A DNA stretch of 64,000 nucleotides from Gammaproteobacteria bacterium (GTDB lineage Bacteria > Pseudomonadota > Gammaproteobacteria > Arenicellales > UBA868): assembly GCA_014239255.1 (NCBI GenBank), contig JAAZZE010000003.1, positions 1 through 64,000 of the forward strand, written 5' to 3'. Positions within the stretch are counted from its first letter, which is position 1. The number at the start of each line of letters is the position of its first letter. Under the pieces are notes generated by a model. The model searched no databases and was not told where the DNA came from. It was given only the letters and a program-made list of their open reading frames with translations. The position numbers and the translations under genes were made by a program. Positions 1 to 64,000 of this stretch are shown one piece after another.

Positions 1-3000
1 GCGCCAAGCTCGGTTCGCCGGAGCACCTTGCCACAGCCGTAGCCTAATTCAGCCAAGGCACTGGTTCCGGGAAAGCAGCCCTCGCTAACATCTGGCGTAT
101 AAAGCGGTGCAAACAACACCTTATCGCTTATCTGTATTTTATTAGTAACCTTCTCGTCTTTTCCCAGGTTGACATACCATCCAAGATCATCCTCTTTGGG
201 GCAGGACGCCGCTTTATCGGTCACGTTTTTCAGGTCGCTGATGGTCGGGTTGCCCGGATCCCCAAAAAGAGGGAATTTCTTGTCTTTTATTCCAAAAATA
301 CGGTTTTGTATGGTCGATTGTGATAACTCGAGTTTGTCCTGATTGCCTGTGCCAAAATAAAGCCAGACTTTTTTATCACTATCTTCGCCACTATCTGTAG
401 TTACGGTTACAGGCATAAACGACGCGCGTTGATTAACGTTATTTCCTTCGCCATCGAAAATAAGATCATATGCATAAGGCTTGCCGCTATCGGTGAAATT
501 AAATTTAAAAAGCTTGCTCTCCATATCAACCACATAAGAAATAGCGCCCTGATACGTTGCCTTTGGCGTTGTATCCGGAGTGACTGCAGTAAATTGAGCC
601 GGCACTGAATTAATGAAGCCACCCTTTGTATCCGGCAAATCAAGGCGGGAACGCCTCCTGCCCGCGGTAACAAGCTCAATGAGATAGGCTGCAGATCCAT
701 ACTCTTGCGATTCCGATCCATTAAATCCACCGCCAATTATGGCAAGCCATTTTGGTGACGTTGTTGCTAAGGGCACCAGATTAATGGTTGGGGTAGACCA
801 CGCCTGGCCTAATTTCGAATATTCAAATTCGCTAGGAATACTGCCATAGTTGTTCTCGGTTAAATTACCAGTTGGGCCCCAATGACGGACAACCCGGTTG
901 ACCGGGTCATTGGATAAAGCAAAAAGAAACTTAGGGTTTAAAGGGTTGGTGATGTCTAACGCAAAATATCCATACCCGTCCCGACCAAGCCCCGTGATCA
1001 GTATGGTGCGCCAATGCCCTCCCCTTCCGTGATCAAAGTAAATATCCCTAACAGCGGGTGATCCATCAACCCCATATATAGGGATCGTGGTGTTGGGCAC
1101 TGAAGTGGTCATCTGGCGCAAGGCCGGCAGGATATTAGGCGGCACAAAACCCCATAATTCTTCGCCGGTATCGTCTCTGAATGCGTGGAGCATTCCATCG
1201 TTGGCTCCAACATATACAACCGTGGGCCGACTGACGTTCGCCTCGAAAAATTCCTGATAATTATTAGCTTTCTTGTAGTATTCTTCTGATTTGGGGTTGC
1301 CTGCTTGTTTGGTATTAATCGCGGCGGGTGGCCCCACAATAGCCATTTCCGAGTGATAGATGTCACCAAGCTTCCACTCTCGTTGATCGCCCACCTGTAG
1401 ATCAATGTCTTCATCGTAAGAATCAGTGCCACGAATGAACCCGATCAACTGGGCGGCCTTACTATCGGACGGTATGCTAGCCCCCTCATACAATAGTTTT
1501 TTCAGCCCAGCCACATTGCTGGGGGTAAAATTATTTAGTCCGTCAGGGACTCCCGCATCGTATGCCACAGTCCAGATCCGCCTTGAATCTGCATCCTTAA
1601 GGTTCAGCTGCGCCCCTGCCTCCCAGACCACGCTACCAACCGCGCCCGTATCGGAATCTAATGAATACTTGGTTAACTTACCCCTCCACTGACCGTTTTC
1701 GGGGATAGTAAAGCCCGATTGATAGATATGATCGCCCGAGGCTGACGGAATCACAGGCGCGGTACCGGTATAGCGGAGATCTGATTTTTGAGCTTTTGAA
1801 ATAAAACGCATCAACGTGTCGTGCAGCTCGACCTCATTATCCGCATAAAGAGGTGATAACGGATGGCTTCCGCCGGCTTGCGAGAAACTCTCGTAGACAT
1901 CACTAACTCTGGAGTCATCAGAAGAAACGTCGAAACCCACAACAAGGGATTTAACATCCAGATCACGCAACAGCCTGGCTGCATAAGGATCTGGGCTGCG
2001 GCCACCCCATTCGCCATCGCTCAGCACAATGATAAAGTTTCTTTGGCATGGCTCCTCCGGGTCAATCGGGCCTGGTGTAAAACCCGCTGCACGATTTTCG
2101 AAGTAGTCCTTCGCAAGTGACATACCCACCTCTAGATTAGTCCCCCCACGCGGAGTTTTACCGAAAGCGCAATTGGTCCCGCAATACTCGGTCACCATCG
2201 GTACAATTTCCTCAGCTCCGCCCGGTGAAATGCCTACCGCCATCTTGGCAGCCGTGGACCAGACTAAAAGCCCATAATTAACTTTCTTATTTAGTTCCTC
2301 ATTTTGCAGAAGTCTTGTAAGGACGCATTTAACTGTCTCCCTTCGGCTTTTACTCTGCATCACCTGCGTGATAAATTTTCCGTTTTTGTCATATTTCTTA
2401 AGATACTTGGGAAGATACGGGTTTTTATTCCCACCAACCAGGTAAATATTACCCTCGGGGTCTGAGCCCATTCCCTTTGGATAGGTAACACCGCCAAGAG
2501 GGCCGCAGGCGGGCTGCTTTGGCGCAAATCGCTTTATGAAAGTCCCGGAGTATGAGTACTTGCCAACGTGGCCCCCGCAAGAGGGCTCCGTCCATTTTTT
2601 GGTTTTTGGATCGCGAACAGCGCTCCCAGCGTAATCGGCCTCTGCTCCAAGGATATAAATACCGTTGGCAGTGGCTTCGATATCGGTGCCGCCTAGCGCC
2701 CACCAGGTGTCTTCTTCTTCGCCGGTCTCTTTGTTATAGACCCGAACGGGATACCCCCGCTTGCAGTAATCATGAATGCCCGCAATTTTGCCTGGATAAC
2801 CACGGCCAGAGGCATAGGGGTAGGACGTGTCAGAAACGATATAAACACTGTCATCGTATACAGCAAGCCCTTTAGGGTAATACCCTTTACCCGGGTCGCC
2901 TTTATATGTAGGCTCTATCGCAATTGGCCATTCGCCAAGAAGAGTTCCAGATGGGTCGAGCTTTCTCCAAAGAAAAGGGCCTGGTTCTTCCCCCCCAGGA

Positions 3001-3668
3001 CTGCAATCAACTTCCTGCCCTTTAGTGCGTAACGCTGTTACGTATATGTTGTTTTTTGAATCAATATCAATGGCAAGAGGATTGGGAGTTGAAAAGGACT
3101 TAACGTGAACACCCCTGGCATCAAATTTGTGTATTTTACTGGTCTTACAATGGGCCAAATAAAGGTTGTCATATTGGTCGATCGCAATCCTACTGGGGAT
3201 ATGTGGTCCGTCTGGATCCCCGGCATAATTTAAGGAAAACCCATCCCCATAATCCTTAAGCCAGGTTCCAGCGGAGTTGTATTTTCGAAAGGGTTTGGCA
3301 AGGGGTGAAGTTTTTTGGCCGTAACGCGAAATCGAAGCTCCATGTGCGAGATGCCAGCTGCCATCCCCAGACCCGGCGAAATCCATAGGCATAGTCTCAG
3401 GCGCTTTGATCCGCTTAGTAGAGTTATTCATGCTCGATGAGTTATCAATCGATAGTAAGATATTCGCCGGGATAGACGAATCGACTCCAGCGCCTGGCGG
3501 TGGCTCCTTGGCGCCATAGCTGGCAGGTGCTATCAGCAAAAAGGCAATTAGCGCCATGGCAAAATAAAATTGCGCTGGCGCTTTATGCTGAACCGCCTTG
3601 GGCAGCACTAGAGCACGACTAAACTGTTCGGTTGCAAAACGGCTCAACTTGGCATTTGCCTTAGACAC
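1..3668 (-). CDS. pilY1: PilY1/PilC-family type IV pilus tip protein, 3'-truncated by the window edge; N-terminal VWA domain with an internal NHL-like propeller region
   Basis: Minus-strand frame (codons ending at positions divisible by 3) is open from an upstream stop at 3737-3735 to the left edge, so it is missing from the ORF track. Translation includes ILLSIDNSSSMNNS (DxSxS MIDAS), RGGTNLEVG, RNFIIVLSDGEWGG, and PilY1 propeller segments such as VVYVGANDGMLHAFRDDTGEELWGFVPPNILPALRQ and GVDGSPAVRDIYFDHGRGGHWRTILITGLGRDGYGYFALDITNP. It follows pilX. The GTG start at 3668 is tentative. Confidence 0.93.
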   Translation of the reverse strand, partial: MSKANAKLSRFATEQFSRALVLPKAVQHKAPAQFYFAMALIAFLLIAPASYGAKEPPPGAGVDSSIPANILLSIDNSSSMNNSTKRIKAPETMPMDFAGSGDGSWHLAHGASISRYGQKTSPLAKPFRKYNSAGTWLKDYGDGFSLNYAGDPDGPHIPSRIAIDQYDNLYLAHCKTSKIHKFDARGVHVKSFSTPNPLAIDIDSKNNIYVTALRTKGQEVDCSPGGEEPGPFLWRKLDPSGTLLGEWPIAIEPTYKGDPGKGYYPKGLAVYDDSVYIVSDTSYPYASGRGYPGKIAGIHDYCKRGYPVRVYNKETGEEEDTWWALGGTDIEATANGIYILGAEADYAGSAVRDPKTKKWTEPSCGGHVGKYSYSGTFIKRFAPKQPACGPLGGVTYPKGMGSDPEGNIYLVGGNKNPYLPKYLKKYDKNGKFITQVMQSKSRRETVKCVLTRLLQNEELNKKVNYGLLVWSTAAKMAVGISPGGAEEIVPMVTEYCGTNCAFGKTPRGGTNLEVGMSLAKDYFENRAAGFTPGPIDPEEPCQRNFIIVLSDGEWGGRSPDPYAARLLRDLDVKSLVVGFDVSSDDSRVSDVYESFSQAGGSHPLSPLYADNEVELHDTLMRFISKAQKSDLRYTGTAPVIPSASGDHIYQSGFTIPENGQWRGKLTKYSLDSDTGAVGSVVWEAGAQLNLKDADSRRIWTVAYDAGVPDGLNNFTPSNVAGLKKLLYEGASIPSDSKAAQLIGFIRGTDSYDEDIDLQVGDQREWKLGDIYHSEMAIVGPPAAINTKQAGNPKSEEYYKKANNYQEFFEANVSRPTVVYVGANDGMLHAFRDDTGEELWGFVPPNILPALRQMTTSVPNTTIPIYGVDGSPAVRDIYFDHGRGGHWRTILITGLGRDGYGYFALDITNPLNPKFLFALSNDPVNRVVRHWGPTGNLTENNYGSIPSEFEYSKLGQAWSTPTINLVPLATTSPKWLAIIGGGFNGSESQEYGSAAYLIELVTAGRRRSRLDLPDTKGGFINSVPAQFTAVTPDTTPKATYQGAISYVVDMESKLFKFNFTDSGKPYAYDLIFDGEGNNVNQRASFMPVTVTTDSGEDSDKKVWLYFGTGNQDKLELSQSTIQNRIFGIKDKKFPLFGDPGNPTISDLKNVTDKAASCPKEDDLGWYVNLGKDEKVTNKIQISDKVLFAPLYTPDVSEGCFPGTSALAELGYGCGKVLRRTELG

Positions 3669-3734
3669 GACGTCACAACCGCTTGGGCCGGCGCCATAGT
3701 GTGGGTGGCACGCAAACGTTTTAAAGAGGTCGAA

Positions 3735-4298
3735 TTAATATTCATTGGCCTGGCCCACATCATTTCCTCCTTCGGACGGGCCTCCAGCTGTGATCGATGC
3801 AATTACTTCTAAATTGGTACGGGCTTGTTTTGGGCCGACTCCGCTAGATAGAATTGTATAAATATATTTGGGGCCCGAAGCAGGCAACGTTGCGGTTAAC
3901 GTAATGCTGCAGAAGTATTCATGCTTGGCCATTCTTCTTTGAAATTTCAGCGCCCTGACAGCTGAGCTCTCACCAGTTACCCTCCAGTCATCCATACTAG
4001 GGTTCGCTGCACCAAGAGCTGCACTGCCAATCCGATGGCAGACCTCGCCAGGTGGGTCTATAGTAATGCACGGTACACCTAACTCCGATTCAGCATCTAG
4101 CCATCGGACTGCTGCATCTACACAGGCTTCTGCCGAATACAGCGTCTCAGATCGGTCCGTATGGGCCTCTATCTGATCAACACTTCGGTTGCCGATATAA
4201 AAAAGCCCCATCCCCATTGTTGTAATGACCAAAGTGATAATCAATGAAACTATAAGAATTGCACCTTTTTGACCGCTGAGCTCGGGAGGCTGGTTCAT
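3735..4298 (-). CDS. pilX: PilX-like minor pilin / pilus assembly protein
   Basis: 187 aa; N-terminus KGAILIVSLIITLVITTMGMGLFYIG typical of PilX; sits between pilW and pilY1 with overlapping ends. Confidence 0.85.
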   Translation of the reverse strand: MNQPPELSGQKGAILIVSLIITLVITTMGMGLFYIGNRSVDQIEAHTDRSETLYSAEACVDAAVRWLDAESELGVPCITIDPPGEVCHRIGSAALGAANPSMDDWRVTGESSAVRALKFQRRMAKHEYFCSITLTATLPASGPKYIYTILSSGVGPKQARTNLEVIASITAGGPSEGGNDVGQANEY

Positions 4299-4996
4299 AG
4301 CGTCAGATTTCTCACGGCGACACTGGTAGAGAATTCGCGGCGCCTGAATCGATCGGTCGTTTCAAGCGTAGAGTCGCCCGGATAATGTGCGCCTCGTTGG
4401 TACGATTTTTCACGGCTGAACTGCTGCTTGGTACGTAATGCGAGGTAGATTTCGATCAGTTTTTTAGGGTGCGCTGCACCGCCGGAATAGACCAGCTGAA
4501 GGTCCTCGATATAGTCCGCCATCGCATCTTCAGATCCCTCCTTTACCTGGCTTGCTGGCGCGATAATGTCGGTCTTCTTGAAAAGCCTGCCTCTGGTGCC
4601 TCGTGTTCCCACATGATCGCTTACCCAGTAACGGATTCTGAGTCTTTGGCTGGAAATGTTCGTTTTTTGGTGATCGTAAATGATCGTCACTTCATCGCAG
4701 CAGCCATTGCCAGCCCCTTGGGTTATAGAAATAGCATCGGCATCAGTAATCGCACCGTGTTCTGGCGCTCCTAACGGTGTCCACCATTCAGATCCTGCCA
4801 TCCGGATATCGCGTTCCATGATTTTTAAAACATTGCGACCCGTCTGCCCAATCACCGTAGTGTCTCGTATTTTTGTGTATTGCTTATCAACAAGATCATA
4901 GGCAATCAAAAGACTCGCCAAAGCAATAGCACTTACTGCCGTTGAAACCAGCACTTCAACCAGAGTGAATCCTTGATCAGGGCGTATCGGGCGCAT
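4295..4996 (-). CDS. pilW: PilW-like minor pilin
   Basis: Prepilin motif QGFTLVEVLVSTAVSAIALASLLIAYD; operon position. Start set at MRPIRPDQGFTLVE inside the 245-aa ORF. Confidence 0.85.
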   Translation of the reverse strand: MRPIRPDQGFTLVEVLVSTAVSAIALASLLIAYDLVDKQYTKIRDTTVIGQTGRNVLKIMERDIRMAGSEWWTPLGAPEHGAITDADAISITQGAGNGCCDEVTIIYDHQKTNISSQRLRIRYWVSDHVGTRGTRGRLFKKTDIIAPASQVKEGSEDAMADYIEDLQLVYSGGAAHPKKLIEIYLALRTKQQFSREKSYQRGAHYPGDSTLETTDRFRRREFSTSVAVRNLTL

Positions 4997-5474
4997 CAAA
5001 TGTTCTTTTAGCAAAAATCGTGTTCTTACCATCGGCGCTGGTCAACTCGACTGTTAATATGTTTACCGTTCTGGTTCCCACAATTTTTTGGGTGATGTTA
5101 ATTTTTCGGATGTCATCGGTTTTGGTCTCTCCGGATTCTGCATTCAGGTAACTGCACCATCGTTTTAAATGCGCTAACTGATCCGCTTTTCCGGCAGACG
5201 TACTCAAACCTGCACATGCACTAAGGTTTTTGCCTGTATATTCTGTGATATTTTCTTTATCGCCAACCACTGTCTCAATGATGTCGGTAACGATCATGTC
5301 AAGGCGATCGCGTTGCTGTGCTTTTTGAATAGCCTCATCCGAAGCGGCGATAAAACCAAACACAGCCGTAATACCAATCGCGGTAATGACTACTGAGATC
5401 ATTACCTCAACGAGGGTAAAGCCGTTTTCTGTCAACGCAGATTCAGCAGCTTCTTGATTCACTTTACAATTCAT
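4977..5474 (-). CDS. pilV: PilV-like minor pilin
   Basis: Prepilin motif NGFTLVEVMISVVITAIGITAVFGF; operon position. Start set at MNCKVNQ inside the 223-aa ORF. Confidence 0.8.
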   Translation of the reverse strand: MNCKVNQEAAESALTENGFTLVEVMISVVITAIGITAVFGFIAASDEAIQKAQQRDRLDMIVTDIIETVVGDKENITEYTGKNLSACAGLSTSAGKADQLAHLKRWCSYLNAESGETKTDDIRKINITQKIVGTRTVNILTVELTSADGKNTIFAKRTFDAPDTP

Positions 5475-6054
5475 CGAACGATTTGGTTGTCGCATTAAGT
5501 TTAGTAGTCTCAAAAAACCCGGTGGCCCCGAATATCTGAGTCTTGTAGTGAATGGTCTTATCACCACAAGTCGCTGTAACAGAAATCGTCTTAGGAGTCG
5601 CGGTCCCGTCAGTATTGAAGCAGACTTTGAAACCAGTAGAACCCGCATATTCAGAGCGATCTGGAATCAGATCATACTTATTTAAGTACGCTTCATGATC
5701 TGCAATTACCGCACCCTCGTCAGTTAAGGGTAGATGAAGATAACCATCCGCCTCACAATCTGCTGACATCCCGTGCATAACCCATACATTTGGATGCACC
5801 TGCTTCGTCGATTCAAAGTACGCTTGGGTGGTACGATTAAGACTGATTGCCTGGGCGCGCAGGGACTGGAGAAACCCGTTCAAGTCGTCAAAATCGTTAC
5901 GAACTTTGGTCGTGCAATTCCAGCCGCCAAGATTTAAAAATGTAGTTGAGACTAATGCCACCAGTACGATCACTACTATAAGTTCTAGCAAAGTAAACCC
6001 GCGTTCTTTGCGAGTGGATCTGACCTGCGCTTTCACATTGGACTCCTCAGACAC
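5464..6054 (-). CDS. fimT: FimT/GspH-type pseudopilin
   Basis: Prepilin motif RGFTLLELIVVIVLVALVSTTFLNLG; first of the fimT-pilVWXY1 run. Confidence 0.8.
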   Translation of the reverse strand: MSEESNVKAQVRSTRKERGFTLLELIVVIVLVALVSTTFLNLGGWNCTTKVRNDFDDLNGFLQSLRAQAISLNRTTQAYFESTKQVHPNVWVMHGMSADCEADGYLHLPLTDEGAVIADHEAYLNKYDLIPDRSEYAGSTGFKVCFNTDGTATPKTISVTATCGDKTIHYKTQIFGATGFFETTKLNATTKSFDEL

Positions 6055-6102
6055 TTTGCTGCGCCCGGGTTGATCCGGGCTGTCGTTCTTTTGCGATCGG
6101 CT

Positions 6103-7104
6103 TTATTGCATTTCGATTTGGCCGGAGCCTTTGAGTTGCTGGATCGCAGCGTCCATCGTGACCATTCCGTCGCCTCTGGCGGTCTGCATAACACTTTCTA
6201 TCTGGAAGATCTTATTTTCACGAATTAGATTACGTACCGCCGGATTACAGACCATAACCTCGAATGCGCCGACACGACCTCCTCCGGTCTTGCGAAACAA
6301 TTTCTGTGTCATCACCATTCGTAGAGATTGAGATACCTGAGACCTGACCTGGTCTTGTTGTTCAGGCGGGAATACATCAATAATTCTATTGATTGTATTT
6401 GGAGCGCCGGAGGTATGCAGGGTGCCAAACACCAAATGGCCAGTCTCGGCGGCGGTTAATGCAAGTTGAACAGTATCTCGATCTCGAAGCTCTCCAACCA
6501 GGATCACATCTGGATCTTCACGCAAAGAGGCACGCAAGGCATTCGCAAATGATTTAGTGTCTCGTCCAACTTCACGCTGGGCAACAATAGACTCTTTGTT
6601 GGTGTGAATGTATTCAATTGGATCTTCAATCGTCAGAATATGCTCATTACGGTTGGTGTTGATATGATCAATCATGGCCGCCAACGAAGTGGATTTGCCA
6701 GATCCGGTCGGACCTGTAACCAGAACCAGTCCATTCACCTGATTGGCCATATCCTGAGCTACGGCTGGCAATCCAAGATCGAGCATGGTTGGAATCTCAG
6801 TCTCGATCTTGCGCAAAACTGCTGCCTGCCCGGTTGACGTATGGAAGAAGTTCGCCCGATAACGCAGGTCGCTTATGACAATCGCCAGATCAAATTCCCT
6901 ATCCACCTCGAAGGTCTCGCGGGCTTCATCCGATTCCAGGCTCTCGTGTATAAAAACAGCCAACTCTTCGGCACTTACCGTATCGTCAGCAAATGTGGCG
7001 ATCTGCCCACTGACTCTGATCGATATTGGCCTATCTGCATGAATATGAAGATCCGATAGGTCATATTCTTCAGTGTAGGATGCTATTCTGTTCTCTACGG
7101 TCAT
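6103..7104 (-). CDS. pilT: PilT-family twitching motility retraction ATPase
   Basis: Walker A GPTGSGKST; LVGELRDRDTVQLALTAAETGHLVFGTLHT; C-terminal AVRNLIRENK (AIRNLIRE-type motif). Confidence 0.93.
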   Translation of the reverse strand: MTVENRIASYTEEYDLSDLHIHADRPISIRVSGQIATFADDTVSAEELAVFIHESLESDEARETFEVDREFDLAIVISDLRYRANFFHTSTGQAAVLRKIETEIPTMLDLGLPAVAQDMANQVNGLVLVTGPTGSGKSTSLAAMIDHINTNRNEHILTIEDPIEYIHTNKESIVAQREVGRDTKSFANALRASLREDPDVILVGELRDRDTVQLALTAAETGHLVFGTLHTSGAPNTINRIIDVFPPEQQDQVRSQVSQSLRMVMTQKLFRKTGGGRVGAFEVMVCNPAVRNLIRENKIFQIESVMQTARGDGMVTMDAAIQQLKGSGQIEMQ

Positions 7105-7385
7105 TTTTGATTCCTGTTATTACTTTGATACCCAAATATACTTTACTCCTATTCACTTTTAGGGTAAATCTAGGGTCTAAAAGCAAGTTTGCATCCAACT
7201 TCAAAAAATGGCCTACCGGCGGTGCCGAAAGCCATCGTGAAGTTGAAAAACTAGAAACGTACCGATGGAGGATATCTGTCATCAGAATTGATTGATGGAC
7301 GGGGATAACTGTCCCTTTCCATCATTTTCGGCGCACAAGTTCCGTTGCCCCAATCCATTGATTCAATATTGACAGTCATACCGCA

Positions 7386-9026
7386 ATGGCAAATAAACTC
7401 CTTGGTGCAATAAAAGCTCGACTAAGCAAATTAATTGTTCAGCAGGAAGATGTCGTCGGCGTAGACATCATGCCCGGTTACATCCGCATTGCGCAACTCG
7501 AGCAATCCGGTAAACGCTGGACCGTCACAAAAGTGGGTTATCGATACGTTCAGGGGCAAATCGATACCAATGATCTAAAAAATAACCCCGATGGTTATTC
7601 CAGCAAACTGCAACAGGTTTGCGAGAAAAATAAGGTCTCCACATCAAACGCTGCTGTATCAATCCCTGTAAGCAGCGCCGTTATTCAGGTTGTTAACCTG
7701 CCGTTGATGTCCGACGAGGAACTAGAAGAGGCCATCAAAACAGACTCGCTTTGGGATAACGTTGTGCAGTTGCCTGATCCTATAGATGAATATTCTATTT
7801 TTCACCAGGTTATTAAGCGGCACAACACTGAAAACCTGATGGACATTTTGTTTGTGGCGTCCAAGTTAAGTGATATCGAAGACTACATGGGCATAGTTCG
7901 TAGCGCCGGGCTCAATCCGGTTGTGGTGGACGTTCGCTGCTTTAGTTTACGCAACGCGTTAGATCTGAAAAAAGATCTCAACTTTAAACAACCCATTGGT
8001 CTTTTGGAGTTCGGCCCGTTTGAAAATTTTTTGTTGATCATTGATAAAGAAGGTGCGCCTTTTATTGCAGAGATATATATATCGGATGTTGACAAGGAGC
8101 ATCTCCTAAACACCAATCCGACTGACGCCGGCGGTGACAACACAAAGTTATTTGAACGTTACGCGATGCAGGTGTCTCAAGTCGTTTCCAGTTACCAATC
8201 CAAATACAGTTCGACTATTGCAAAAATTTTTGTTGCCTCTACCCTGCCCTCTATCGATGACGCAATTGCACAGTTCCAGATTGGCTTGCCAAATAGCCGT
8301 CTCGAAGCATTCGATCCATTAGCCGATGTAAGGGTGCCGGCTAATATCGAGCAAAAAGTCGCCGCAGAGCCCAACTCATCGATGTTTGCCGCGGTACTTG
8401 GATTAGCAACGCGCAAACTCGATATTTTCGGTTACTACCAGTACGTTACCGGTGTCAACAATATCAATCTGCTGCCCAATCGCGATGCGATAAAAGCTAA
8501 AGAAAAAGCGAAAGCTTATTCCAAATACATCTTGATTCTGGTTGTGCTCATCGTGCTTGCAGGCGCGGGCTGGTCATTTTTTGATGTCAGTGAAAAAAAG
8601 AATTCGGTTACTGAAAAAATGGCCGTCTATCATGCTGCGGCCAACGAGCGCGATACAAAGCTTGCAACACTGGATAAGCTTGTCCGACAGATTCGAAAGA
8701 TTTCCGGACTACTAGAGGCAAGCGCAAGTCTCGAGTCTAACCAGGCATCTATGTATGAACTGCTTACTGAGATCAATAACTCGGTAATCGAGGGGATTGC
8801 TTTAGATTCGATCGCCTACGATGGCAATGCGGTTACCATTATCGGAAGGTCACTCAGCGACCAGAATATTATTGAATTCAATAGTAAGCTCGACAGCAGC
8901 TCGCATATTCGCAGGGCATCCTTACAGACCATGTCTGTTTCAATGGAGGATGGCCTGGCATTGAAAAACTTTTCTTTAAGATGCACTCTCGAACCTCTTG
9001 CCAACAAAACGGAGTCGGAGCAGTAA
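7386..9026 (+). CDS. PilM-PilN fusion protein: actin-like PilM N-terminal part and PilN C-terminal part with INLLP motif, TM helix and periplasmic domain
   Basis: Single 546-aa ORF. PilM part VVGVDIMPGYIRIAQLEQ..., then GYYQYVTGVNNINLLPNRDAIK (PilN N-terminal signature at about residues 360-364), TM YILILVVLIVLAGAGWSFF, PilN periplasmic region. Directly followed by pilO. Confidence 0.9.
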   Translation: MANKLLGAIKARLSKLIVQQEDVVGVDIMPGYIRIAQLEQSGKRWTVTKVGYRYVQGQIDTNDLKNNPDGYSSKLQQVCEKNKVSTSNAAVSIPVSSAVIQVVNLPLMSDEELEEAIKTDSLWDNVVQLPDPIDEYSIFHQVIKRHNTENLMDILFVASKLSDIEDYMGIVRSAGLNPVVVDVRCFSLRNALDLKKDLNFKQPIGLLEFGPFENFLLIIDKEGAPFIAEIYISDVDKEHLLNTNPTDAGGDNTKLFERYAMQVSQVVSSYQSKYSSTIAKIFVASTLPSIDDAIAQFQIGLPNSRLEAFDPLADVRVPANIEQKVAAEPNSSMFAAVLGLATRKLDIFGYYQYVTGVNNINLLPNRDAIKAKEKAKAYSKYILILVVLIVLAGAGWSFFDVSEKKNSVTEKMAVYHAAANERDTKLATLDKLVRQIRKISGLLEASASLESNQASMYELLTEINNSVIEGIALDSIAYDGNAVTIIGRSLSDQNIIEFNSKLDSSSHIRRASLQTMSVSMEDGLALKNFSLRCTLEPLANKTESEQ

Positions 9027-9031
9027 TCGTT

Positions 9032-9751
9032 ATGGACCTTGACGTTGACATCGGAAGCTTTTTAAAAGGTCTCACAAAAAGAGGTCAATCTGGGGATGGG
9101 GCTGGAGCTGGAGCTGGGGCTCAATCGAGCCCATACCTTAAGCAATTGGTTGCCGGCATCCTCATTGCGTTACTGATTGGAACTTATCTTTATTTCTTTT
9201 ATCTTCCCGAGCAAAAACGCATCAACGAAATGCAAGCAATGATCGACAGCACTGACCAGATTAGAGCTGAAATTTTGCTTCTTGATCAAGAGATTTTACA
9301 AAACCAGGCTAAACTTAGTGAAGGTAATGCCCGGTTCGACGAGTTAAACCGACTATTTCATAATAAGCAGGAACTTGAAGATCTTTACCGAAATATCAGT
9401 CTGTTAGCGTTAACCTACGAACTGCTGGTCGCCAAACTCGAGAAAGGCGGCGAGGTGCCGGTTTTCTCCGATAAACCTCCTATCAGTCAAGGCGAAGGTT
9501 TACCCTCGAAAAAAGAGGTCGCCTTTTACAAAATCAGTGTTCAGTTTGAATTTGTTGGAGACTACCTTGGTTACACTAATTTTCGTCGTGATCTTGCCCA
9601 GCAGAAAAAGATTATTAACATTGAACGCGAGAAAATCACTGTTCGAACTGGGGAAGATGAAGGCGACGGCGGCATAGTAGATATTGCGACTACGCTTTCG
9701 ACCTACCGTTTCCCCGCCTCTGATGCTGACCGCTTCATTACCGACGGGTAG
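9032..9751 (+). CDS. pilO: PilO type IV pilus inner-membrane platform protein
   Basis: One TM (VAGILIALLIGTYLYFFYLPEQ) plus coiled coil and PilO-like domain; order pilMN-pilO-pilP-pilQ. Start at MDLDVDIG inside the ORF beginning 8981. Confidence 0.9.
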   Translation: MDLDVDIGSFLKGLTKRGQSGDGAGAGAGAQSSPYLKQLVAGILIALLIGTYLYFFYLPEQKRINEMQAMIDSTDQIRAEILLLDQEILQNQAKLSEGNARFDELNRLFHNKQELEDLYRNISLLALTYELLVAKLEKGGEVPVFSDKPPISQGEGLPSKKEVAFYKISVQFEFVGDYLGYTNFRRDLAQQKKIINIEREKITVRTGEDEGDGGIVDIATTLSTYRFPASDADRFITDG

Positions 9752-9757
9752 CTCAAG

Positions 9758-10186
9758 ATGAATAGGTGTTCAACCTATATCGGAGCTTGCGCTGTGGTCG
9801 TTTTTTCGAGTCACGCCTTTGCCGGAAACCCATTTAACACCCTTAAAACGCCGCAACAACCGGCCGAAATTGTGGAGCCCGTTAAGGAGCCTGATCTGGA
9901 AAAACCTCCGCTCCAGCGCTGGCCTGTGCACAATTACATTCTCATGGGCATATTGACAACACAAGCGAGCAGCCCCAAGACTAAGCGGGTTGCTATTATT
10001 CGAACTCCGGCCCCTCATTCGCGAACCTATATTTTGCACTTTGGGGACCTTTTGGGCGACCAAGACGGGTACATCAAAGCGTTTGATAGCTCAGGGTTTA
10101 CAGTTGTACAGCGTGGTGAGGACGATGCTCCCGAGGAAGTCCGGCTAAAGGTGCGTAATAGAGGGGCGGAGAAGACCAATGACTAG
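9758..10186 (+). CDS. pilP: PilP type IV pilus lipoprotein/periplasmic protein
   Basis: HNYILMGILTTQ... and GDLLGDQDGYIKAF match the PilP pattern; 3' end overlaps the pilQ start. Confidence 0.88.
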   Translation: MNRCSTYIGACAVVVFSSHAFAGNPFNTLKTPQQPAEIVEPVKEPDLEKPPLQRWPVHNYILMGILTTQASSPKTKRVAIIRTPAPHSRTYILHFGDLLGDQDGYIKAFDSSGFTVVQRGEDDAPEEVRLKVRNRGAEKTND

Positions 10187-12032
10187 GCTTCTGGCAGTTT
10201 TGTTGTCCTCCTTTTTCCTGGCCTCGTGCGCGGTACTCGAAAATCAGGGCATTGTCCTTGAGGATTTCGCTGATCCAGTTACCGATAGTGCTGAGCCTGC
10301 AGTCGTAGATCAGGAGATTGTCCAAGATCTTAATGCTGAGCCTGCAGTCGTAGATCAGGAGATTGTCCAAGATCTTAATGCTGAGCCTGCAGTCGTAGAT
10401 CAGGAGATTGTCCAAGATCTTAATGCTGAGCCTGCCTCAACACCCGTGCAGGTTGACCCAGACCCTACGCCTGTCGAAGAAGTCGCTCTTAATCCAACGC
10501 AGTCTGGTGAAGATGGATTAGGAAATGCGAAGGACGGTAAATGGCCGTTGCTCCAGACTGGTGAAGACGGCTCGTTGATCGAACCAAAACAGTTTGCTAC
10601 TGACAGCCTGGCCAAAGTTGAACGAACCGTTGCTGCCGGACCTGATCTTGAAGACACTTTTGAATCGGGGCTCACCCCACAAAAACGTGAACTTGTCAGC
10701 AGGCAAGAGCCCAAGAACTATATGGATCTCAATGAACAACGAGAGGATTTGTTTCCGATAACGATTAATTTGGATAACGTCGATATACGCGATGCAATGA
10801 CGATGTTATCTGAGGTCATCGGAAAAAATATCCTCGTTGGAGACGAAGTGAGCGGTACGATCTCGGTCCGACTGATTAATGTGCCGTGGAATAAGGCCTT
10901 GGACGCTATCCTCCAGATCCGCACGCTCGCTAAGCATGTTAATGAAGAAGGCACCATCATCCGCATTCACGAGCAAGAAGCGCTTATCGCCCAGGAGGCG
11001 TTCGAACGTCAGCGAAGGTCTGATTTAATTGCCGCTCTAGAGGCAGAAGAAGCGATCGGACCGCTTTTTACCGAGATCTTCCGGCTTTTTTACACCGAAC
11101 CAACCGTGGTTAAAAAAGAACTTCAGGAGGTTCTGGGGATCGGAGAGGACGGCGGCGGCGTCAATGCCTACGGTGTACAAATTGCGATTGACACGCGGAT
11201 CAAGGCCTTGATTATTAAGGGCAACCGTCAGGATCTGGATTCAATTTCCCAACTGATCTCCAAGATTGATGTTCGAACACAACAAGTTCTTATCGAAGCG
11301 TTCATTGTTGAAGCAACCGATGACTTCAGTAAAGAATTTGGCGCACGCTTTGGCGTCTCAGACGTTGGTGTTATCGGCAACCCCAACAGCACCACCAAGA
11401 TCACTAAGGTAACCACTGGAGGCGTTGCGGGATCTCAACCGGATACGCCTGGGGATATCAAACTCGGTGACTTGTCTGGGCTCGCAACTAATTTTGCTGT
11501 TACCGGTGGCGCCGGTGTCGGATTAATGGTTCAAAGTGCAAGCACACTATTAAAAGCAGAGCTCTCTGCTATGGAAAAGCAGGGTTTTTCTAAAATTGTC
11601 TCCAACCCGCGTGTATTTACTCTCGATAACCAGGAAGCGGTTATTATTCAAGGCGATGAAATTCCTTATCAGAGCGCGTCGGAAAGTGGCGGCACGGAAG
11701 TTCAGTTTAAAAATGCCGGCATTAAACTTATTGTGACTCCAAGCATCGTTGGCGATGGAAATATCATTCTTACGGTCTCGGTAGAGAAAAAATCAGCAAA
11801 CACCTCTACCCGGAATCCACCGATCACCTCGCGCTCGATAACGACCAAATTGTTAATTAAGGACAATACTGTTGTTGTTATCGGCGGAGTATTTACCCAG
11901 GAGACGTCCGACGGTGAGGATAAGGTTCCATTTTTAGGTGACCTTCCAGTTGTCAAGCATTTGTTCCGCTTCAAATCTGACAAAGATGTGCGAAAAGAAT
12001 TACTGGTCTTTCTGGCCCCTCGGATCATCTAG
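10179..12032 (+). CDS. pilQ: PilQ outer-membrane secretin
   Basis: ITINLDNVDIRDAMTMLSEVIGKNILV (secretin N domain), QVLIEAFIVEATDDFSKEFGARFG, EIPYQSASESGGTEVQFKNAGIKLIVTP, GDLPVVKHLFRFKSDKDVRKELLVFLAPRII. Confidence 0.95.
   Translation: MTRLLAVLLSSFFLASCAVLENQGIVLEDFADPVTDSAEPAVVDQEIVQDLNAEPAVVDQEIVQDLNAEPAVVDQEIVQDLNAEPASTPVQVDPDPTPVEEVALNPTQSGEDGLGNAKDGKWPLLQTGEDGSLIEPKQFATDSLAKVERTVAAGPDLEDTFESGLTPQKRELVSRQEPKNYMDLNEQREDLFPITINLDNVDIRDAMTMLSEVIGKNILVGDEVSGTISVRLINVPWNKALDAILQIRTLAKHVNEEGTIIRIHEQEALIAQEAFERQRRSDLIAALEAEEAIGPLFTEIFRLFYTEPTVVKKELQEVLGIGEDGGGVNAYGVQIAIDTRIKALIIKGNRQDLDSISQLISKIDVRTQQVLIEAFIVEATDDFSKEFGARFGVSDVGVIGNPNSTTKITKVTTGGVAGSQPDTPGDIKLGDLSGLATNFAVTGGAGVGLMVQSASTLLKAELSAMEKQGFSKIVSNPRVFTLDNQEAVIIQGDEIPYQSASESGGTEVQFKNAGIKLIVTPSIVGDGNIILTVSVEKKSANTSTRNPPITSRSITTKLLIKDNTVVVIGGVFTQETSDGEDKVPFLGDLPVVKHLFRFKSDKDVRKELLVFLAPRII
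10290..10435 (+). repeat. Perfect 45-bp tandem repeat, 3 full copies plus 11 bp, inside pilQ
   Basis: Unit gctgagcctgcagtcgtagatcaggagattgtccaagatcttaat at 10290-10334, 10335-10379 and 10380-10424, then gctgagcctgc 10425-10435; encodes (AEPAVVDQEIVQDLN)x3. Confidence 0.97.
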
Positions 12033-12065
12033 TCCGCCGCCCATTTTTCAACACGGTTCTATCCA

Positions 12066-13844
12066 ATGGCAGCAAGAGCTGATTTTCAAATCAAAAAAGA
12101 CGCCGCGACTCACCTCGCGTCGTTTTTAGTTACCAACGGCTTGATCTCAGACGTTCAACTGGATCAGGCCATTACCGCAAGCAGCGAAAGCGACAGGGGT
12201 CTGATTGAAACGATTCTTGAATTCGGCTTTACCAGTGAAGAATCCGTTGCAGAGGGTATTGGCGGGATGTATGGACTCGAAGTGGCGCGACTTCAGCGAA
12301 TGGAAGACGTACAAGGCGATGCACTTAAGCTTTTACCGATGTCTTTTATTGAGCAGAACCGAATTGTGCCGTTCGAAGAGTCGGCAGGCACTCTTAAAGT
12401 GGCCATATCGGAGCCTAACTCTCTTAATACGGTACCTGGCGTCCGAACGATCACCAATAAGAAGGTAATCCCTTACGTTATTACTTTCTCTGATATGGCA
12501 TCCGTTCTAGATCGCCTATTGCGCGGAGACACGGCTCACCCGTCGCCTGCACCCTCTTCATTAAAGACTATCGAGCGCAAGAAACCCAAGGCAGTCTCAG
12601 GCTCACTCGCCAGGCGCCTTGGTGAAAAAAAGGACAAGGATAAGGATCCGAAAGATGAGGCAGCGTTATCATCTGAAGTGGTTACATTGGTTGACCAAGT
12701 TATTAGTGATGCGATCGCCGCTGGTGTAAGTGACATACACATAGAGCCTTATAAGACGTCCTCCCGAATCCGCTTCCGAAAAGACGGGGTACTGCAGGAC
12801 CAGCAGCGGTTTTCTGAGTCGCTTGGCGCCCACTACGCTGCGGTCACCACCAGAATTAAGATCATGTCGAGCCTGGACATCGCTGAGAGGCGACTGCCTC
12901 AGGACGGGGCTTTTTCAGCGCGTAATGGGGTGAAGGAAATTGACCTGCGTGTATCTATTTTGCCTACAGCATTTGGTGAGCGGGTGGTCATGCGACTTCT
13001 AGACGGATCATCGGCAAATCTATCTCTGGAGAAGATGGGCTTGTCCGAGGCAGACGAAAAGGCCCTGAAAATTGCTGTCGATTCTCCCCAGGGGCTTGTT
13101 TTAGTGACTGGCCCAACGGGTAGCGGAAAGTCAACTACGTTGTACAGCGTACTTGGAAGACTCAATCAGGTTGGGGTTAATATCCTGACAGCTGAAGACC
13201 CTGTTGAATACAACATGGAGGGCGTGGGCCAGGTGCAGGTGAAAGACGAAATTGGCCTAACTTTTTCTTCGGCGCTAAGGTCGTTCCTGCGCCAGGATCC
13301 AGAAGTCATAATGGTCGGCGAGATTCGGGATCAGGACACCGCAAATATCGCAATTAAGGCCGCACTAACCGGCCATATGGTACTGAGTACGCTCCATACG
13401 AATGATTCTGTCAGCACAATTACCCGACTGCTGAACATGGACATTCCTCCCTATTTGATTTCTTCCTCGCTCGCGGCAATTGTTGCGCAAAGGCTTGCTC
13501 GTAAGATATGTGATAACTGTCGCCAGATCGACGAAGATGTCTCTACAGATCAGTACCTGACCATGGGCTTTACAGTTGAGGAGGCCTCTCGCAGCAAGTT
13601 ATATAAAGGTGTTGGGTGTGACCAATGCAGCGACACTGGTTGTAGCGGTCGCCGTGGTATTTATGAGGTTTTGCGTATAACCGATGGCCTACGCGAAGGC
13701 ATTCTCCAGGGAATGACGACACTCGAGTTGTTGAAGACAGCCACCGAAGCGGACGGTTTCATGACAATGCAAAACATGGGTCGCTCACTGATGCTGCAAG
13801 GAGATATTTCCGCCCAAGAGTACCGACGTGTACTCTTAATGTAA
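12066..13844 (+). CDS. pilB: PilB-type type IV pilus extension ATPase (GspE/PulE family)
   Basis: Walker A GPTGSGKSTTLY, DPEVIMVGEIRDQDTANIAIKAALTGHMVLSTLHTND, tetracysteine region CDNC...CDQC; between pilQ and pilC. Confidence 0.92.
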   Translation: MAARADFQIKKDAATHLASFLVTNGLISDVQLDQAITASSESDRGLIETILEFGFTSEESVAEGIGGMYGLEVARLQRMEDVQGDALKLLPMSFIEQNRIVPFEESAGTLKVAISEPNSLNTVPGVRTITNKKVIPYVITFSDMASVLDRLLRGDTAHPSPAPSSLKTIERKKPKAVSGSLARRLGEKKDKDKDPKDEAALSSEVVTLVDQVISDAIAAGVSDIHIEPYKTSSRIRFRKDGVLQDQQRFSESLGAHYAAVTTRIKIMSSLDIAERRLPQDGAFSARNGVKEIDLRVSILPTAFGERVVMRLLDGSSANLSLEKMGLSEADEKALKIAVDSPQGLVLVTGPTGSGKSTTLYSVLGRLNQVGVNILTAEDPVEYNMEGVGQVQVKDEIGLTFSSALRSFLRQDPEVIMVGEIRDQDTANIAIKAALTGHMVLSTLHTNDSVSTITRLLNMDIPPYLISSSLAAIVAQRLARKICDNCRQIDEDVSTDQYLTMGFTVEEASRSKLYKGVGCDQCSDTGCSGRRGIYEVLRITDGLREGILQGMTTLELLKTATEADGFMTMQNMGRSLMLQGDISAQEYRRVLLM

Positions 13845-13864
13845 TCGGGGTTAAACCTAATCTT

Positions 13865-15106
13865 ATGGCAATTTTTGCGTGGAAAGGTCTCAAGGACGGT
13901 CAGTATGCCAGTGGCCGAATTGAAGGTATCAACCGAGACGAAGCCGCATTTAAGGTAAAAGAACAAAAAATTATCATTACCAGTCTGACTCGGCTATCGG
14001 GCGCTGAGCAAGTCGAAGAAAAAGCCCCAGATCCTGTTAAACCGGGACGACGGGTTGGCAAAAAAGTCCCGGTGAAAGAGCTCGTCTTATTCACCAAAAA
14101 GCTAGAAGCCATGATGCGGGCCGGTCTGCCTATTTTAGATACCATCATTTTGATCACGGCTCAAATTGAAAATAAAGTAATGAAGTCAGTGATCGAGCAG
14201 ATCAAGATCGATGTTGAATCGGGCACCCCGCTTTCTGACTCGTTTGCTAAACACCCCGCCGTGTTTGACGATATCTACGTTAATTTATTAAAGGCTGGTG
14301 AGTCCAGCGGAAAAATGGACACCTTTCTTGGAAAGCTGGTCGAAGGAATTGAAAAAAGTCAGAAAATTAGATCAAAAATCAAAAGCGCAATGGTGTACCC
14401 CACCATATTACTGGTTGTGGCAATCACGGTTATCGCCATAATGATGATCTATGTAGTTCCAGTCTTTCAGGATATGTTCTCAGGTTTTGCCGGCGGCCTG
14501 CCCGCTGTCACACAAGCCGTAATCAACATCAGTGAGTTCGTGCGCGATCCCTGGCGAGGCGGCCTTCTTCTGGGCGCCGTAGTCGGATCTATTATTATTC
14601 TTAACCAAACCATCAAACGAAGCTACAAGTTCCGCAAACGATTTCATAAGTTTGCCTTAAAGTTGCCGTTGTTTGGCTCGCTGATTCAAAAATCTGCCCT
14701 GTCGAAGCTGTCAATGGTTCAAGGAAATCTCAGTGCGGCCGGTGTTCCGGTGCTCGAATCATTGGATATTTGCGCCAGCGCCATGACCAACCTCATAATC
14801 AAAGAGGCGACCGTTGAGGTTAAACGTGGCGTCTTTTCCGGGGAGCCGTTATCTGAGCTTTACCAAAAAGAACCGAAAATCTTTCCCACCACCTTTCATG
14901 CGATGGTCTCGGTCGGCGAGAAAACCGGCAACATGGAAGAGATGTTTGGAACTATCTCAAACTACTATGAGGAAGAGATGGATGAAGTCGTTGACCGCTT
15001 AACAGCAATGCTGGAACCGGTCATGATTGTTTTTATGGGCGCGACCATCGGATTTATCCTGCTGGCGATGTATACCCCGATGTTCATGATGGGGGAGACG
15101 CTTTAG
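13865..15106 (+). CDS. pilC: PilC-type inner-membrane platform protein
   Basis: 413 aa; LVLFTKKLEAMMRAGLPILDTI, GESSGKMDTFLGKLVEGIEKSQKIRSKIKSAMVYPTILLVVA, C-terminal PVMIVFMGATIGFILLAMYTPMF. Confidence 0.93.
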   Translation: MAIFAWKGLKDGQYASGRIEGINRDEAAFKVKEQKIIITSLTRLSGAEQVEEKAPDPVKPGRRVGKKVPVKELVLFTKKLEAMMRAGLPILDTIILITAQIENKVMKSVIEQIKIDVESGTPLSDSFAKHPAVFDDIYVNLLKAGESSGKMDTFLGKLVEGIEKSQKIRSKIKSAMVYPTILLVVAITVIAIMMIYVVPVFQDMFSGFAGGLPAVTQAVINISEFVRDPWRGGLLLGAVVGSIIILNQTIKRSYKFRKRFHKFALKLPLFGSLIQKSALSKLSMVQGNLSAAGVPVLESLDICASAMTNLIIKEATVEVKRGVFSGEPLSELYQKEPKIFPTTFHAMVSVGEKTGNMEEMFGTISNYYEEEMDEVVDRLTAMLEPVMIVFMGATIGFILLAMYTPMFMMGETL

Positions 15107-15419
15107 GTTAAAGACCCGCCGCAGTGGTTGGTGAAGCCGAATATGAGACGCTGATCGACTCCGCCTAGGGAACTAACTGATTTGATTAATTTGACCCTGC
15201 CAGGGATCGGTTGATGGTGCTGCTAAGCCTGAGGCTCGCGCCGACACACGAGCCCCTTATAAATTTATAAAGGTCTGGCAATCAGTTTTAGTCCCACTCG
15301 AAACACCTATGCGCTAGCAGGGCATACCATCAATTAATGAGCAACGATCGATAATTGATTAACGATTGTTACTAAAGCCAGAAACTGTTTCCCCTGACCA
15401 TCGCCGGACGCCTCGGAAC

Positions 15420-15938
15420 TTATCCTGATATCTGATGCAGGTACTTGACTGAATAATACTGTTGTTTGACCCCCTCCGAATCATAATAGGCCATCCCCAC
15501 CGCAAAAACCGTATTGTGCCCAGCGATGAAGATGCAACCTTCGGCGCATGCTTTGCCGGGAGGAGCAGTGGTAGCCGGCGTGCCAGGAAAATATGGATTT
15601 TTCATCCCTAATCCCTCAAAGTGGTCCTCAAATGCCTGATTGGTTTTGTCATCCTTCGAATCCACTGGGCACGGTACTGTGGTGACCGTTCCGTTTTTGT
15701 CCAGCAAGCGCATAGGCGTTCCACCCATCGCCCGACACTTTAAAATTTCTGTGTCAATAAATTTCACAACTCTCTGGAAATTTTCAGTCGCAGCAGTACG
15801 TTTACTATTAGCGACATACCCGTTATACATGGGTATTCCAACCGCGGCCAGAACACCGATGATCGCGACGACAATCAACAATTCAAGCAAGGTAAAGCCT
15901 TTTGTGTTGTGCATATTGGGCTTTGTGTAAGGTATCAC
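15420..15938 (-). CDS. Type IV pilin (pilin 1)
   Basis: Prepilin motif KGFTLLELLIVVAIIGVLAAVGIPMYNGYV with Glu5; later Cys pair and NPYFPG. Confidence 0.92.
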   Translation of the reverse strand: MIPYTKPNMHNTKGFTLLELLIVVAIIGVLAAVGIPMYNGYVANSKRTAATENFQRVVKFIDTEILKCRAMGGTPMRLLDKNGTVTTVPCPVDSKDDKTNQAFEDHFEGLGMKNPYFPGTPATTAPPGKACAEGCIFIAGHNTVFAVGMAYYDSEGVKQQYYSVKYLHQISG

Positions 15939-15966
15939 GGCTTTAAAATTCCGGGCAGCTAGGTAA

Positions 15967-16362
15967 TTAATCGCAACCGGTTTTATTATTCTGGTTTATA
16001 CACAACGTATCTTTGCCATCAGCAATTGCAGAGGCGACAAAACTAGTAGAGTCGACAGCGACTATCTGAAAGGAATAATCACCGCTTTCGTCTAAAGTCG
16101 AATTACCTGAAAAAAGCTCGGTGTTGATCTTGCTGGTATGACTGCCTGTTCCAGTGCCGTAGTACACACCCTCTTCTCGAAGCCAATCTTTTTGCATGAG
16201 GTAGATTGCCCGCAGACCCGCCTCGGCTGCCTTTTGCTTACCGTCGGCGATATATCCCGTCACCATGGGCGTGCCGACCGCGGCCAGTATGCCTATGATG
16301 ACCACGACAATTAATAACTCCAGCAGCGTAAAGCCGCGAGTTGCGCGTGGGAGTTTCATCAT
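15967..16362 (-). CDS. Type IV pilin, PilE-like minor pilin (pilin 2)
   Basis: RGFTLLELLIVVVIIGILAAVGTPMVTGYIADGKQ with Glu5; 28 bp upstream of pilin 1 on the same strand. Confidence 0.9.
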   Translation of the reverse strand: MMKLPRATRGFTLLELLIVVVIIGILAAVGTPMVTGYIADGKQKAAEAGLRAIYLMQKDWLREEGVYYGTGTGSHTSKINTELFSGNSTLDESGDYSFQIVAVDSTSFVASAIADGKDTLCINQNNKTGCD

Positions 16363-16567
16363 TTTCTCAAGCAGAAATTCTCACTCATTCCGACACAAAA
16401 TAACTTGCCAGGCGCGACGAGACAACCGGACTACAACCCAAATGGCCTAGGCTAGAAGATGAATTGAAAGCCGTCCTTAATAGCACCGCCCCTCACACTT
16501 AGCCTGGCAGTCCCCAGCCCTATCGAATGCATGAACGAAGCGTTGCGGTATCAAACGCTTCTATCCG

Positions 16568-17047
16568 CTACTCTTTAGTCAGTACGGTACTTAATTTGTT
16601 AGTTGCGACGCCATCTACGTCAGTTGTCAGCGTAATCGTGTCTGCAGTTGAAGTGAGGCCAACCACACCTTTCCCGCCAGCTCCTGCCACCACTCCTGCG
16701 TCAGCCGGTTTATACGGATTAGTCCACTTGTCATGACCGAAATGAGCGACAAGGGCGGTGACTATAGCGGAGGGCAGGTCGGTGCAGTCTTCCTTGGCAG
16801 TTGCGGTGGCGCTGGTTTTTACTGTGTACGTGGCGCTTGAGTCCGCGCATTTAGCTAAAGTTGCTCCAATCATATCCCGGGCACGGGCATGATTCTCTTT
16901 GGCCGCGGCAATTTTGGTCGAGGTGATATAGCCGTTGTACATGGGGATTCCAACCGCTGCCAGCACGCCGATAATCGCGACAACAATCAGCAGCTCGATA
17001 AGGGTAAAGCCTTTATTTTTTTTGGTAGGGTTCATGCGCATCATCAT
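16568..17047 (-). CDS. Type IV pilin (pilin 3)
   Basis: KGFTLIELLIVVAIIGVLAAVGIPMYNGYITSTKIAAAKENHARARDMIGATLAKC. Start placed at MMMRMNPTKK after a GAGGA-like RBS. Confidence 0.9.
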   Translation of the reverse strand: MMMRMNPTKKNKGFTLIELLIVVAIIGVLAAVGIPMYNGYITSTKIAAAKENHARARDMIGATLAKCADSSATYTVKTSATATAKEDCTDLPSAIVTALVAHFGHDKWTNPYKPADAGVVAGAGGKGVVGLTSTADTITLTTDVDGVATNKLSTVLTKE

Positions 17048-17469
17048 TTCAGTCCTCATCGTATGTGTATCTATATGCGGGCTCTTGGTCCAATAGTGAA
17101 ATGGTAGCATAAACCCGCTTGGGGCTCATACATCTTGAATTTCACGGGTTTTAGATAAATACCGGGTTCAGGTGAAAAATACCCGTTTACAGCGCATGCT
17201 GATTAAATTCAATAAGTTGTGCTCGTAAAAAGCAAGTTCGCGCAATACTGGTCTAAAAATACCCCTTAACTTTCATCCCTACCCATGATCGGCCACTCCC
17301 GACTGATGCAATGTGGATGCCAGGACTGGGGGATCGGTTTGTGCAATGGATCGACATATGGCAGCGGAAGGTAGTTAGCACACCGATCAACTATTGGCCT
17401 GGCGATCTCGGACCCTGCTCATAGACAATCGTCGGTCTTGATGGGCCGATCCTAGTTTTTAGCCACTGA

Positions 17470-17703
17470 TCATTCTTTGCTCTTGTACCAGTAATAGATA
17501 GTAATGCCTCTAAAAACTATGCCCAACGCAACCAGTGAGACAATCAGATAAATTAGATTAACAGTACTTTTATAAATATTTTCCGATAAATGAAAGGTCA
17601 TTATTGAGATCGACAGACCAAAAGCTATACCAATTAACAATGTCGTAAGGTACGACAGGGCATTCAAAGAGAAATATGAGTAGTCGTCACATCGATTTTT
17701 CAT
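17470..17703 (-). CDS. Small predicted two-TM membrane protein, unknown function
   Basis: 77 aa; two hydrophobic segments (TLLIGIAFGLSISIMTF and LIYLIVSLVALGIVF); no competing ORF. Confidence 0.5.
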   Translation of the reverse strand: MKNRCDDYSYFSLNALSYLTTLLIGIAFGLSISIMTFHLSENIYKSTVNLIYLIVSLVALGIVFRGITIYYWYKSKE

Positions 17704-17868
17704 AGCCTTACCCCCAATGATTGATGCGGCCTATATTCCAGGCACAAAGATACCGAATTATCACAACATCCTTGTAAAATTCCTGACTCTGCCCATGTTT
17801 AAGAGGCGGTTACTAAAATCAGCCAATAATTCTAATAGGCTTTCACAAAGTAAAGGTATAGTGGCAGG

Positions 17869-18381
17869 ATGAAACACGCCAAAGGCTTTACTCTGATCGA
17901 ACTGTTGATCGTGGTGGCGATCATTGGTGTGCTGGCCGCTGTAGGGATACCGATGTACAACGGCTATATAACGGCTGCAAAGATCAATGCAGCTAAAGAA
18001 AACCATATACGCGCAAGAGATATGATTGTTGCAGGCTTAACGCATTGTGCGGCGGCGACTCATATCACACTGATGCGCGAGAAAGACGGAAAACAGGAAA
18101 ATGTCTCTTGCTCACTCGATGCGCAATACATGGCGGCCTATTTCTATTTTCATCTAAAACATACTGAATTTGTTAATCCATACCGCCCAAAAAAGCTTTT
18201 TAGCGATGACTCAGAAGAAATGTTCTATTATGATGCTGATGACCCCACCTGGGGATATCCAGATGGCCGGGGAGGCTCAAGCATATGGTACTCCGGAAAG
18301 AATACCATCACTATTAAGTCTAATATCGGTGCGGATAACGGATCGGACTTTTTCCTCACCGACTCACTGATCGGCGAATAA
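17869..18381 (+). CDS. Type IV pilin (pilin 4), opposite in orientation to pilins 1-3
   Basis: KGFTLIELLIVVAIIGVLAAVGIPMYNGYITAAKINAAKENHIRARDMIVAGLTHC; closest to pilin 3 over the N-terminal ~50 aa. Confidence 0.92.
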   Translation: MKHAKGFTLIELLIVVAIIGVLAAVGIPMYNGYITAAKINAAKENHIRARDMIVAGLTHCAAATHITLMREKDGKQENVSCSLDAQYMAAYFYFHLKHTEFVNPYRPKKLFSDDSEEMFYYDADDPTWGYPDGRGGSSIWYSGKNTITIKSNIGADNGSDFFLTDSLIGE

Positions 18382-18421
18382 AGTAGTTGCGTTGAGCTCG
18401 GTTGGCACAGATGCCTTAACT

Positions 18422-18472
18422 AGAACTAACAGCCATCGCAGAAAAGCCTAAAAGGTTTATGGTGTTAGTTCT
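18422..18472. other. Long imperfect inverted repeat / hairpin downstream of pilin 4
   Basis: AGAACTAACAGCCAT (18422-18436) pairs with ATGGTGTTAGTTCT (18459-18472): 14 bp with one bulged G. Inner AGCCT-AAA-AGGTT can pair too. Confidence 0.75.
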
Positions 18473-18688
18473 GTGCTGAGGGTACCCCACACCCGCACCG
18501 TCGGCATTTTATAGCCTATGGTACTGAGTACTTATCTCCCAACGGACTCTTTTAGAGTTCTCCGTGTATAAGGGGCGCAACTCAAATGCACTTAGAGCCG
18601 AGTTGTCTAGGCGTAGAATCTACGGAAAATAGAGGCAACAACAGATAGTCAGAAAATCGATAATCTTCAAAAGAGCAAGGGGCGTGGC

Positions 18689-18784
18689 ATGAAAAAATCA
18701 ACTAAAGGGTTAATGCATCTGATACTGACAATCGCTGCGGCAGTAATCGTCTACTACTTGTGGCAATCAGGATCAGCCCTGTAG
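18689..18784 (+). CDS. Candidate 31-aa single-TM microprotein
   Basis: ATG...TAG encodes MKKSTKGLMHLILTIAAAVIVYYLWQSGSAL; aagagcaaggggcgtggc upstream contains an AGGGG SD-like element. Below the ORF-track cutoff. Confidence 0.4.
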   Translation: MKKSTKGLMHLILTIAAAVIVYYLWQSGSAL

Positions 18785-18792
18785 GACTTCAC

Positions 18793-19095
18793 CTAATCGT
18801 TTATTTCAATCTTCTCGCGCGGGGTGTCCTCACAGATCCAGATTTCCTTTTGGGTTTCTTCGTTCCAGCCTCCGTAATGGGCATCGCTCGCGCCATCAGG
18901 ACAGGTCTTCGCAAGCCACTCTTCGACACTTAAGCCCTCCTCGCAGGCTTTGCACTGTGGCACCAGGCCCCGACAGCACGCTCTTGGAATCTGGCAGTCA
19001 CATGATTTTGGTTGGGCGCAACCTGCCATAAATAACACTGACAAAAGTACAAAGCACAAGCCTTTGCGCAAGATCATAAGCACACGAATAATCAT
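18793..19095 (-). CDS. Cys-rich putative lipoprotein, unknown function
   Basis: Signal peptide with lipobox-like LFMAGC, then CAQPKSCDCQIPRACCRGLVPQCKACEEG. Confidence 0.6.
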   Translation of the reverse strand: MIIRVLMILRKGLCFVLLSVLFMAGCAQPKSCDCQIPRACCRGLVPQCKACEEGLSVEEWLAKTCPDGASDAHYGGWNEETQKEIWICEDTPREKIEIND

Positions 19096-19155
19096 CTTCA
19101 GTTAATTAAGATCACAAACCGGGCATCGCAATCGCTCAGTCGTGATGGGGCCACC

Positions 19156-19374
19156 TTAGTCATCATGCTTTATGCCACCACGGCCGACATGATGCACTGA
19201 AGTGATATTTACCTGTTTTAATGTCACCGATGCCTGCATACCGCGCAAACGTTCTTCAACCTGTAGCTTGCTCTCGCCCGGCACAATAAGCGTGATGTCC
19301 CGCTCGAACGGCTCTCCATCAGCCGTTAGCAGTGTCACCGTAAGGCGGGCCTTGTACTCTTTAATGCCGATCAC
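19156..19374 (-). CDS. Small conserved-looking hypothetical protein
   Basis: 72-aa ORF MIGIKEYKARLTVTLLTADGEPFERDITLIVPGESKLQVEERL...; soluble composition; same strand as neighbours. Confidence 0.4.
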   Translation of the reverse strand: MIGIKEYKARLTVTLLTADGEPFERDITLIVPGESKLQVEERLRGMQASVTLKQVNITSVHHVGRGGIKHDD

Positions 19375-19415
19375 GTTTTTTGTCCGACGGGTTTTCCCGG
19401 CAGGCCTTGTTCGGA

Positions 19416-20180
19416 TTACGAGCGCATCGCCAGCGACGCTGCGCAGGCAAAGTGCTGGGCTAAATCCTCCAGACGAGCGTGCGCGTTAAGCCCGCTGGTA
19501 TGAGGCATGAGGTATACCGGCCGACAACCAACCTGGCTGGCTTGAATCCCCGCCTTAGCTTTGGCATCCACTATGTTTCGCCAGCCGCCCAAACCAACAA
19601 AGCAGACTGCCCGGGGAGCCAGCCATTGCACCAGCCGAGCGACCCGCGCAAAACCAGCCTGGTATTCGTTAGTACTCACCTGGTCTGCGCGGCGGGTGGT
19701 ACGGCGGACCAGATCTGTCATACCTAAACCATGGTAACGCAAAGCATGTCGGGGATCCCGGTCAATACTTGCAATACCGGCTTGAAGGGCCGCCGGCCAG
19801 AACCGGTTACCCGGTCGGGCATAACCGATGCCTGTGTCTGCTGAATACGGACTCGGGTTCAAACCCACAACAAGTAATTTCATGCCTGAACCGACAGTAT
19901 CGGACAGACTGTACAGCCGTTCAAGCGTCAGATACGCGGCTTCCTTTCTATAAAGAACCGGCCCTATTGAGGCGAATCCGGCACCGATCGCAAGGTCAAC
20001 GGCCAACTGGCTATCCCAACCGCGGGTCGGGCGGGGTTTAAGCACTGCACGGACTACCCGACCGACGGGAAGTGCCCGATGCTGATCCGCCAGGGCCAGC
20101 GGAAGATTCCTTGCAGAGCACCCGTTGCCAAGGCGAATTCTGGGTAATGCCGCCGGCTTAGTCCGAGACTGAGTGTTCAT
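19416..20180 (-). CDS. Mug/TDG-family G:T/U mismatch-specific DNA glycosylase with N-terminal extension
   Basis: LLVVGLNPSPYSADTGIGYARPGNRFWPAALQAGI, GMTDLVRRTTRRADQ, VCFVGLGGWRN, LMPHTSGLNAH. Confidence 0.85.
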   Translation of the reverse strand: MNTQSRTKPAALPRIRLGNGCSARNLPLALADQHRALPVGRVVRAVLKPRPTRGWDSQLAVDLAIGAGFASIGPVLYRKEAAYLTLERLYSLSDTVGSGMKLLVVGLNPSPYSADTGIGYARPGNRFWPAALQAGIASIDRDPRHALRYHGLGMTDLVRRTTRRADQVSTNEYQAGFARVARLVQWLAPRAVCFVGLGGWRNIVDAKAKAGIQASQVGCRPVYLMPHTSGLNAHARLEDLAQHFACAASLAMRS

Positions 20181-20228
20181 TTCGAGCTCAATAGCACCAT
20201 CGCAATCACAAGACTTCTGCCAAAATAC

Positions 20229-20253
20229 AAAAGGCCGGCTTTGCCGGCCTTTT
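20229..20253 (-). terminator. Rho-independent terminator-like stem-loop
   Basis: AAAAGGCCGGC-TTT-GCCGGCCTTTT perfect hairpin just past the stop of the minus-strand gene at 20281-20520. Confidence 0.8.
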
Positions 20254-20280
20254 GGTTGTCATCCTTAGAGCGCTGGGCGA

Positions 20281-20520
20281 TCAACTGAATGCATTGAAAG
20301 CAATGATAGTCTGGGTATCGCGGATACCGTCCAGAGTTTGAAGTCGCAGATTCACAAAATGACCGGCGTCTTCCCCATCGCTGATATAACACTTGGCAAG
20401 CAGATCATAAGGTCCGGAGATCGAATAAACCTCCGACACCCCATCCACATCGACAAGCGCCTGGGCAACCTGATAAGAGCGCCCCAGATCGCACTTGACC
20501 TGTACAAAGATTATTTGCAT
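20281..20520 (-). CDS. Stand-alone Lrp/AsnC ligand-binding (RAM) domain protein
   Basis: 79 aa; VQVKCDLGRSYQVAQALVDVDGVSEVYSISGPYDLLAKCY; no HTH. Confidence 0.8.
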   Translation of the reverse strand: MQIIFVQVKCDLGRSYQVAQALVDVDGVSEVYSISGPYDLLAKCYISDGEDAGHFVNLRLQTLDGIRDTQTIIAFNAFS

Positions 20521-20532
20521 GCCCGCCTCCTT

Positions 20533-21564
20533 TTATTGCTCAACAGAAAACTTCTGGGTATAGGCCACGAGCTCCTCTAACTTGGCGTACCCTGCCCCGC
20601 TTTTGAGGATTTCACGGGCACGCTCGACCCCGTCTTGCAGTGAATCGGCAAGGTCAGCCGCGTATATGGTTGCCCCTGCATTGATAGCCACCATATCAGC
20701 CGCACTGCTGTCGGTGCCGGTAAGTGCCGAGCGAATCAAAGCCAGACTCTGGACCGAATCGGCCACTACCAGATCATCCAGTGATTGACGCGCAATCCCA
20801 AATTCTTCCGGTTTAATCAGGTAGTCCTTAATGCTTCCATCACGCAGTTCGCTCACCTTAGTGTCGGCAGCGATACTTATCTCATCCAGGCCGTCATCCG
20901 AGCAGACGACCAGCGTATGCACGCTATCCAGATTGGCAAACACCTCGGCCAGCGGGCGCACCCAGGCCTGATCAAAAACACCGACCAGTTGCCATCTGGC
21001 CCCGGCTGGGTTGGTTAAAGGACCGAGCAGATTAAACAAAGTGCGGATACCGATCTCACGACGCGGACCGATCGCATGGCGTGTCGCGCCGTGATGGGTA
21101 GGGGCAAACATAAAGCCTAGGCCTACCGCGTCGATAGTCTTGCCGACCGCTTCAGGGCTAAGCGCAATATTAACCCCAGCTGCCTCAAGCACATCTGCAC
21201 TGCCGGAATTTCCGGTGGCTGCACGGTTGCCGTGCTTGGCCATGGTTGCCCCTGCGGCGCAAGCGACCAACGCTGCCGCAGTCGAGACATTGAACAGGCC
21301 GGCGCCATCGCCACCGGTACCTACCGTGTCGGCAACCCGATCTGCCTTAACAGTGACAGTTGCGGCAAACTCTCGCATTACTGTCGCGGCACCTGTCAGC
21401 TCTTCAACCGTCTCCCCTTTAATATGAAGCGCCGTTAATACGGCACCAATCTGTGCCGGGGTCGCATCGCCCTGCATAATAATGCGCATGACATCGCCCA
21501 TCTGGGCGCTTGTGAGATCCTGGCCTTGTGACAGAGTGCGTGTCGCTTCTTGTAAATTCATCAT
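20533..21564 (-). CDS. trpD: Anthranilate phosphoribosyltransferase
   Basis: DTVGTGGDGAGLFNVSTAAALVACAAGATMAKHGNRAATGNSGSADVLEAAGV; FAPTHHGATRHAIGPRREIGIRTLFNLLGPLTNPA. Confidence 0.93.
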   Translation of the reverse strand: MMNLQEATRTLSQGQDLTSAQMGDVMRIIMQGDATPAQIGAVLTALHIKGETVEELTGAATVMREFAATVTVKADRVADTVGTGGDGAGLFNVSTAAALVACAAGATMAKHGNRAATGNSGSADVLEAAGVNIALSPEAVGKTIDAVGLGFMFAPTHHGATRHAIGPRREIGIRTLFNLLGPLTNPAGARWQLVGVFDQAWVRPLAEVFANLDSVHTLVVCSDDGLDEISIAADTKVSELRDGSIKDYLIKPEEFGIARQSLDDLVVADSVQSLALIRSALTGTDSSAADMVAINAGATIYAADLADSLQDGVERAREILKSGAGYAKLEELVAYTQKFSVEQ

Positions 21565-21597
21565 CCGTGTCTGCGTGCTTTCAAAATACTATCTGCC

Positions 21598-22575
21598 TTA
21601 GGGCAGTAAGATGCTGGCGCCGGTAGTGCGCCGCCCCTCCAGATCTGTGTGCGCCAACGACGCATCTGACAGAGCATACTCCTGATTAATATCGGCCTGT
21701 ACTGCACCACTTTGCATCACCTGGAATAACTCGCCAGCACAATGCTCCAGGCTCGAACGGTCTGCAGTGTAATGAAATAGAGTCGGTCGGGTCAGGTAAA
21801 GAGAGCCTTTTGCAGCGAGCACAGAGGGATCAAAAGATGACACTTTGCCCGAACTTTGGCCAAAAAGTGCCAGAGTCCCGCGCCGCTTAAGGCAATCCAG
21901 ACTACCTTCGAAGGTATGCTGACCCACCGAGTCGTATACAACGTCCACACCGACACCATCGGTGAGTTCCTGGACCCGATCTGCAAAATTCTCACGGGTA
22001 TACACGATAGTATGAGTACACCCGTGAGCTGTAGCCAATTCCGCTTTCTCATCTGACCCAACTGTGCCGATAATGGTCACGCCAAGGTGTCGTGCCCACT
22101 GGCAGGCTATCAGGCCAACCCCTCCGGCTGCAGCATGGAAGAGGATGGTGTCTCCACCATTAAGTGGGACGGTGCTCCTTAGAAGATACTGCGCCGTCAT
22201 ACCCTTTAGCATCATTGCGGCCGCGGTCCGCTCTTCAATGCCTGCGGGCAGGTGCACCAGCTTTTCTGCCGGCATAAGCCGCACCTCGGCATAAGCACCG
22301 ATAGGTTGCGCGGCATAGGCGACACGATCCCCCTCGGTGAAACCTTCGACTCCATCACCGACCGCCTCGACTATGCCTGCCCCTTCAAGACCAGGGGTAA
22401 ACGGCAGCTGCGGCGGTGGGTAAGTGCCCGTACGGAAATAGACATCGATAAAATTCAGCCCGACTGCACTGTGACGCAGTCGAATCTCCCCGGGGCCCGG
22501 GTCACCAATCTCCACTGGCTCCCAGCGCATCTCATCCGGGCCGCCGGTCTGGTAAATCTTAATAGCGTGACTCAT
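21598..22575 (-). CDS. NADPH:quinone oxidoreductase (zinc-type ADH family)
   Basis: GLNFIDVYFRTGTYPPPQLPFTPGLEGAGIVEAVGDGV; FHAAAGGVGLIACQWARHLG. Confidence 0.9.
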   Translation of the reverse strand: MSHAIKIYQTGGPDEMRWEPVEIGDPGPGEIRLRHSAVGLNFIDVYFRTGTYPPPQLPFTPGLEGAGIVEAVGDGVEGFTEGDRVAYAAQPIGAYAEVRLMPAEKLVHLPAGIEERTAAAMMLKGMTAQYLLRSTVPLNGGDTILFHAAAGGVGLIACQWARHLGVTIIGTVGSDEKAELATAHGCTHTIVYTRENFADRVQELTDGVGVDVVYDSVGQHTFEGSLDCLKRRGTLALFGQSSGKVSSFDPSVLAAKGSLYLTRPTLFHYTADRSSLEHCAGELFQVMQSGAVQADINQEYALSDASLAHTDLEGRRTTGASILLP

Positions 22576-22859
22576 ATTTTCAGTTCCGAATAATGACTGC
22601 TGAAATTGTTACCCAACTCTTTGGGGGTTCAGCGATCGTATCTGCACCCTATTATCGCTTTTAGCTGAGAACTGTGTTGCTTCAAATTAATCAAACCGGA
22701 GAAATCCCCAGATTAGACAAGAGCGATCAGCAACTTCTACCCAAGTACCAAGATAGCCTCAAAGATTCGCACAACGACACTCCAGACACCGGATCATCCC
22801 ATACCAAACCCGAAACCTAAACTACAAACAGACTGCGCTGCGGTGAGAATGCTCCAAGT

Positions 22860-24020
22860 TTAGTCGCCAAAGTCACTCTCAACCTTAACAAAGGTGTCAG
22901 CGTAAAAACCGTTGAACTGTGTTCGACAGGCAGTGCCGTAAGCACCGATACGGTCGAACTCGATCCAATCCCCCTCGGCAATATCGACCGGCAAGTTGAT
23001 CGGGCGAGGAAAAATATCCAGCGAATCACATGTCGGTCCATACAGCGTGTACTCTTTTGTCTGGGAAGCGAATGGTCTAGAGCCGACCATTCGCACGGGC
23101 AACTGAAGGCCGAGTTTCTCCTCAATAAAGCTTCCGTACATGCCGTCATTGAGATACAGCGCATCATCCTTGCGCAGGTGAACCTGGGTAATAAGCGATT
23201 CTCCATCAACACAAAGCCCACGCCCGGGCTCACACAAAACCCGGCACTCTTCAGGCAACGCCAGGGTCGCTAAGCTCTGGCGAATCGCAACAAAATAATC
23301 GTCCAATTCTGCACCTTGGGAGTTGAGATAATGACCTGGGAATCCACCACCCACATCCACACAAACTGGCCCCTGGCCAACCTGTGCAATCACCTGGCCG
23401 ACAAGGTCCAGACCCATTTCAAAACCCTCAGCTTCCAGACACTGTGAGCCGACATGAAACGACAAACCATAACGGTAGCCACGGGCCAAGGCGTCACGCG
23501 CCAGCGCCGCTGCCTCGGGTACCGGCGCGCCGAACTTGCTGGACAATTCGTACACTGCGCCCTCGTAATGAATCTCAAGGCGCACCACAATGACGGTGTC
23601 AGATCCTGGCGGGACAATCTGGGCAATCTTTTCAAGCTCTGCCGGGTGATCGACCACAAAATGATCTACGCCGTACACCCTATGGGCCGAAAGAATAGCT
23701 GGCCGACTCTTGACCGGGTGCATGAAGTAACTGGTGGCGCCGGGTAACTGTTCTGACACACGCGCCACCTCGGCCAAGGAGGCGGTATCAAAATGGTGCA
23801 CACCAGCTGCGAAAAGCGCGTCCAACATATGCGGTTCAGGGTTACACTTCACCGCGTATAAGACATCCCCTGGAAAGCCCTCGACAAAGCGCCGGGCCAC
23901 TGAATGAATCTTATGGGGGCGGACACAAAAAATTGGGTAGCTCGGATCAAGATCTGCAACAACCGCCTCAGGCGAGGGGTAAATAGGTAGATCAACTTTC
24001 TGGCGTACAGGTGCATCCAT
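22860..24020 (-). CDS. Ornithine/lysine decarboxylase, fold-III PLP-dependent family
   Basis: DVLYAVKCNPEPHMLDALFAAGVHHFDTAS (PLP lysine), SFHVGSQ, DVGGGFPG, GPTCDSLD. Start chosen at MDAPVRQKVDLPIYPS. Confidence 0.88.
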   Translation of the reverse strand: MDAPVRQKVDLPIYPSPEAVVADLDPSYPIFCVRPHKIHSVARRFVEGFPGDVLYAVKCNPEPHMLDALFAAGVHHFDTASLAEVARVSEQLPGATSYFMHPVKSRPAILSAHRVYGVDHFVVDHPAELEKIAQIVPPGSDTVIVVRLEIHYEGAVYELSSKFGAPVPEAAALARDALARGYRYGLSFHVGSQCLEAEGFEMGLDLVGQVIAQVGQGPVCVDVGGGFPGHYLNSQGAELDDYFVAIRQSLATLALPEECRVLCEPGRGLCVDGESLITQVHLRKDDALYLNDGMYGSFIEEKLGLQLPVRMVGSRPFASQTKEYTLYGPTCDSLDIFPRPINLPVDIAEGDWIEFDRIGAYGTACRTQFNGFYADTFVKVESDFGD

Positions 24021-24092
24021 GGTGGAATCTGACACCCTCTCCTGGTTCGTGGCGTAAATGTGATTCTGACACAACCTTTCACCTAAAGCCCA

Positions 24093-25274
24093 TTGGCAAC
24101 ACAAAAACATCAAACCGAAAAACCCCTGGGTCTGGCAGCACTGCAAGGCATCTTCGTGCTTGGCCACCTGTCTAACGACTGGCTGCCTGCAGCAATCTGG
24201 CTACTGGCGCCTGCTATCGGCCTGGCTTTCGACCTAAAACCCTCTGAGGTCGGACTGCTGCTTGCCATTCATTCGATTGGCGCGTCGCTTGCCTATTTTC
24301 CGGCCGGCGTGCTGGCAGACCGGACCCGTTTACAGGGGCGACTGCTGCTCGGTACATTCTGGTGGGTAGCGCTTGGCTATCTACTGGCGTCAACGGCTCC
24401 GAGCTTCTGGTCGTTGGCGATCCTGCTGGCCATCGGCGGTATGGGCGATGCGGCCTGGCATCCTATTGCCACGGGAATACTGGTAAGACAGATGCCCAAA
24501 CAGCGCGGTCAGGCACTGGGAGTGCATGCCGTTGGAGGAACACTGGCCGAGGTGCTCTCGCCGCTGCTGGTTGGTTTTCTGCTGGCTTTCCTGGATTGGC
24601 GCGTGGTGCTTCAGATTTCAGTGATGCCCGCTGCCTTAATGGGTATTGCCTTTTTGTTTATTGCGCGCCGGATTCCGAGTCGACATGTCAGTAGCGTCAT
24701 ATCACGAGCTGATCTTGGCGCTTTCATTGCTCAGTGGCGCAGCCGGACCGGCTTGTTGCTGATTGCTGGTATCGCCACCTACAACATGGCTCTCATTGCC
24801 TTGATGACCATGTCACCACTCTTTATGCAACGCGAACTCGGATTCAGCTCATCACAAACGGGCATGGCCTTCGCGGCCGCCATGCTCGCAGGCTCTATCG
24901 GCCAACCAATTGTCGGCCGATTATCGGATCGCCGCGGGCGCTTTGGAATCTTTGCTGTTGGTTCGGTGGTTGCCGCAGGTTTGGCTGGCACTGTAGTCCT
25001 GCTTGATGCCCCCGTGCTGATAATCAGTCTGCTGACGATGGCGATGGCTGCACTGGTAGCCATTCGATCAGGAGTTCTGGCAATGGCGGTTGATCACGCC
25101 AGTAAACATGAGGCCACTGCATTGGGCTTTGTCTTTGTGGTGCTCGACGGCGTTGGCGCCCTGGGCGCAGTGCTCGCAGGCCTGGTCGGGGATTTCAGCC
25201 TTGTGGCCAGCTTTGGATTGGCTGGAGGCTTATCTTTACTCGCAGTGGGGTTTATCGCAACCGTACGACGCTGA
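24093..25274 (+). CDS. MFS transporter, fosmidomycin-resistance (Fsr)-like
   Basis: 12-TM type; LGHLSNDWLPAAIWLLAPAIGLAFDLKPSEVGLLLAIHSIGASLAYFPAGVLADR; TTG start. Confidence 0.82.
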   Translation: MATQKHQTEKPLGLAALQGIFVLGHLSNDWLPAAIWLLAPAIGLAFDLKPSEVGLLLAIHSIGASLAYFPAGVLADRTRLQGRLLLGTFWWVALGYLLASTAPSFWSLAILLAIGGMGDAAWHPIATGILVRQMPKQRGQALGVHAVGGTLAEVLSPLLVGFLLAFLDWRVVLQISVMPAALMGIAFLFIARRIPSRHVSSVISRADLGAFIAQWRSRTGLLLIAGIATYNMALIALMTMSPLFMQRELGFSSSQTGMAFAAAMLAGSIGQPIVGRLSDRRGRFGIFAVGSVVAAGLAGTVVLLDAPVLIISLLTMAMAALVAIRSGVLAMAVDHASKHEATALGFVFVVLDGVGALGAVLAGLVGDFSLVASFGLAGGLSLLAVGFIATVRR

Positions 25275-25324
25275 TCACCAGTGCCGCTAACGCAGCTTAG
25301 CGTCACTGGTAGAATTCCTATATA

Positions 25325-25340
25325 CTGTATAAATATACAG
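25325..25340 (+). promoter_or_regulatory. LexA/SOS box
   Basis: CTGTATAAATATACAG matches CTGT-N8-ACAG, 17 bp before the dnaE2 GTG start. Confidence 0.85.
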
Positions 25341-25357
25341 TATATAGAGAAAACATT

Positions 25358-28300
25358 GTGCCCGGCTATGCCGAACTGCACTGCCTGTCAAATTTCAGCT
25401 TTCTGCGCGGCGCCTCACACCCTGCTGAACTGGTCCGCCGAGCTTCTGAATTGGGTTATCGGGCCCTGGCACTGACTGACGAGTGCAGTATCGCCGGCAC
25501 AGTGCGGGCGCATGTTGCTGCACGGGAGTTGGGCTTACAACTCATCATTGGCAGCGAATTCACGCTGGAAAATGGCAATAATCTGGTTCTGTTAGCAACG
25601 AATCGAGAAGGTTACCGCCACCTGGTCCGGTTAATTACTCAGGCGCGCCAGCGTGCAGGCAAGGGCTTGTACTCTTTGAACATTGATGACCTTTGTATAA
25701 AGCGCCTGCAGAACTGCCTCGCTTTGCTGCCGTGTGATCCGACTCCAGCGCCAGCAACCACTCTTACGGAGCGCTACCGGACCCTGTCTTATCACGCCAG
25801 GCATATCCAGTCATTAATGCCTGGGCGAACCTGGCTGACACTCGAGCAATCCAGTAACGGAGGTGATCAGGCACACCAAAAAGCGCTGAAGGTTTTGTCA
25901 CAAAAAACAGGCGTACCTCTGGTTGCCACTGGCAACGTACATATGCACGTACGCTCACGCCAGGCATTACAAGACACCTTAACCGCGATACGGCGCAAAC
26001 AATCGGTGACTGAAATCAAGTATGGCCTTGCACCCAACGCCGAGCGCCACCTGCGAACCCCTGCTGTTCTCGAGTGCATCTATCCTCGCACTTTGCTCGA
26101 TGAGAGCGTAAAAATAGCCCGCCGCTGTAATTTTTCGTTAAATGAGCTGAACTACACCTATCCACGCAAGTTCATACCTGCCGACCTCACACCAACACAG
26201 TACCTGCGCCGGTTAACCAAAGCAGGCATGACGACACGTTGGCCTGATGGCCCATCGCTCAAGGTGGTTCAACAGATTGAACACGAACTGACTTTGATTG
26301 AAGAGCTCGATTACGAAAGTTACTTTCTAACCGTCTACGACATTGTTCGTTTTGCCCGCTCACAGGGCATTCTCTGCCAGGGCCGGGGTTCGGCAGCCAA
26401 CTCAGCCGTGTGCTTTGCGCTTGGCATCACCGAAGTGGACCCAGCCCATATGGAGATCCTGTTCGAACGGTTTATCTCTCGTGAGCGCAATGAACCGCCA
26501 GACATTGATGTCGATTTTGAACATGAACGTCGTGAAGAGGTGATGCAGTACGTTTACCGGCGTTACGGGCGCAAGCGGGCCGCTTTAACCGGCGCAGTCA
26601 TCACCTATCGCCCACGCAGTGCCATTCGGGATATCGGGCGTGCGCTGAATCTGTCCAAAGACCAACTTGATCGTCTGGCCGGTAATCTTGCCTGGTGGCA
26701 AAACGGGAAGGTTGTGCCCCAGCGTGTGCGTGAGATCGGCCTGGACCCTAAGGGTCCGGTCCTGCGAAAGCTGCTGGCATTGGTCGAGGAGTTGGTTGGC
26801 TTTCCACGCCACTTGTCACAGCACTCTGGAGGCTTTGTTATTTCCCATGAGCCATTGTGTGATCTGGTGCCTATCGAAAACGCAGCTATGGCAGATCGGA
26901 CGGTAATCCAGTGGGATAAAGACGATATCGATGCGCTGGGTCTACTCAAAGTGGACTGCCTGGCACTGGGCATGCTGAGCGCGATTCATAAAGCATTCGA
27001 TCTGCTCAAGCAGCATCGCGGCAAAACGCTGTCCATGGCTACGCTACCCCAGGAAGACCCCGCGGTATACCGGATGATCAGCCGTGCCGACACCGTAGGT
27101 GTTTTTCAGATCGAATCACGCGCACAAATGGCTATGCTACCGCGCTTACGGCCACGCTGTTTTTATGATCTGGTCATCGAGGTTGCCATCGTCCGGCCGG
27201 GTCCTATCCAGGGCGACATGGTGCATCCCTACCTGCGGCGACGTAACGGTGAAGAGGAAGTCACTTATCCCAGCGAAGCGGTCCGTGAGGTGCTCGAGCG
27301 CACGCTGGGAGTGCCTATATTCCAGGAACAGGTTATCAAACTGGCAATGGTTGCTGCAGGCTTTACCCCGGGAGAGGCCGATGGCCTGCGACGTGCGATG
27401 GCCGCCTGGAAACGCCACGGCGGGCTTGGGCATTATGAAACGCAATTAATTGAGGGTATGCGTGAACGTGGTTACAGTGAGGCTTTTGCACGACGCATCT
27501 ACCAGCAAATCCTGGGCTTTGGTGAATATGGTTTTCCCGAGTCGCATGCGGCCAGTTTCGCATTATTGGTATATGTTTCGGCCTGGCTTAAGTGTCACCA
27601 ACCAGCTGCATTTACCTGCGCTTTACTGAACAGTCAGCCAATGGGCTTCTATACGCCTTCACAATTGGTACAGGATGTACGTCGGCATGGCGTTGCCATA
27701 CGTCCTATTGACGTTATGAAGAGCGCCTGGGATTGCACATTGGAGTCGAAGGGGGCAGATCTTGTATTGCGCCTGGGGTTAAGAATGGTTAAGCATCTTA
27801 GCTATACCGGCGCCAAGCGATTACTCGATGCGCGACAGCATCGAGTCTTTACCAGCGTCGATGATCTTGCCCATCGCGCCTTACTGGAGCGGGGTGACCT
27901 GCGCGCACTGGCTAGCGCCAATGCCTTATCAACTCTGGTGCAGCATCACCGCCGTCAAGCTGGATGGCTGGTTAGCGGTATTGAGAAACCCTCCCCGGTA
28001 TTTCCCCAACCTCATATCTGTGAAGCCACGCCATTACTGAATACACCACATGCGGGTGAAGAAGCCTGTGCTGATTACGCCAGCACCGGCCTAACCCTGG
28101 GCCCACACCCATTAGCTCTACTGCGTAACCAACTGCGAACGCTTGGCGTCATTACCAGCGATGGTATTACACAAAAAGAAGATGGTCACTATGTGCACAC
28201 GGCGGGAATCGTTACCACTCGACAACGGCCAGCCAGCGCTAACAATGTCACCTTTGTAACGCTTGAAGATGAGACCGGCAACACCAACCTGGTGATATGG

Positions 28301-28468
28301 CAGCGCCTGGCTGAAAACCAGCATCAAGTGCTGGTCGGGGCGCGACTACTTGGTGTTCACGGACAAATTCAACGCCACGGCAATGTAATCCATGTCATTG
28401 CCGGCAGGCTGAACGATTACACGGCACTGCTGGGAAGCCTCACCACTCACAGTCGGGATTTTCGCTAG
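25358..28468 (+). CDS. dnaE2: Error-prone DNA polymerase III alpha subunit
   Basis: 1036 aa; PHP domain YAELHCLSNFSFLRGASHPAELVRRA; GRGSAANSAVCFALGIT; PPDIDVDFEHERREEVMQYVYRRYGR; C-terminal HSRDFR. Confidence 0.95.
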   Translation: MPGYAELHCLSNFSFLRGASHPAELVRRASELGYRALALTDECSIAGTVRAHVAARELGLQLIIGSEFTLENGNNLVLLATNREGYRHLVRLITQARQRAGKGLYSLNIDDLCIKRLQNCLALLPCDPTPAPATTLTERYRTLSYHARHIQSLMPGRTWLTLEQSSNGGDQAHQKALKVLSQKTGVPLVATGNVHMHVRSRQALQDTLTAIRRKQSVTEIKYGLAPNAERHLRTPAVLECIYPRTLLDESVKIARRCNFSLNELNYTYPRKFIPADLTPTQYLRRLTKAGMTTRWPDGPSLKVVQQIEHELTLIEELDYESYFLTVYDIVRFARSQGILCQGRGSAANSAVCFALGITEVDPAHMEILFERFISRERNEPPDIDVDFEHERREEVMQYVYRRYGRKRAALTGAVITYRPRSAIRDIGRALNLSKDQLDRLAGNLAWWQNGKVVPQRVREIGLDPKGPVLRKLLALVEELVGFPRHLSQHSGGFVISHEPLCDLVPIENAAMADRTVIQWDKDDIDALGLLKVDCLALGMLSAIHKAFDLLKQHRGKTLSMATLPQEDPAVYRMISRADTVGVFQIESRAQMAMLPRLRPRCFYDLVIEVAIVRPGPIQGDMVHPYLRRRNGEEEVTYPSEAVREVLERTLGVPIFQEQVIKLAMVAAGFTPGEADGLRRAMAAWKRHGGLGHYETQLIEGMRERGYSEAFARRIYQQILGFGEYGFPESHAASFALLVYVSAWLKCHQPAAFTCALLNSQPMGFYTPSQLVQDVRRHGVAIRPIDVMKSAWDCTLESKGADLVLRLGLRMVKHLSYTGAKRLLDARQHRVFTSVDDLAHRALLERGDLRALASANALSTLVQHHRRQAGWLVSGIEKPSPVFPQPHICEATPLLNTPHAGEEACADYASTGLTLGPHPLALLRNQLRTLGVITSDGITQKEDGHYVHTAGIVTTRQRPASANNVTFVTLEDETGNTNLVIWQRLAENQHQVLVGARLLGVHGQIQRHGNVIHVIAGRLNDYTALLGSLTTHSRDFR

Positions 28469-28529
28469 GCACCAACAAAAGCCGATCACCGTAGAGTTTT
28501 CCCGCTTGCCATAAGCTAACAACCAAAGG

Positions 28530-29411
28530 CTAGTCGAGACTAAAAGGGATATCGTTAGCAGCACAAGCCGCCTGCACTGTATTACGCAAAAGACAGGCGA
28601 TCGTCATAGGTCCTACTCCACCGGGTACCGGCGTAATGGCTCCGGCGATCGCTGATGCCGAATCAAAATCCACATCACCGACAAGGCGGGTCTTGCCCTC
28701 TTTACCTTCAATTCGATTGATGCCGACATCGATCACCACCGCGCCGGGTTTAATCCAGTCACCGGGTATCATCTGCGGGCGGCCCACCGCCGCCACCAGA
28801 ATATCAGCTTGCCGGCAAACCCCAGCCAAGTCCCGCGTTCGCGAATGTGCAATCGTTACCGTGCAGCTTTGCGCCAGTAGCAACGACCCCATCGGCTTGC
28901 CCACGATATTTGAGCGCCCTACCACCACTGCATTTTTACCGGATAAATCACCCAGTTGATCCCTGAGCAACATCATGCACCCTAACGGTGTACAGGGCAC
29001 CAGGCCGGGCGCACCCGTTGCCAGTCGTCCCACATTCACCAGATGAAAGCCATCTACATCTTTGTCTGGATCGATGGCATTGATGACCGCCTGTGAGTCG
29101 ATCTGATCCGGTAGCGGTAGTTGCACCAGTATGCCGTGAACTTTGGAGTCGTTATTTAACTGTTCGATGACTGCAAGTAATTCTGATTGGCTGGCCGTGT
29201 CCGGCAGTTTATGCTCGTAAGAGTTCATGCCGACTTCCTGTGTCTGCTTACCCTTATTGCGAACATAGACCTCACTTGCCGGGTCTTCTCCTACCAGCAC
29301 GACTGCCAGGCCCGGCACCAAATCATATTCCCTGGCGAGCATGCTTACCGCCTCGGATACTTTTTCCCGCAAGCCAGCGGCAAATACCTTGCCATCAATA
29401 CGTGTCGCCAT
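28530..29411 (-). CDS. folD: Bifunctional methylenetetrahydrofolate dehydrogenase/cyclohydrolase
   Basis: [72 protein letters not shown]. Confidence 0.96.
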
Positions 29412-29427
29412 GGTTTCTCCTTATTCC

Positions 29428-32169
29428 TCAGGCCGGGTTAACTTTTACTGCACAGTACTTAACTTCGGCAATCTTGCCGAATGGATCCAAAGCGGCGTTG
29501 GTCAATAAGTTGGCTGCCGCTTCGTGATAACAAAATGGTATGAAGATCTCGCCGCGTTGAAGCCCGCTATCAGCACGTGCAAGCGCCACCAGTTCGCCGC
29601 GCCGTGATGCGACTCGAAGTGCCCTGCCCTCACTAATCCCAAGTCGTTCAAGGTCTTCGGGGTGTACATTGACCACAGCCTCGGGTTCAATGGCGTCGAG
29701 CACTCTGGCGCGCCGGGTCATAGATCCGGTATGCCAGTGCTCAAGCTGACGTCCAGTGATTAATACGAAGGGGTACTCCTTATCTGGCATCTCATCGGCG
29801 CTCTCAGGCTTGGCCGGGACAAAACGGCCCCGGCCATCCGCCGTTGGAAACGTCTCCTGAAACACCACGCCCTGACCCGGATCCTGATCACCGGCGCACG
29901 GGTAGGTAATACTGTGTTCTTGCTCTAAACGCTGCCAGGTCATCCCGGCAATGCTCGGCATCGCCCCACGCATCTCTTCAAACACATCACTGACATCATC
30001 ATAGTCCCAACCCAGGCCAAGTCGGGCAGCCAGTTGCTGAATGATCCAGATATCATGACGCGCGTCGCCGGGCATGCCCAGCGCTTGCCGGCCCATCTGG
30101 ACACGACGGTCGGTATTGGAAAATGTACCGGTTTTCTCGGGAAAAGCTGAAGCCGGCAATACTACATCGGCGTACGCAGCCGTTTCCGTTAAAAAGATAT
30201 CCTGCACGACCAAGTGATCCAATGCCGCAAGGCCCGCGCGCGCATGATTAAGGTTTGGATCAGACATCGCAGGATTTTCCCCCATGACGTACATGCCCTT
30301 AATGCGCCCTTCACAGGCCGCGTCCATAATCTCAACCACCGTAAGGCCTGGAATCTTGTCAAGGGATACGTTCCAGTATTGGCTAAAGAATTCACTGGCA
30401 TCGTTATCATCGACCCGGCGGTAATCCGGAAACATCATCGGTATCAATCCGGCATCTGAAGCACCCTGAACGTTATTTTGACCACGCAAAGGATGCAGCC
30501 CCGTTCCGGGACGGCCGATATTGCCAGTCATCAACGAAAGCGCAATCAAACAACGCGCGTTGTCGGTACCGTGTACATGCTGAGAAATGCCCATGCCCCA
30601 GAAAATAATCGACTGCTGTGAGCACGCATAGGCTCGCGCCGTCTTGCGGATCACATCGGCATCGATACCGCAAATTGGAGCCATCTCCTCGGGACTGAAA
30701 TGTTTAACGTTCTCACTTAGGGCCTCGAAGTTATGGGTACGCGATGCGATGAAATCCGAATCGACAAGGTCTTCATCGATGATGGTGTGAATCATCGCGT
30801 TCAATAATGCGACATCAGTATCTACACGAAACTGCAGAAAATGATCTGCGTGACGTGCGAGATCGTTACGACGGGGATCCATCACGATCAGTGTCGCACC
30901 GCGCCGGGACGCGTTTTTGATAAAGGTGGCGGCGACCGGATGATTACTGGTGGGATTGGCGCCGATCACTACGATGACTTCAGCCAAGGCCGCGTCTTCC
31001 ACCTGATTGGAGACCGCCCCCGAGCCTATACCTTCAAGCAGGGCGACCACCGATGAGGCATGACAAAGCCGGGTACAGTGATCAACGTTGTTCGTGCCAA
31101 AGCCGGTGCGCACCAGTTTCTGAAATAGATAGGCTTCTTCGTTACTTCCTTTGGCCGATCCAAAACCCGCCAATGCGTTAGGACCGTGCGCCTCCCGAAT
31201 GTCCTTTAGTCCATTGGCCGCGATGTCCAACGCCTCTTCCCAGGAAGCTGGACGAAACATTTTTGCAGGATCTGCCGGGTCGAAATGATCGTTCAGGCCC
31301 TTGGGGACCCCTTCTTTTCGAACCCAGGGTATCGTCAAGCGCTCAGCATGGCTGACATAGTCAAAACCATAACGCCCTTTTACACAAAGTCGACTTTTAT
31401 TAGCGGGCCCATCACGGCCGGTCACATACCGAATCTGGTTATCTTTTATATGATAGGTCAGAAGGCATCCGACACCGCAGTACGGGCAAGCCGAATCGAC
31501 CGTCTTGTCTATATTTTCAAGACCCACGTCGCCGGCCGGCATCAACGCCCCCGTGGGGCAGGCCTGCACGCATTCGCCGCAGCCAACGCACGAGCTCTGG
31601 CCAAGGGCATCACCCACGTCGAAAACGATCTGCGCGTGAGCACCGCGAAAGGCAAGCCCAATCACATCGTTCATTTGTTCGTCGCGGCAGGCTCTGACGC
31701 AACGGGTACACTGGATGCAACTCTCCAGCTTAACTGCAATCGCCGGATGGGAAATATCGGCACTGGGTTGAGCTCGGCCGCCAAAACGGCTTGTACGCAC
31801 GTCGAATTTGTTGCACCACTCATCAAGTTCAGATGCCTGGGTGTGGCTGGATTCGCCAACCTCGCCATGCAGTAACTCGAGTATCAACGACTGAGAACTT
31901 TTAGCGCGGGCACTGTTACTGACAACGCGCATTCCATCGACCGGTGTCCGACAGCACGAAGGTGCCAGCACCCGCTCACCCTCGATCTCTACCATACAGG
32001 CGCGGCAGTTGCCGGCGGCGGCAAGACCATCTGCATAACACAGGTGCGGAATCTCTATCCCTTCGCGCCGTGCGACCTGCAAGATACTCTCGCCAGAACC
32101 TGCACTGACCTCATGGCCATTTAAGGAAAACCTAACGGTGGCGTCGACGCTGGAATCGGAAAGGTTCAT
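29428..32169 (-). CDS. NAD-dependent formate dehydrogenase alpha subunit (Mo/W-bis-PGD, non-selenocysteine)
   Basis: N-terminal 2Fe-2S CYADGLAAAGNCRACMVEIEGERVLAPSCC; 4Fe-4S clusters; CPYCGVGCLLTYHIKDNQI; active-site-type RLCHASSVVALLEGIGSGAVSNQ; start at MNLSDSSVDATV. Confidence 0.92.
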   Translation of the reverse strand: MNLSDSSVDATVRFSLNGHEVSAGSGESILQVARREGIEIPHLCYADGLAAAGNCRACMVEIEGERVLAPSCCRTPVDGMRVVSNSARAKSSQSLILELLHGEVGESSHTQASELDEWCNKFDVRTSRFGGRAQPSADISHPAIAVKLESCIQCTRCVRACRDEQMNDVIGLAFRGAHAQIVFDVGDALGQSSCVGCGECVQACPTGALMPAGDVGLENIDKTVDSACPYCGVGCLLTYHIKDNQIRYVTGRDGPANKSRLCVKGRYGFDYVSHAERLTIPWVRKEGVPKGLNDHFDPADPAKMFRPASWEEALDIAANGLKDIREAHGPNALAGFGSAKGSNEEAYLFQKLVRTGFGTNNVDHCTRLCHASSVVALLEGIGSGAVSNQVEDAALAEVIVVIGANPTSNHPVAATFIKNASRRGATLIVMDPRRNDLARHADHFLQFRVDTDVALLNAMIHTIIDEDLVDSDFIASRTHNFEALSENVKHFSPEEMAPICGIDADVIRKTARAYACSQQSIIFWGMGISQHVHGTDNARCLIALSLMTGNIGRPGTGLHPLRGQNNVQGASDAGLIPMMFPDYRRVDDNDASEFFSQYWNVSLDKIPGLTVVEIMDAACEGRIKGMYVMGENPAMSDPNLNHARAGLAALDHLVVQDIFLTETAAYADVVLPASAFPEKTGTFSNTDRRVQMGRQALGMPGDARHDIWIIQQLAARLGLGWDYDDVSDVFEEMRGAMPSIAGMTWQRLEQEHSITYPCAGDQDPGQGVVFQETFPTADGRGRFVPAKPESADEMPDKEYPFVLITGRQLEHWHTGSMTRRARVLDAIEPEAVVNVHPEDLERLGISEGRALRVASRRGELVALARADSGLQRGEIFIPFCYHEAAANLLTNAALDPFGKIAEVKYCAVKVNPA

Positions 32170-33848
32170 TGACAGCCAACCTCCTTGGGAAAGTAGCGGA
32201 TCGTACAACGTATGGGGTTTGGTGCGGCCTGACCGAGTCCGCAGATCGAGGCGTCTTCCATCACCGTGGCAAGTTCTTCAAGTAAAGGAGCATCCCAACT
32301 GGAACTTTCCATTAACTGTGCCGCCCGGCTACAACCCACTCGACATGGCGTACATTGGCCGCAGGATTCGTGGGCGAAAAACTGAATGGTGTTGCGCGCA
32401 GCATCTCTTACTTGATCATGATCGGAAAGGATGATCACAGCGGCAGAACCGATGAAGCAGCCATGCGTCTGTAGGGTATCAAAATCCAACGGCTCGTCAG
32501 CCAGTGTGGCAGGCAGGATACCGCCCGAGGCCCCGCCCGGAAAATACGCATAGAGGCTATGACCTTCGGGCATTCCACCGCAGTATTCATCGATCAGTTC
32601 ACGCACGCTAATACCGGCCGGTGCCAGGTGTACACCTGGTTTGTTTATCCGACCACTGACCGAAAATGAGCGAAGTCCCTGGCGCCCACGACGGCCCTCA
32701 CCACTAAACCACTTAGCGCCTCGCTCGATGATTTCTCGAACCCAATAAAGTGTCTCGCAGTTATGCTCCAGCGTGGGACGACCAAACAGGCCAACCTGGG
32801 CCACATAAGGCGGGCGTAGCCGCGGCATACCGCGTTTACCCTCAATCGACTCGATCATCGCCGACTCTTCACCGCAGATATAGGCTCCGGCACCACGGCG
32901 CACAAATAATTCGGGAAGCGATCGATCGAAACCATCCTGAAGCTCCTTAATCGCACTCTGGAGAATCTCGATCACACCGGGATATTCGTCTCGAACATAG
33001 AGGTAGCACGCATCAATGCCAATCACCTGTGCGGCTATCAACACACCTTCGAGAAAACGGTGCGGATCACGCTCCAGATAATAGCGGTCTTTGAACGTGC
33101 CCGGTTCGCCTTCATCGATATTGACTGCCATCAGCCTCGGTGCAGGTTGCTCTTTGAGGATGCGCCACTTACGCCCGGCTGGAAAACCAGCGCCGCCAAG
33201 GCCTCGAAGCCCGGAGGACTCGAGTTCTTTAATGATACCCTCGCCAAGCCGATTATCGTCGGCACAACGTCGCGCCAACGCATAGCCCCCATCGGCACAA
33301 TAGGCATCAAAACGAATCCAGTCATCGGGTGTAGCCGGCGCTGTCAGGTTGGCATCGAGGCACTCGGCTACGCTCTGTCGAGTAGCGTGAGCCACTGCGC
33401 GCTTACCGACCACGGCAACCGGCGCCTGATCGCAACGCCCAACACAAGGCACCGCCTGGATCCGAACGCCATCTCCCAACCCTTTTTGCAATGCACCCAG
33501 CAATTGGGTGGCGCCAAACATCTCACAGGTCACCGAGTTACACACCCGGACCGTGAGCGGAGGTGGCGGGGTTTCACCTTCACGAACCACGTCAAAGTGA
33601 TGGTAAAAAGTGGCCACTTCATACACTTCAGTCGGCGCGAGCCTCAGCACATCTGCCAACGCCACCAAATGCTGCGCTGACAAATAGCCATGCGTATCTT
33701 GTAACCGGTGCAGACATTCGATCAGCTGATCCGCTGTCCGGCTAATGCCGGCGATTGCCTCAAGCACTTCATCTCGTGCGATAGCATCGACAGCGTGGCC
33801 CTTAGCGCGCCCAGGCAGGCGATTACGCTTGGTATTGGGGTTTTTCAT
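32166..33848 (-). CDS. Formate dehydrogenase beta subunit, fused NuoE-like/NuoF-like flavoprotein
   Basis: NuoE-like CNSVTCEMFGA...CVGRCDQAPVAVV; NuoF-like LRGLGGAGFPAGRKW, NIDEGEPGTFKDRYYLERDPHRFLEG, GAGAYICGEESAMIESIEGKRGMPRLRPPY, SCGQCTPCR. Confidence 0.92.
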   Translation of the reverse strand: MKNPNTKRNRLPGRAKGHAVDAIARDEVLEAIAGISRTADQLIECLHRLQDTHGYLSAQHLVALADVLRLAPTEVYEVATFYHHFDVVREGETPPPPLTVRVCNSVTCEMFGATQLLGALQKGLGDGVRIQAVPCVGRCDQAPVAVVGKRAVAHATRQSVAECLDANLTAPATPDDWIRFDAYCADGGYALARRCADDNRLGEGIIKELESSGLRGLGGAGFPAGRKWRILKEQPAPRLMAVNIDEGEPGTFKDRYYLERDPHRFLEGVLIAAQVIGIDACYLYVRDEYPGVIEILQSAIKELQDGFDRSLPELFVRRGAGAYICGEESAMIESIEGKRGMPRLRPPYVAQVGLFGRPTLEHNCETLYWVREIIERGAKWFSGEGRRGRQGLRSFSVSGRINKPGVHLAPAGISVRELIDEYCGGMPEGHSLYAYFPGGASGGILPATLADEPLDFDTLQTHGCFIGSAAVIILSDHDQVRDAARNTIQFFAHESCGQCTPCRVGCSRAAQLMESSSWDAPLLEELATVMEDASICGLGQAAPNPIRCTIRYFPKEVGCQ

Positions 33849-34230
33849 AAATTTTCCAGTGCTGATCGAGCAGACGGAGGCATTGTAGCGGGATACTCTC
33901 TAGACATTGATAGACTGTTTTAATCAAATCATCGCCGCGCTTGAGGAAATTGATAGCCGAAATTCGTCATAAAGGTAACCACCTTGTGAGAAACTGAAAT
34001 GGCTATGAGGTCCTTCTCACTCTCTAAGGCCAACAGATTTAAGTCGTCGGATAATGTCGGTGCTTCACTTTGTGAGCGTAGCTACAATTGCAGTATAGAT
34101 CGGTGGACGACACCAATTCTAATCCGGGCTGGCGCATGTGCAGGAGATTGGCCCCATAATCTGCCCGTGAACCCGTATCTCACACCATTACCGATCAATA
34201 TCGAAAGACCAATACCACGAATGGGGAGTA

Positions 34231-34857
34231 ATGCAATTGAATATGCTTGAAGCCCGTTCTCTGGGTTGCGTGCGGGGTACCCGGCTGCTATTCGATGATA
34301 TCAGCTTCCAGATCCGCCCTGGTGAGATCCGCCAGGTCCGTGGCACGAACGGCGCAGGCAAAACCAGCCTGTTGCGTATCTTATGTGGCCTCAGCCTGCC
34401 GGAACGTGGTGAGGTACTGTGGGACGGAGCACCTATCGACCAGGATCGCGCCCGCTACCATGCGCAATTGGCGTACGTAGGCCATGCCCCTGGATTGAAA
34501 CTCGATCTGACCGCGCGAGAGAACCTATTGTTTGCGCTTTCTTTGCAGGAGACCCAGGAACACGCGGACATTGATGTGGTGCTCGAGCGCCTAGGACTGG
34601 ATGCGTCGGCTAATCTTGTATGCCGTCATTTATCGGCCGGGCAACTTCGGCGTGTCGCTATTGCCCGATTACACCTTGCCAGCGCCCTTTTGTGGATTCT
34701 CGATGAGCCATTTTCTGCGATCGACTCACAAGGGGTCAGTGACATCGAAACCCTGCTCGGCACCCACCTCGATACCGGTGGAATGGTCATTTTTACCAGC
34801 CACCAAGCTATTCAGATCGCACAATACCCAATCACCACCATCGAATTGAGTTCATGA
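34231..34857 (+). CDS. ccmA: Heme exporter ATP-binding protein
   Basis: RQVRGTNGAGKTSLLRILCGLSLPERGEVLWDG; LSAGQLRRVAIARLHL; LWILDEPFSAID. Confidence 0.9.
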   Translation: MQLNMLEARSLGCVRGTRLLFDDISFQIRPGEIRQVRGTNGAGKTSLLRILCGLSLPERGEVLWDGAPIDQDRARYHAQLAYVGHAPGLKLDLTARENLLFALSLQETQEHADIDVVLERLGLDASANLVCRHLSAGQLRRVAIARLHLASALLWILDEPFSAIDSQGVSDIETLLGTHLDTGGMVIFTSHQAIQIAQYPITTIELSS

Positions 34858-35537
34858 TGGCGCCCACGCTTGGTAATGCTCTGGTCGCCCTGGTCCGCCG
34901 GGACATCCGGCTGGTTGTTCGGCATCGCTTTGAAATTGCCAACCCGGTCCTTTTTTTCATCATCGTGGTTGCACTATTTCCCTTTGGCGTAGGATCAGAC
35001 CCCGCACAACTGGCCCTTATCGGCTCGGGAATCATCTGGGTAGCGGCGCTGCTCGCTACCCTGTTAGCGCTTGAGGGTCTTTTCCGTTCCGACTTTGAAG
35101 ATGGCACACTGGAACAGATGGCGCTTGGACTTCACCCCCTCTCGGCACTGGTGTTAAGTAAGGTTTTCGTCCATTGGTGTGCCACCGGCCTACCTCTCCT
35201 TATAGCGGCACCGCTGCTCGGACTACTTCTCAATATGAGCGTTACCGGGCAACTAACGCTATTGGCCGCGCTGGCACTGGGTACACCAACACTTAGCCTG
35301 ATTGGTGCCGTCGGGATGGCGTTGACCGTCGGGGTGAAACGTGGTGGCCTGCTTCTGACTTTGCTGGTCCTTCCACTTTATGTCCCGGTGTTGATCTTCG
35401 GCTCCAGCGTGGTTCTGGCTGCCGAGGCCGGACTGCCTACGGCTGGACATTTTTATGCTCTTGGCGCGATGGCAGTCCTGGCACTTTCGTTAGCGCCGCT
35501 GGCAACTAGCGCAGCATTGCGCATTAGTTTGAACTGA
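34854..35537 (+). CDS. ccmB: Heme exporter membrane protein
   Basis: Overlaps ccmA stop; NPVLFFIIVVALFPFGVGSDPAQLALIGSGIIWVAALLATLLALEGLFRSDFEDGTLEQM. Confidence 0.9.
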   Translation: MMAPTLGNALVALVRRDIRLVVRHRFEIANPVLFFIIVVALFPFGVGSDPAQLALIGSGIIWVAALLATLLALEGLFRSDFEDGTLEQMALGLHPLSALVLSKVFVHWCATGLPLLIAAPLLGLLLNMSVTGQLTLLAALALGTPTLSLIGAVGMALTVGVKRGGLLLTLLVLPLYVPVLIFGSSVVLAAEAGLPTAGHFYALGAMAVLALSLAPLATSAALRISLN

Positions 35538-35747
35538 TCTTCGTTACCACACTGAAAGTCCGCGTTAGTAGGCGCTCAATTGACCCTGGCACATTTGAGA
35601 CAAACCCCGTAAGTATCACGCTCCATCGGTAATGCACTCAAATATTAGATCGCTCTTAAATTTGATGCTCACCATCGGTGACTTACCAGCGTCCCCACCC
35701 GATCAGATACGCTTTTAGCTATGCTTAACGTCTGTGTCCGAGGTACC

Positions 35748-37430
35748 CTACTCGTCTGTAACACACCCCTCGCTCGCCGTCTTGACGTTTTTGATGTACT
35801 TATAAAGCGTGCCACGCGTGGTTTTGTACGCCGGCATGCTCCAGTTTGCCTTTCGCTCAGCAAGCTCTGCATCGGAAAGGGTCACATCAATCGTGTTGGC
35901 GTCCGCGTCCAGGCAGATGATGTCACCATCTCTGATCAACCCGATCGGTCCTCCCTCCTGGGCCTCAGGCACAACGTGGCCTATGATAAAACCGTGTGAG
36001 CCACCCGAGAAACGTCCATCCGTAATCAGTGCCACATCTAGGCCCAACCCGGCTCCCATAATGGCCGAGGTCGGAGTCAACATCTCAGGCATGCCCGGCC
36101 CGCCTTTGGGGCCTTCATATCGAATTACGATTACATCACCCTTTTTGATTTTGTCTGCTTCCAGCGCGCTCAACATTGCCTCTTCACCATCAAAAACACG
36201 AGCAGGCCCGCTGAACTGGCGCCCCTCTTTGCCGGTAATCTTGGCTACCGACCCACCGGGTGCAAGATTCCCTTTGAGGATCCGGATATGGCCTGTCTCC
36301 TTGATTGGATTATCCAGAAAGTGAAACACCTGCTGCCCTTCTTCCAGATCTACCAGTTGCTCAAGGTTTTGGTTAATTGTCTGGCCGGTCACAGTCATAC
36401 AGTCACCCTTAAGGAGTCCCTGCGCAAGTAGATAACGCATCACAGCAGGGATACCGCCGACGTTATGCAGGTCTTCCATTACATACTGGCCGCTGGGCTT
36501 AAGGTCTGCAAGGAAGGGTACGCGATCACTGACATTCTGGAAATCATCGATACTCAACGGAACATCGACTGCTCGCGCCATAGCGATCAGATGCAGTACG
36601 GCATTGGTTGATCCACCCAGTACCGTTACGATAACCATCGCGTTTTCGAAGGCTTCCCGGGTCATAATATCGCGCGGGCGTAGGTCAAGCTCAAGCAACT
36701 TGCGCACCGCTGCGCCAGCCTTAAAACATTCTTCCATTTTTTCCGGCAGTACGGCCGGGGTCGAAGCACTGTACGGCAACGACATACCCATCGCCTCGAT
36801 AGCGCTGGCCATGGTATTTGCTGTATACATTCCACCGCAGGCGCCAGCACCTGGGCACGCCCGTGTGACAATTTCCTGACGCTCGTCATCACTGATAGCC
36901 TCAGAGATGTACTGGCCATAACTTTGAAATGCGGAGACGATATCCACGGTCTGATTGCTGGCCTTGCCTGGCTTGATGGTCCCACCGTAAACCATCAGTG
37001 ATGGGCGGTTGACGCGACCCATAGCAATCAAGCATCCGGGCATATTTTTATCACAGCCCGGTACAGTCACAAGCCCGTCATACCATTGCCCGCCCATGAC
37101 TGTTTCAATGGAATCTGCAATCAGATCACGTGATTGTAACGAGTAACTCATACCCTCAGTACCCATAGAAATTCCGTCGCTCACCCCGATCGTATTGAAC
37201 CGCATACTGATCATGCCGGCGTCGTTGACCCCCTCTCCAATACGGGCTGCAAGATCATTCAGATGCATATTGCAAGGATTACCTTCCCACCACATGCTGG
37301 CGATGCCTACTTGTGGCTTATCCATGTCGGCTCGACTCATTCCAGTAGCGTAAAGCATGGCCTGAGAAGCGCCCTGCGAACGGGGTTGGGTAATCCGTGA
37401 ACTAACCTTATTCAACTTGTCGCTCATCAA
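35748..37430 (-). CDS. ilvD: Dihydroxy-acid dehydratase
   Basis: [83 protein letters not shown]. Confidence 0.96.
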
Positions 37431-37571
37431 TCTCTCCGTCTGTCAGTAAATGCCTGGTCGGGCAAAAATTTTAACAATCGCTATTACCGCGTTTACCGCA
37501 CCGATGCTGTTAAGCATCGTACAGTGTAAACTGCGCTGGTGGTGTTCGCCGAGGCCCGTAATGCGCAAGCT

Positions 37572-39143
37572 TCACTGCTGCGCTGTCCCATCAGACTCTC
37601 CACGCAGAGCCTGGGCTAACTCCGCGTCCAGGTCCTTTGCTAAGCGGGCAGCTCGGGCATCCACCGAGGGTGTCTTTAGTCCAGAGCCTCCTCCCATCGC
37701 TGCCTGAAACTGGAGTTGCAACAACCGGGGCATATCTATCATCAACGATGGCGCATGCCACTGTCCACTAATCCGTAGTGGTAATACAATCATACCGCTA
37801 TTGAATGGCGGCGGAAGTAAACTTACCAGCTCACGGTTGTTAAGGGCCAACGAGATACGGTAATCAAGCCGCTCGCTCTCAAGCATCAGTTCGCCACGTC
37901 CACGTACCTCCAACCCTCCAGCCTGGAAGGCGAGGTCGTCATTGATCAGCAGACCTTCCTCGACTCGCAAAGTGGCTCGAATATCCTCAATTGATGTAAA
38001 TGCACTTTCGCCTATCGAACTATCGGTGATCTCAGCCGTATTACCCCCCAATTGCGCTATCAGGGTCGGCAGATCAAGGCCCTTGATGCGTCCTTGATCC
38101 GCAGCGAACTCAATCACGCCCCGTGCGGATTGAGTTCGACTGGCCTGGTCCACACCCGAAAAAGCGAGATTCACTGAGAGGCTGCCACGCGCTTCGATCA
38201 CTTCAGTGAGTTCAAGATCACCAAGCAATTCACCGAAGCGGCACTGGCTGATCTGCTGTCGGGTGCGAAAATCGAGAAGGTCGCCATCTACCCCCAATAC
38301 CGTATCGATACGTACTTCGCCACCGTAAAAGCGGCCAGTGATTGGTGAGGAAACGATAACGCCGCCGTGCGCGCGAAGAGGCATGACAACATCACTCATT
38401 GCCACCCCGTCGGATTGTAGCGTGCCGATTTTAAGTAATCCCGTGACCTCGCTTTGCGCAACCAGAATAGCCGGCAGGTTCAGCAACATCAGGCCGTCAA
38501 AAGGACCAGTGGCGCTCAGGTGGAGAAAATTTTCCAGATCCAGTGACGGCACATTCAGATTGAAGTGGTAGGTCGGATCCGCTGACAGGTTTTCAATTTC
38601 CAGATTACCACTCGCCTGGGTTTCATCCATCGACAGTTCAAGGTCTGTCAGCGACAAAGTATCGCCTGATATCCTAAATTCACTTGTGGCACTAACCGAA
38701 CGCAAGGCGTGCGCCGTAAACGCATCCCAATTCACTCCAGATTTGGGCAACAGTTTGCGTAAGTCTGCATCAACCACATCAAAACGCCCCTTGCCGGCAA
38801 GGGGCGCACCACGGGCGCTGGCAAACAAACCGCCTAGATCCGCAGAAAAATCCAAAGCACTAAGGTGTAGTTGCTGCTCGCCGAGGATTTCGTTGGCCCG
38901 AGTCAAGCTGGCATCGCGCACCCCGATATCCACAAAAAAGCCCCGTCCCGGCTCATGTTCAAAGTCGACTGACACCGCACCTTCAATCACAAAGTGATAC
39001 CCGGTACGCTCTGCGACCCACCGCGCAATTTCGCCGCGGTAATCTGAAGGTTCAAAAAACGTGGTGAGCCAAACCAAACTGAGCCCCAGCAGAACAATCG
39101 CAGCCCCAAACAGCCACAATAACAATTTGATCGCGCTTTTCAT
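37572..39143 (-). CDS. AsmA family protein
   Basis: Single N-terminal TM; FFEPSDYRGEIARWVAERTGYHFVIEGAV; C-terminal AsmA-like region. Confidence 0.82.
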   Translation of the reverse strand: MKSAIKLLLWLFGAAIVLLGLSLVWLTTFFEPSDYRGEIARWVAERTGYHFVIEGAVSVDFEHEPGRGFFVDIGVRDASLTRANEILGEQQLHLSALDFSADLGGLFASARGAPLAGKGRFDVVDADLRKLLPKSGVNWDAFTAHALRSVSATSEFRISGDTLSLTDLELSMDETQASGNLEIENLSADPTYHFNLNVPSLDLENFLHLSATGPFDGLMLLNLPAILVAQSEVTGLLKIGTLQSDGVAMSDVVMPLRAHGGVIVSSPITGRFYGGEVRIDTVLGVDGDLLDFRTRQQISQCRFGELLGDLELTEVIEARGSLSVNLAFSGVDQASRTQSARGVIEFAADQGRIKGLDLPTLIAQLGGNTAEITDSSIGESAFTSIEDIRATLRVEEGLLINDDLAFQAGGLEVRGRGELMLESERLDYRISLALNNRELVSLLPPPFNSGMIVLPLRISGQWHAPSLMIDMPRLLQLQFQAAMGGGSGLKTPSVDARAARLAKDLDAELAQALRGESDGTAQQ

Positions 39144-40192
39144 GCTGCAAAATGCGCCGATTGAGTCACCTGGCTTGCCAAGTGCAGGTCGCCGTCCTTT
39201 CGGACTTGGGCCTCAGCGGCATCGATTACCTCTATTCCCGCGTCAGCACGCGCTCCGCGTTCGCTCAAAGTCCGACGCCAGTTGCGCGCGCCTGGTTGAC
39301 CTTGAAACAGGCCCAGAAGATGGCGAGACATATGCTTAAGACGCACACCGCGTTCGAGTTCACGGCGAATATATGTCTTGTACAAATCTAATACCTGCCA
39401 ACGTGATAAAACAGGACCGGTGAATCCAAAAAACTCGTGGTCCACGGTAGCCAATCTATACGGGTTTTGGTAAGCCTCACGCCCTACCATGACTCCATCG
39501 ACTCGTGTGAGGTGGGTCTGGGCTTGATCCCATTCGGAAATACCACCATTAATAACAATGGTAAGTTCAGGAAACCGGGCTTTCAGTTGGTATACCCGTG
39601 GGTAGTCAAGGGGCGGAATTTCACGATTCTGGCGAGGGCTCAAGCCCGAAAGCCATGCTTTGCGTGCGTGCACAATAAAGACCGTACAACCTGCGCTAGA
39701 GACCACCTCGACAAAATTGACCAGTTGCTCGAATCGGTCGTCAAAATCGACGCCGATCCGGCATTTTACCGTGACAGGAATCGAGATCGCCTTGGACATC
39801 GCCTGGACACACGCCGCTACACGGTCGGGCTCACGCATCAGACAGGCGCCAAATCGCCCGGACTGCACCCGATCCGAGGGGCACCCGATGTTGATATTGA
39901 TCTCATGGTAGCCAGCGTCCTCTCCCATTTGAGCACACATAGCCATGGCGTCGGGCTCGCTGCCTCCCAGTTGCAAGGCCAGTGGGTACTCTACCGGGTC
40001 ATGCGCCAGAAACCGGGCGCTGTCACCGTGCAACAAAGCGCCGGTGGTCACCATTTCGGTATACAACCGGGCATGGCGTGTCAGTAATCGCAGCAAATAA
40101 CGTTCGTGCCGATCGGTCCAGTCCATCATTGGTGCGATACAAAAGTGATGGTCCGATATCGGAATCTGTCTTAGCATCACTGCTCTCCCCAT
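39140..40192 (-). CDS. dusA: tRNA-dihydrouridine(20/20a) synthase
   Basis: FCIAPMMDWTDRHERYLLRLLTRHARLYTEMVTTGALLHGD; NINIGCPSDRVQSGRFGACLM; PVTVKCRIGVD. Confidence 0.93.
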   Translation of the reverse strand: MGRAVMLRQIPISDHHFCIAPMMDWTDRHERYLLRLLTRHARLYTEMVTTGALLHGDSARFLAHDPVEYPLALQLGGSEPDAMAMCAQMGEDAGYHEININIGCPSDRVQSGRFGACLMREPDRVAACVQAMSKAISIPVTVKCRIGVDFDDRFEQLVNFVEVVSSAGCTVFIVHARKAWLSGLSPRQNREIPPLDYPRVYQLKARFPELTIVINGGISEWDQAQTHLTRVDGVMVGREAYQNPYRLATVDHEFFGFTGPVLSRWQVLDLYKTYIRRELERGVRLKHMSRHLLGLFQGQPGARNWRRTLSERGARADAGIEVIDAAEAQVRKDGDLHLASQVTQSAHFAA

Positions 40193-40602
40193 ATTGTCAC
40201 CACAATATGTCGAATGTGGGGGTGGACGCGATGCTCCCAAAGGTACACGCCCTGCCAGGTGCCAAGCGCGAGCCGGCCTTTAACGACCGGCACGTTCAAA
40301 CTGGGTTCTGTCAGAACGCTTCTCACATGCGCGGACATATCATCTGGACCTTCATCGGTATGCGTGTAAAGTGTGTCGCCGTCGGGTGCAATACGCCGCA
40401 TAAACCGTTCCAGGTCATGGTGAACAGCAGGATCGGCATTCTCGGTTACCATGAGGGAAGCACTGGTATGGGCGATAAAAATGTTGGACAATCCGGTCAC
40501 AATCCCGGAACGATCCGTCAATTCCGTAATCAAAGGTGTGATGTCGCGGATCTCCCGGCCAGCGGTTTGTACTCTCAGGTCTTCCTGAAACCACTTCGTC
40601 AT
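40177..40602 (-). CDS. yjbQ: YjbQ/UPF0047 family protein (secondary thiamine-phosphate synthase family)
   Basis: VTGLSNIFIAHTSASLMVTENADPAVHHDLERFMRRIAPDG; LALGTWQGVYLWEHR. Confidence 0.88.
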   Translation of the reverse strand: MTKWFQEDLRVQTAGREIRDITPLITELTDRSGIVTGLSNIFIAHTSASLMVTENADPAVHHDLERFMRRIAPDGDTLYTHTDEGPDDMSAHVRSVLTEPSLNVPVVKGRLALGTWQGVYLWEHRVHPHIRHIVVTIWGEQ

Positions 40603-40643
40603 TCAATTAACCAACCGTGACGCCATACTGTCGAGGGCTCTAA

Positions 40644-42209
40644 GTGGGAAACAACCTAACACGAACGCTGCAAAAGATCGAGCATGCAGGGATGGATCCA
40701 ATCTCGGGCGCAGTCCGACGCGGGCTTGAAAAAGAAAGCCTGCGCATCGACGCCTCCGGTGTCATCTCGCAACATACCCACCCCGAAGCATTAGGGGCAG
40801 CGCTTAGCCACCGTTACATCACAACCGATTACTCCGAAGCGCTACTGGAATTTATCACCCCAATCTTCAACAAGGTGCCAGAATTGCTCGAGTTTCTATC
40901 GAGGCTGCATCAGTTCACCTACCAGAATATCGGCAAGGAAAAACTCTGGGTCAACAGTATGCCTTGTATTCTGCATGGCGAAGACAGCATCCCGATTGCC
41001 CGTTATGGTAATTCCAATGCAGGGCGCATGAAAACAGTCTACCGGACAGGTCTTGCCCACCGCTACGGCAGGTTGATGCAGACTATTTCCGGAATCCATT
41101 TCAATTTCTCTCTTAGCGACGATTTCTGGCGCCCGTATCGGGAGATCAAGAACTCGACCCTACCACTGCGCGATTTCAAGTCAGAGCAGTACCTGGGCCT
41201 GATGCGTAATTTCTATCGCCATGACTGGGCAATACCCTACCTGTTTGGCGCCTCGCCTGCCGTGTGCCCTACTTTTCTGGAAGGTCGCTCACATCACCTG
41301 CAAAAACTCGGTAACGCCAGTTTTCATTTACCACACGCTACCAGCCTGCGCCTTTCAGGGCTTGGCTATCAAAGTGAAGCCCAGAAGGCAGTGCATATGA
41401 GCCTCAATAGCGTGGCTGAATACACAGAGTCACTAGTGAGCGCCACTACCGAGCCTTATCCACCCTACCAGGAGATCGGGGTCAAGGTGGATGGTGAGTA
41501 TCGCCAATTGAATGACTCGCTGCTGCAAATCGAAAATGAGTATTACGCTTCAATGCGACCCAAACGGGTTGCCCTCTCCGGTGAGCGGCCTAGCCATGCC
41601 CTGCAGGAACACGGTGTGGAGTACATCGAATTACGCTCATTAGACCTTAACCCTTTTCTGCCCATTGGAATTGACCAGCACGAAATTCGCTTTCTGGACC
41701 TCATGATGCTGGCATGCTTGTTGGAGCCCAGTCCACCTCTGAGCGAGGGTGACTTTGCCAGACTTCGTGACACCCAAACGCGTGTAGCAGAGTTCGGCCG
41801 CGACCCTGGACTGACAATCACTAGTGGTATGGGGCATGAATGCCCCGTATCGCGTTGTGGGCTTGAATTGATCGAGTGGCTGGAACCGCTGGCGGTTTAT
41901 ATGGATCAACACGACGATGCTGGCTACTGTCAGTCGTTATCGCACTACCGCTTGGCATTCGAGAATCCCGACAATACCCCTTCAGCAAAAGTGCTCCAGC
42001 ACATGACGGAGCACAACAACGCTTTCTTCACATTTGCCATGGCTCAGGCCGAGAGCCATGAGACCTACTTCAAGAACCTCCCCTTGGGTCCGAGTGAAGG
42101 CGCCCTGTTGCGCCAGGAAGCGGCGGACTCTCTTCAAAGCGCACGACAAACCGAGCAAGATGATACTTTGGATTTCGAAAGCTTTCTGGATAACTATTTC
42201 AGCCAGTAG
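40644..42209 (+). CDS. gshA: Glutamate-cysteine ligase
   Basis: RGLEKESLRID; TDYSEALLEFITP; ISGIHFNFSL; GVEYIELRSLDLNPFLPIGI. Confidence 0.95.
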   Translation: MGNNLTRTLQKIEHAGMDPISGAVRRGLEKESLRIDASGVISQHTHPEALGAALSHRYITTDYSEALLEFITPIFNKVPELLEFLSRLHQFTYQNIGKEKLWVNSMPCILHGEDSIPIARYGNSNAGRMKTVYRTGLAHRYGRLMQTISGIHFNFSLSDDFWRPYREIKNSTLPLRDFKSEQYLGLMRNFYRHDWAIPYLFGASPAVCPTFLEGRSHHLQKLGNASFHLPHATSLRLSGLGYQSEAQKAVHMSLNSVAEYTESLVSATTEPYPPYQEIGVKVDGEYRQLNDSLLQIENEYYASMRPKRVALSGERPSHALQEHGVEYIELRSLDLNPFLPIGIDQHEIRFLDLMMLACLLEPSPPLSEGDFARLRDTQTRVAEFGRDPGLTITSGMGHECPVSRCGLELIEWLEPLAVYMDQHDDAGYCQSLSHYRLAFENPDNTPSAKVLQHMTEHNNAFFTFAMAQAESHETYFKNLPLGPSEGALLRQEAADSLQSARQTEQDDTLDFESFLDNYFSQ

Positions 42210-42254
42210 CACCCACGATCTGTTGTGTGTTTTAAACCCTGACGGCGCAACACC

Positions 42255-43355
42255 ATGGCCCATATTGGTAGTCGAACTCGAAAGGTTGCTTTTGTAATTT
42301 CATCGCACGGTTTTGGTCACGCATCCCGGGCAAGCGCGATCATCGAAGCGATGCGCGATCGGGACCCCGCTTTGGTGGTTGAGTTATTCACTCATGTCCC
42401 TCGTTGGTACTTTTCCCAGGGAATTGGAAACTTCAATTACCATAAAACAGACTGCGATCTCGGCCTGGTACAGACCGACTCTTTGAATACGGATATTGGC
42501 GCAACAATCCTCGAGCTTAACAAACGCCTGCCGCTAGATCCTAAAAAAATCAAATCGCTTGCGACACAATTCCAGGCACTAAAGTGTCAGTTGGTAATCA
42601 GTGATATTGCCCCACTCGGGCTTGCTGCGGCAAAAGTCGCTGGCATTCCCTCAGTGCTGGTAGAGAATTTCACCTGGGACTGGATCTACGCCGGGCTCGC
42701 AGAGCGCGCGCCAAGCCTTCGCTACTACAGCGAATTGCTGGCACCTCTATACACACACGCCGACTTGCGTATTCAAACTACTCCCGTCTGTGTTCCGGAT
42801 TCCCATGCTCAAACCACCCGTCCGGTCGCCCGTCGACAACGCCAGGACCGTGCCACTACCCGCGGCAAGCTTGGACTGCAACGCGATCGGAAACTGGTCT
42901 TTATCACCATGGGCGGGACTGCGCAGGATTTTTCTTTTCATGAACGCCTTTGTTCGGATTTTCGAGGGATCGATTTTGTCGTTGCAGGTATCGGCACAAA
43001 CGCTGAGACTCACGCCAATGTCACTTTCTTGCCAGCGCGAAGCACGCTGTACCACCCAGACCTGATTCATGCCGCTGATATCGTGATCGGCAAGGTCGGA
43101 TACAGCACTATCGCTGAGGTTTTCGAAGCTGGAGTTCCCTTCGGCTACTTCGTACGTGAACACTATCCAGAAATGGCGCCACTGGTCACCTTCCTGCGCG
43201 CCCAGGTACCAGGTTTTGACTTTAAAGCCACCGAGTATGTTGGCGGCCAATGGCTGGACCGACTACCTCAGTTACTGGCCATGGAGCGGTTTGACCGGCG
43301 GAATGTTGGTGACGGAGCAAGCGAGTGCGCGAACCTGATCAGCGCTATGTTCTAA
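42255..43355 (+). CDS. Predicted glycosyltransferase (GT-B fold, MurG/L-arabinokinase-N-terminal-like)
   Basis: VAFVISSHGFGHASRASAIIEAMRDRDP; LVISDIAPLGLAAAKVAGIPSVLVENFTWDWIYAGL; DIVIGKVGYSTIAEVFEAGVPFGYFVREHYPE. Confidence 0.75.
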   Translation: MAHIGSRTRKVAFVISSHGFGHASRASAIIEAMRDRDPALVVELFTHVPRWYFSQGIGNFNYHKTDCDLGLVQTDSLNTDIGATILELNKRLPLDPKKIKSLATQFQALKCQLVISDIAPLGLAAAKVAGIPSVLVENFTWDWIYAGLAERAPSLRYYSELLAPLYTHADLRIQTTPVCVPDSHAQTTRPVARRQRQDRATTRGKLGLQRDRKLVFITMGGTAQDFSFHERLCSDFRGIDFVVAGIGTNAETHANVTFLPARSTLYHPDLIHAADIVIGKVGYSTIAEVFEAGVPFGYFVREHYPEMAPLVTFLRAQVPGFDFKATEYVGGQWLDRLPQLLAMERFDRRNVGDGASECANLISAMF

Positions 43356-43372
43356 GTCGAGCTAACCAAAGA

Positions 43373-44512
43373 TTAACGAGACAACTCGGCGATCAGGGCG
43401 CTCAGAAAACGCTCGCCTGATTCCACCTCAGCCATCTCGATAAACTCATTGGGTTGGTGCGCCTGGTCAATCGACCCGGGGCCACACAAAACCGTGGGAA
43501 ATCCAGCCCCTTGGTATTGCCCAGCCTCTGTGCCGTAGGCTACCCGGGCCGTATCGTTACTGCCCATCAGCGATTGCACGAGACTCAGTATTGGTGATGC
43601 CGATTCATCAAAGGCTGGGCTGCTTGCCAGCACCTGGGTGTCAATAGCGCAACGCTCATAGCGCGCGCGCATCCCCGGCAAAACCTCGTCTCGACAGAAC
43701 TGCTCGAAAACATCGATTAAAAATTGTGGGTCATCCTCTGGAATATTCCTAATGTCCCAGATGAATTCGCATTCACCGGAGATAATGTTAAGGGCGGTAC
43801 CGCCATGGATAACCCCTACATGCACCGATGTGTAATGGGGTTCAAACCCATTATCGCTGGGTGTTTTTTTGGCCAGGTCTTGGGCCACTGATTCCAGGTG
43901 ACTTACCAATCGTGCCGCTGTCATCACAGCGCTGACGCCCCGGTGGGTCTGACTGGAATGCGCTTCATAGCCACGTACCACCGTACGCAGCGCGACCAGA
44001 CCCTTGTGTCCAATGACCGCACCCATAGTAGTTGGTTCGCCGACAATGACCCCTTGGGGCTCGGGCAGTTCACGGCGAATCACCTCTATCATATCTGGGG
44101 CACCCAAACACCCTACCTCCTCGTCGTATGACAACGCAAAGTGGATTGGTCGGCGCAGGTTTACCATCTTGGGCACCAGGGCCAAAGCGATGCCAATAAA
44201 TCCCTTCATGTCACAACTGCCCCTGCCATACAATCGGCTACCCGAGCGTTTCAGGGTAAAAGGGTCGCTGTCCCAATCCTGTCCATCGACGGGAACTACA
44301 TCGGTATGACCGGAAAGAACGACACCACCGGCCTCCTGGGGGCCAACGGTGGCAATCAGGTTGGACTTTTGCCCATCGGCACTGGGTACCCGGCGCGAGT
44401 CAATCCCCTGATCGTAGAGAATATTCTGAACGAAATCGATTAACGGCAGGTTGCTTTCACGAGAGACCGTGTCAAACCCGACGAGCTTTTTAATCATGGT
44501 GACGCTGTCCAT
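43373..44512 (-). CDS. argE: Acetylornithine deacetylase (M20 family)
   Basis: LSGHTDVVPVDGQDWDSDPFTL; GRGSCDMKGFIG; GEPTTMGAVIGHKG; start at MDSVTMIKKL. Confidence 0.9.
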   Translation of the reverse strand: MDSVTMIKKLVGFDTVSRESNLPLIDFVQNILYDQGIDSRRVPSADGQKSNLIATVGPQEAGGVVLSGHTDVVPVDGQDWDSDPFTLKRSGSRLYGRGSCDMKGFIGIALALVPKMVNLRRPIHFALSYDEEVGCLGAPDMIEVIRRELPEPQGVIVGEPTTMGAVIGHKGLVALRTVVRGYEAHSSQTHRGVSAVMTAARLVSHLESVAQDLAKKTPSDNGFEPHYTSVHVGVIHGGTALNIISGECEFIWDIRNIPEDDPQFLIDVFEQFCRDEVLPGMRARYERCAIDTQVLASSPAFDESASPILSLVQSLMGSNDTARVAYGTEAGQYQGAGFPTVLCGPGSIDQAHQPNEFIEMAEVESGERFLSALIAELSR

Positions 44513-44656
44513 AAGGGGGCAGTCTATTCCCAATGCGCCTGATTGTGAAATCCTGGCGACTTCGATTAGAGCCAGGTTTGGTGTTAGCTATGGTTTGCGG
44601 TAGCCTTGGCGACCCTCAAAGTAACTTTAACTGGCCACAGGACCTTATCAACAAAC

Positions 44657-45511
44657 ATGAGTCTTAAGAATATCGGCGTAATTGGTGCCGGCACAATGGG
44701 TAGTGGTATTGCCCAAACCTGCGCGATCCGAGGCTATAACGTAATCATGCAGGATGTCTCTGACAACCTGGTGCAAAAAGGCCTGGATGTTCTGGGTTCA
44801 AGCCTGGAACGGTTGGTAAAGAAAGATAAAATCACCCAGGAGGCCTGTACCCAGGCGCTGGCAAGGATCCAGACCACCACTGATATTGAAGCCATGGCGG
44901 ACCGTGACCTGGTGGTCGAGGCGGCAAGTGAGAATATGGATGTCAAATTACCAATCTTCTCAAAGCTCCACGCAATCTGCCAAGACAGTGCCATCCTCGC
45001 TTCAAATACCTCATCACTGTCGTTAACCCGGATCGCAGCTGCCAGTGGCCGCGCTGAGCGCGTTATTGGCATGCATTTTTTCAACCCGGTACCACTGATG
45101 GCGCTGGTCGAAGTGATTCGGGCTTTGCAGACCTCGGACGAAACCTACGCAACAGTCGATGCGCTAGCCCGGGATCTGGGAAAGACGCCGGTCAGTGTCA
45201 AGGATAGCCCGGGCTTTGTCGTTAATCGGATGCTGGTTCCAATGATTAACGAAGCGGCTTTCATTCTCTACGAGGGACTCGCCACCGCCGAGGATATCGA
45301 TGCGGCAATGAAACTCGGAGCGGCCCATCCCATGGGCCCACTGGCTCTTGCCGATATGATCGGCTTGGATGTCTGCCTTTGGGTTATGGATGTGTTGCAT
45401 CAGGAATTTGGTGACTCCAAATTCCGGCCATGTCCTTTGCTCAAGCAGCAGGTCGATGCGGGCTACCTGGGGCGTAAAACCGGGCGTGGCTTCCACGACT
45501 ACAGCCGGTAA
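44657..45511 (+). CDS. 3-hydroxybutyryl-CoA dehydrogenase
   Basis: [67 protein letters not shown]. Confidence 0.94.
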
Positions 45512-45580
45512 GCTTTCCGGCAGCAGGCAGCCAAGCTGGTTACCACCCCAAGCGCTGAGTCGGGAGGCTATGAAGCACCC

Positions 45581-47656
45581 TTGCGACTAGGTATCGATAC
45601 CGGCGGCACCTATACTGACGCGGTACTGCTCGATCATGCCGGGTCGGTGGTCAGTACAGCGAAGGCGCTGACAACTCACCATCAGTTGGCGGTTGGAATC
45701 AACGAGGTGTTAGCCCAACTCCCCCGCGAATTACTGACCGAGAGCCGACTGGTTTCCCTATCAACCACGCTTGCTACCAATGCGATTGTGGAAGGTCGTG
45801 GCACGCCTGTGTGCCTGTTACTGGCAGGCTATAGCGCTCAACAGGTAAATCAGGCGCAACTGGATCAAATTGTCCGTGGGGGTCATTGCGCACTGATCTG
45901 CGGTGGTCACGATGCAGGCGGTGTCGAACGCGAACCGCTGGATATAAGAAAGGCACATCAGATCATCGAGTCTCAACGTGATGAGGTTGCCGCTTTCGGG
46001 ATCTCCGGATTGTTTGGGGTTCGAAACGCCGAACACGAATTGCGTCTACGTGAGCTCGTTCATTCACTGACCGATAAGCCGGTAACCTGCGGGCACGAAC
46101 TGGCCTCTCAACTGGATGCGCCACGTCGGGCCCTGACCGTAGCCTTTAACGCGTCGTTGATACCTTATATCGATGAACTGATCCGAGCGATGCAAATCAC
46201 CCTGCACGAATACCGGATTACTGCCCCACTGATGATGGTTAAAGGGGATGGTTCACTGATCAGTGTCGAACTTGCGTTGTCCCGCCCGGTAGAAACTATC
46301 CTGTCCGGACCAGCCGCCAGCGTTATGGGTGCAGCTTTGCTCGAACAACAAGACAACGCCATCATTGCAGATATGGGTGGCACCACCACTGATATCGCAA
46401 TCATCAGTAACGGTCAACCGGTGGTGAGCGCTAACGCCGCAATTATTGGCGATTGGCGCCCTATGATTGACGCAGTACGGGTATTTTCCGTAGGTCTGGG
46501 CGGGGACAGTGAAGTCCGCTTCCAGGGCGGCGTCGGGTTGGCAATTGGTCCGCGCCGGGTTATCCCTATGAGCCTACTGGCACACTGGTTCCCTCAGATA
46601 CTCGAATCCATGGAGCGCCGTAGCAGATCCTCTACCAGCGCCCGAAGCGGTCGCTACGTTGTTCGACTGTTCGCTGAAGCCAGTCAACGTAAACGGTTCT
46701 CTGAAGCCGAGGCCGACGCCTGGGCGCGACTCGCCGATGGCCCGCTGGATCTAGAGGCTGCAGCCGAAAACGACCGTGAGTTGATGCGGGCGATTGCCAG
46801 GTTGGTGCGTGAGGGTGTCGCCATATACAGTGGGTTCACCCCGACGGATGCGGCTCATGTGCTCGGGAACATGGGCCACTGGTCTACCCCGGCTGCCCGA
46901 CTCGGCGCCATCATTTGGGCTCGGCAGATGCGCGAGGTCTACGGCTGGGGGCAATTCAAGGAACGAGACCCTGTAGGCCCAAGTCAGACGGTACAGGACT
47001 ATGTCGTCAACGTGATCTGCCAAACCCTGGTGTCAGCCTGCCTGGCAACCGACCCGAATCAACGCAACAGTTTGGAGAGAGAGCATACCGCGCGGCTTTT
47101 CAGCGAGTGGATCACCGGGATGAGTCGTATTGACGGCGATCTGTTCTCGTTGCAATTGGACCGTGGGCGTACCCTGGTGGCAGTAGGCGCTCCCGCACCG
47201 GTCTACTACCCGGAGGCGGCCCAGCGGCTCAATATCATTTTGGCCCTGCCTGAACATGCAGAGGTTGCCAATGCCATTGGCGCAGTCGCCGGTAGTATTA
47301 CCCAACGTGCACAGGTCACTGTGACCCAGCCCGTGCAGGGAATCTTCAGGGTATTTGGTCCCAAGGGGCCCATAGATCATAGTCATCTCGACGATGCCTT
47401 GTCGGATGCCGAAAACCAGGCAATCCAATTGGCCCGAAAGAAAGCCCTTATGGCAGGGGCTAAGGAAGTCCAGATCACCGTTTCCCGCGATCAGGATATC
47501 GTTGATGATCCGGATTCACCAGCCACAGTCTTTTTTGAAGGGCGGGTCACCGCGATTGCCAGTGGCCGTCCCGCAATGGGTCTGAGCGAACTCCCTTTGC
47601 CCCAAGGAGCGACAGGCGTACAATCCGGCGCGGATCTGACCAACCAGAAAGATTAA
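45581..47656 (+). CDS. Hydantoinase/oxoprolinase A-like protein
   Basis: RLGIDTGGTYTDAVLLDHAG; STTLATNAIVEGRG; PVETILSGPAASVMGAALL; IIADMGGTTTDIAIISNG. Confidence 0.88.
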   Translation: MRLGIDTGGTYTDAVLLDHAGSVVSTAKALTTHHQLAVGINEVLAQLPRELLTESRLVSLSTTLATNAIVEGRGTPVCLLLAGYSAQQVNQAQLDQIVRGGHCALICGGHDAGGVEREPLDIRKAHQIIESQRDEVAAFGISGLFGVRNAEHELRLRELVHSLTDKPVTCGHELASQLDAPRRALTVAFNASLIPYIDELIRAMQITLHEYRITAPLMMVKGDGSLISVELALSRPVETILSGPAASVMGAALLEQQDNAIIADMGGTTTDIAIISNGQPVVSANAAIIGDWRPMIDAVRVFSVGLGGDSEVRFQGGVGLAIGPRRVIPMSLLAHWFPQILESMERRSRSSTSARSGRYVVRLFAEASQRKRFSEAEADAWARLADGPLDLEAAAENDRELMRAIARLVREGVAIYSGFTPTDAAHVLGNMGHWSTPAARLGAIIWARQMREVYGWGQFKERDPVGPSQTVQDYVVNVICQTLVSACLATDPNQRNSLEREHTARLFSEWITGMSRIDGDLFSLQLDRGRTLVAVGAPAPVYYPEAAQRLNIILALPEHAEVANAIGAVAGSITQRAQVTVTQPVQGIFRVFGPKGPIDHSHLDDALSDAENQAIQLARKKALMAGAKEVQITVSRDQDIVDDPDSPATVFFEGRVTAIASGRPAMGLSELPLPQGATGVQSGADLTNQKD

Positions 47657-47668
47657 ACCGCATCACCC

Positions 47669-48580
47669 ATGAATGACAGTATCAATAACGGTTCACGAAA
47701 GGATATCAACAGCCGGCCGCATATCTATTACGACGGCTACTGGATCCGTTACTACGCCCCACCACCAGAAACGCTTTCTGCCAAGCGTGACTTGCTGTTG
47801 ATGCTGACACGCCGGACCTTCCATCACACTGAACCCGGAATTAATACCCCCGGAAATAAAGTAGAAACTGCGCGCTCCAGCTACGAGGCAGAGCGAAACC
47901 CGACGCGCAAACGCGTCAATGCCGCCATGCTTGCCGGCGCTCTTTTTAACCGCGCAACAGATATTTTTACCAGCATCGTCAGCCTCGAAAGCAAAGGCAT
48001 CGAAGTCAGTACGGATAATGAACTGATGCGCGAGTGCAGTGCTTGTTTTGAGGAGGCGCTTGAACTGGGCAAGCAGGTTCGCCATCCGAGCGGGCATGAA
48101 GGCATAGACGAGTTGTGGGGGGAGCCTTTCAACGTATTTACCCACTCAATTGCCAGCTACTATGAAAGCCGATACGTCAAAATCTCTCAGACAATGAAGG
48201 CGATTGACGAGATCACCAAACGCATCGTTAAGATTTATGGGGAGATGTCGAGTTTTCATGGGATCGACACAACAGTCCTGCTGTTCGCGCGGGCTGGGCG
48301 AGTCGAGTGCGAGATGATGAAGAGCGATCCGGACTTCTTTGGCAACTGGCCCGAGTTTGTGACCCTCCAGGAGCAGATCAAGGCGTTCCAGCCGACGCCC
48401 CCTGCAGATCTAGGCGCCCTAGCCCGGGCCCAACTGCACCGGGGTTGTGAGCTACTCAGTGACGGCGCTGATCTCATTTCCTACATGGCCGGCGTCAGGG
48501 TACCCATGCCCAAGAGCAAACGCGAGTACCTGGATACTTTGGATGCCTTCGAGATCGATTGCCAGGGAGTCGGACTTTAA
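47669..48580 (+). CDS. Hypothetical protein, largely helical, unknown function
   Basis: 303-aa ORF directly after the hydantoinase-like gene, same strand, 12-nt gap; no motif I recognise. Confidence 0.8.
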   Translation: MNDSINNGSRKDINSRPHIYYDGYWIRYYAPPPETLSAKRDLLLMLTRRTFHHTEPGINTPGNKVETARSSYEAERNPTRKRVNAAMLAGALFNRATDIFTSIVSLESKGIEVSTDNELMRECSACFEEALELGKQVRHPSGHEGIDELWGEPFNVFTHSIASYYESRYVKISQTMKAIDEITKRIVKIYGEMSSFHGIDTTVLLFARAGRVECEMMKSDPDFFGNWPEFVTLQEQIKAFQPTPPADLGALARAQLHRGCELLSDGADLISYMAGVRVPMPKSKREYLDTLDAFEIDCQGVGL

Positions 48581-48706
48581 TCCAAGTCCGCGTAGCCATG
48601 CTGATTAACCAGTCAATCACTACGGCTTCTATCAATGTACGGCGCCTGAAAAATTACCGGCGACATAAGCTTTGTATAAAGACGCAACTATCAGTTGAGT
48701 TGCTAT

Positions 48707-48755
48707 AGTCCGGATCGAGCGTTGGTGTCGCCCGCTCCAGCATCGGACCCTTTTT
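48707..48755 (+). terminator. Terminator-like hairpin with internal loop and T5 tract
   Basis: GTCCG...GAGCG-loop-CGCTC...CGGAC then cctttttgttt. Confidence 0.5.
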
Positions 48756-48788
48756 GTTTATTTCCGATGAGTTGATCCAGCGCGTACT

Positions 48789-49604
48789 TTAGTCACTAAC
48801 TCGCTTTTGGTACAAATCACAGTTGGCGAGAATCGGTCCCAGATGTTCTGCCAACCGATCAGCCCAGACCATAGCTCCGGCCTCAGTCGCAATCAGGTCC
48901 TGACGCACCTCGATCAGGACATGCGGGAACCCATTGATTCCGCCATGGGTCTCAATCGTATAGCCCACATGCTCCCGAGCATCATAGGGCTGGTTATCTC
49001 CAACGCACAAATCGGGATCGCCTCGAAGGCTGGCCAGTAACGGCAGGCTCATGCGCTGATCATCTTTCCATAGTATTCCAATCTGCCAGGGTCTTAGATT
49101 ACCCGCCATCGTTGGGGTAAAACTATGCAGCGCGATCAATGCTGGCACGCCGTGCTTGGCATGCACACGTTTAACTTGGGCCGCAACCGCTTTGTGGTAA
49201 GGAATAAAGATCTCCTCCTCGCGGGGCAGTCGCTGCTCGGCCGAAATATTCTGATTGCCCGGTACGATAAAGCCATCACTACAGGGCGCAATAGAAGTTG
49301 GATCATCAAGGGGCCGATTAAGATCGATCACCAGCCTTGAAAACCGTGCCAGTACCAGTACAGCGTCGAGCAGATGTGCGAGGCGTTGGGCCAACATCTC
49401 ACAACCGATATCCAATGCAATGTGCCGGGCCCGCAGATCGGCATCCAGTCCCAGATCAGCCAGCGCGCGTGGAATCACGTTACGGGCGTGATCACAGACC
49501 AGTACCAATGGGGCACACCCGTCGACATTAGCAACCTCAAACGGCGGAGTCTCGTCCTCCCCAAGCAGTGGTAAAGAGTCTGAATGACTGATGCTGTTGT
49601 CCAA
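48789..49604 (-). CDS. N-formylglutamate amidohydrolase family protein
   Basis: PLVLVCDHARNVIPRALADLGLD; HIALDIGCEMLAQRLA; ALHSFTPTMAG; VGYTIETHGG. Confidence 0.85.
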   Translation of the reverse strand: MDNSISHSDSLPLLGEDETPPFEVANVDGCAPLVLVCDHARNVIPRALADLGLDADLRARHIALDIGCEMLAQRLAHLLDAVLVLARFSRLVIDLNRPLDDPTSIAPCSDGFIVPGNQNISAEQRLPREEEIFIPYHKAVAAQVKRVHAKHGVPALIALHSFTPTMAGNLRPWQIGILWKDDQRMSLPLLASLRGDPDLCVGDNQPYDAREHVGYTIETHGGINGFPHVLIEVRQDLIATEAGAMVWADRLAEHLGPILANCDLYQKRVSD

Positions 49605-49689
49605 CTTTTTTCCCCTGTTATACCAATTGATGGACCTGGGTTATGCTCGCACCGCCCGTTAACCCCGATCCCCAATCTAAGTTAAGTAA

Positions 49690-50580
49690 ATGAATCTTTC
49701 CCGTGCGCCTAAAGACTACGCTCTTTTACTGGGGCTTGCCATGATATGGAGTGGATCTTTTGTTTTTATCAAAATCGGTGTTGATACGGTCGGACCATTA
49801 ACCCTGACCGCGGCTCGGCTGGGGATTGCCGCAGGTGTTCTATACCTATGGCTGAAGATCAATGGTGAGCGACTGCCGCGAGATGCGACCTCGTTAAAAA
49901 TTTTTGCATTCATTGGGCTTTTCGGAAACGCATTACCGTTCACGTTGATCAGTTGGGGTGAAATTCATATTGACAGTGGTCTGACTGCCGTACTGATGGG
50001 TGTCATGCCGGTGGCTACGGCAGTTCTGGCTCACCTTTTTATCCGGGACGAGCCGTTTACCACCAAAACCGCGATCGGAATATCGGTTGGCTTTGGTGGT
50101 CTTCTGGTTCTGATCGGGGCCGAGGCGCGGGCCGGGTTGACCGCGCCGATCCTGGCCCAACTGGCGGTGATCACCAGCGCCATCTGCTACGGCGCATCCG
50201 CTACCTTTACCCGCTACTATGCTGGCCATGGTAGCGGTAAAGTGATGGCTACGGGAGCCATGCTGGCCGGTTTGCTATGGATGTTACCCGCGACGTTAAT
50301 TCTCGAGCAGCCCTGGCAGATGCATCCAGGCGTTGGTGGGCTGGCCGCAATTGCCTATCTCGGTCTTTTGCCTACAGCCCTCGCAGCACTACTGTTCTTT
50401 TACCTGGTCCCTCGCCTCGGGGCAAACAACTTCGCCCAGATTAACTACCTGATACCAGTTCTTGGCGCTCTGTGGGGTGTGATTTTTTTAGGTGAAACTG
50501 CCTCGTGGCGTCTGCTGACCGCTTTGGCGCTAGTGCTGGGCGCTATCACTATCGTTCGCAAACGCAGGCCCGGGCGCTGA
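49690..50580 (+). CDS. EamA/DMT superfamily transporter
   Basis: 10-TM pattern; GLAMIWSGSFVFIKIGVDTVGPLTLTAARLGIA; duplicated EamA-like halves. Confidence 0.88.
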   Translation: MNLSRAPKDYALLLGLAMIWSGSFVFIKIGVDTVGPLTLTAARLGIAAGVLYLWLKINGERLPRDATSLKIFAFIGLFGNALPFTLISWGEIHIDSGLTAVLMGVMPVATAVLAHLFIRDEPFTTKTAIGISVGFGGLLVLIGAEARAGLTAPILAQLAVITSAICYGASATFTRYYAGHGSGKVMATGAMLAGLLWMLPATLILEQPWQMHPGVGGLAAIAYLGLLPTALAALLFFYLVPRLGANNFAQINYLIPVLGALWGVIFLGETASWRLLTALALVLGAITIVRKRRPGR

Positions 50581-50607
50581 AGATAAACCTTGGCGAAACC
50601 TTACTGA

Positions 50608-53268
50608 TCAATCAAGCAACTGGCGCACCATGTAAGGCAGAATGCCGCCGTTGCTATAGTAATCCCACTCCTTAGGGGTATCGATACGGACCTTTGTCAT
50701 GAAGGATTCAGCGGTGCCATCGGCTCGAGTCATACGCACCTCAAGTTCAGTCGCACCAACGATAGGCTGAGCCAGATCAAACACTTCAGTGCCTGAAATT
50801 TCCAGGCTTTGAGCGCTCTCGCCATCCGCAAACTCCAGCGGCAATACACCCATGCCTATTAGATTGGAGCGGTGGATCCGCTCAAAGCTTTCGACCAGTA
50901 CCGCCTTGACGCCGAGCAAAGAAGCGCCCTTGGCTGCCCAATCTCGCGAGGACCCGGTGCCATACTCCTTGCCGCCAATAACCAGTAGTGCTGTACCCTT
51001 TGCCGCGTAAGACATGGCTGCGTCATAAACCGTCATCTGTTCACCACTAGGCTGGAAGGTAGTCCAACCACCTTCAGTACCGGGCGCCATAGCGTTGCGT
51101 AGCCGGATATTGGCAAAAGTTCCACGCACCATCACCTCGTGATTACCGCGGCGCGACCCATAAGAATTGAAATCAGCTCGCTGCACTCCATGCTCCTGCA
51201 AATATTGCCCAGCCGGACTGTCGGCCTGAATGGCCCCCGCTGGAGAGATATGATCGGTGGTGATGCTATCGCCAAGTAACGCTAAGACTCGGGCGCTGGT
51301 AATGGCTTTTATCTGACCAGGCGTGCGTTCCATGTGATCGAAGTATGGGGGGCGGCGAACGTAGGTGGAATGCTCATCCCAGGCAAAGCGATTGCCTGCG
51401 CTCACGGGGACCTCACCCCACTGGCTGTCGCCGCGGAAAACATCTGAATAGCGGGAGCGGAACATTTCCCGTGTCACATGCCTGGCAACGGCCTGGTTAA
51501 TTTCGAGCTGTTGGGGCCACAAGTCACCCAAAGTCACCGGGCTACCCTGACTATCCACTCCTATAGGATCATTCACAAGATCGATATCGGTTGTGCCAGC
51601 CAGCGCGTAGGCTACCACCAAGGGCGGTGAGGCCAAAAAATTCATGCGCACCTCGGCATGCACCCTGCCCTCGAAGTTTCGATTACCTGAGAGCACTGCA
51701 CAGGCAATGAGGTCCTGCTCCCGGATCACTTCACTCACGGGCGCGGGCAAGGGGCCGGAGTTACCGATGCAAGTGGTACAGCCGTAGCCGACTACAGAAA
51801 AGCCAATATTTTCCAGATCATTGAGCAGGCCAGCGTCACTCAGATAATCCGTCACCACCTTGGAGCCCGGCGCCAGGGAGGTCTTGACCCAGGGCTTGAC
51901 AGTAAGGCCGCGTTGTCGGGCGTTGCGGGCCAGCAAGCCAGCCGCCATGATCACACCCGGGTTTGAGGTATTAGTGCAACTGGTGATAGCGGCAATGGCG
52001 ACTCCAAGATCAGGAAATTCCATTGTCTCGCCATCAAGCGTTATTCTGCCGGTCCGACGTTCGCTGTTACCGCGCAGCTCCGTTGCAGCGTCGTTGATTA
52101 CCTGCTGGGCTTCAGTCAGGGCAATGCGGTCCTGTGGCCGCTTTGGCCCGGCAATACTGGCAACTATGGTGCCAAGATCAAGGTGGACGGTCTCGCTGTA
52201 ATGGGCCGGTCGCGCCCCCGGTTCCCGAAACAAGCCCTGGCGTCGGGTGTACGCCTCTACCAGTGCGATGTCCTCTTCGGATCGCCCGGTCAACCTCAGA
52301 TAATTGAGCGTTTCCTGATCAACAGGGAAAAATCCGCAGGTAGCCCCGTACTCGGGCGCCATATTAGCGATGGTGGCCTTGTCGGCCAACGAAAGGTGGT
52401 CTAACCCATCGCCATAGAATTCAACAAATTTCCCAACGACGCCCTGACGGCGCAGAACTTCGACTACGCTAAGGACCAGGTCGGTGGCTGTGGCGCCCTC
52501 AGGAAGGGTGCCGTGCAATTCAAATCCAACAACATCAGGAATCAGCATGGTGACGGCTTGGCCGAGCATTGCGGCCTCTGCCTCGATTCCACCTACACCC
52601 CAACCGAGCACTCCCAGGGCATTAACCATGGTCGTGTGCGAATCAGTCCCGACTACCGTATCGGGATAGGCCAATAACTCCCCGCCCAAGTCACGACTAA
52701 AGACCACACTGGCCAGGTACTCAATGTTTACCTGATGAACAATGCCGGTAGATGGAGGGACCACACGGAAATTGCTGAAGGCCGCTTGGCCCCAGCGCAG
52801 GAATGCGTAGCGCTCCGCGTTACGGGAGTATTCGAGATCGGCATTGGCCTGCAGTGCGCTGGCTGTACCGAAATGATCAACCATGAGCGAGTGGTCGATC
52901 ACCAGATCGGCCGGCGACAAAGGATTTATGCGCTCGGGATCCCCATCCAGCGCTGCAATAGCTTCGCGCATGGCGGCTAGATCCACAACCGCGGGCACCC
53001 CTGTAAAATCCTGCATCAAAACCCGGGCCGGGACGAAGGCTGTCTCATTGGCACTTGTCGAACCCGGACTCCAACCGGCCAAAGCCTCGATATCACCAGC
53101 AACGACATCGATGCCATCCTCTGCACGAAGTAAGTTTTCCAACAGGATCTTTAAAGTGACAGGCAGTCGCGCCAGGTCGAACTGATCGGACAAGGCATCC
53201 AGCGCGAATATCTGATAGCGCTGACCGTTAACATCCAGCGAAGTCCTGGCATTAAAAGAATTATTCAT
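50608..53268 (-). CDS. acnA: Aconitate hydratase (AcnA/IRP type)
   Basis: [85 protein letters not shown]. Confidence 0.96.
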
Positions 53269-53390
53269 CTGTACTCCTTAACTGGCCGTGGGGATCGGGG
53301 AACGTTGACACAGTTGTTCCTGGCTTGAATGAGAAAAAGTGGCGGGCTGGGATTCTACCGCAGGCGCGAACCTACTCTCGTATCGGAAGA

Positions 53391-55433
<2,043 letters not shown>

Positions 55434-55473
55434 TTACGGCGCAAGATCATTCTTCCTTTTTGACAGGCCCGGT

Positions 55474-56661
55474 TCAGAACAAGCGCCGGGCTTCATCCGA
55501 GCCCGGATCCACTCCGTACTTCTTCATCGACCACTCGATCGATTGAATCTGTCGACGGATCGAATCGAATTGCGAAGCTGAAAGGATCACCCCATCCGGG
55601 TCTACCAGTGAACCGTTGAGCTCGGTTGAAACATACTGCGCAACTGACCTAAGCTCAGTAAAGGTCCGGGCTGGGTGTTCGACCCGCGGTATATTCATAA
55701 ACAGCGCCAAACCTCGGAAAATGCCTGATTCCAGATCTGCATAACTAAAACTGCCTGGCTCCCGCTGATTGGCCAGGCCAAAGCGGCTGACTCCGGTTCG
55801 TGAATCAAAGAAATGGAAGATATCTTGCTCGCCAAGGCGCATACCGGCACGCTCCGCCACTCTGGCCACGTCGGGCCCGGAAAACCCAGCACCAGGTTCT
55901 GGTTCAATATTGATAACCGCCAGCAGGTCAAACTCGTGGCAAAATGTTTCCAACCGAGCCGCCTCGGGCAAGGCCTCTTCAATGCTGGATTCAAACTGTA
56001 AAGGTCGATCCAGAGTCTCTGCCAGAGCATAGGCCAGATTGTTAAAACGAGTCAGCTCAGATTCATCGACACAACGATCTGGGTCTGCCATTTGCACACT
56101 AATAATCAGGTCGCTAAAGATCTCTCCGGCCGGGGCATCTCGTAGATCAAGCCAGGCGTTACCCGGCTCCGTACGGCCATGAATCGCCCTTGGGTGCGAT
56201 AGGTTTATCTCGTGCTCACGAAATACCGACAAGGCAAGATCACGGGTGACGGGAGTCTGTCCAGGCAGGCGCACCCAGTAGTCGATCTTGATCGGTGCAG
56301 AACCAATCTCAGTATCAAGTACCCGCGTCGGTTCTCCGGGGCGCTGATCTGAACTGTCGATTGGAGCGGCTTGGTAGGTTGCCTTCAAACCGTCCCCTTT
56401 CGTTCGGGCGCTCGCCTGCACCTCGAAATCATGGGATGCGATCAATGACGGTTCACGCTGGCGCACCCGATTAACCAAGCGATCAGGGTGAAAATAATTG
56501 AGTGCCACTGGCCACCGAAATTTTGCGACTTGTGATGCAATACCGGCCCGCAGTCGCGCCAACCAAGGCGCCGGTGTTGGCCAGCGCTTAAGAAATGACA
56601 GTCCGGCAACTATGCCCAATACCACCAGGCCCAGCATTATCAGTGCCGTTTGCAGGCTCAT
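55474..56661 (-). CDS. zipA: Cell division protein ZipA
   Basis: N-terminal TM MSLQTALIMLGLVVLGIVAGLSF; C-terminal FtsZ-binding-like domain; between smc and ligA. Confidence 0.85.
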   Translation of the reverse strand: MSLQTALIMLGLVVLGIVAGLSFLKRWPTPAPWLARLRAGIASQVAKFRWPVALNYFHPDRLVNRVRQREPSLIASHDFEVQASARTKGDGLKATYQAAPIDSSDQRPGEPTRVLDTEIGSAPIKIDYWVRLPGQTPVTRDLALSVFREHEINLSHPRAIHGRTEPGNAWLDLRDAPAGEIFSDLIISVQMADPDRCVDESELTRFNNLAYALAETLDRPLQFESSIEEALPEAARLETFCHEFDLLAVINIEPEPGAGFSGPDVARVAERAGMRLGEQDIFHFFDSRTGVSRFGLANQREPGSFSYADLESGIFRGLALFMNIPRVEHPARTFTELRSVAQYVSTELNGSLVDPDGVILSASQFDSIRRQIQSIEWSMKKYGVDPGSDEARRLF

Positions 56662-56662
56662 T

Positions 56663-59600
56663 TTACCGTGCCGCCAATCGAACGGCCTCGTCGACATCGA
56701 CCGAGACGATAGATGAAACACCCGGCTCCACCATGGTTACGCCGAGTAAAATATCAGTCGACTCCATCGTGATCTTGTTGTGGGTGATTACCACCAGCTG
56801 CGATACCTCCGCCAGACTACGCAGGGTCTGACAATAACGCTCAACATTACGATCATCCAATGGCGCATCCACCTCGTCAAGAATGCAAAAAGGTGCCGGA
56901 TTCAGGCGAAACAGGGCAAATAGCAACGCTACTGCGGTCAATGCTTTTTCACCACCTGACAGGAGATGTATGGTGCTGTTTCGTTTGCCCGGGGGCCGCG
57001 CCATAACTGTTACCCCCGCGGACAACATATCCTCATCGGTCAATGTCAAAACCGCGCTGCCGCCTCCAAACATCTGGGGGAAAAACTCGGCAAATCCTTC
57101 ATTTAAGGCATTGAAAGTCGCCTTGAAACGTTCGCGAGTCTCGCGGTCGATCTTGCGTATGACGCCGCTAAGTGTATCTAGCGCTTCAATCAAGTCAGCA
57201 TGCTGTGTATCCAGATATTCCTTGCGCTGGGCCTGCTCCTCGCACTCTTCTATCGCAACCAGATTCACCGGCCCAATATTGTCAATCTTCTGAGCCAACT
57301 TCTCGGAACGTGCAAGCCAGTCAGACTCAACGGCCTGCTCAGGCAAACTCGCTAGGATCTCTTCTACCTGATAGTTGCTGGCATTAATCTGTTCCAACAG
57401 AGTTTCCAAGCGCACTGATAGCTCCTGTGCCTTCAACCGCTCACCTTCGAGCGCATCGCGCGCGGTGGCTGCCTCCTGTTCACACTCTGATAAGTTCCCC
57501 TGCAGATCACGGATCTGTTCTTCAATTGCTGCATGGGCATTGCGAGTATCGGTCAGTTGACTTTCTGCCACTGCCCGCTGGTCGAGCAAAGTCTTCAAGC
57601 GACCATTCAGCGCCTCTCCAGGATCATCTCCTTTAACCAACTGGGCTTTGAGTTCCTGATGACGCGCACGCATGCGGCCGCCCTGTACCTCGAGACGGTT
57701 GAGGCTCGATTTCAATGAATCCAGGGACGCCTGGCTATGCTGCAGGGCCAGTTCCGTATCGTGCAATTTTTCCCGAGCTGCCTGGGTATCCGTGCGGGAG
57801 TCGGCCAAAGCTCGTGTGAGTGTTTCTTTTTCATTTAACAATGCCAGGCGTTTATCTTCGAGCACCCCGGTCTTGTCTTCAGCAATAGCAAAATGTCGTT
57901 GAGCCTCATCCAGAGCTGCACCCGTGCCAGCCAGTTCGGTCGTTATTTCGCCAGTCTCTACCGCCATTTGTTCGCGGCGAGTTTCGATCTGCGCAAATCG
58001 CGCATCCTTTTCTGACAGCACCTGGCGGATCGTCGTCTGGGTTTCCAGTTTGTCATTAAGTGTTTTCTGGTTGGACTCCTGCTTTTGTTCCAGGTCGCGC
58101 AAAGTCTCACGCAAGTCCTCAAACAACCGTTCATGCTGCGTTGTATCGTCTACCAAAGTGGTCACACTTTCCTGTAACCGGGTGATTTCCTCTTCCCGCT
58201 CAAGGAGTCCATCTCCTAAGTCGCGGCCATGCGGCGCCCGGGCCCAGTTCGTCCCGACAATTACCCCGTCACGAGTTACCACGCACTCCCCTGGATCCAG
58301 GGTTGCTCGGCGACTGATTGCTGCGGTCAGGTCATCGGCTACATACACGCCGTTAAGCAGGGGGCCAAGGTCATAGCGCGCGCAATGCAACTGCGCCAAC
58401 AAGGTGTTTGCAGCACCCGGTGCGGACGACGAGCCTGATTGGACCAGGAATAAATCCCGACGGGGCAGTTCTGCCTCATGCGCCAGGGCCCCATCGAGAT
58501 CACCAACCCCCAACCCAGTCAGGCGCGAGCCGAGCACCGCATCAGCAGCACGTTCCCAACCTTTAGCGACACGGATTTCGCCGGCAAGTACCGGGGCATG
58601 CGAAAGACCTCTGCGCTCCAGCCAATCGGCATACTCATCATCCCGTCCCAGCGATGCCTCCTGCAATTCCTGTAGCGACTCCAGACGGCTGCGGGCAGCA
58701 TGCATCTGCTGGCGCTGCTGATCTACCGCTGTTACCTGGCCTTCAATTTCTTGTCGCAACCCGCTAATCTGCTGCGCGGCCTGCTCGACACGGCTTTCAT
58801 ATTCACGGGCTTCTGCCTCGCTATGCCGCGCGTCACTGCGGGCGCTATCTACCCCCAACGCCTCCTCCTCAGCGAGTAGCGTCACCAACTCCTGGTCAAG
58901 GCGCGCGAGACGCTGCTGCGCTTTAAGATCTGCAGATTCAAGCTGCTCGATGCGTGATCGCTGCACCTCCTGATCCTTTATCGGAGTCGCCGTAGCTTGG
59001 GCGAAATCGTTCCAGTGCTCCTGCCAGATATCCAAAGCCTGTTCAGATTCAGTCTGGCGAGTTGCAGATTGGCGCTGCACGGTCAGGTCCTCCTCACGCT
59101 GGTCCCGGCACGAAGCCACTTCTGCCTCAAGTTCCAAAATACGTTGATCGTCGTGTTGAGATTCGGCACCAATCTCTGCCAGAGCCGTTTCAAGACGTTC
59201 GAACTCGGCCCGCTGCTGCTCGCCAGTTTCACGCGCATGTTCAATTGCCTGTTCAACAGAGGCAACATCAGCACCGACTGCATAAAATTCAGCCTGCAGG
59301 TCACTGACCTTCTGTTGAGAGCTCATCTCGTCAGCGCGAGCACCCTCGATCCGACTTTCCAACGCTCGCTGACGAACCAGATGTGACTCAACCTCAGTCT
59401 GGGCGTGCGCAGTCTGGGCGGACTGCGTATCGATTTGAGACTGCATTTCCAGATGACGAAGTCCCAGCAGTTGGCCATTGACCATGCGCTCTTCATCTTT
59501 AAGTTTCTGGTAACGTCGTGCTGCCTGTGCCTGTCGCTGTAAGCGACGCAACTGCGTATCAAGCTCCTTACGGATATCATCTACCCGACTAAGATTGTCA

Positions 59601-60163
59601 CGGGTATGGCGTATCCGGGTCTCGGTCTCACGGCGACGGTCCTTGTAGTGGGAAATGCCGGCGGCTTCTTCGACAAAAGCCCGTAAATCCTCGGGCCGGG
59701 CTTCAACGATCCGACTGACCATGCCTTGCTCGATAATCGAGTAGGAACGATGGCCAAGCCCTGTGCCGCGAAAAAGGTCAGTGATATCCCGACGACGGCA
59801 ACGCGCCTTATTGAGCAGGTACTCCGCCGTGCCATCCCGAGATAATGTGCGTTTAACAGAGATCTCGCTGAAGCGAGCGTAAGTCTGTGGCGTTTTGCCG
59901 TCGGTGTTATCAAAAACCAGCTCAACCGATGCCTTGCCGACAGGTTTGCGTGCCTCAGAGCCGTTAAAAATCACGTCAGTCATGCTGTCGCCGCGCAGTT
60001 TGCGGGCAGAGCTTTCGCCCATTACCCAGCGCACTGCATCAATAACGTTGGATTTACCGCAGCCGTTAGGCCCAATGATACCGGTGAGGTTAGCCGGAAT
60101 CGTTATAACGGTCGGATCGACAAAGGACTTAAAGCCAGAAACTTGGATTCTTTTTAGGCGCAT
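56663..60163 (-). CDS. smc: Chromosome segregation protein Smc
   Basis: MRLKRIQVSGFKSFVDPTVITIPANLTGIIGPNGCGKSNVIDAVRWVMGE; hinge; C-terminal LLSGGEKALTAVALLFALFRLNPAPFCILDEVDAPLDDRNV. Confidence 0.97.
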   Translation of the reverse strand: MRLKRIQVSGFKSFVDPTVITIPANLTGIIGPNGCGKSNVIDAVRWVMGESSARKLRGDSMTDVIFNGSEARKPVGKASVELVFDNTDGKTPQTYARFSEISVKRTLSRDGTAEYLLNKARCRRRDITDLFRGTGLGHRSYSIIEQGMVSRIVEARPEDLRAFVEEAAGISHYKDRRRETETRIRHTRDNLSRVDDIRKELDTQLRRLQRQAQAARRYQKLKDEERMVNGQLLGLRHLEMQSQIDTQSAQTAHAQTEVESHLVRQRALESRIEGARADEMSSQQKVSDLQAEFYAVGADVASVEQAIEHARETGEQQRAEFERLETALAEIGAESQHDDQRILELEAEVASCRDQREEDLTVQRQSATRQTESEQALDIWQEHWNDFAQATATPIKDQEVQRSRIEQLESADLKAQQRLARLDQELVTLLAEEEALGVDSARSDARHSEAEAREYESRVEQAAQQISGLRQEIEGQVTAVDQQRQQMHAARSRLESLQELQEASLGRDDEYADWLERRGLSHAPVLAGEIRVAKGWERAADAVLGSRLTGLGVGDLDGALAHEAELPRRDLFLVQSGSSSAPGAANTLLAQLHCARYDLGPLLNGVYVADDLTAAISRRATLDPGECVVTRDGVIVGTNWARAPHGRDLGDGLLEREEEITRLQESVTTLVDDTTQHERLFEDLRETLRDLEQKQESNQKTLNDKLETQTTIRQVLSEKDARFAQIETRREQMAVETGEITTELAGTGAALDEAQRHFAIAEDKTGVLEDKRLALLNEKETLTRALADSRTDTQAAREKLHDTELALQHSQASLDSLKSSLNRLEVQGGRMRARHQELKAQLVKGDDPGEALNGRLKTLLDQRAVAESQLTDTRNAHAAIEEQIRDLQGNLSECEQEAATARDALEGERLKAQELSVRLETLLEQINASNYQVEEILASLPEQAVESDWLARSEKLAQKIDNIGPVNLVAIEECEEQAQRKEYLDTQHADLIEALDTLSGVIRKIDRETRERFKATFNALNEGFAEFFPQMFGGGSAVLTLTDEDMLSAGVTVMARPPGKRNSTIHLLSGGEKALTAVALLFALFRLNPAPFCILDEVDAPLDDRNVERYCQTLRSLAEVSQLVVITHNKITMESTDILLGVTMVEPGVSSIVSVDVDEAVRLAAR

Positions 60164-60334
60164 CGGGTCTTTCGGGTGGCTGACCCGAGCCAAACATGGC
60201 CAGGGCGACGAATGCTTGGAGCAGTTACGCTGGGCGGCTCGGTAAGTCGCTTCTGGGGTCGTGCAAGTAAAAAAATTAAACGTATCAACTTGAGTGGGAA
60301 TTATATCGGACTTGGACTTAACATCGGGTCTTTA

Positions 60335-60814
60335 TCACTCCACTGGTACTGTGTCGTACATAGATAGCCTTTGGGCGAATAAAGAGTGCCAACTCGCCAA
60401 TCCATCACGAGCTTCACGCCAATCCTGGCCAGCGTGCCGAAAATCGCGGTAGCCAAGCATGCAGCCCAGAGCATGCTGCCGATGGTCAACCGGCTATCCA
60501 GCAGCGAATGTCGCTCTTCTAGCCAGCCGAGGCTTTGATTCATAATCGTAGCCTGGCGAATACACCACACCGGCCAACAGTAATTGCCCGGCCGACGACG
60601 CTCCTCAACTAACCGGAGAATTGCCCCGTCAAGGTGCTCAAAATCACTCAAGCATCAAATGTTTCTACCCTATAGGGGGTAATCAGGACGGGCACTTCAC
60701 CGAGCGGATTTTGGTCAAAACTCTGTCTATCTGGCCGCTAAGACCGGTTTCTACCATCATAACGCTGACTTTACCCACATAAGGCGAAGTCGGCGAGTAT
60801 CGCAGCTGTATCAT
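60335..60814 (-). pseudogene. Glutathione S-transferase pseudogene with several frameshifts and internal loss
   Basis: Minus-strand fragments in shifting frames: MIQLRYSPTSPYVGKVSVMMVETGLSGQIDRVLT (from 60814); DQNPLGEVPVLIT (near 60715-60680); DFEHLDGAILRLVEERRRPGNYCWPVWCIRQATIMNQSLGWLEERHSLLDSRLTIG (60650-60480); ALGCMLGYRDFRHAGQDWREARDGLASWHSLFAQRLSMYDTVPVE* (60472-60335). Order and motifs match a GST. Confidence 0.85.
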
Positions 60815-60936
60815 CGCTATTTAGTCCTTGCTTAAAGGGACCACGGTATTGCGAGAACTACGGGAAACTGTTAGATTGCCGCGCCTTTCAAATTTTCGAG
60901 CGCATTCGACTCATATCACCAGCCCAGTGTAAACCA

Positions 60937-61377
60937 ATGGCAAGCACCAAGAAGAAAGTTAAAGTCGATCTGATCCACGGAGTTAAACCGCATCGGCCCA
61001 AGCGTGGCGAACGTTATATGGGTGAACTTCAGGTAGAGCATTTTCGGGAAATCCTCAACGCCTGGAAAAATGAACTGATAGACGATACCGAGCGCACTGT
61101 GATGATTATGCAGGACGAAACCATTAACCTGCCTGACCCTAACGATCGCGCAACCCAGGAAACTGACCGATCTTTGGAGCTTCGCACCCGGGATCGTGAA
61201 CGCAAACTGGTTAAGAAAATCAATGAATCGCTCGCCGATCTTGGTACCGGTGATTACGGTTATTGCGAAGAATGTGGTGTAGACATTGGCATCAAGCGCC
61301 TTGAAGCCCGGCCCACCGCAACTTTGTGTATCGACTGCAAGTCGCTTAGTGAGATTCGCGAAAGGCAAAACGCCTGA
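60937..61377 (+). CDS. dksA: RNA polymerase-binding transcription factor DksA
   Basis: RTRDRERKLVKKINESLADLGTGDYGYCEECGVDIGIKRLEARPTATLCIDCKSLSE. Confidence 0.95.
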   Translation: MASTKKKVKVDLIHGVKPHRPKRGERYMGELQVEHFREILNAWKNELIDDTERTVMIMQDETINLPDPNDRATQETDRSLELRTRDRERKLVKKINESLADLGTGDYGYCEECGVDIGIKRLEARPTATLCIDCKSLSEIRERQNA

Positions 61378-61401
61378 ACCGCTATTTCCTGATGCTTTCA
61401 C

Positions 61402-61428
61402 AAAACCGTGCTCTGGCGCGGGTTTTTT
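61402..61428 (+). terminator. Rho-independent terminator after dksA
   Basis: aaaaccgtgctctggcgcgggtttttt: G/C stem with T6 tract, 25 bp past the dksA stop. Confidence 0.7.
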
Positions 61429-61499
61429 GAGCAGATCCTGACCTGGAGCCGGCTCGAACGGTACACTATGGGCGACCTTTCTAGACTCGCTTGAAATCC

Positions 61500-62825
61500 A
61501 TGTACGATCTCGTCATCCGTAACGCCTCCATTGCCCACCCGGACGGCACCACCGTTGCCGGCGACGTAGCCTGCCAGAACGGGCGTATCACGAAAATTGA
61601 TAACATGATCAGTGCTGTGGGGCGCGAGCATATTGACGCCGCTGGTCGATTACTAATACCGGGTGTCATCGATCCCCAGGTACACTTTCGTGAGCCGGGC
61701 GCCACCGATAAGGAGGATCTGGCTTCAGGGTCACGGGCTGCCGTACGTGGAGGCGTAACCAGTTTCCTGGAAATGCCCAACTGTAACCCCCCAACCACGG
61801 ACCAGGAACAACTGGATTGGAAACTGGCCCGAGCGGCTTCAAGCTGTGCCGCCAATTTTGGCTTTTTTATCGGCGCTACATGCGACAACCTCGAGGCACT
61901 CAACAATGTGCATCCCGCCTGTGGCATCAAGATTTTTATGGGATCCAGTACCGGCGACTTGCTGGTCGACAAACAAGAGCATTTGGAACGAATTTTCGGC
62001 AATGGCGAACGTCTAATTGCTGTCCACGCCGAGGATGAGACCCGAATCCAAGATCGAACGCGTACTTTGCTAAAAGAAGGTGAGACCGCCGATTATGCGC
62101 TGCATTCACGAATACGGGATCCCCAAACGGCCCTGATTGCGACCGAGCGGGCGCTGGTTTTATCTGAAAAGTATGGCCGGCGGCTGCATATCCTCCATCT
62201 TTCGACCTCAGAGGAAGTCGAGCGGCTGCGTCGCCACAAACCCGACCAGGTAACCTGTGAGGTGATCCCCAACCATCTGTTTCTAAATACCGATGATTAC
62301 GCACAGTTAGGATCACGAGTACAGATGAATCCGCCGATCCGCAACCCAGCCAACGCGTCAGGGCTATGGTCCGGCCTTCATCAAGGCATCATTGATATTA
62401 TCGCCACCGACCATGCACCGCACACGTTGGCCGAAAAAAGCCAGCCCTACCCAAACTCTCCTGCTGGAATGCCCGGAGTGGAAACGTCGTTGCCTCTAAT
62501 GCTGACGGCAATGCAGGCCCAAAAGTGCACTCTGGCCCAAGTACAGCAATGGATGTGTTCGGGCCCGGCGAAGGTATACGGCATTAAGAACAAAGGGCAA
62601 CTGGCTGAGGGTTTCGACGCAGACCTGGCGCTGGTGGATATCGAAACGACATGGCCAGTTCGTGACAAAGAAGTGTTCAGCCGCGCGGCCTGGAGCCCTT
62701 ACGCTGGTCGCGAACTCACTGGATGGCCCAGCTACACCATTGTCGGTGGCCAGGTGGTTTTCGACAATGGCCGGATTCGGCCAGGTGTTTTTGGTAAAGC
62801 CCTGGAATTTGCCAGGCCAGGCTAA
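61500..62825 (+). CDS. Dihydroorotase
   Basis: YDLVIRNASIAHPDGTTVAGDVACQNGRITKI; PGVIDPQVHFREPGATDKEDLASGSRAAVRGGVTSFLEMPNCNPPT; IIATDHAPHTLAEK. Confidence 0.9.
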   Translation: MYDLVIRNASIAHPDGTTVAGDVACQNGRITKIDNMISAVGREHIDAAGRLLIPGVIDPQVHFREPGATDKEDLASGSRAAVRGGVTSFLEMPNCNPPTTDQEQLDWKLARAASSCAANFGFFIGATCDNLEALNNVHPACGIKIFMGSSTGDLLVDKQEHLERIFGNGERLIAVHAEDETRIQDRTRTLLKEGETADYALHSRIRDPQTALIATERALVLSEKYGRRLHILHLSTSEEVERLRRHKPDQVTCEVIPNHLFLNTDDYAQLGSRVQMNPPIRNPANASGLWSGLHQGIIDIIATDHAPHTLAEKSQPYPNSPAGMPGVETSLPLMLTAMQAQKCTLAQVQQWMCSGPAKVYGIKNKGQLAEGFDADLALVDIETTWPVRDKEVFSRAAWSPYAGRELTGWPSYTIVGGQVVFDNGRIRPGVFGKALEFARPG

Positions 62826-63080
62826 ATTTTCGCTCAACACCCTCATGCAAACCAGTGAGGCAACCCAGATAACGGCTAGGCTCGCCACCTCGTTAGCCAC
62901 CCCTCAAATTGGGCGTACCTGCCCTACCAACCATCAGGTCGCTACATGCACCAACTCTATCGAAGACCACTAAGGTTCGATTGAGATCGATAATCGCAAC
63001 AGGGTGATCGCAAAAAAGCTCTTCGCACGAGCCTGGACTGACGCCTTTGACAGATAAACGTCCCGAGTTGGAGCCGGAAT

Positions 63081-63713
63081 CTAGTCGTTAGCTGACTCAG
63101 GAGCCAGCGTATGCTGGTGCAGAGTACGGCGGTCACTGAATGCCTGGGAAAGCGTATTGGCGTCCATGTACTCAAGTTCTCCGCCCGATGGGACCCCGCG
63201 GGCCAAACGACTCACTGTCAAAGGCTTGCCTTCAAATAGATCACATAGGTAATCGGCTGTCGCCTCACCTTCAACGGTAAGGTTAGTCCCCAGGATCACC
63301 TCCTGAACGCTTCGCTCGGAAACGACCTGCAACAACCGCTCAACTCCCAACTGGTCTGGGCCGATGCCATCAAGCGGAGACAAGTGTCCCATCAATACAA
63401 AGTAGTAGCCGGTATAAGCTCCTGCCTGCTCAATGGTATCCAGGTCCGCGGGAGTCTCCACGACACATAGTAAGGTTTCGTCGCGTTTGCCTGACTCGCA
63501 GATACTGCAAAGCCCCTGCTCACTGAAATTGTTACAACGCTGGCAGTGTTTTACGCTCGACACCGCATCCCTGAGAGCATCAGCTAGGATCTGCCCGCCC
63601 TCGCGGTCCCGTTCAAGCAGGTGAAAAGCCATCCGTTGGGCGGTCCTCGGTCCGACGCCAGGCAGACGCCGCAATGCCTGCTTAAGTTGATCTATGGCAT
63701 GGCCGTCAGCCAT
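63081..63713 (-). CDS. recR: Recombination protein RecR
   Basis: [70 protein letters not shown]. Confidence 0.96.
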
Positions 63714-64000
63714 TGAGGCCGGGCAGATTCAAGCCTGGGATATTCATCCCCGCGGCTAGCCCACCCATTTTTTCCTGAGTTGTTTTCTCAACCCGGCGAA
63801 CTGCATCATTCACAGCGGCCGCCACGAGGTCCTCCAGAACCTCTTTGTCGTCACTAAACAGGTTGTCATCTATCTTTACCCGGCGTATATCATGCCGGCA
63901 GGTCATTATCACTTCGACCATGCCGCCCCCGGCGACGCCGGTGACTTCAATTTGTGCAAGCTCTTCCTGCGCACTTTTCAGTTGCTCTTGCATCTCCTGG
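63706..64000 (-). CDS. ybaB: YbaB/EbfC family nucleoid-associated protein, 5' end beyond the window
   Basis: [46 protein letters not shown]; overlaps recR start; frame open to the right edge. Confidence 0.92.

Follow-up and report, generated by a model that had tools for sequence, protein, structure and literature searches.

The VWA domain of PilY1 sits at the pilus apex and is regarded as a force sensor (PMC8806160, PMC9210963), in particular in Pseudomonas aeruginosa (PMC8806160). The VWA domains of Acinetobacter ComC variants contain embedded functional fingers; adhesion, twitching and DNA uptake suffer when the finger is deleted, and the same work put forward as a principle that the VWA scaffold receives lineage-specific insertions (PMC10374093). 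The MIDAS of Streptococcus sanguinis PilB is flanked by arms (PMC8179133). VWA and DUF4114 are the only N-terminal domains named in a survey from 2026 that covers well-studied PilY1 proteins (PMC13190605). Little is known of what PilY1 proteins bind and of the ways in which type IV pili acquire new targets. The analysis described here concerns a PilY1 encoded at the beginning of a 64,000-nucleotide stretch, referred to as the window, of an Arenicellales genome (contig JAAZZE010000003.1), and confirms that an NHL-type propeller is inserted into its VWA domain, which keeps the Thr and Asp of the MIDAS.

The PilY1 gene in its pilus locus

The pilY1 gene is a single open frame on the minus strand (positions 3 to 3668) that starts with GTG at 3668 and runs without a stop to the end of the contig, giving 1222 residues; because the contig stops there, the 3' end of the gene is missing and the last approximately 60 residues of the protein are absent. 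The C-terminal PilY1 propeller (495 to 1370, minus strand) is recognised by PF05567 with 62.8 bits against a cut-off of 28.1. Upstream, in the same operon, lie the minor pilin genes pilX, pilW, pilV and a fimT/U-like gene (3735 to 6054, minus strand), three of the four with N-methylation motifs and GspH matches in Pfam and pilX named by position only, and a pilT/pilU-like ATPase gene (6103 to 7104, minus strand; T2SSE, 168 bits). In reading order, pilY1 closes the series formed by the PilT/U ATPase and the FimT/GspH-like, PilV, PilW and PilX-like proteins, so that the gene belongs to a type IV pilus locus with minor pilins, and a position of its product at the pilus tip can be assumed from the family. 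A divergent cluster on the plus strand (7386 to 12032) encodes a fused PilMN, PilO, a PilP-like protein named by position only and PilQ, with Pfam matches to PilM_2, PilN, PilO and Secretin. The apparent fusion of PilM and PilN yields one protein of 546 residues (7386 to 9026), and the part of pilQ encoding the N-terminal region contains a perfect 45-bp tandem repeat in 3.3 copies (10289 to 10435) that encodes AEPAVVDQEIVQDLN.

The EF-hand-like calcium-loop pattern DxDx[DNSG]xxx[DE] was not found in the window PilY1, of which the last approximately 60 residues are missing, and the same pattern is absent from 8 of 11 other members of the subfamily scanned, two rows of which, from genome G040, are N-terminal halves of split genes. 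With a slightly stricter pattern, a calcium loop was detected in the C-terminal half of 63 of 100 other PilY1 proteins. The loop is thus not universal among PilY1 proteins, and its absence lowers only a claim of calcium control.

An NHL-type propeller between MIDAS motifs

At the end of VWA strand beta1, which directly precedes it in the structural model, lies the first MIDAS motif, D75-N-S-S-S-M80 (3429 to 3446, minus strand). It is followed by 361 residues (residues 81-441; 2346 to 3428, minus strand), delimited by alignment with uninserted relatives from locus L021, and then by RRETVKCVLTRLL, which forms VWA helix alpha1. The remaining VWA domain, from alpha1 to the last helix (1788 to 2345, minus strand), contains the second MIDAS motif with the Thr, GGTNL (2133 to 2147), and the third with the Asp, SDGEW (about 2007 to 2021). 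Hence the N-terminal domain has the motif order DxSxS...T...D together with an alpha/beta fold in the model.

The AlphaFold2 model of the window protein, built from an alignment of five relatives, shows beta1, 24 consecutive strands arranged as six four-stranded blades, helix alpha1 and then the remaining alpha/beta order of a VWA domain. Its mean pLDDT is 64.5, the propeller and VWA blocks lying mostly at 70-94 and low values occurring mainly in loops and beyond residue 570. The six-bladed propeller spans model residues 36-381 (2352 to 3389, minus strand), and a Foldseek search of the PDB with this model returned the NHL propellers of TRIM71, Brat and Thin as top matches (E about 1e-11). From sequence only, a profile of the five relatives matches NHL structures in the PDB, among them Pizza6, PknD and TRIM NHL domains (E 1e-20 to 1e-9), and a single-sequence Pfam scan of the window copy detects an SBBP repeat (26.4 bits, cut-off 20.5). 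Insert homologues of about 40% identity occur in another genome of the window genus; because of these homologues, the 24 strands and the Foldseek and profile matches to NHL structures, the propeller is not a chance resemblance. The propeller of the alphaproteobacterial relative L041 is modelled cleanly (pLDDT about 80-90) and matches the Thin NHL domain at 6e-21; the full-length model of this protein is poor beyond residue 450 (mean pLDDT 51.6).

An earlier note on this DNA, drawn from the letters and reading frames, had described a PilY1 whose VWA domain is apparently split by NHL-like repeats after its DxSxS. The PF05567 match and adjoining minor pilins bear out the assignment, all the motifs that it listed (DNSSSM, the repeats, GGTNL and SDGEW) lie in that order in one frame with the quoted repeats inside the 361-residue stretch, and the model and structure searches agree with its propeller. 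The flanks indeed rebuild a VWA domain, as judged from the alpha/beta order in the model and from a VWA Pfam match over cut-off in L041. The HMM scan that it had proposed succeeded in part: PF05567 exceeds its cut-off in the window copy, but the Pfam NHL threshold is not reached by the single sequence and VWA_2 stays sub-threshold, aligning only from profile position 11, past the MIDAS motif. Both domains are clear in alphaproteobacterial relatives, where NHL scores 74.8 and 63.7 bits and where PF00092 (VWA) begins, in the inserted proteins L041 and L241, at profile position 13-14, past the propeller.

Relatives with the insert in the same loop

A search for related loci returned mostly unrelated NHL proteins, the useful matches being L022, L023 and L041. 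Within the window genus, UBA2996 has two tandem inserted copies (frames of 1211 and 1401 residues) and bin63p has an inserted PilY1 fragment, the contig end falling within the insert. This PilY1 subfamily is also present in the Alphaproteobacteria genome 8_bin.59 (L041) and in six relatives of that genome, with the NHL propeller in the same loop in 7/7 cases, the common boundaries running from about 8-13 residues past DxSxSM to just before alpha1, and DTSGSM and SDGxW are intact in all seven. The genome of L041 (G854) has a single PF05567 gene, which carries the insert and lies in a pilT-fimT-pilV-pilW-pilX-pilY1 operon; a pilus must therefore be able to function with this architecture.

Among subfamily copies with an insert and a full N-terminus, 9 of 10 keep DxSxS and the same nine keep the MIDAS Asp motif, the Thr having been read only in copies that were aligned or printed. 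DxSxS is degenerate in two inserted paralogues, UBA2996b (L022:1449-5651; VENSYYTSM) and bin63p (L023:5752-7200; DVGHKM), the former also being devoid of the Asp motif, and metal binding therefore appears dispensable in some copies.

At least two NHL repeats were found in none of 100 other PilY1 frames from class and phylum samples, a figure to be read as a bound rather than a census, since the choice of frames depended on the PF05567 score, the length of the ORF and the score against the subfamily profile, and some weakly scoring subfamilies are disfavoured by it; one of these frames has a lone weak NHL repeat match outside the region in question. The 387 genomes sampled from the class Alphaproteobacteria yielded only two more genomes with matches resembling the subfamily, in each case truncated or partial. 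In the open-access collection of papers that was searched, none brings PilY1 and NHL together, which is no proof that none exists. The inserted architecture is thus rare, a point that the earlier note had left unverified, yet conserved wherever present, and the further PilY1 proteins with an NHL insert after DxSxS that it had asked about exist in UBA2996, in the bin63p fragment and in all seven alphaproteobacterial relatives. Because a separate lineage, within the alphaproteobacteria, has retained it throughout, the graft looks like a real and undescribed route to a new pilus binding head.

The usual insertion slot of PilY1 and its empty state

G040 (L021), a genome of the same order as the window, encodes two proteins of the subfamily (39-43% identity) that lack the insert. 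Here, DNSGSM runs straight into helix alpha1, RGNRMIDAKAVIKTIV or GNSATSRMAQAKAVINALV, the Pfam VWA model is matched from position 1, and without insert DxSxSM and the Thr are 61-65 residues apart. Both G040 copies (L021:3951-8540 and L021:9154-12233) look split at a common point, ...EVQCWDACGxWP, into an N-terminal and a downstream frame, and at the start of one downstream frame Pfam recognises a cysteine peptidase domain of the papain/C70-like type (28.5 bits against a cut-off of 19).

Ordinary PilY1 proteins with a readable motif (n=55) have a median Met-to-Thr spacing of 246 residues (interquartile 215-280), a value to be used as a distribution alone, since the regular expression stops at the first match that looks like the Thr motif and may go wrong in individual proteins, the Thr having been missed or misplaced in a few subfamily rows. 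Their insertions between DxSxS and alpha1 are large and often rich in Tyr and Trp. Given this median against 61-65 residues without insert, the beta1-alpha1 loop is a general insertion slot of the PilY1 family. In the window copy the spacing is 427 residues. The distance between DxSxS and the other metal residues, which had been taken as an oddity, is consequently not odd, because ordinary PilY1 proteins already carry a median of 246 residues there; what is new is the whole propeller as occupant of the slot. For the same reason the objection that the region is merely the ordinary PilY1 N-terminus does not hold, as the slot is ordinary and its occupant, with NHL in 0/100 sampled proteins, is not.

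Origin, divergence and other NHL positions

The PilY1 subfamily is a single clade (100/100) with a long stem, and the inserted copies fall in two parts of this clade. The tree groups the two uninserted G040 proteins with those of the alphaproteobacteria (support 87/82), but a topology that unites every inserted copy is not clearly rejected (AU p = 0.064). Both one gain followed by loss and two gains are possible; the shared register of the insert would favour one gain. Similarity between inserts is uninformative on this point, since NHL repeats give matches to NHL proteins of every kind.

Pairwise identity of the insert is 33-53% among the seven alphaproteobacterial copies and 35-40% in the window genus, and the blades remain recognisable. 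In the alphaproteobacteria, mean identity is 42% for the insert, 58% for the remaining VWA domain and 56% for the following region, a faster divergence as expected for a ligand-facing part. The window genus shows no such faster change of the insert (38% versus 34% for the remaining VWA domain, n=3).

NHL propellers also occur at other places in PilY1 proteins. In 14 genomes of the window family (G009, G021, G007, G003, G017, G001, G012, G018, G026, G013, G019, G010, G002 and G008), an NHL propeller lies between the VWA domain and the C-terminal propeller of proteins of approximately 1300-1340 residues where complete (L018:3302-7213, L017:397-4425, L048 and others). In G031 and G023 (L045:64-3141 and L059:463-3123) it occupies a later VWA loop, past the second or third strand, where the other PilY1 of UBA2996 (L233) has no NHL. 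The presence of NHL propellers at three PilY1 positions within one bacterial family therefore suggests repeated capture by PilY1 proteins.

Possible roles of the propeller

Five points come from the computations themselves: the propeller, the rebuilt VWA domain, the metal residues being intact, the pilus operon, and the fact that a second class has conserved the arrangement. The favoured reading, to which a probability of roughly two in three is assigned, is that of a type IVa tip adhesin whose VWA beta1-alpha1 loop, beside the MIDAS, is filled by an entire NHL propeller of six blades, the slot thus holding a ready-made binding fold of a type that in other settings binds other molecules. The propeller would most likely be a grafted ligand-binding head: the loop that usually receives lineage-specific insertions in PilY1 would here have been taken by a binding fold, which as the outermost head would bind a ligand, and the VWA domain may form a metal-dependent base beneath it.

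Alternatively, the propeller could be a rigid spacer or cap, and no binding head, that covers or stiffens the MIDAS face and alters the mechanics of force sensing. It does adjoin the metal site in the domain to which force sensing is ascribed in P. aeruginosa (PMC8806160), and the quite different PilY1 positions at which relatives place NHL propellers suit a generic module; however, the intact MIDAS speaks against a permanently covered site and the faster insert divergence in the alphaproteobacteria is more like that of a recognition surface, which makes such a role unlikely. A bolder proposal, distinctly improbable at present, couples the NHL propeller and the MIDAS into one force-sensitive ligand switch, an inside-out counterpart of integrin alpha, with NHL as a recurrent exchangeable cassette at no fewer than three PilY1 positions. 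Slim chances are given to the view that the loop tolerates large insertions and that the NHL propeller is one more neutral, lineage-specific filler without a dedicated role. The median of 246 residues between the MIDAS Met and Thr in ordinary PilY1 proteins, the G040 relative that manages without any insert and the degenerate DxSxS of two paralogues are in line with it, but the full six-bladed domain has been kept in 7/7 alphaproteobacterial members and in the window genus at the low identities given above. An assembly or annotation artefact fusing two genes in a metagenome-assembled contig is rejected, even though all name-bearing carriers are metagenome-assembled genomes, since independent genomes and assemblies share the same boundaries, a continuous frame and homologous sequence on both flanks.

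As a grafted binding head, a binding fold beside a metal adhesion site would be testable and removable, and natural versions with the propeller, without it and with lost metal residues exist. PilY1 heads would then evolve by the capture of whole domains as well as by small loop insertions.

Comparison with known systems

With the PilY1/PilC tip adhesins of type IVa pili, the window protein shares a signal peptide, the N-terminal VWA domain with DxSxS...T...D, the PF05567 propeller and the gene position after the minor pilins, whereas its subfamily differs in the NHL propeller in the MIDAS loop and in the essential absence of the C-terminal calcium-loop pattern. In integrin alpha subunits with an alpha-I domain, a VWA domain is inserted in a beta-propeller and its MIDAS is the adhesion site; the nesting of VWA and propeller and the MIDAS are alike, but the nesting is reversed and homology of the arrangement is not claimed. 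The PknD sensor, TRIM71, Brat and Thin have the same six-bladed NHL fold, in their case outside any VWA domain and with no pilus role. S. sanguinis PilB resembles the window protein as a MIDAS-bearing VWA protein at a type IV pilus with two protruding arms, modules grafted in evolution (PMC8179133), but it is a minor pilin without the PilY1 propeller and its arms are small. The Acinetobacter baumannii ComC variants likewise carry a lineage-specific VWA insertion in a tip adhesin, and deletion of their finger impairs function (PMC10374093); unlike the autonomous propeller described here, the ComC insert is a Tyr-rich beta finger of roughly 90 residues.
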